Shown here: positions 1-20,406 of the stretch, one piece after another
Layout: every line of letters begins with the position of its first letter
How positions within the stretch are numbered: the stretch's first letter is position 1
The notes under the pieces: generated by a model
Databases searched by the model: none
What the model saw: only the letters and a program-made list of their open reading frames with translations
What the model was told of the DNA's origin: nothing
Made by a program: the position numbers and the translations under genes
Assembly (NCBI GenBank): GCA_030018135.1
Contig: JASEGJ010000019.1
Coordinates: 1 to 20,406 of the forward strand
Length of the DNA: 20,406 nucleotides
Direction: 5' to 3'
From: Candidatus Hodarchaeaceae archaeon
GTDB taxonomy: Archaea; Hadarchaeota; Hadarchaeia; Hadarchaeales; Hadarchaeaceae

Positions 1-390
1 CTCCCCTAGGCGCTGCACGAGCATGTTGAAGTTGTCCTCCAGGACCCAGGGCAGCACGCCTTTCCCCAACAAGGTCCAATTGCTGGGAAGGCCGCCTCGG
101 TAGTATTCGTTCTCACCCTCTGGTTCGTCGACGTGGTACCAGTGCCTGCAATTGGCCTCATACGGGTCGCTGCTCTTCCACTCGTCCGGCTTGGTGGAGT
201 ATGTCCTTATCGTCGCGATGTTGGTGGAGAAGAACGAGCCGCTCGAGAAGACGTAGCTGGCGTTTTCGACGATGGATCTATGGGTGGCCCCACCCCATGC
301 ACGCACCTCTAAAACTGGTGCCGAGCAGGCGGCAAGGATAGCGACGACAGGGATCAGCGTTCGAAGGGCGACCATCGCGCGTCTTGTCAT
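1..390 (-). CDS. Secreted Zn-dependent phospholipase C / S1-P1 nuclease-like protein, partial
   Basis: An open frame of 130 codons starts at ATG 388-390 and runs off the left edge, so the C-terminus is missing. The N-terminus (MTRRAMVALRTLIPVVAILA) looks like a signal peptide or lipoprotein-type leader with AACSA near residues 20-24. The mature part opens W-G-G-A-T-H-R-S-I. This matches the pattern of zinc-dependent phospholipase C and S1/P1 nucleases, in which an N-terminal Trp and a following His bind zinc. Further on are CRHWYHVD and GKGVLPWVLEDNF, which fit the second His-rich helix and the 'G..PW' region of that fold. The remaining His/Asp ligands lie outside the window. TGAGG ends 5 bases before the ATG and GGAGG ends 11 bases before it. 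The family assignment is by motif only; the substrate is unknown. Confidence 0.6.
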   Translation of the reverse strand, partial: MTRRAMVALRTLIPVVAILAACSAPVLEVRAWGGATHRSIVENASYVFSSGSFFSTNIATIRTYSTKPDEWKSSDPYEANCRHWYHVDEPEGENEYYRGGLPSNWTLLGKGVLPWVLEDNFNMLVQRLGE

Positions 391-496
391 TCCGGCCTCA
401 GCCTCCTCGAGTTTTTATGGCGTTTTGGCGTAAAAGGGTGGGGGGCGTCAATTTTGACAACTTTTTCGATAAATCGGGGGCCAATAAAAGCACCAC
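391..496 (-). promoter_or_regulatory. Promoter region of the gene at 1-390
   Basis: This 106-base gap separates two genes on the minus strand. On that strand it contains TTTATCG (about 468-474) and CCATAAAAAC (about 409-419) as possible TATA elements, and a perfect 12-bp palindrome GTCAATTTTGAC at 447-458 that could be an operator. The minus-strand sequence TTTTATTGG near 482-490 may also be the T-rich stop signal of the upstream subtilase gene. Which TATA is used cannot be decided by eye. Confidence 0.35.
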
Positions 497-3400
497 CTAG
501 GCTGGCGCGAACGGCCACCTGCCCTTTATGGCCAATATCTCAGACCACAGGTCGGCCCTCTCCTCAAGCGATGCGAAGGGCCACCTCGACTTGATCTCCA
601 GTATTCTACCCCAGAGCGCGCTCCTGGTGACGACGAAGCTAGCCAGAGTCGAAATCACGTTCTCGGTGTTGTCGTAGGTCAGGTCCAGCCTAACTTTCTC
701 GATCGCTTTGTTCTCGGGGTGCGGCACGATCGTCGAGAAGCTCACGTTATCCGGCGTCGGGCCGCTCCACACGACGTTTTCGCCCTGGTAGCTCCCGCCG
801 TAGGTGTAGAACTTGACCACGAGCTTGGAGCCATCGGTGAGCCTGGCGCTGACGCTCAAGCCGACTTCGTGGAGGGTTACGAGGTCGAACTCGACCGACG
901 CGTTTTCCGCCCTCGCGATGCAGCTCGCGGCGGCGCTCACCGCATTATCGCTGAGCGAGGTGGCGACGATGGTTATGCTATCCTCGACGCCCGATGCCGC
1001 GTTTTCTGGGACGGCTATGGTCAGTGCGACGCTCACGTTTTCGCCGGCCGGGATCGTCAGGTAATTGTCCGAGAGCGTCGGGCCCCAGCCGAGGTCGTCG
1101 GTCGCCTCGAGCGAGAAGTTGTCCTCGGCGTTGCCTAGGTTCGTCACCAGAACGGCGTACTCCAACGTCGTCCCCGGCAGGGTGCCTTGGTTTTCCGGCG
1201 ATACCGAGAGCATCACGCCCCTGACGATCGCCGCTCGGGCTATGCAGTTCGCGGACCTCGAGACGCCCGTGCCAGCAGCTACGAGGGTGATGTTGTCCTC
1301 GGCCGAGCCCGGTGTGCCAAGCGGCACGACGACGGTGAGCGTGGCGGTTCCATTTTCGCCGGGCGGCACCTCGAGCGAAGGCGGCGAGATGCTAGGGCCC
1401 CACCCCGCGTTGTCCGCGGCGGTCAGGGAGTAGTTATCCACCACGTTCCCCACATTCTTGACCGTGACGGTGTAGGTGAGCGTCCCCCCGGGCGGGGCGC
1501 TCGCGTTTTCAGGGGCGATCGAAACCTCGACCCCGTATACGGGCGCCGCGCGGGCCACGCAGCTTGTCGAGTCGGAAACCCCAGTCCCGCTCGCCACGAC
1601 GGTTATGTTGTCCTCGGCATATGGTGCTGAATTTTCCGGCACGACGACGCTCAACGTCGCGACCCCATTCTCGCCGGCCAGCACGCTCAGCGAGGTCGGC
1701 TGAACGCTCGGGCCCCAGCCCGAATTATCGCTGACCGTCAGGATGTAATTGTCCGAGACGTTGCCGGTGTTGACGACGGTTACGATATAGTCGAGTACCT
1801 CGCCGGGCGGGCCGCTCTTCTCGCTCGGCGAGATCGATGCCTCGACCCCGTACCTAGGCACCGCGTGGGCGACCTCGACGTAGACCTGGGTTACCCGATG
1901 GCTTTTGGAGGAGGCGCTCCTGACGCCTGCCTGCAGGGCGTCGACCTCGGAGGCGGTCCAGCTCTTGCCGGTAGGGGGGTTCGCCGCCCAATCCCTGTAG
2001 TAGTTTGCGTACGAGGTGGTCAGCGCCATATCCTCGCTCACGTAATCGTTGTCGTGGGTCCTGATCATCAGGTTGATCTTCGTCGCTGCCGCCGTGGTCT
2101 TCCTCGCCCTCGCGTAAACGCGCACGTTGCTTATGGGGACATCCGGGAGCCCGCCGTCGTCTAGGTTGAAAACGTCCCTATGCCCGAGCGTCGCGGTCGC
2201 CGCGTAAGTGCTGTCCTCGTCTGGGGCCACATCGTCGACCGCATCCCAGTGCTCCGTTGCCCCCACGACCGTACTGTACTCCGCGTATTGGCCGCTCGCG
2301 TTTGGCCTCAGCACAGTTATCGTCGTCTCGATGGCTTTGTCGGCCCTCACCAGGCCGTAGCCGTACAGATTGTCCCTTCCCGCCGGCCCCAGGTCCTGAG
2401 CCGTCTGCTGTAAAATCGACCTAACCTGGGCGTTCGTCAGGCCCGGGCTCCTCGCCAAGACCAGTGCCGCCGCGCCAGCGACGTGGGGCGCCGCCATCGA
2501 GGTGCCGCTGGCCCACGCATAGGTGGAGCCCCTGTAGGTGGAGTACACGCCTACGCCCGGCGCGGCGAGCTCGATCTCGGCCCCCTTCGAACTCCACGTG
2601 GGCACTTCGTCGTGCCCGTCGGTGGCCGCCGCCGCGACCACGCTCTCGTACCTCGCGGGGTAGGACACGCCGTTTTCGCCCTCGTTTCCTGCAGCCGCAA
2701 CTAGGAGAATCCCGCGAGCGTACGCTTCATCGCACGCATCCTTGAGGGCGGGGACATCGCTCGTCGTGCCGAGGCTCATGTTTATCACCTGCATGCCGTT
2801 CTGCACGCTCCAGTCTATGCCCTCGACGACATCGCTGACGTAGCCCTTGCCGTTGTCCGCGAGCACCTTCACCGCGTACAGCCACGCCGCCGGGGCGACG
2901 CCGACCACGCCCACGTCGTCGTTGACCGCCGCCGCGATGCCCGCGACGTGGGTGCCGTGGCCGTTCCCGTCGTTCCACCTCGCCGGGTCCGCGCTGTTCT
3001 CATCGCCGACGAGCGAGATACCCCCCTTCACGTTGGCGGCGAGGTCGGGGTGGTCGGGTTGGATGCCGGTGTCGAGGATCGCCACCTTGACGCCTGCGCC
3101 GGTCGAAATGGGCCACGCGCTGGGCGCGCCTATCCTGTCCACCCCCCACGGCACCTGCTGCTCCAGCGCGCGGACGACTTTATCGAGCTCGACGTACGCG
3201 ACGGCCGGGTTCCCCCTGAGCCCCTCGAGGGCTTCGGCCGGCACCCTCGCCGCCAGTCCTGGGATGATGCTGTAGGTCGCGATCACCTCGCCGCCCACCC
3301 CCGCGATCAGGGCGGCGTCCGGTCTTCCCCTGAAGACGATTATCACCCGAACTTCTTCCGAGGGGGCGCTCGCGGGTGCGGGCACGAAAGCTAAAAAAAT

Positions 3401-3526
3401 GGTCGCAATGACGATCCAGGCGATGAACTTCCTCGGGCCTTTCTTCCCCACTTCGCGCACCGGCGGCTGACGCTGGGGTCGAAACGGCGAGTTCGATGGA
3501 GCACGGTTTAATCGCTCGGCCCTCAA
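497..3526 (-). CDS. Secreted subtilisin-like serine protease with Ig-like repeats
   Basis: I choose the TTG at 3524-3526 as the start, giving 1009 aa. GGAGG lies 6 bases upstream, and the context GGAGGCAATGG-TTG-AGG-GCC-GAG matches the GTG start of the gene at 12127. The frame stays open further upstream to 3781 without a better start. Residues 25-55 form a signal peptide (K-rich, then IAWIVIATIFLAFVPAPASA). An I9-like propeptide follows (about 58-115). The peptidase S8 domain spans about 125-400, with catalytic D152 (LDTG), H190 (GHGTH), N281 (AAGNEG) and S343 (GTSMAAP) all present. A beta-rich domain follows (about 400-555), then three Ig-like/NEW3-type repeats starting near 559, 664 and 769, each with a 'N.GN..DNY/F..' core and a conserved Cys near its end. 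A last beta domain (about 875-965) leads to a C-terminal tandem motif, L-W-x-x-I-L-x-I-K-x-R-W-P-F-A, at 971-985 and 993-1007. There is no C-terminal membrane segment. It is probably an extracellular or cell-surface protease. Confidence 0.9.
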   Translation of the reverse strand: MRAERLNRAPSNSPFRPQRQPPVREVGKKGPRKFIAWIVIATIFLAFVPAPASAPSEEVRVIIVFRGRPDAALIAGVGGEVIATYSIIPGLAARVPAEALEGLRGNPAVAYVELDKVVRALEQQVPWGVDRIGAPSAWPISTGAGVKVAILDTGIQPDHPDLAANVKGGISLVGDENSADPARWNDGNGHGTHVAGIAAAVNDDVGVVGVAPAAWLYAVKVLADNGKGYVSDVVEGIDWSVQNGMQVINMSLGTTSDVPALKDACDEAYARGILLVAAAGNEGENGVSYPARYESVVAAAATDGHDEVPTWSSKGAEIELAAPGVGVYSTYRGSTYAWASGTSMAAPHVAGAAALVLARSPGLTNAQVRSILQQTAQDLGPAGRDNLYGYGLVRADKAIETTITVLRPNASGQYAEYSTVVGATEHWDAVDDVAPDEDSTYAATATLGHRDVFNLDDGGLPDVPISNVRVYARARKTTAAATKINLMIRTHDNDYVSEDMALTTSYANYYRDWAANPPTGKSWTASEVDALQAGVRSASSKSHRVTQVYVEVAHAVPRYGVEASISPSEKSGPPGEVLDYIVTVVNTGNVSDNYILTVSDNSGWGPSVQPTSLSVLAGENGVATLSVVVPENSAPYAEDNITVVASGTGVSDSTSCVARAAPVYGVEVSIAPENASAPPGGTLTYTVTVKNVGNVVDNYSLTAADNAGWGPSISPPSLEVPPGENGTATLTVVVPLGTPGSAEDNITLVAAGTGVSRSANCIARAAIVRGVMLSVSPENQGTLPGTTLEYAVLVTNLGNAEDNFSLEATDDLGWGPTLSDNYLTIPAGENVSVALTIAVPENAASGVEDSITIVATSLSDNAVSAAASCIARAENASVEFDLVTLHEVGLSVSARLTDGSKLVVKFYTYGGSYQGENVVWSGPTPDNVSFSTIVPHPENKAIEKVRLDLTYDNTENVISTLASFVVTRSALWGRILEIKSRWPFASLEERADLWSEILAIKGRWPFAPA

Positions 3527-3570
3527 CCATTGCCTCCTGGGTGCTGCCTCCTTTAGATTGTTTGGGCGTC

Positions 3571-3604
3571 GGACGATATATAGCTTGTCGATTTGCCATA
3601 AAAA
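3571..3604 (-). promoter_or_regulatory. Promoter of the subtilase gene with conserved upstream box
   Basis: On the minus strand a TATA element (TATATAT, 3576-3582) lies about 50 bases upstream of the TTG start. The box TTTTTATGGCAAATCGA (3588-3604) sits 5 bases further upstream. The same box and gap occur before the S-layer-like gene at 12184-12211, with one mismatch in the 16 shared positions. Being adjacent to TATA, the box could be an extended BRE or an activator site. Confidence 0.6.
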
Positions 3605-3664
3605 TGACTTAAAACTTGAATTTTTACTAAAAACGCGTGCAGCCCTTCGAAGACGCTCCATTTG

Positions 3665-3770
3665 GACGTATATACGTCGCCTCGACCCTCGCCGGCATGG
3701 ACGTATATGCGTCGCGAGGGCGTCTCCGGCGTACGACGCTCCTCGGCCCCTGAGATGACGTATATGCGTC
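3665..3770. repeat. Three copies of the palindrome GACGTATATRCGTC
   Basis: Copies lie at 3665-3678 (a perfect 14-bp palindrome, GACGTATATACGTC), 3700-3713 and 3757-3770 (both GACGTATATGCGTC). Each is followed by GC, so a 16-base unit is conserved. Start-to-start distances are 35 and 57 bases. They lie 83-194 bases upstream of the subtilase TATA box and just before the decayed ATPase on the other strand. Dimeric-regulator sites are the simplest reading. The spacing is too uneven for a CRISPR array. Confidence 0.75.
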
Positions 3771-3851
3771 GCGGGAAACATCCTGATGCCTCACGGGCGC
3801 GAAAATTGTTCGGCCATGTCCCCGCCCTGCAGCCTCCCCGAAAACGCATAG

Positions 3852-5161
3852 GCGCTCAAGGGCAAGCCCCACATTTACCTCCTGTGCGATAGGAGGAGCG
3901 ACTCCGACATGCTCAAGGAATTTTCGATGGAGGTGGGCAGGTTTTTCGGCGACATCGGAGTTTCTTTGGCCGGGCTGCCGGACTGGGTCATGCTCTTCAA
4001 GTATCTGAGGGAAAAAGTGGGCGGTAAAAGGGTCCCAGTGGTGGTGGATGAATTCCCATTTTTGGCCGGTGCAAATAGGGCGATGCCCTCCCTCTTCCAA
4101 AGGGGTTGGGACGAGCACCTCCGACATACGAACGTCTTCCTCATCCTCTGCGGCTCGAGCATCTCGATGATGGAGAAGGGCGTCCCGAGCTACAGGAGCC
4201 CCCTTTACGGGAGGAGGACTGGACAATTGTTCTTTCAACCCTTAAAATTCAACGACGCTAGGAAGTTCTTCCCGAGGAAGGGTCTGGGCGAGCAAATGGA
4301 ATTTTACGCCGTCCTGGGCGGGACGCCGGCGTACCTGCTTCAATTTTCCGAGGAAAAGGACCTCATCGAGAACATAAGGGAGAGGGTGCTGAGGAGGGAT
4401 GCCTTCCTATACAACGAGGTGGAATTCGTGCTGAGGGGGGAGCTCAAGGAGCCCAGGAAGTACTTCACCATTTTGAAGGAGATCGCCTTCGGCAGGACGA
4501 AGCTCAACGACATCAGCCGGGCGACGGGGGTCGAGAGGGGCATCCTCTCGAGGTATCTCTCCATCCTCGAGGACCTGAGGGTGATAAGGAGGAGCGTCCC
4601 GGTGACCGAAAAGCACCCCCATAAATCGAGGAAGGGGGTGTACGAGATCGAGGACAATTTTTTCAAATTTTGGTTCGAGTTCGTCTTTCCCAACCGAAGC
4701 TACATCGAGGGGGGCGAGCCAGAGCTGGTCATAAAAAAGATCATCGAGGGGCTCGATGCGTACCTCGGCCGCGTGTTCGAGGAGGTTTGCTCGGAGGCGC
4801 TTTGGTGGATGCTCAAGCTGGGGAGGGCGCCCTTCACCTTCACCGAGCTCGGAAAATGGTGGTCGAGGGAGGATGAGGTGGACATCGTCGCGCTAAACGA
4901 GCGGACCAAGGAGGTCCTTTCGCGGAGTGCAAGTGGCAGAAAAAGCCCGTCGGCGTGGATGTGGTCGAGGACCTGCTCAAGAAGCGGGATGCGGTGGACT
5001 GGCAGGGGGAAAGGAGGAAGGAGTACTTCGCCATTTTCTCGAGGTCGGGCTTTAAAAGATCCTGCTCGAGGCGTTGCGAGGAAAATGGGGTTTTGGCGCT
5101 GGACCTGAATGACCTCAAGGGGTTGCTTGAGGAAGTTCAAACACCAGCTGCGGGTAGGTGA
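3852..5161 (+). pseudogene. Archaeal AAA ATPase (PF01637 with DUF234-like C-terminus), decayed
   Basis: The frame from 3852 reads GKPHIYLLCDRR...MLKEFS, matching archaeal ATPases just after the Walker A region. A TAG at 3849-3851 precedes it, so the P-loop segment (family 'GRRRVGKT') is absent. Seen downstream are the Walker B-like VPVVVDEFPFL, the sensor-like ILCGSSISMME, RSPLYGRR, a winged-helix region (KLNDISRATGVERGILSRYLSILEDL), and the DUF234-like nuclease-fold part DEVDIVALNERTKE. At 4918-4920 the frame breaks. With one added T it continues FAECKWQKKPVGVDVVEDLLKKR in the next frame. A local disturbance near 5054-5085 hides an ILLEALR segment. The last frame ends at TGA 5159-5161. Either a pseudogene or a gene damaged by sequencing indels, but the missing P-loop argues for real decay. 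Confidence 0.8.
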
Positions 5162-5407
5162 TGGGACGAGGTTCAAGTAAGTCGAATGGGTCGCCTCCGC
5201 CTCCTTCTTACCTTGGCATCCTCCCTTCAGCGCAGCCCACATCGGGAAATGCTCACTGAACCTAGCGATAATTAAGATGGGTCGTAAGGGGTCCTGGAAT
5301 CGAGCTGGATGTGGTCGGCTGGTTTTGATTTGACGAAAGCTCCCGTCGACGTAAATCGGCGCCAAGTATTTATAGTTTATAGCCTATGGTAAAATAGGTG
5401 AGGAAAA
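5162..5407 (+). promoter_or_regulatory. Spacer with the vapBC promoter
   Basis: No convincing gene was found in 5162-5366. At the right end an AT-rich TATA element (TATTTATAG, 5367-5375) lies about 33 bases before the vapB ATG, and GGTGAGG (5397-5403) gives a Shine-Dalgarno 4 bases before it. Only a short leader is expected. VapB proteins usually repress their own promoter, so an operator near 5367-5400 is likely, but no clear palindrome stands out. Confidence 0.5.
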
Positions 5408-5602
5408 ATGGTAACCACCATTCAGGTGCATGAGGACGTCCTCGAACGTTTGAATGCCCTAAAAAAGGAGATGGGGGCTAGGTCCACCGAGGAGGTTATA
5501 AAAGTGCTTCTAAAAAGCGCAAAGAGCCTTAAAAAATCCCACTTCGGCTCGCTTCCTGGGCTTAGGGCATTCGAGAGGGAGGAGATTGACCGTCTTAGTT
5601 GA
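5408..5602 (+). CDS. vapB: VapB-type antitoxin, ribbon-helix-helix
   Basis: A 64-aa protein. The first 45 residues (MVTTIQVHEDVLERLNALKK... then STEEVIKVLLKSAKSL) have the short beta strand plus two helices of a ribbon-helix-helix DNA-binding domain. The tail (SLPGLRAFEREEIDRLS) is the kind of segment that wraps the PIN toxin. GGTGAGG lies 4 bases before the ATG. The last 17 bases overlap the start of vapC, so the two are translationally coupled. The known family role is to neutralise VapC and repress the operon. The assignment rests on fold-like sequence plus the adjacent PIN gene. Confidence 0.85.
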   Translation: MVTTIQVHEDVLERLNALKKEMGARSTEEVIKVLLKSAKSLKKSHFGSLPGLRAFEREEIDRLS

Positions 5603-5963
5603 CTCGTGGGCTTGGGTCGAATATTTCAGGGGGAGCGAGGCCGGGAGGAGGGCGAGGGAAGTCATAGAAGGTTCGGAGGAGGTCGCGATCGTGAGCGCGA
5701 TCAACGTAGCCGAGGTATTTCATTGGGTCCTCCGGTTCTACGACGAGAGGACGGCTGAGGAGAAGAGGGAGGCGATGAAGCAAAGGGCGTTTGTGTGCGA
5801 TGTCGGCGAGGAGGTGGCGGTGGATGCCGCCAAGTTGAGGCTGAGGAAAGGGTTGGGGCTGGGGGGCGCGATCGTCTACGCCACGGCAAAGAGGGAGAAG
5901 GCCGAAATTTTGACCGGCGATCCCGATTTTAATGGTTTGGATGGGGTCATCTTCATGGGCTAG
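5586..5963 (+). CDS. vapC: VapC-type PIN-domain toxin, possibly lacking one catalytic Asp
   Basis: A 125-aa PIN-domain protein starting at TTG 5586-5588 inside the end of vapB. VapC toxins are metal-dependent ribonucleases that cut tRNA or rRNA. Conserved acids visible are D6 (VLVDSWAWVEYF), E43 (SAINVAEVF) and D112/D114 (LTGDPDF). The third acid, normally in a 'L(S/A)DAI..A.A' motif, falls at G94 in GLGLGGAIVYATA. There the codon is GGC where GAC would give Asp, one transition away. The toxin may therefore be weakened or inactive, or the base may be an error. The gene stops 6 bases before the end of the convergent gene on the other strand. Confidence 0.85.
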   Translation: MTVLVDSWAWVEYFRGSEAGRRAREVIEGSEEVAIVSAINVAEVFHWVLRFYDERTAEEKREAMKQRAFVCDVGEEVAVDAAKLRLRKGLGLGGAIVYATAKREKAEILTGDPDFNGLDGVIFMG

Positions 5964-5969
5964 GTCGTT

Positions 5970-6581
5970 TCAGGGGAGCAGAAGCCGCAGCAGCGCCGGC
6001 CTCTTCACCGCCCTCCGACGCCTAGCCAGCGAGCCGAGCGAGAACGCGACAACAGCCACCCCGGCCATGGCGATCGCAACCACGAGCAGGGGCAGGCGCG
6101 ACGGCGGCGGGGGGAGCTCGCTCGCGGTCTCTATCCTGGCTATAACGATGTACTCGATATCGAAGACCTCCCCAACTTCGGCCAGCCTCCTGACCGAGAT
6201 CCAAACCTCCCACCGCTGGCTAGTCAGGTTCTCCTGGCGCGGGATGTTCAGGTATATGTCGACGGTGCCGCTCGAGTTTTCGTCGATCTCGAGGACGGCT
6301 GGCGTCGGGATCACCCAGCTCGGGTCGGGAATGGCCTCGTAGCCCTCCCTTAGGTTCTCCCGTGGCGGTGCCAGCACGGAGAGGGCGAAGGTCCGCTTGA
6401 TGTTGTCGCCGTTACGTACGACGAGCTTCCTCTCGAGCATGTAGGGCTCGCCCATGGGTGGGGCGTCCTCGACCAGGAACTCGGCGGGCGACACGCTGAA
6501 GAGCTGCGGCCGGGCGAGCGTCATGGTCGCGGATATCACGCCCAGCGACAGGAGGGCTAGAGCTGAGATTTTGGCCCGCAT
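5970..6581 (-). CDS. Membrane-anchored Ig-like protein, paralogue B
   Basis: 203 aa from ATG 6579-6581, with GAGG 8-9 bases upstream. It has an N-terminal signal segment (MRAKISALALLSLGVISATMTLA), an extracellular beta-rich domain opening SVSPAEFLVEDAPPMGEPYMLERK, an N-E-N/S-S-G-T-V type core, and a C-terminal membrane helix (LLVVAIAMAGVAVVAFSLGSL) followed by an Arg-rich cytoplasmic tail (RRRRAVKRP). This is the layout of a surface protein anchored by its C-terminus. It lies 10 bases downstream of its paralogue at 6592-7224, so the two form an operon. No catalytic motif was seen. The domain recalls NEW3/DUF916-type Ig-like modules, but I do not recognise a specific family. Confidence 0.75.
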   Translation of the reverse strand: MRAKISALALLSLGVISATMTLARPQLFSVSPAEFLVEDAPPMGEPYMLERKLVVRNGDNIKRTFALSVLAPPRENLREGYEAIPDPSWVIPTPAVLEIDENSSGTVDIYLNIPRQENLTSQRWEVWISVRRLAEVGEVFDIEYIVIARIETASELPPPPSRLPLLVVAIAMAGVAVVAFSLGSLARRRRAVKRPALLRLLLP

Positions 6582-6591
6582 CCCGCCAGCC

Positions 6592-7224
6592 TCAGGGGAA
6601 TACCCGTCCCCTGGCCCTCCCCCTCGCCCTACCCCTATACCTCGTCCAAGCGCCAAACGCCAGCGCCGCCACGGCGATTCCGATCACCAAGGCGACGATC
6701 GCGGGGACCGGCAGCAGGGGCGGCGGGGGCGGCAACTCCGCGGTGGTCTCTATCTTCGCCCTGCAGATCAGCTCCGGCTCGAGAACTTCGCCGATCTCGG
6801 CCAGCCTCCTGACCGAGATCCAAACCTCCCACCGCTGGCTAGTCAGGTTCTCCTGGCGCGGGATGTTCAGGTATATGTCGACGGTGCCGCTCGAGTTTTC
6901 GCCGACCTCTATGACCTGGGGGATGAGGACGACCCAGTTTTCGTTGGGGATCGGCCCATAGCCCTCCCTGAGGTTCTCGGTGGGGGGCGGGAGCGCGGAG
7001 ATGATGAAGGTGCGCTTTATGCTGTCGCCGTTGCGCACCACGAGCTTCCTCTCGAGCATGTAGGGCTCGCCCATGGGTGGGGCGTCCCTGACCGTGAACT
7101 CCGCCGGCGATATGCCGAAGCCGACGGGCTCCTCCTGGGCGCGCGTCGGGGAGACCGTCGAGACGATCATGAGCAGGGTTGCGACGGCGGCCGCGAACCC
7201 CACCCAATTTTCGATATCCCCCAT
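6592..7224 (-). CDS. Membrane-anchored Ig-like protein, paralogue A
   Basis: 210 aa from ATG 7222-7224. The start is fixed by GGAGG 5 bases upstream, although the frame is open for 14 more codons. It has a signal peptide (WVGFAAAVATLLMIVSTVSPTRAQ), an extracellular domain opening FGISPAEFTVRDAPPMGEP, and a C-terminal helix (VPAIVALVIGIAVAALAFGAW) with a very basic tail (RYRGRARGRARGRVFP). It is about the same length as paralogue B and alignable along its whole extracellular part. Two stretches are identical at DNA level: 105 bp (6797-6901 against 6178-6282) and 48 bp (7040-7087 against 6421-6468). The minus-strand sequence TTTTTATCCC near 7255-7264 could be its TATA. Function unknown; probably surface adhesion or envelope assembly. 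Confidence 0.75.
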   Translation of the reverse strand: MGDIENWVGFAAAVATLLMIVSTVSPTRAQEEPVGFGISPAEFTVRDAPPMGEPYMLERKLVVRNGDSIKRTFIISALPPPTENLREGYGPIPNENWVVLIPQVIEVGENSSGTVDIYLNIPRQENLTSQRWEVWISVRRLAEIGEVLEPELICRAKIETTAELPPPPPLLPVPAIVALVIGIAVAALAFGAWTRYRGRARGRARGRVFP

Positions 7225-7329
7225 TATTTCCTCCAATACTCTATCGCATCGATGGGATAAAAACACTGGGGAGGCGCTCGCCGTGCCCTCGCTTCAAAGG
7301 GACTATCTCATCATTTATACAGGTGAAAA

Positions 7330-7678
7330 ATGGCCAAGCTTAAGCGGGCGATGCAGCTCCCGCGCGAACGAAAGGTCTCCATCGGGAGGGCTTGCGGGGG
7401 TTACCATCTCGAGATGATAGAGGCGATGCCCGGACGCGGGGTCCACCTCGGTTACACGGTGGACGAACTGCGGGGGGACGTAAAGCCCGCCTCCAAGCAG
7501 CCCCGATGGGGAGTTCGATTTGGTGCCGAGCCCCTTGGGCTACGGGGCGGCTTTAACCAAGATTTTTTTAGGGGAACTCAAGAAGCTCCCGGAAGACCTA
7601 AGGAGTTTGGAAGTTCTTTCCCAGTTGAGACCGAGGCTCATAGCCGGCGTGCTTCCGAACATCGCCAACGTCCGGTTG
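7330..7678 (+). pseudogene. Unrecognised gene relic spanning two frames
   Basis: From ATG 7330 the frame reads MAKLKRAMQLPRERKVSIGR... to KQPRWG near 7508. With one extra G in the GGGG at 7508-7511 it passes smoothly into EFDLVPSPLGYGAALTKIFL... and on to NIANVRLLEFGR at about 7685. The joined product, about 118 aa, has protein-like composition in both halves and none in the alternative frames. I do not recognise the family. It has no stop before entering the convergent ATPase gene, so its 3' end seems to be cut off there. GGTGA lies 5 bases before the ATG. Confidence 0.4.
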
Positions 7679-8752
7679 TTAGAATTTGGTCGCCATGTAC
7701 CTAATTACCGGATCGGGGATGACAAAGGAACCATTTTGCAGCCTTTCGAGATAACCGTATCGCACAAGCTTGTCCAACAAGTAAGTGAGATCGGATTTGG
7801 AGATGGGGCCCAACTTAACGCTGGCCCTCTCGCGAATCTCAGACCATTTGAGGGCGCCGCCCGCAACTGCCCTTAACACCGTTTGATAGCGATCGCTCCA
7901 CCGCAGAATTTTTTTGCTCTCCTCAGCCGCTAATTTTGCCGCCATCTTCAGGAACCTGTCAAGTTCAGCCTTTCCCTCCGAGACGTAGGTGTAGCCATAG
8001 AGGGTCAACCATCCAATTAACCCATCAAGGGCATCAACCACTTCCCCCAAATCAGGGTGCTTCACTCCCGCCTCTTTGAATCCCTCTTTCAAGAAATCCA
8101 TCGCCTGTTCGTGGCTAAGCCTTCCAAGCTCGATGATTCTCGCGTGCCTGCCGTAAAGGGGTGCGCGGGGGTCCTCCGTCCCCAAAAAATCCTGCAGCAC
8201 CCCGACCTGGGATCCCGTCAAGGCGAATACAAGGTTGCCCAAGTTATCGATGGCCCATGCCAACAATCCATCGTACCTCGTCCTGCCAGCCAGCCTCAGG
8301 TACTGTGCTTCATCTATGGCTATGACGACCTTTTCCCCACGCGCTGAAGCCCACCCATCCATAGCCCTGAAGATATCCGTGAGCGATGCCCCTTTTTCCC
8401 TCCAGTCGAGCTGGATCTCGAATCCGGCAATTTTGACCCCCCTCACCTTCTCCAACCATGAAGTGAAGCGATGGATCCTGCTCAACTTTGAGAGTTCCTG
8501 GGAAAGCGCGCGGTAAAGGTGAAACTTCGAAACGGACCCATAGGTGAAGTAAACCTCTCGTAAGTCCAGCCTCACGAATGGGTGCTTAGATTCAGCCAAC
8601 GCGACATTCAGCAGGGAAGATTTGCCGAGCCTCCTTATCCCCTGGATCACCACGAATTTTTCCCTTTTGATTGATTCAAGCAGCTCCTGCAGCTCAGCCT
8701 CCCTGTTGTAGAAATCTTTCTTATCCTTTTTCGGCTCGGGATCAAACAACAT
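7679..8752 (-). CDS. Archaeal AAA ATPase (PF01637 family)
   Basis: 357 aa from ATG 8750-8752. The frame is open to 8872, but the tandem repeat and TATA at 8754-8796 sit directly before this ATG, which fixes the start. The Walker A motif is G-I-R-R-L-G-K-S-S (38-46) and Walker B is VVIAIDEAQ (142-150). A sensor-like LTGSQVG (179-185) and the family's APLYGRHARIIEL follow, then helices and a C-terminal winged-helix region (SEIRERASVKLGPISKSDLTYLLDKLVRYGYLE) ending in a strand with DPVIRYM. These STAND-like ATPases are abundant in archaeal accessory DNA. Their roles are poorly known, with NTP-driven switching or defence suggested. Complete, with no frame breaks. There is no obvious partner gene. 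Confidence 0.88.
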   Translation of the reverse strand: MLFDPEPKKDKKDFYNREAELQELLESIKREKFVVIQGIRRLGKSSLLNVALAESKHPFVRLDLREVYFTYGSVSKFHLYRALSQELSKLSRIHRFTSWLEKVRGVKIAGFEIQLDWREKGASLTDIFRAMDGWASARGEKVVIAIDEAQYLRLAGRTRYDGLLAWAIDNLGNLVFALTGSQVGVLQDFLGTEDPRAPLYGRHARIIELGRLSHEQAMDFLKEGFKEAGVKHPDLGEVVDALDGLIGWLTLYGYTYVSEGKAELDRFLKMAAKLAAEESKKILRWSDRYQTVLRAVAGGALKWSEIRERASVKLGPISKSDLTYLLDKLVRYGYLERLQNGSFVIPDPVIRYMATKF

Positions 8753-8753
8753 G

Positions 8754-8796
8754 GTTCTACCCCTTGAACTAGTTCTACCCCTTGAACTATTTAAGG
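8754..8796 (-). promoter_or_regulatory. ATPase promoter with two tandem 18-bp repeats
   Basis: The unit gttctaccccttgaacta occurs twice back to back (8754-8771 and 8772-8789). Each unit carries the inverted arms AGTTC/GAACT. On the minus strand the TATA-like CTTAAATAG (8788-8796) lies immediately upstream and the ATG (8752) just one base downstream. The repeats therefore cover the expected transcription start and the very short leader. They look like an operator for autoregulation. Confidence 0.65.
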
Positions 8797-8877
8797 GTTT
8801 GAGCCCCTGCTTGCCGCGGGCTGAAAGGGCAGCGATATTCCGAACTGGATAGTCGGCGGGTGAACGTTGCAAAATCG

Positions 8878-8921
8878 AGAAAAAATAAAAGCCATGAGGA
8901 GGCGCTCGCGGCGCCCCCTCC
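8878..8921 (-). terminator. Hairpin plus T-run terminator of the S-layer-like gene
   Basis: On the minus strand, GGAGGGGGCGC and GCGCCTCC (8898-8921) form a GC-rich stem with a CGCGA-type loop and a small bulge, 11 bases after the stop codon. A T-rich run, CTTTTATTTTTT, follows (8878-8889). This is a good intrinsic-type terminator for transcription from 12127. Confidence 0.6.
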
Positions 8922-8932
8922 CGAACTCATGC

Positions 8933-11900
8933 TCAGTATGCCCTCAGCGTGACTATCGTCCACATCCTGCTCGGCACGGTTATGACGCCAGGCGCTTGCA
9001 GCGTGAGTACGAAGGTGTATTCTTGGGATGGCGCCAGCGTTGCCAGCGTTGAAGGTGTCTTCAATAGCGGGCTGTTGTCGAACTTCATCGCGTAGGTGTC
9101 GACACCTATCGCCTGGGCAAGCGTCCAGCTCGTCACCGGCTCGCCGGGCGCGCTCTTGGCGTCGGAGCCGATTATGTCCACCCTCACGTCCACGTTACCG
9201 ACGTTCCTGACGGTGAAGTTATCGGACTTTGCAATTTCCGTTTCGTCGAGGACGCCGATGTCCCATGTGGTCGGCCAAAGCTCGATCGCCTTGACCTCGG
9301 CCTCGACGGTCACCTTCGCCCAAGCCTGGGGTATCCTAGGCCCTGGAACCAGCACGAACGCCGTGACGTCGTCGTTGTCGGTGATCGCTGAGTAGTTTTC
9401 GGAGGTAGCCGTGACCACGATGTCGTTCCTGACGCCCGTCCTCAGGCCGCTGGGTATCGTGAGCTTTAGCCTGGCCTGCCCGATCGAGCATGCCGGCACT
9501 TCCAAGCGGTTATCCTCGATCTCGCCATACCAGTTGTCGTAATCTCGGTTGTTGTCCCAGACACGTTGGTAGAGGCTCAAGTTGTAGTTATCGTCGACGT
9601 TGCCGAGGTTCTTGACCCTTATGATCCACACCAGCGTGCTCTCGGGCGTGCCGGTCTGGTCCTGGGTCAGTATGTCCACCCTGACGCCTCGGGCCTCCTG
9701 CACCTGGACCGTCGCTTCGTCGCTGTCGCTCACGTTATCTGGGTCCCAATCGGTGCCCGAAGCGAGCTGCCCTTCAGCCCTGACCACTATGGTGTAGGTG
9801 GTGCTGCCCTTCGCGTTGTCCGGTACCGTGACGCTCAGCTCCGCTATGTCGCTCTCCCCCGCGGCGATGAACAGCTCCGGCGGCATTATCTCGAGCCCGA
9901 GCTCCTTGCCAGTCGCCTCCCGAACGCTCAGCACGTACTTGTCGTCTAGGGAGCCAGTGTTGGTGATTCTTACCTTGAAGGAGAGCGGGTCGTACCTCTT
10001 GCCCGACCACTCCTTGTTGATGACCAATATTGCATTCTCGGAACGGGGCTCCTCGATGACCACATCGACGCTCCTGAGCAGCGCGACCTGCGCTCGGCAA
10101 ACCTCGCTGTCGCTCTTCGTGCTGTCTCCCTCCGAGGTCACCATCACGGTTATATTGTCGATGGTGCCGGGTATTGCGTCGCCGGGTATGGTCACCTCCA
10201 GCGCAGCGGTCCTCTCACCGCCGACCTCCACGCCGTCGAAGCGGCCTGGCGCGAGCACCAAGGTCCAGCCCTGGGTGTCGCTCGCGCTCAGGAGCAGGTT
10301 GTCCTCTATGCCGCCAATGTTCTTGACCACCACGTCGTAGCTGAGCGTCTCCCCGGGCCTGCCGCTCTGGTGGCTCGGCGATATCGAGACCAAGTCGACA
10401 TCGTAGGGGAAGCCGGAGTGGGCTATCGCGTTGTCGCTGGCGCTCACGGGATCCCAGAAGGACTCCGTGCCGGTCGCGGTGACGGTCACCAGATCTTCGG
10501 TGCACGGGGGCGCGGTGCCCTCGTCGGGTATCTCGACCCTCAGGGTCGCGGTCCCGCTCCCGCCCGCGAGCACTAGGAGCTTGGTTGGGGAGATCCCAAG
10601 GCTCCAGCCGCGGTTGTCGCTCGCGCTCAAGGTGTAGTTGTCCCAGCCGGTGCCGGTGTTGTTGACCGTCACGGTGAAGTACACGTTCTCCCCCGTCGTC
10701 CCCGGGTACCTCGAGATGCGGTCCGGCGAGATGAGCACGCTGACGCCGAAGGTCGGCCACTCGACCAGCGAGGTTATAGAGTAGACGCCTAGGTCGCTCG
10801 TGCCCGCGAGCGCTAGGTAGTCGGAGCCTATGCCCGTAGTCGTGTCGACTGCCAGTATCGGGTAGTAGGCGGCCCCGGCGTAGTTGTCGACCGGGTCGAG
10901 TATCTGGTCGCTCTGGAAGCACCAGCCGAAGCCCAGAGCTCGAAGGATCTTGTTTTGCACCCTGTAGAAGTTGTACCCGAAGTAGTCGGAGTTGTTGAAT
11001 ATCAGCAAAACGCCTCCCGCCGACACCCAGCTGCTTATGTTATCGACGTACCCGCTGGGCAACAATGTCGGGTCGCCGCCCGACCACCTAGCGCCCAGCT
11101 GGTAGCCGGCCACTAGTAAGACATCGTTTTCTCCGATTATTCCAGTTCCCTTCAGCTGGGTGTTGTCCTCAGTTACGGTGTAGCCGAGGGCTGTGAGGGC
11201 ATCTCGAAGATCTTTCACCCTGGCTCCTCTATTGTATGTCCCATAGCCGGTATCCCACAATATCTTGGTGGCACCGGGCTTAGCCCACTGGATCGCCGCG
11301 TGCAGGAACCTGTCGAAGTATGGGCACGGGCTGCCCACCTTGTTCCACCTACCATTGTCGAGGGTGGAGGTCAAGCCCGAAGCGATCACAACGCCGCTGC
11401 CGACCCTCTGCGCTGCGACGATCGGCGGGTACTCTCCGGCCACGTAAAGTTTGTAGGCGGGCGGCGTCGCGTCGCGGCTCGTGCCGTAGGCGTTGGCCTT
11501 GCCCCTGGCGATCACCCCCGGCCCGGGCCAGGGGGAGACGATGTTAACTGCGATCCAGTCCGCAGCCGTGGAATAGCTGAACAGCGGCCCCTCGGCGATG
11601 TCCACGCTAAGGCCCATCGTGGAGAGCATGTGGGTGCCTATGATGTGGGGCACGCCCCCGGCGCCGGCAGCGCGGAGCACGATTTCGACGTTGAAGTCGC
11701 CGTTGCGGGGGTCGGGCGTCGTGCTGTACACCGAGACCGAATGTCGCCAGAGGGCTGGGTCCTCCGGGTGAGCGCCCTCCGCGTAGTCCCAGAGGGCCTC
11801 CACATTTTCGCCGACATTATCTCCGCTGATGAAGTACGCCCTGGCGCTGACGAAAGTTAGGTTGTTGTCCGGCGTTCCCGCGTCGTTGGTCCTCGGGGAG

Positions 11901-12127
11901 TCCCACACGATGGGAGGTAAGCTGTACACTCCGTTCTCCGGCCTGTCCCACCTTAGGGTGAACCTGACCACGAAGAAGCCGCCTTGGCCGACGGTGATCG
12001 TCGTCCCCGTCGGGTCTCCAACCAACGCGGGCGCGAGCACCGGGGTGGCGATGAACACCATGGACAGCAGCAGAGCTGAGACGAGCAGGATGGAAGTAAA
12101 GCCACGCTTGTACTTCTCGGTCCTCAC
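8933..12127 (-). CDS. Large secreted S-layer-like protein with four Ig-like repeats
   Basis: 1064 aa from GTG 12125-12127, with GGAGG 6 bases upstream. The signal peptide is residues 1-32 (KYKRG then SILLVSALLLSMVFIATPVLA). Residues 40-225 are a beta-rich N-domain. Residues 228-460 resemble a GATase1/DUF4350-like alpha/beta fold: TKILWDTGYG, then LRDALTALGYTVTED, NDVLLVAGYQ, and SSWVSAGGVLLIFNN. Four Ig-like/NEW3-type repeats follow, starting near 461, 575, 686 and 813, with the same 'N.G..DNY.L..SD..GW' core as the subtilase. A C-terminal beta domain (935-1064) has NFTVRNVGNVDVRV. No C-terminal anchor helix is seen. Many N-x-S/T sites would allow glycosylation. It is probably a major surface or S-layer-associated protein. 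The domain calls are by pattern, and the envelope role is inference. Confidence 0.8.
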   Translation of the reverse strand: MRTEKYKRGFTSILLVSALLLSMVFIATPVLAPALVGDPTGTTITVGQGGFFVVRFTLRWDRPENGVYSLPPIVWDSPRTNDAGTPDNNLTFVSARAYFISGDNVGENVEALWDYAEGAHPEDPALWRHSVSVYSTTPDPRNGDFNVEIVLRAAGAGGVPHIIGTHMLSTMGLSVDIAEGPLFSYSTAADWIAVNIVSPWPGPGVIARGKANAYGTSRDATPPAYKLYVAGEYPPIVAAQRVGSGVVIASGLTSTLDNGRWNKVGSPCPYFDRFLHAAIQWAKPGATKILWDTGYGTYNRGARVKDLRDALTALGYTVTEDNTQLKGTGIIGENDVLLVAGYQLGARWSGGDPTLLPSGYVDNISSWVSAGGVLLIFNNSDYFGYNFYRVQNKILRALGFGWCFQSDQILDPVDNYAGAAYYPILAVDTTTGIGSDYLALAGTSDLGVYSITSLVEWPTFGVSVLISPDRISRYPGTTGENVYFTVTVNNTGTGWDNYTLSASDNRGWSLGISPTKLLVLAGGSGTATLRVEIPDEGTAPPCTEDLVTVTATGTESFWDPVSASDNAIAHSGFPYDVDLVSISPSHQSGRPGETLSYDVVVKNIGGIEDNLLLSASDTQGWTLVLAPGRFDGVEVGGERTAALEVTIPGDAIPGTIDNITVMVTSEGDSTKSDSEVCRAQVALLRSVDVVIEEPRSENAILVINKEWSGKRYDPLSFKVRITNTGSLDDKYVLSVREATGKELGLEIMPPELFIAAGESDIAELSVTVPDNAKGSTTYTIVVRAEGQLASGTDWDPDNVSDSDEATVQVQEARGVRVDILTQDQTGTPESTLVWIIRVKNLGNVDDNYNLSLYQRVWDNNRDYDNWYGEIEDNRLEVPACSIGQARLKLTIPSGLRTGVRNDIVVTATSENYSAITDNDDVTAFVLVPGPRIPQAWAKVTVEAEVKAIELWPTTWDIGVLDETEIAKSDNFTVRNVGNVDVRVDIIGSDAKSAPGEPVTSWTLAQAIGVDTYAMKFDNSPLLKTPSTLATLAPSQEYTFVLTLQAPGVITVPSRMWTIVTLRAY

Positions 12128-12183
12128 TTATTGCCTCCTTTTTTTGAGGTCCTAAACCTCAGATAAAAAATGATAGCTTTGGC

Positions 12184-12211
12184 TATATAAGCCTATCGAT
12201 TTACCATAAAA
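12184..12211 (-). promoter_or_regulatory. Promoter of the S-layer-like gene with conserved upstream box
   Basis: On the minus strand a TATA (TTATATA, 12184-12190) lies 57 bases upstream of the GTG, with the box TTTTATGGTAAATCGA (12196-12211) 5 bases further up. Spacing and sequence match the subtilase promoter at 3576-3604. Just downstream, the inverted repeat GAGGTttaggACCTC (about 12145-12160) precedes the Shine-Dalgarno and could be a leader hairpin. Confidence 0.6.
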
Positions 12212-12236
12212 CCAGCCCCGCCCATGACAAAATAAC

Positions 12237-12264
12237 CTTATAAGCGGGCGTTGACAAACTGTCA
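12237..12264 (+). promoter_or_regulatory. Promoter and palindromic operator of the Lrp-like gene
   Basis: A TATA element CTTATAAG (12237-12244) faces right. The 13-bp palindrome TGACAAACTGTCA (12252-12264) lies 8 bases downstream, just before the expected start of transcription. A half site ATGACAA is at 12224-12230. This is a plausible autoregulatory site for the regulator encoded at 12318, and it lies 40-odd bases from the box of the divergent S-layer-like gene. Confidence 0.5.
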
Positions 12265-12317
12265 TACGAAAGGGATTAAAGCTGGAGGAAATACTATAGG
12301 CTTCGGAAGTTGGGAGG

Positions 12318-12761
12318 ATGGCCGATCTGGACGAGTTTGACCAGAGGATACTGAAGGCCATGAGCAAGGGGAAGGGCGTGGGCGCGAGGCTCACCGAGCT
12401 CGCGAGGGAGATAGGCGAGCCGAGGAGCACCGTAAACCTGCGCGTCGAGGTGCTCGAGGACGAGGGGGTAATAACCGGCTACAGGCCTCGAATAGACTGG
12501 GAGAGGCTGAACTACCCCATATGCGGCTACATGGGCGTCGTCTGCTCGGACGAGGTAGTCGAGCGTTTGCTCAGGGTTTTGAAGAAGGAGGAGGCGGCAT
12601 TCGAGATATGGGAGATCACCACGGGCTCCTTCGACCTGCTGATCAAGTGCAGGTTCAGGGGGTACGAGGGGATAAAAGCGCTTCGGGATAAAATACTTCG
12701 CATAGAGGGCGTCAGGGACATGGACATCTGGCTGCTCGGCCCGTGCCACAAGGAGGAGTAG
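12318..12761 (+). CDS. Lrp/AsnC-family transcriptional regulator
   Basis: 147 aa. The N-terminus LDEFDQRILKAM and a helix-turn-helix with wing (about 22-58: ARLTELAREIGEPRSTVNLRV, VLEDEGVITGYRPRID) match Lrp/AsnC proteins. The rest (NYPICGYMGVV, VERLLRVLKKEEAAFEIWEITTGSFDLLIKCRFRG, LRDKILRIEGVRDMDIWLL) has the alpha-beta RAM-like fold used for ligand binding and oligomerisation. GGAGG directly abuts the ATG, which is tighter than usual; an in-frame TAG at 12297-12299 bars a much longer start. It is transcribed away from the S-layer-like gene. That arrangement is typical of a local regulator, so control of its neighbour and itself is likely but inferred. The effector is unknown. Confidence 0.85.
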   Translation: MADLDEFDQRILKAMSKGKGVGARLTELAREIGEPRSTVNLRVEVLEDEGVITGYRPRIDWERLNYPICGYMGVVCSDEVVERLLRVLKKEEAAFEIWEITTGSFDLLIKCRFRGYEGIKALRDKILRIEGVRDMDIWLLGPCHKEE

Positions 12762-12777
12762 CCGGCCCCTCGCCGGC
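12761..12777 (+). terminator. GC-rich hairpin after the Lrp-like gene
   Basis: GCCGGC at 12761-12766 and again at 12772-12777 enclose a six-base loop (CCCTCG shifted by one) and start at the last base of the stop codon. Further GC-rich inverted segments follow to about 12805. There is no T-run, so this is a weak terminator call. Confidence 0.3.
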
Positions 12778-13084
12778 CAACGGCCCGCCGGTGGGGCGGC
12801 GGCTGCCGAGTGCGCGGACTACCTTCGTGTCGAAACGGGAGGGGATTTAAGCCCCGATTTACTTATGTCAAGGCGGGCGGGCAAGCTCCACGAAGCTCGA
12901 GCACCACAAATCCAACAAGAGCTTCGTTCATCCGTTCGTCCACAGGGCTGTTCGATAAATCTATAGATCTCGGACAGGCCATGCGCCCGCAAAAGCACCT
13001 CATCGTCGACTTCCGGAGGAACCGAAGACCTGCTGGGGACTTACACCTCCGGATTGTGCTCGCCCCTCTGCTATCGGGGCCCGC
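12778..13084. other. Gap with a 40-base hairpin, no gene recognised
   Basis: Nothing coding can be supported here. The one clear structure is 13013-13052, where CCGGAGG and CCTCCGG enclose 26 bases that contain further short complementary arms (GAAGACC against GG-ACTT). It could be a structured RNA, the end of a mobile element or a terminator for the relics to its right on the minus strand. The stretch lies beside transposase and PIN relics, so it is probably rearranged DNA. Confidence 0.35.
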
Positions 13085-13198
13085 CTACTTCACGAACTCG
13101 ACATTTTCTAGCCCTTTAAATGCAACATCGCCGGTGAGAAATTTTACCCCTTCGTGCTTGGCGGTCACATACCCGATGCAATCTGCGGATTTTCTGGG
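13085..13198 (-). pseudogene. VapC-type PIN toxin, C-terminal relic
   Basis: On the minus strand the frame ending at TAG 13085-13087 reads K-S-A-D-C-I-G-Y-V-T-A-K-H-E-G-V, then KFLTGDVAFKGLENVEFVK. The 'AD.I.YV.AK' and 'FLTGD..F' motifs are the third and fourth acid-bearing segments of PIN domains, close to the very C-terminus. The frame is closed upstream by a TGA at 13199-13201, so the N-terminal two thirds are gone. It ends about 10 bases from the TnpA relic, suggesting that insertion or deletion by that element removed the rest. Confidence 0.7.
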
Positions 13199-13207
13199 TC
13201 AGTTGCA

Positions 13208-13369
13208 TCAGTGCTCACCCTGCGACTCCACGTATTTCTTCGGCACGTCCAAGCTCACCTGCCCCGTGGTGAGCAGGCAGTAGCTCTGGCTCCACAGGTG
13301 TCCGCCCCAGAGCTTTTCCTTGAGCTCTGGAAACTCGTGGAAGAGGCGGTTCGCGCTCGCGCCCTGCAT
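13208..13369 (-). pseudogene. IS200/IS605 TnpA transposase, C-terminal relic
   Basis: A 53-codon frame on the minus strand reads ...SANRLFHEFPELKEKLWGG, then HLWSQSYCLLTTGQVSLDVPKKYVESQGEH. This is the characteristic C-terminus of the Y1 HuH transposase TnpA: a 'KG.SA..LF..FP.LK...WGG..WS..Y' motif followed by the helix 'V...YVE.Q' that carries the catalytic Tyr (Y46 here). The HuH half is missing, and tandem TGA and TAG codons stand directly upstream. It is therefore an inactive fragment left by an IS200/IS605 element, next to a broken PIN gene. Confidence 0.85.
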
Positions 13370-13520
13370 CAGCTATCATTTTTCAGCCCCGAAACAGCTC
13401 GCCGAAACGCTTTTTTAAATCGCTTTTCCAGAGAGGGGTCACCGAAAGTAATGGCTGCTCTCATCCCCCCTGAAGGAAGGGGTCTTCCCGCCGCAAGAGT
13501 TAAAAGCTGCTGGGGAGGGG
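13370..13520 (-). mobile_element. Gap with an IS200/IS605-like end hairpin
   Basis: At 13465-13484 the minus strand has CCCCT-TCCTTC-AGGGG preceded by GGAAGA. This resembles the hairpins near the ends of IS200/IS605 elements and the 3' ends of their guide RNAs. It lies 96 bases upstream of the TnpA relic on the same strand, so it may be that element's left-end hairpin or the end of another lost element. No coding sequence is seen here. Confidence 0.35.
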
Positions 13521-14729
13521 CTATATCACGGCCAAAAATAATGGCAGGGTATCCTCATCCCACACCTCAACGCTTTTGGGGTACTTCCTGTGAGGTTTCC
13601 CTGCTTTCACCTCTATTTTCAAACCATCCGCCACGCAATCTATTTCGTACGAATTTCTGCAGTAGAAAACTTCCCCAAATTTTCCGAGCAAATGCGCCTG
13701 AACCACCCACTCGTATAAAGCACTCCTCAGAAAATCTTGCCCGCTCCAAGAAGACAAGACCCAGGCTATGAAAGGATCGGTAAAAAATATTTTCTTCTCT
13801 TTTCTGTGGAAAATTTTCTTCCCTTCCTTGAAAATTGCCAAATCTAAAACGAGTAGATTTTTTAGTAACTCAAGATATTCCGCCACGGTTTTATAAGAAT
13901 ACCCGGAGGTGTCCTCAGATATCGTGGTGTAGCTGAGGGGAGAAGGGGCTTTTTTGAATATGGAAGAAAATATTTCCCTCGTCAAGGAGACACTCCTCCC
14001 TGCCCTCAGAATCTCCCCCTCAAACGCCCTTATGAAATCCTCTGCCGCCCTTGGATCATCGTTTATGGAGAGCGGGAATCCGCCTTTTTCCAAATACCTT
14101 TCAAACACTGGTTTTATCTCTTCTTCGTGGAGAGCAGCTTTTTTCATATCCCTGTGCATATCTCCAGTGATTTTTACCTTCATGCCGTGGACTTCCAAAA
14201 ATTCCCGAAAACTCAGGGGACGAACCGTTATCTCCCTTCCCATGCCCCTCCGTCCGGGAAAGAGCTCCACGTCCCCTCTCAGTTTTAAAGAGGAGGAGCC
14301 CGTCACGGTCAACACATCATCTTTGAATGTTCCCAAGTCTACGTATCCTTTTACCACCCTCCACCAGCCCTTCACCCCAGTAACTTCGTCCAAAAAGATG
14401 AAGCTGGAGCCATGCCCGAAAGATTTTCTAAATTCTAAATAGCCGTCCACAACTTTTCTCAACGAGTACGCATCTGGAGAAAAATCGCAATTGAAGTAGA
14501 ATATTCTCTCCGCATCCACTTTCTCCAGCAGCTTGTTGATCAAGAGTTTCAATCCTGTGGTTTTACCCACTTGCCTTGCCCCTATTATGAAGTTCAGCGA
14601 GAAGGGCTCCAACGGGATACTTTCTATCCACTTCGGCACCCACCTGAGTTTCATTCCCTTCCATTTCGCTAGGTGGTAGTCTTCTTCCCCTTTCCACCAA
14701 GCGTTGTGTCCAACAATCAGGTTTTTCAT
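13521..14729 (-). CDS. AAA ATPase with DUF4143 domain
   Basis: 402 aa from ATG 14727-14729. The Walker A motif is G-A-R-Q-V-G-K-T-T (50-58) and Walker B is FIFLDEV (110-116). The sensor region VTGSSS follows, then GRRGMGREITVRPLSFREFLEVHG, typical of AAA_14/DUF4143 ATPases. The C-terminal half has a winged-helix segment (TISEDTSGYSYKTVAEYLELLKNLLVLDLA), IFFTDPF, and the nuclease-like NSYEIDCVADGLKIEVKAG, an E/D...E-x-K pattern. The gene is intact and visibly more AT-rich than its neighbours, with Lys and Phe/Ile codons frequent. This suggests recent transfer. Such ATPases are common in archaeal accessory DNA; the function is not established. Confidence 0.9.
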   Translation of the reverse strand: MKNLIVGHNAWWKGEEDYHLAKWKGMKLRWVPKWIESIPLEPFSLNFIIGARQVGKTTGLKLLINKLLEKVDAERIFYFNCDFSPDAYSLRKVVDGYLEFRKSFGHGSSFIFLDEVTGVKGWWRVVKGYVDLGTFKDDVLTVTGSSSLKLRGDVELFPGRRGMGREITVRPLSFREFLEVHGMKVKITGDMHRDMKKAALHEEEIKPVFERYLEKGGFPLSINDDPRAAEDFIRAFEGEILRAGRSVSLTREIFSSIFKKAPSPLSYTTISEDTSGYSYKTVAEYLELLKNLLVLDLAIFKEGKKIFHRKEKKIFFTDPFIAWVLSSWSGQDFLRSALYEWVVQAHLLGKFGEVFYCRNSYEIDCVADGLKIEVKAGKPHRKYPKSVEVWDEDTLPLFLAVI

Positions 14730-14751
14730 AGCAAAAGTTTTATTTCTAATG

Positions 14752-14765
14752 CCTTATAAATATTT
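14752..14765 (-). promoter_or_regulatory. TATA box of the DUF4143 ATPase
   Basis: On the minus strand AAATATTTATAAG lies with its centre about 28 bases before the ATG. Transcription should therefore start at or within a few bases of the start codon, giving a leaderless mRNA. No Shine-Dalgarno is present, which agrees with this. Confidence 0.55.
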
Positions 14766-14828
14766 AGAAGTTTGAGTTCTATTATTGGAGGGGGGAGCGC
14801 CTCGATTTGGATGCATCTACCTATTTGA

Positions 14829-15112
14829 TTAAGCCGGATCTAACTTTTTCAGCCTGTGGCGCCGCTTCCCTCGGGCAACCACCCAAAATCCCTTCAGGTT
14901 GTCGGTCACCAACTTGGCCCCGCTGGCGAGGGCTGTAGCGCCGATCGCGTAGTCCCGCACCCTCTCCTTGAAGTCCCACCTCCCCACGCTGCCTTAGCGG
15001 TCGCCCTAGCCACCCGAGCATAGAGGGGTGCGACCTCAACGAGGTTCCTGCGGGTTTGGATGGGACTTTGGACCGGTGGAAAAATCGGCGATAGCCTTTT
15101 GCGCTCGCCCAA
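14829..15112 (-). pseudogene. VapC-type PIN toxin relic, frameshifted
   Basis: The 3' part (14972-14829, minus strand) reads FKERVRDYAIGATALASGAK, then LVTDNLKGF and a basic tail ending at TAA. 'RDYAIGATAL..GA.LVT.N...F' is the C-terminal half of a PIN domain of the group with N in place of the last D. The preceding frame (15112 to about 14978) holds RRNLVEVAPLYARVARATAK, which fits the helix before it. One extra G in the GGG run opposite 14975-14977 joins the two. No N-terminal D-containing strand is found, so the gene is also truncated. No VapB is recognisable upstream. Confidence 0.6.
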
Positions 15113-15139
15113 TTTCCATATTTTACGGAAAGACTTAGA

Positions 15140-15420
15140 TATCGGACGCTATTTCCATGCAGTGACCCCTCCCCTCGCTTTCGCAAGGGGCTTCCACCCT
15201 TCGCTCGTGCCACGCCCCTTCGCAGGAAGCGCAGGTTTGCCCTCGCTACCGGAAGGTCGCGAGGTTGCGCATTCTCAACGCCAGCACCTTTCACTCAGCT
15301 TTCTCCACAGGAGCCCGCTGGAGGTGCGAACGCCCCACGTGCGCTCAAGGGCTCGGCCACTGCTGACTGGTCGGTTCCAGTCGAGCCCCTACTCCGGACG
15401 TGTAGCCCGGGGCCCGTTTG
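15140..15420 (-). mobile_element. IS605-type TnpB tail and guide-RNA-like 3' end, remnant
   Basis: On the minus strand the segment ending near 15162 contains GTGGAAGCCCC-TTGC-GAAA-GCGAGGGG, followed by AGGGGTCAC. This is an 8-bp stem (one G-T pair) capped by GAAA. It resembles the right-end/guide-RNA (omega-RNA) hairpin found after tnpB in archaeal IS200/IS605 elements. The frame running through it (GVENAQPRDLPVARANLRFL, then GGSPLRKRGEGSLHG) resembles the variable C-terminal tail of TnpB overlapping that RNA. The catalytic TnpB core and zinc finger are absent. The call is based on remembered pattern rather than alignment, so it is moderate. Confidence 0.45.
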
Positions 15421-15475
15421 GCTTTCGCCGTGAAGAAGTCGGTTTCGGTTGTTATATCGCTTTCGGGGAGAGAGG

Positions 15476-15779
15476 TCACCCCGCCGAGAACGCGATGCGG
15501 GCGCCGGCCAGTGCGAGCACGATCGCGAGGGCCATCGAGGCCAGCGTCTCCGCCTGCCTGTGCCCGTAGGGGTGCCCCCTGTCCGCCCTGCGCTTGGATA
15601 CCGTCAATCCCGCGAAAACGCCCGCGGATGTCGCGGTGTCCGAGAGCGCATCCACGCCGGCCGCGATGAAAGCGATGCTGCCGAACAGCACGCCCGCCAG
15701 AATCTCCGCGGCCCCCATGACCGTGGTCGTCATCGCGGAGAGGACGGTAACCCGCTCCGCCGAATTCCCTCAACGGCAC
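15476..15779 (-). pseudogene. Cation diffusion facilitator (Zn/Mn efflux), N-terminal relic
   Basis: The main frame from 15733 reads MTTTVMGAAEILAGVLFGSI, then AAGVDALSDTATSAGVFAGL and RRADRGHPYGHRQAETLASM. It has the CDF signatures: a first helix, the metal-site 'D-x-x-x-D' helix, and 'HPYGH..AE' before helix 3. It stops at TGA after about 85 residues, whereas CDF proteins are near 300. A likely GTG start lies at 15779 (MPLREFGGA...) in another frame, joined if one base is removed around 15750-15760. The 3' end abuts the TnpB/IS605 remnant, which probably truncated it. A minus-strand TATA-like run lies at about 15790-15800. Confidence 0.7.
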
Positions 15780-15873
15780 GGCTCACCCCAATAAAAATTG
15801 TCCGCGATTCCCTAAAGGGCTATCCGCTGCGCGACGATTTTCGCCCGAGGGGCCAGCGGAACATCGTTCGGCT

Positions 15874-15921
15874 GTCACAGCTGTGACGTCGGGGCAGCGC
15901 CGCGGATGTCACACCTGTGAC
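15874..15921. repeat. Palindrome GTCACANCTGTGAC, two copies, left block
   Basis: GTCACAGCTGTGAC lies at 15874-15887 and GTCACACCTGTGAC at 15908-15921, with 20 bases between and a 34-base period. The second copy ends 23 bases upstream of the TATA box of the Cas2-like gene. The block also lies upstream of the divergent cation-efflux relic. Dimeric-regulator sites are the simplest reading. Confidence 0.85.
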
Positions 15922-15944
15922 ACGACGCGCGCGATTTTGCCCGC

Positions 15945-15951
15945 TTATAAA
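15945..15951 (+). promoter_or_regulatory. TATA box of the Cas2-like gene
   Basis: TTATAAA lies with its centre about 32 bases upstream of the ATG at 15980, so the predicted transcript has a leader of only a few bases. No good Shine-Dalgarno precedes this ATG, consistent with leaderless translation. This also favours 15980 over the longer open frame from 15917. Confidence 0.55.
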
Positions 15952-15979
15952 CGACCTCCACCCAAAGCCCTCGCGGGCT

Positions 15980-16204
15980 ATGCCGAACTCGTATCTGATC
16001 GTCTACGACATAAGGGAGCTCGACTGCGGGACGAGACAGCGGGTGAGCCGGCGCCTCAGAAAAATCCGCGCGGTGAGGCTTCGGCAATCGGTGTGGGAGT
16101 CGAGCAGACTGGCGGAGCTGAAGAACCTGGCCGACTCGATCGGTCTGGCCGGCGGGAAGGCGTTGGTGTTGGAGAAGCGAACAGTCCACTTGTCACACCT
16201 GTGA
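15980..16204 (+). CDS. Solo Cas2-like small protein
   Basis: 74 aa. The N-terminus PNSYLIVYDIRELDCGTRQR has the Cas2 first strand with D10, the acid that binds metal in Cas2 nucleases, followed by an Arg-rich helix (RQRVSRRLRKI). Next come VRLRQSVWESS, matching Cas2 'LQ.SVFE', and a helix (RLAELKNLADSIG) leading to a final strand (GKALVLEKRTV). Cas2 proteins are usually 80-100 aa, so it is short. The last residues HLSHL and the stop are encoded by the palindrome at 16192-16205, suggesting the original 3' end was replaced. No cas1, cas4 or standard CRISPR repeat is in the window. Cas2 forms the core of the spacer-integration complex, but other Cas2-fold proteins (VapD type) are RNases. Resemblance is by motif; the role is unknown. 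Confidence 0.6.
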   Translation: MPNSYLIVYDIRELDCGTRQRVSRRLRKIRAVRLRQSVWESSRLAELKNLADSIGLAGGKALVLEKRTVHLSHL

Positions 16205-16272
16205 CATCGGATGCCCGCGCTGGCGTCACACCTGTGACAGTGGCGATGGTGCAGCGCCGTCACACCTGTGAC
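16192..16272. repeat. Palindrome GTCACACCTGTGAC, three copies, right block
   Basis: Identical copies lie at 16192-16205, 16225-16238 and 16259-16272, with spacers of 19 and 20 unrelated bases (period 33-34). The block lies between the convergent ends of the Cas2-like gene and the PAPS-reductase-like relic. The palindrome carries a TGA on both strands: it supplies the Cas2-like stop (first copy) and the stop of the minus-strand frame (last copy). Because it is downstream of both genes, it is not an ordinary promoter operator. Confidence 0.88.
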
Positions 16273-16825
16273 ATCGCGCGAGCCGAGTGTGCCCAAAAAC
16301 AAAATTCCCGTGTGCGAGGGACCGAATTTTGTGCCGGAAACTTAAATTCGCGCGAAGGACAGCGCGGGGCAGCACAACAATCGAGGCATCCCGCGCAGGC
16401 GCCGCCGATCCGCGCGCGCCCGCCGACGAGCGAGATCGCCCCCGCGAGCGCGATTCGACGGGCGCCCTCGAGCTTGGGCGAGAACTCGAGCGCGAGCCTC
16501 CGGGGGTCGAAGCGCAGCAGGCCGACCACCTGACCGCCCACCACGACCTCGTCCGCCCTGTCCAGCGCGGGCAGGCGGTTGAGCACCACGAGCTTGTCGG
16601 GCGGGAAGAGCGGCCCTGCCGCCCCAAGGCCGAACTGTTTCGCGACGGTCGAGAGCAGGAGTTCGAGGTCGCCATCAAAGGCCGAAAATCGCCCGGCGGG
16701 GTCAGCGCCACCTCCCCCGCCCCGGAGCCGCATTTGTCGCACGCCTTACCCAAGGGCGGCGGGTTGCAGCTGGGGCACCAACCTAGGCCAAACCTGCCGA
16801 GTATGACCGGCCCTCCGCGGCGCAT
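16260..16825 (-). pseudogene. PAPS reductase-like protein, N-terminal domain only, frameshifted
   Basis: From ATG 16823-16825 the frame reads a zinc ribbon, GWCPSCNPPPLGKACDKCGS (C17, C20, C29, C32), then VALTPPGDFRP. This is the N-terminus of the archaeal phosphoadenosine-phosphosulfate reductase family, which begins 'WC..CN.P.....C..C....LTPPGD.RPA'. At 16680-16683 the frame breaks. One added C on the minus strand continues FDGDLELLLSTVAKQFGLG, then LNRLPALDRADEVVVGG and VGLLRFDP, still family-like. After GARRIALAGAISLVGG the similarity fades and the frame ends at 16260 in the palindrome. The PP-loop reductase domain, which should follow, is absent. GAGG precedes the ATG. It lies 10 bases after the aEF-1beta gene, in the same operon. 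Confidence 0.65.
16299..16332. repeat. Inverted repeat ACAAAATTC/GAATTTTGT
   Basis: Nine perfectly complementary bases (16299-16307 and 16324-16332) enclose 16 bases that can add a CCC/GGG pair of arms. The hairpin lies just right of the palindrome block, inside the non-homologous end of the PAPS-reductase-like relic. It could be a terminator for the Cas2-like transcript or an element end. Confidence 0.5.
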
Positions 16826-16835
16826 CCACGAAACC

Positions 16836-17093
16836 TCATAGGAGTCGCCTTACGTCCATCACTTGGACGTTGCCGACGCCGGGTATGCCCGCAAGCGCCC
16901 GCTCGAGCGGGTCCGTGCCCCCCGCGGCGTCCGGGACCACCGCGACCACGCGCAACGCCTTCAGCCCGAAGGCTATCGGCTCCTGCTCGACCGAGTGGGC
17001 CCTGACGCGCGCCCTGACCTCAGCCTCGATGCGCCTCAGGTCCACATCGGCGCTCTCCGGCATGAGCCGGACCACGACGGCCACCTCGCCCAT
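16836..17093 (-). CDS. ef1b: Elongation factor 1-beta, archaeal
   Basis: 85 aa from ATG 17091-17093. Archaeal aEF-1beta is a single small domain that promotes GDP/GTP exchange on EF-1alpha. Seen here are MGEVAVVVRLMPESADVDLR, the helix RIEAEVRARV, the strand AFGLKALRVVAVVPDAAGGTD, and the C-terminal IPGVGNVQVMDVRRLL, which match family length (about 88 aa) and order, including the terminal 'V...V..V.R'. It lies 8 bases downstream of the zinc-ribbon gene, the usual archaeal arrangement, and 10 bases upstream of the broken PAPS-reductase-like gene. Translation is presumably coupled. The frame is open further upstream, but that would overlap the zinc-ribbon gene. Confidence 0.92.
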   Translation of the reverse strand: MGEVAVVVRLMPESADVDLRRIEAEVRARVRAHSVEQEPIAFGLKALRVVAVVPDAAGGTDPLERALAGIPGVGNVQVMDVRRLL

Positions 17094-17101
17094 TCGAACA
17101 C

Positions 17102-17266
17102 CTAGGGCCCCGTGAAGCCGCAGCTCGGGCAGCGATACGGGTTGCTGAGCCTCTTGCACTTGGCGCACCGCCATATCTCGACGGCGCCGCAGCTCGGGCA
17201 GGGAAACTTCACCGCCCGGTCGTCCGAGGCTATCGCGCGGTTGCACGAGTTGCAGACGCTTGCCAT
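17102..17266 (-). CDS. Small zinc-ribbon protein (HVO_2753-like)
   Basis: 54 aa from ATG 17264-17266. It carries four CxxC-type motifs: CNSC, CPSC, CAKC and CPSC, forming two zinc knuckles, with FPCPSCGAVEIWRCAKCKRL and the end YRCPSCGFTGP. This is the conserved archaeal small zinc-finger protein that almost always precedes aEF-1beta; its haloarchaeal counterpart (HVO_2753) affects swarming and biofilm formation. GGTGGGG lies upstream of the ATG. The frame is open for 60 more codons upstream, but these lack family similarity. Confidence 0.88.
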   Translation of the reverse strand: MASVCNSCNRAIASDDRAVKFPCPSCGAVEIWRCAKCKRLSNPYRCPSCGFTGP

Positions 17267-17492
17267 GTTGACCCCACCTATCTTCGTCGAACTTGCTTTA
17301 ACGCTTTTGCTGGTGCTCCCGGCCACAAAAAATTTTGCTTTCCCTCGGAGGGGTCGTTTCGCTTTGCGTCGGGGGTCCCCTTCCCTCGGAGGAGGTGCGC
17401 GAATCCCCATCGAAGATGCTGGAAGATTTTCGATTGAGGCCCCCACGAGAGTTCGACGAATTTGATTTAAGGGCAGAAAACGAGGTTTAAGC
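17267..17492. promoter_or_regulatory. Divergent spacer: zinc-ribbon operon and tRNA promoters
   Basis: On the minus strand GCGTTAAAGC (about 17294-17303) is a likely TATA for the zinc-ribbon operon. On the plus strand GATTTAAGG (17464-17472) lies 21-29 bases before the tRNA 5' end and is its likely TATA. In between, TTCCCTCGGAGG occurs twice (17339-17350 and 17381-17392) as a short direct repeat with internal CCTC/GAGG symmetry. No gene is supported. Confidence 0.5.
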
Positions 17493-17596
17493 GGGCCCGT
17501 AGTCTAGCCTGGACAATGTTCAACATCCGGATAGGACACCAGCCTGCGGTCGTTGGCAGCGAGCTGGCGACCCGGGTTCGAATCCCGGCGGGCCCG
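17493..17596 (+). tRNA. tRNA-Arg (GCG) with two introns
   Basis: The acceptor arms GGGCCCG and CGGGCCC (17589-17595) pair fully, with discriminator G17596 and no encoded CCA. The T arm is CCGGG-TTCGAAT-CCCGG. The anticodon stem CCAGC (17539-17543) pairs with GCTGG (17563-17567); the loop CTGCGG + A gives anticodon GCG after removing 12 bases (17550-17561) at the canonical 37/38 site. The D stem GTCT (17502-17505) pairs with GGAC only if an extra 18 bases in the D-loop are also removed, giving the standard loop AGCCTGGATA. The 18-base intron lies within 17511-17531; its exact ends are ambiguous because GGA is repeated at both borders. The mature length is then 74, a normal value. Splicing is inferred, not shown. 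Confidence 0.85.
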
Positions 17597-17599
17597 TCA

Positions 17600-18361
17600 T
17601 CAAACCTTCAGCATTTTCGCCAACTGTGGTGCGTTATCGTACATGAAGTAATTATTGAACATGATGTAGATCTCCCGATGTTTTTCTGCCAACGCTTTGG
17701 CCTTCGTCGCCAGTTGTTTTAGCTCGGTGACCGAATACCTGTAGTTGTAATCGTATTCGCGAGGGTTTAGCCCGTGTAGCCGGATGTAAGCAATCGAATG
17801 TTTGGAGACGGGTTCGCGGCGCATCAAATCAACGACATGCACGAGCTCGAGTTCCCCGCACAGCCTCTCGATCTCATCCGGATGCTCCCTCCAGTCGCCT
17901 CGAGGTTCCCAAGCCAGCGCCAGCTTGCCTCTGTCGATCTTCGAGAAGAACTTGCGCATATTCACGATGTTCTCGGAACTGCACTTGAAGTTCGGTGGGC
18001 ATTGGATCACACAGACTTTGGCTTCAAGGGCATCGCAGATTTCCTTCGTGCGGCGCCAGGCCTCGAAGTTTTCGCGCGTCGGGCGAAGCCAGCCATATTT
18101 GTCCCTCTGCGCCTCGGTCACCTGCAGCCCCGAGCGGCGCCAGGTCGGGCTGGTCGGCAGGTGCGTGATTGCCTGCCATGCCTTGAGGGTGAACTCGAAG
18201 TCCTTCGGCACCTCCGCACGCCATCGCTGGGCGGTCTTGAGCATCGGCAGCTTGTAGAAGGTCTGCTGGACCTCGACCAGCGCGAACTTCCGCGCGTAGG
18301 CCCTGAGGCCGCCTGAGAAGAAGCCCCAGCCGCAACAGCCCACCTTGATAGGCATAGCCAT
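17600..18361 (-). CDS. DUF72 (YecE-like) TIM-barrel-like protein
   Basis: 253 aa. The N-terminus IKVGCCGWGFFSGGLRAYAR and KFALVEVQQTFYKLP match DUF72, as do FEFTLKAWQAITH, VCVIQCPPNF, LALAWEPRGDW, ELVHVVDLMR, IAYIRLHG and the end IYIMFNNYFMYDNAPQLAKML. It is full length for the family, which folds like a TIM barrel; its reaction is unknown. The ATG directly abuts the TAG of the upstream deoxyhypusine synthase gene, so the two are co-transcribed and probably translationally coupled. Met3 could also be the start. The stop lies 3 bases from the tRNA-Arg 3' end on the opposite strand, so the two units converge. Confidence 0.9.
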   Translation of the reverse strand: MAMPIKVGCCGWGFFSGGLRAYARKFALVEVQQTFYKLPMLKTAQRWRAEVPKDFEFTLKAWQAITHLPTSPTWRRSGLQVTEAQRDKYGWLRPTRENFEAWRRTKEICDALEAKVCVIQCPPNFKCSSENIVNMRKFFSKIDRGKLALAWEPRGDWREHPDEIERLCGELELVHVVDLMRREPVSKHSIAYIRLHGLNPREYDYNYRYSVTELKQLATKAKALAEKHREIYIMFNNYFMYDNAPQLAKMLKV

Positions 18362-19321
18362 CTATCGCCCGAGCTTGGATTTGGCCAACCGCTCCCTGAC
18401 GGCCGCCACCACGAGCGGGAATATCAAGCTCGCGTCGCCTATGACCTGAACGGCCCTCGCGCGGCCGCCCACCTTGCCCCACGATTTAGCCTCCTCGAGC
18501 GTGGCCCCGCTGAGGCCCCCTGGCTCGGGGCGGTCCATGGTTATCTGCACCGCGTAGTCGTAGCCCCCGCGTTTGACGACGATCATCGCCTGCAGGATGA
18601 AGTTCTTCGGCACGCCCCCGCCGAGCAGGATGGCGCCGTTGCGTTTGGCCTTGCGAACGATCTCCATGAAGTCGTTCAAATCAGCGAACGCGTCGACGCA
18701 GAGGTCCGGGTTGTGCTTCGTTTTAAACCGCCAAACATCCAAGCCTATCGCCGAGTCCGCAATCGCCGGGCAGAATATGGGCAGCTTGCGATCGGCCGCC
18801 GCGCGGAGGATCGAGTTGGGGTCATCGATTCGCTTCCCCATTTCATAAAGGAACTCCCGAATCGACATCCGCTTGGACGGCAGCCCTTCGAGAAGTTTTA
18901 TGAAGCGATCGTCGTACATGCAGAAGTCCTTTTCATGGAGGAAGACGTCATAGATGCGGTCTATCTGCAGCTTGTGGAGTTCCGCGTCGTCCACCATCGC
19001 GTTGCCCTTGTAGTGCGATGCCCCGAACGCCTCGATCATGTCATGGACCATGTTCGCGCCGGTCGTCACGAGCACGTCGATGAGGCGGTCGCGTATGAGG
19101 TCCGTGATTATCCGCCGCATGCCCCCCGGCACCAGCGCGCCCGCTAGGCCCAAATAGGTGGTGACGTCCCTTCGCGAGACCATTTCATAAACGATGTCCG
19201 TCGCCTCGGCTATTCGACCTGCGCAGAAGACGCCGGACTTGCCGAACTCTTGCACAAGCTCGTCGACGGTCATGTTGCCTCCGACTTCTATGTGCTTTAT
19301 GCGCTTCGTCCGTTTTTTCAC
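18362..19321 (-). CDS. dys: Deoxyhypusine synthase
   Basis: 319 aa from GTG 19319-19321. It transfers the aminobutyl group of spermidine to a lysine of translation factor aIF5A, using NAD; it acts in the cytoplasm as a tetramer. Diagnostic stretches are VELVQEFG-type N-terminus, FCAGRIAEA, TYLGLAGALVPGGMR, DVLVTTGANMVHD, PIFCPAIADSAIGLD, ILLGGGVPKNF and EEAKSWGKVGG, in which K283 corresponds to the lysine that carries the enzyme-imine intermediate. Length and order are normal for the archaeal enzyme. An alternative ATG at residue 17 has a strong GGAGG 4 bases before it, but the longer start fits the family's N-terminus. A TATA-like TTTATTTAA lies near 19352-19360. It is followed directly by the DUF72 gene. 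Confidence 0.95.
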   Translation of the reverse strand: MKKRTKRIKHIEVGGNMTVDELVQEFGKSGVFCAGRIAEATDIVYEMVSRRDVTTYLGLAGALVPGGMRRIITDLIRDRLIDVLVTTGANMVHDMIEAFGASHYKGNAMVDDAELHKLQIDRIYDVFLHEKDFCMYDDRFIKLLEGLPSKRMSIREFLYEMGKRIDDPNSILRAAADRKLPIFCPAIADSAIGLDVWRFKTKHNPDLCVDAFADLNDFMEIVRKAKRNGAILLGGGVPKNFILQAMIVVKRGGYDYAVQITMDRPEPGGLSGATLEEAKSWGKVGGRARAVQVIGDASLIFPLVVAAVRERLAKSKLGR

Positions 19322-19633
19322 GATGGTACCCAGCCACCATTGAGTTCATGTTAAATAAAATTTTTGATTACTTTCGTTGGGCCCAAGTTACGGCTGAAAA
19401 GATGATGTGCACACAGCGCATGCGCAATGAAAGGCTTTGCAATGGATTTTCCAATTCAAAAGCAGCGGGAATTGGAGGGTCCCGAGTTGGGTCAGGGATG
19501 AGCCACATCCGTTAAAAGAATTCATCGGGACGTTAGCTGATGGCGAGGGAACCCATACCCTACGCACGTAGGCTTCTCGCACCCAAAGAAAACAAAAAGA
19601 CTTAAACGATTCTTTACCCTTTGTCGTAATGGT
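19322..19633. other. Spacer: DHS and tRNA promoters, possible small RNA
   Basis: The left end holds the minus-strand AT-rich promoter of the synthase gene (19350-19363). The right end holds ACTTAAACG (about 19598-19606), a TATA 28-36 bases before the tRNA. Between them no gene is supported, but two hairpins are visible: TCCAATTC/GAATTGGA (19450-19476) and CCTACG/CGTAGG near 19560. There is also a box-C-like GATGATG (about 19401-19407) and a CTGATGG (about 19538). A structured RNA is possible but not demonstrated. Confidence 0.35.
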
Positions 19634-19817
19634 GCGGAGGTAACTCAGCCATTTGGCTCGGCGAAAAGGCCTCCAAACTGAAATGGGAGTTCGGGGTGAA
19701 CCCGACCCAAAAGTGTCGGACCTCGTCGAGAAAAATCGCGAGGGACAAAACTGAAGTTCCCAGCAATGGGACGCGGGCATCCGAATGTCACGGGTTCAAA
19801 TCCCGTCCTCCGCACCA
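19634..19817 (+). tRNA. tRNA with two introns, isotype tentatively Phe (GAA)
   Basis: The acceptor GCGGAGG (19634-19640) pairs fully with CCTCCGC (19807-19813), followed by discriminator A and an encoded CCA. The T arm is ACGGG-TTCAAAT-CCCGT. The 184-base span is far longer than a tRNA. The D stem ACTC (19643-19646) finds its partner GAGT only at 19687-19690; removing about 33 bases (19651-19683) leaves the usual loop AGCCTGG. The removed piece folds as TTTGG...GGC-GAAAAG-GCC...CCAAA. The anticodon stem TCGGG (19691-19695) pairs with TCCGA (19780-19784, one G-T). The loop GTGAA gives anticodon GAA, with about 77 bases removed at 37/38; that intron contains TCCCA-GCAA-TGGGA and CCTCG...CGAGG hairpins. 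Oddities: no spare base 26, and C rather than G at 37. The isotype is therefore uncertain; Trp (CCA at 19672-19675) was considered but lacks matching stems. Confidence 0.7.
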
Positions 19818-19886
19818 TAGTCATCACGAAGCAGATTAGCTATATAGGGGTGTGCAAAATTCCTTTGTTTTTGCCGTTGATGACTA
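19818..19886. repeat. Inverted repeat TAGTCATCA between tRNA and transposase
   Basis: TAGTCATCA (19818-19826) starts directly after the tRNA CCA. Its exact complement TGATGACTA lies at 19878-19886, 3 bases before the transposase ATG. Between them is a TATA-like CTATATA (19839-19845). It may be an operator, a hairpin or part of the element's left end. Confidence 0.55.
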
Positions 19887-19889
19887 TTC

Positions 19890-20406
19890 ATGCAAGCGGT
19901 TGAGCTAGCAAGGCTAGTTGTCAACAAGACCATCGTTGAAGAGCGCAGAGGAAGGGGCAGGAAAGGCTACGGCCGCCTTCCGGCGGCGAGGCTTTTAGTC
20001 TACGCGCAGCTGAAGGGCATCCACAAGGACGAGCCGCTCGAGAAGCACTTGAGGAAAAACCGAGGCGTTGCGAAAGCCCTCGGCCTGAAAGGCATTCCCG
20101 ATCGGACGACGATAGGTAGGTGGAGAAGGAGGCTGGAGCCCGTCGTCCGGGAGGCCGTAGAGAAGCTGGCGGGTCTCATCGCGACGCTCGCGCCGACGGA
20201 GCTCCTGGTCGTCGACTCGACGCCGCTCGAGGACCGGAGAGACCCTGAGGCGAGGGTTGGCTTCTACTCGCGAGGACCGTTCAAGGGCTTTAAGGTGCAC
20301 GTTTCGGTGGATCAGCTCGGATTGCCCCGAAAAGCGCTGGTAACGCCCGGAAACAGGCACGATTCGCCCCTTCTGCCAGAGTTGATCTGCGAACAGGAGG
20401 CAAAGG
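19890..20406 (+). CDS. IS5-type DDE transposase, partial at window edge
   Basis: An open frame of 172 codons starts at ATG 19890-19892 and continues past the right edge. The basic N-terminal region (ERRGRGRKGYGRLPAARLLV) and the helical part (HLRKNRGVAKALGLKGIPDR then TTIGRWRRRLEP) are typical of IS5/IS4-like N-domains. The DDE core begins LLVVDSTPLEDRRDPEARVG, with the first catalytic Asp at D109, followed by FKGFKVHVSVD and LVTPGNRHDSPLLPEL, with the second Asp at D158. The final Glu is outside the window. The element lies immediately downstream of a tRNA gene, a common landing site for mobile DNA. The frame is intact as far as seen, so the copy may be active. Confidence 0.85.
   Translation, partial: MQAVELARLVVNKTIVEERRGRGRKGYGRLPAARLLVYAQLKGIHKDEPLEKHLRKNRGVAKALGLKGIPDRTTIGRWRRRLEPVVREAVEKLAGLIATLAPTELLVVDSTPLEDRRDPEARVGFYSRGPFKGFKVHVSVDQLGLPRKALVTPGNRHDSPLLPELICEQEAK

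Follow-up and report, generated by a model that had tools for sequence, protein, structure and literature searches.

A stand-alone Cas2-fold gene and its dispersed palindromes look like an undescribed mobile or self-maintaining DNA repeat system in archaea

Cas2 is the scaffold of CRISPR adaptation, and CRISPR arrays are composed of 23-50-bp repeats and uniform spacers, with cas1 located next to cas2. A Cas2-like central domain linked to operator binding is present in the PaaX-type regulators, and integron cassette arrays consist of segments delimited by directly oriented palindromic sites. To our knowledge, Cas2 proteins are not known as transposases. Short palindromes associated with a small gene are described in the REP/RAYT systems, in which the REP/REPIN repeats are inverted (PMC3116915) and the RAYT genes are flanked by inverted REPs (PMC2817692).

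The locus presented here lies in a stretch of DNA of 20,406 nucleotides (the window) from a Hadarchaeota genome (G000; 1.11 Mb, 45 contigs, 93% complete). Its closest working likeness appears to be REP/RAYT, yet two of the defining features of that system are missing. As in REP/RAYT (PMC2817692, PMC3116915, PMC8266576), one small gene is bracketed by short palindromes, gene-less palindrome pairs and clusters are dispersed, mostly extragenic and with unrelated inter-palindrome segments, and several types occur per genome, each matching one gene, with gene and repeat co-diversifying. In contrast, the protein has a Cas2 fold and is not a Y1 HUH transposase (PF01797), the palindromes flanking the gene are direct (42:1) instead of inverted, and the copies, which are archaeal, number tens and not hundreds. 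With the CRISPR-Cas adaptation module, the locus shares Cas2 homology and direct palindromic repeats with unique sequence between them, but there is no Cas1, the repeats are 16 bp long, the spacers are irregular and single sites are dispersed. Similarly to integron arrays, direct palindromic sites bound segments, which are here mostly gene-less. The solo Cas2/VapD ribonucleases (BPSL1038, PMC10491678; VapD) are likewise small stand-alone proteins of the Cas2/VapD fold, and no palindrome association was found for them in the papers searched. Nor was any published report of palindromes paired with a solo Cas2 found in open-licence papers, an absence that is not proof.

Five exact GTCACA(G/C)CTGTGAC sites are present in the window, at the starts (15874, 15908, 16192, 16225 and 16259) and with the spacers given in the original prediction; the gaps between them are 20, 270 (containing the Cas2-like gene), 19 and 20 nt. 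The palindrome centre is GC in the first site and CC in the other four. Allowing up to three mismatches, 12 matches were counted against a shuffle mean of 3.7 and maximum of 11, so that 12 was reached in 0/100 shuffles. The features of the locus are the following:

15856..15873, + strand: left flank GCGGAACATCGTTCGGCT, common to the two-palindrome units at C22 and C6 (sequence comparison)
15871..16206, + strand: duplicated segment, comprising palindrome 1, spacer, palindrome 2, promoter, Cas2-like gene and palindrome 3 (from the C44 copy)
15874..15887, no strand assigned: palindrome 1, GTCACAGCTGTGAC (exact sequence match)
15888..15907, + strand: spacer 1, kept in the dispersed copies at C44, C22 and C6 (sequence comparison)
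15908..15921, + strand: palindrome 2, GTCACACCTGTGAC, ~23 bp upstream of the TATA box (exact sequence match)
15945..15951, + strand: TTATAAA, the putative TATA box for the Cas2-like gene, with the leader CCTCCACCCAAAGCC after it (read from the sequence)
15980..16204, + strand: solo Cas2-fold gene, 74 aa plus stop (ORF, profile matches, predicted fold, dN/dS)
16192..16205, + strand: palindrome 3, overlapping the stop codon of the Cas2-like gene (exact sequence match)
16225..16238, + strand: palindrome 4 (exact sequence match)
16259..16272, + strand: palindrome 5 (exact sequence match)
16273..16286, + strand: right flank ATCGCGCGAGCCGA, common to C22 and C6 (sequence comparison)

The window-type palindrome is TGTCACACCTGTGACA, and that of the C11 type in the same genome is TGTCTTAGGTAAGACA. 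The gene had been placed exactly between two palindrome blocks; it is indeed bracketed by them, but it does not merely lie between them, as palindrome 3 contains its TGA stop. The reported lack of cas1 holds: there is none in the window, and G000 contains only a cas1 fragment, at C40.

Taken alone, the window protein matches Cas2 models weakly (Pfam Cas2, E=0.006, below the curated cut-off). At the level of its family, however, Pfam Cas2 was matched by 15/15 members at E<=0.1 (best 1.2e-5), TIGR01573 by 13/15 and the PADLOC Cas2 models by 14/15. Alignment with hhalign to the CRISPR Cas2 of the same archaeal family gave a probability of 95% across the first 50 residues, and Cas2 proteins were the top Foldseek matches of the predicted fold. 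The VIA-align scores (Z of 7-8 for Cas2) were equally high for many other ferredoxin folds and therefore add nothing beyond the fold. The dN/dS values between copies and orthologues of the gene (0.10-0.33) indicate purifying selection and hence its maintenance. Therefore, from the family-wide matches, the predicted fold and this selection, the ORF is real and belongs to the Cas2 superfamily. The strand-1 Asp is invariant within our alignment (A3), and one protein outside it, G009:C40, has YN instead of YD. These solo proteins have ~70-95 aa, occur without Cas1 or CRISPR, and do not have the C-terminal part found in the CRISPR Cas2 of the same archaeal family. They consist of the Cas2 fold only, with no helix-turn-helix, in contrast to PaaX, which binds DNA by a winged helix; the PaaX architecture of an N-terminal winged helix followed by a Cas2-like domain was not found in the solo protein. 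PHROGs gave no convincing match, and Rfam none at all.

Further members were sought first with a protein query in 28 genomes from the phylum, and next with a profile in 297 archaeal genomes, palindromes playing no part in the search. Among the 22 genomes in the family of the window, 13 were found to contain solo Cas2-like genes, as were two Aenigmatarchaeota genomes, and several loci retrieved by protein alone later showed palindromes (e.g., ACTACGAACCTTCGTAGT at L124). When repeated near-perfect 16-bp palindromes were measured within 1.4 kb, with 100 dinucleotide shuffles per locus, clusters of 2-7 sites were detected at 15/20 full-length solo loci of the family, and at each of these the observed value was reached in 0/100 shuffles; loci at orthologous positions among the 20 are not independent. 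Three more carry degenerate TGTCTCAAATAGGACA-type sites, and the remaining two (G012:C8 and G001) have no palindromes. None of the 11 control loci, a set made up of weak hits, Y1 transposases and the cas1 or cas1-cas2 loci from this family, reached this measure. The association of the solo Cas2-like gene with palindromes is thus, in our judgement, virtually certain to be real. One of the two readings offered in the original prediction, that of repeats linked to a Cas2-fold protein, is accordingly strongly supported: the link is seen at ~18/20 family loci and also in another phylum, and the palindromes are specific to the locus. The miniature regular spacing in that reading is not recovered. 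Indeed, the period of 33-34 bases is correct for the window, but palindrome-to-palindrome spacers elsewhere range from 3 to ~160 nt. A scan of 61 genomes for the window-type palindrome pair, along the lines originally suggested, retrieved it only in G009. The types are listed here by gene:

TGTCACAssTGTGACA: G000 and G009
TGTCTKAnnTAAGACA: second gene of G000
TGACRYACGTRYGTCA and close variants: G005 and G002
TGTCAAACGTTTGACA: G014
TGACAAAGGTTTGTCA, TGTCCCATATGGGACA and ACTACGAACCTTCGTAGT: three genes of G012
TGTCTTATTTACGACA: G003
TGTCCTATTTRRGACA: G002, G005, G009, G010, G017, G018 and G021
TGTTATACGTATAACA and TGTAATACGTATTACA: two genes of G073 (Aenigmatarchaeota), with one palindrome at each start codon

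Most of the 16-bp types fit a single design, TGWCnnAnnTnnGWCA. Protein identity and palindrome similarity were correlated (Mantel r=0.68, p<=0.0001; r=0.62, p=0.0013 with one locus per type), a correlation to which the shared ancestry of the loci contributes. At several loci (L047, L050, L052, L053, L054, L057, L058, L115 and L111), the solo Cas2-like gene is directly 3' of one conserved small gene with no Pfam match. This gene, a neighbour shared at an orthologous position, was rejected as an obligate partner, being missing at other loci. In the same position, G014 carries another protein subtype and another palindrome, as if both had been swapped together, and G001 carries a solo Cas2-like gene without palindromes. 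In viral contigs, a two-palindrome scan did not find the window-type pair, and a protein search retrieved no Cas2-like member, the one weak match being a fragment inside an unrelated large ORF.

The palindromes are also dispersed far from the genes. In G000, 17 exact GTCACA(G/C)CTGTGAC sites were found versus 0 for the reversed control pattern, with ~0.07 expected by chance (12 fixed bases); two of the 17 (C1 and C27) are inside homologous coding sequence and may be unrelated to the palindrome family. More generally, TGWCNNANNTNNGWCA occurred 34, 21, 37, 20, 23, 9, 8 and 15 times in eight genomes with the solo gene and 3, 2, 2 and 1 times in four same-family genomes without it, its reversed control giving 0-5 per genome. 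Counting by hand, 32/34 sites in G000 belong to one of two palindrome types, those of the two gene types resident there, and 20/23 sites in G012 match the resident gene types. In G005, 28/37 sites match its two genes and five are of type TGTCGGATATTCGACA, for which no gene was found in this genome (83% complete). This further palindrome family (TGTCGGATATTCGACA/TGACGAATATCCGTCA) is located in G005, without a solo Cas2-like gene, at C56:48-206, C21:54262 and C31:39368. In Aenigmatarchaeota, TGTTATANNTATAACA is present in both gene-bearing genomes (3 and 2 copies) and in 0/10 other family members. The scattering that would suit a global regulator at ordinary promoters is therefore observed, but the scattered palindromes are linked to Cas2-like genes and are not confined to promoters. 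Copies are few (tens), and turnover may accordingly be slow or, in places, have ceased.

Comparison of the copies shows that near-identical blocks of 336, 66 and 105 bp, each set in unrelated flanking sequence, end within 2 nt of palindromes. The window segment 15871-16206 is 99.1% identical over 336 bp to G000:C44:37611-37946, and the homology stops no more than 2 nt from palindromes 1 and 3. The second G000 family contains an exact repeat, at C11:31525, of the 66-bp block of three palindromes at C11:21481; likewise, a 105-bp block of C41 is found again in C44. In both cases the flanks are unrelated and the block ends at palindromes. The dispersed units at C6 and C22 consist of left flank, palindrome, 20-nt spacer, palindrome and right flank, so that the window and these units compare as L-PAL-s-PAL-[cas2-PAL-s-PAL-s-PAL]-R versus L-PAL-s-PAL-R. 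The left flank before palindrome 1 and the right flank after palindrome 5 match those of C22 and C6, the right one over a short stretch (11/12 nt) once the palindrome itself is left aside. It therefore looks, with moderate confidence, as if the Cas2-like gene and three palindromes had entered such a unit at its second palindrome. Adjacent palindromes with an asymmetric centre have the same orientation in 42 cases and the opposite one in 1, which rules out REPIN-type inverted pairs. Some types are consistently imperfect (e.g., TGTCTTATTTACGACA) and fit double-stranded half-site recognition better than hairpins.

We explain these observations, with slightly more confidence than doubt, by a family of one-gene elements, each formed by a Cas2-fold protein and its own 16-bp palindrome and spreading copied palindrome-bounded segments. 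The protein likely binds its own palindrome; a Cas2-fold homodimer would recognise the two-fold symmetry of the site. Any segment delimited by a palindrome at each end, whether or not it carries the gene, would be copied or inserted elsewhere, apparently often into an existing palindrome, and direct arrays with unrelated spacers would accumulate beside the gene and as gene-less orphan arrays. Direct orientation would be expected if insertion took place at a palindrome already present, with the asymmetric centre of that palindrome determining the direction; it could also come from tandem duplication. Palindromes near the TATA box or start codon would probably serve autocontrol of the Cas2-like gene. 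Regarding the chemistry, a host or other enzyme could supply it, and the arguments that the Cas2-fold protein itself drives the copying appear to us evenly balanced. The bolder version, a minimal mobile element in which the dimer alone recognises the palindrome and excises and inserts cassettes, thereby building directly repeated arrays, is a tentative proposal that we rather doubt. If true, it would mean that Cas2 can act in recombination without any need of Cas1, and it would offer a possible model for how a Cas2-like protein became tied to palindromic direct repeats before CRISPR. Stand-alone Cas2-fold genes with locus-specific, genome-spread palindromes recur in Hadarchaeota and in an Aenigmatarchaeota lineage. 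Should the protein both bind and move its palindrome, they would represent a new DNA-recognition or mobility family with about ten natural protein-site pairs, in which the origin of the Cas2-repeat association is directly testable; should it only bind, they would still be a new sequence-specific DNA-binding family without a helix-turn-helix.

Alternatively, the Cas2-like protein could be a transcriptional (auto)regulator, with the palindromes as operators at its own gene and across a regulon. At many loci, palindromes indeed sit on the start codon or lie ~10-24 bp away from a TATA box, and a Cas2-like domain is known in the repressor PaaX, whose Pfam model PaaX_M matches 4/15 family members. 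Nevertheless, we consider this explanation unlikely. A regulator predicts few sites in convergent gaps, whereas orphan palindromes are equally frequent in convergent and divergent ones (6 each, with 12 in tandem gaps and 9 overlapping ORFs according to a crude ORF caller), and arrays are also located downstream of genes; plain promoter control thus fits poorly, as had been argued originally from the right-hand block. In addition, palindrome-bounded blocks are copied between unrelated flanks, the protein has no helix-turn-helix, and the sites are missing from related genomes that do not have the gene. Of the other original reading, an operator or partition-type array, the operator part may hold as a side function, because palindromes adjoin the TATA box or start codon, but it leaves the palindrome-bounded copying unexplained.

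It is decidedly unlikely that another transposase moves palindrome-ended miniature elements in trans, the Cas2-like gene being a passenger. The window-type units have outer inverted-repeat-like flanks such as CGTGCATATTTAGCT, and some copies may thus owe their movement to a conventional transposase; no target-site duplications were seen by eye. The C44 and C11-type copies, unlike these units, end at palindromes. A relic of a Y1 (IS200/IS605-type) transposase is located in the window (13220-13369, - strand) and is the only PF01797 match in G000. However, in genome-wide searches covering Y1 only, PF01797 was absent from G005, G012, G002, G014 and G010, all of which have palindrome families, and therefore Y1 cannot be the general agent. 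Moreover, matching between protein type and palindrome type is not expected of a passenger.

A VapD-like RNase toxin, with the repeats as RNA antitoxin as in type III toxin-antitoxin pairs, seems very improbable: VapD (6zi1) is among the structural matches and the repeats adjoin the gene, but they do not form tandem units and are scattered to places far away from it, and consistently imperfect types such as TGTCTTATTTACGACA would form weak RNA hairpins. Finally, a miniature CRISPR-like array that serves as a memory with Cas2 as its sole operator protein is hardly credible despite direct repeats and non-repeated spacers beside a Cas2-fold gene, given the cas1 situation described above, the irregular spacing, the dispersed single palindromes and the spacers common to copies within one genome; the system is not a CRISPR.

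The leader CCTCCACCCAAAGCC is also present at other loci of these genomes. Similarly, at Hadarchaeota loci (e.g., window 15945-15979), unrelated genes repeatedly carry a leader such as TTTATAAAGNACCTCCACCCAAAGCCTCGGCGGG between TATA box and start codon, possibly a common 5' leader hairpin. Immediately to the left of palindrome 1 is a truncated-looking cation-efflux (CDF) gene of 85 aa (15476-15733, - strand). The right neighbour (16226-16841, - strand), without a Pfam match, is apparently split across two frames (a zinc-ribbon-like start, then another frame), and its final codons extend into palindrome 5. At 17493-17596, a look-alike of an intron-containing tRNA gene has acceptor ends GGGCCCG...CGGGCCCG and a GGTTCGAATCC arm, and ARAGORN called no tRNA there. 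The window also contains a tandem pair of secreted-looking paralogues (5970-7266, - strand), of ~225 aa each, whose central parts are near-identical.

Follow-up and report, generated by a model that had tools for sequence, protein, structure and literature searches.

Positions 19634-19817 of the window (the whole 20,406-nucleotide stretch analysed here, from a Candidatus Hodarchaeaceae archaeon) almost certainly hold the sole detectable, and presumably essential, tRNA-Phe(GAA) gene of this member of the Hadarchaeota, divided by four archaeal introns of the bulge-helix-bulge (BHB) type. Five exons of 17, 6, 8, 7 and 36 nt are separated by introns of 33, 22, 30 and 22 nt. Four introns probably represent a record for one archaeal tRNA gene, one above the published three.

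Anatomy of the gene

The elements of the gene and its putative promoter are as follows.

19601-19606, + strand: TATA-like element CTTAAA, presumed promoter, about 30 nt upstream of the tRNA (read from the sequence)
19634-19650, + strand: exon 1, tRNA positions 1-17, GCGGAGGTAACTCAGCC (orthologue comparison, intron finder)
19651-19683, + strand: intron 1, 33 nt, at 17/17a in the D-loop; 4-bp H helix TCAG/CTGA, 5-bp inner helix TTTGG/CCAAA
19684-19689, + strand: exon 2, 6-nt micro-exon TGGGAG, positions 17a-22 (orthologue comparison)
19690-19711, + strand: intron 2, 22 nt, at 22/23 in the D-stem; H helix TGGG/CCCA, inner helix TCGGG/CCCGA
19712-19719, + strand: exon 3, 8 nt, AGTGTCGG, positions 23-30 (orthologue comparison)
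19720-19749, + strand: intron 3, 30 nt, at 30/31 in the anticodon stem; H helix TGTC/GACA, inner helix CCTCG/CGAGG
19750-19756, + strand: exon 4, 7 nt, ACTGAAG, positions 31-37 (cloverleaf fit, intron finder)
19757-19778, + strand: intron 4, 22 nt, at the canonical site 37/38, relaxed motif (the G37-A38 join is that of orthologues without intron 4)
19779-19817, + strand: exon 5, positions 38-73, plus the encoded CCA at 19815-19817 (read from the sequence)

The original prediction, made from the letters alone, had recognised a tRNA-like gene with perfect acceptor and T arms in this interval, and this is borne out, down to an encoded CCA. The insert of about 33 bases that it placed in the D-loop is exactly 33 bases long (19651-19683). 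The prediction was right that a real tRNA gene with more than one intron is present and wrong to count two: its single anticodon intron of about 77 bases is actually three introns (19690-19711, 19720-19749 and 19757-19778) around exons 3 and 4. A transposase gene (DUF772 and DDE_Tnp_1) occupies window positions 19890-20406; its start lies about 70 bases beyond the 3′ end of the tRNA, and it continues past the end of the window.

Tests of the four-intron reading

Two approaches lead to the same exons. A relative (G007, locus L027) has an intronless tRNA-Phe, GCGGAGGTAGCTCAGCCTGGGAGAGCGTCGGACTGAAGATCCGAATGTCGGGGGTTCAAATCCCCCCCTCCGC, and overlaying it on the window reveals five exons and four introns; the comparison of orthologues that had been suggested as a check recovers the same four sites. 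The mature sequence differs from this orthologue at six positions, which make up the compensated pairs 10/25, 49/65 and 50/64. The second approach was an intron finder, a beam search given only the BHB rule and a general cloverleaf, unaided by orthologues. Run with a widened beam, and with anticodon-loop weights (T33, purine 37) raised on general tRNA rules after a first, more strongly pruned search, it returned exactly four introns with the maximum score of 38/38. The best score among 300 mononucleotide shuffles of the interior was 34, the shuffles retaining the acceptor and T arm and the mononucleotide null being weaker than a dinucleotide one. The predicted mature tRNA scores 36/36 on the first scale, all scored stem pairs and conserved bases being present. 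It forms a complete cloverleaf with anticodon GAA (19753-19755), U33 and a purine, the normal G37, at position 37. ARAGORN calls this sequence tRNA-Phe(gaa).

An alternative with only two introns, a D-loop intron of 33 nt and an anticodon-arm intron of 77 nt, has one attraction: exon 5 contains TCCGA, a possible pairing partner for the TCGGG stem of intron 2, and the loop so enclosed holds GAA. This GAA is a decoy, lying in the loop of the intron 2 inner helix (hairpin TCGGG-GTGAA-CCCGA). The alternative ignores exons 3 and 4, which are continuous in orthologues lacking introns 2, 3 or 4, yields an abnormal position 37, and is passed over by the finder in favour of four introns; we consider it highly improbable. 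The anticodon stem originally proposed drew on the same hairpin and was a misparse. Its assignment to Phe was right by accident, via the decoy, while the oddness noted for the isotype, and likewise for position 37, disappears once the true anticodon is used. Poorer still are the prospects of a parse with three introns, among them a 52-nt anticodon intron, and anticodon TCG (Arg). It was the top solution in the first, more strongly pruned search, but it places C at position 33, ranks under the four-intron solution with the wider beam and contradicts the Phe orthologues.

Neither ARAGORN nor Rfam (at gathering score) makes a call for the tRNA-Phe gene in the raw window DNA, which speaks for a decayed pseudo-tRNA. 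Against such decay, all exon positions are intact, the differences from relatives are compensatory, the splice motifs covary (see below), no other tRNA-Phe was found and independent genomes share the structure; the idea is barely credible. The search for a second tRNA-Phe covered 31 parsed tRNA genes and a DNA-level search for the mature sequence, in an assembly of 45 contigs that is about 93% complete, which leaves a small chance of another copy. The original prediction had named two outcomes against itself, another tRNA-Phe and a different folding with one intron, and neither was encountered.

Distribution of the introns among orthologues

Four introns are present in five genomes: that of the window (G000), G008 and G013, all parsed by the unaided finder, and G009 and G011, read by hand because the finder mis-parsed their long intron 4 and the divergent acceptor end of G011. 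An assembly artefact or metagenome-bin chimera, for which the 45 contigs and the mosaic look of the gene (see below) might speak, has a negligible chance of explaining a four-intron tRNA-Phe that recurs in four other assemblies. G015 has three introns (1-3); the finder set its intron 1 in an adjacent register, and the site 17/17a was assigned by eye. Twelve genomes have two: introns 1 and 2 in G002 and G025, introns 3 and 4 in the other ten (intron 4 of G003 being assigned by reading). The gene is uninterrupted in G007, G012, G023, G026 and the phylum outgroup, G027.

Introns 1 and 2 co-occur in all eight genomes that have either. A DNA pattern for this pair, scanned across named genomes, matched seven records whose titles read Hadarchaeum, Hadesarchaea or 'Hodarchaeaceae', and also one Nitrospinaceae bin, perhaps by chance. 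Lineage-wide use of the D-loop site, as originally suggested, holds for tRNA-Phe, with introns 1 and 2 spread over eight genomes and two families. The accompanying remark that the D-loop break lies near that of a tRNA-Arg is true only loosely: the Arg intron, at 20a/21, adjoins intron 2 (22/23) and not intron 1, whose site (17/17a) is interrupted in no other tRNA parsed in the genome.

Splice motifs and RNA folding

The BHB motif calls for a 4-bp central helix (H) formed by the exon with the 3′ end of the intron, a 3-nt 5′ bulge and an inner helix within the intron. Introns 1-3 fit it, each with four of four H pairs and an inner helix of 5-6 bp. Their outer helices, the exon-exon pairing that closes the 3′ bulge of a strict (symmetric) motif, comprise only 0-2 bp here, so that the motifs are relaxed. 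Despite sequence change, 96-97% of the splice-motif pairs are conserved, and more than one type of pair occurs where positions vary: 70/72 for intron 1 (same site, 8 genomes), 69/72 for intron 2 (8 genomes) and 114/117 for intron 3 (13 genomes tabulated). Exon and intron also covary, since in G008, G009 and G013 the exon G15 is changed to A15 together with a C to T change in the intron. Intron 4 departs from this pattern: it has three H pairs out of four and, in the standard register, lacks a regular inner helix. The anticodon stem serves as its outer helix, with 1 bp before and 5 bp after removal of the other introns. In the minimum free energy structure computed for the unspliced RNA at 37°C, introns 1 and 2 lie side by side, each with its H helix and inner helix complete; the inner helix of intron 3 is stable and its H helix has a low computed probability.

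The start of intron 4, of TTCCCA type (19757-19763), is complementary to TGGGAG of the D-loop (19684-19689), making a pairing between the two possible. Introns of this type are also found in orthologues G005, G006, G014 and others; in G006 a D-loop TTGGGAG is matched by TTCCCAA in the intron, with one compensatory change. A box C/D guide, for which the original prediction had suggested a test, would call for a long intron with C, D, C′ and D′ boxes. Nothing supports one here, as the introns measure 22-33 nt and no box C was seen by reading.

Proposed splicing route and origin of the four introns

These features suggest an order for transcription, cleavage and splicing. One transcript would cover all five exons. 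The endonuclease would cut three hairpins: those of intron 1 and intron 2, which are adjacent and share the 6-nt exon 2, and that of intron 3. Because intron 3 interrupts the anticodon stem, that is, the outer helix of intron 4, it should leave before intron 4; its removal would let the anticodon stem form and complete the splice site at 37/38. RtcB, which is present in the genome, would then ligate the five exons into a standard tRNA-Phe.

As the phylum outgroup (G027) is intronless, the introns were presumably gained within the order. The 5′ flank, ACTTAA included, aligns to loci with two introns in G021, G014 and G018, which belong to one genus, and does so far better than shuffled controls; the 3′ flank aligns to that of G021. 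Intron 4 is closest to its counterparts in G014 and G010; introns 1-3 are closest to those of G015 and G011, from another genus. Judged by these similarities, which involve introns of 22-33 nt and flanks of 60 nt, the allele appears to be a mosaic, with flanks and intron 4 resembling alleles that carry introns 3 and 4, and introns 1-3 resembling alleles of the other genus. Recombination bringing introns 1-3 into a two-intron allele would give four introns; repeated intron loss is the alternative. The tree of the splicing endonuclease (EndA) lacks the resolution needed to place gains and losses in sequence inside the family or to choose between recombination and loss. Deoxyhypusine synthase, considered as a species tree, was dropped on account of its paralogues.

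The splicing endonuclease subunit

The genome encodes one endonuclease subunit with PF01974 and PF02778 matches, 179 amino acids long from the first ATG (open frame of 189). Every other hadarchaeal genome with a match likewise shows a single subunit of about 180 residues, with one PF01974 and one PF02778 match. A lone subunit of this size with N and C domains, and with no second subunit found, is characteristic of the alpha4 type. Hadarchaeal EndA aligns almost end to end with the alpha4 enzyme of Methanocaldococcus jannaschii (PDB 1a79), including the region of the catalytic Y, H and K. It differs in that a conserved GKPLSGG(K/R)LQL stretch replaces GNVEGNFLSL of the M. jannaschii protein and, unlike the latter, it is encoded in a genome that holds many relaxed-motif introns. 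Broad-specificity endonucleases of the CSL/ASL kind have a lineage-specific loop, with a conserved lysine, inserted close to the active site. The hadarchaeal subunit lacks the Crenarchaea-specific loop, no insert of the Aeropyrum pernix EndA type being found in the alignments, and has the conserved GKPLSGG(K/R) stretch at this location.

Only (alpha-beta)2 and epsilon2 enzymes are reported to remove relaxed-motif introns efficiently, and the size class of the hadarchaeal subunit is reported to act on strict motifs (PMC6379350). With introns 1-3 relaxed and a lone alpha-type EndA, either the hadarchaeal enzyme breaks this rule or a partner was missed. If the former, the broader specificity perhaps comes from the conserved GKPLSGG(K/R)LQL stretch. 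We tentatively suggest that the Hadarchaeota may combine the most interrupted tRNA gene described, an essential single-copy gene with four introns, with removal of relaxed introns by a one-subunit, loop-less endonuclease of alpha type.

Other tRNA genes of the genome

Of the 31 parsed tRNA genes of the window's genome, tRNA-Phe alone has four introns, and it is likewise the only such gene among 21 parsed in G008. Sites 20a-24 of the D-arm are an intron hot spot in many isotypes of the window's genome (Asp, Gly, Thr, Val, Lys, Leu, Arg). Several others (e.g., His, Tyr, Asn, Cys) are missing from the parsed set; introns may conceal them, or they may fall in parts that were not assembled. The tRNA-Arg(GCG) gene at window positions 17493-17596 has its D-arm intron at 20a/21 and probably also a short intron near 37/38 in the anticodon arm, left in by the finder.

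Two tRNA-Gln genes, TTG and CTG (G000:C1:16573 and G000:C1:20805; loci L172 and L173, from position 1501), parse with three introns each, including one in the T-loop that hides them from T-arm searches. Between them lies a tRNA-Gln-like 3′ part (G000:C1:19178; L073, position ~1500) with loop CTTTGGA, T arm and acceptor CGGGGCT. No 5′ part is found nearby, and the element could be a remnant, an integration scar or one half of a split tRNA. Further 3′ tRNA fragments (L098, G000:C14:2367; L099, G000:C16:7029; position ~1500 in each) lie ~0.8-1.1 kb from intact tRNA-Arg(TCT) and tRNA-Gly(GCC) genes and resemble leftovers of elements that integrate into tRNA genes.

Discussion

The published maximum for archaeal tRNA genes, stated or implied, is three introns (PMC4390854, PMC8450103, PMC6379350). 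Three-intron examples come from Pyrobaculum, namely tRNA-Glu of P. calidifontis and tRNA-Pro of P. islandicum (PMC4390854), where some introns need ordered removal (PMC8450103). The gene described here resembles these in having several small BHB introns, some at non-canonical sites and some with a predicted order of removal. It differs in carrying four introns against the stated maximum of three, in belonging to the Hadarchaeota rather than the Thermoproteales and in that only one EndA subunit, of alpha type, was found. Outside the Thermoproteales, multi-intron tRNA genes with non-canonical sites also occur in the Asgard Atabeyarchaeia and Freyarchaeia, where 228 tRNA introns were counted in three genomes in 2024, the main text giving no per-gene maximum (PMC11291895). 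A literature search by title and abstract found no archaeal tRNA with four introns; most subscription papers, GtRNAdb and the Asgard supplement fell outside its scope.

Provided that such a supplement or database holds no earlier case, the highest intron count known for one tRNA gene rises from three to four. Standard tRNA finders can overlook an essential tRNA gene in hadarchaeal genomes. Relatives with 0, 2, 3 or 4 introns at fixed sites form a natural series for the study of gain, loss and splicing order, and the hadarchaeal case allows the basis of broad specificity in splicing endonucleases to be tested directly.
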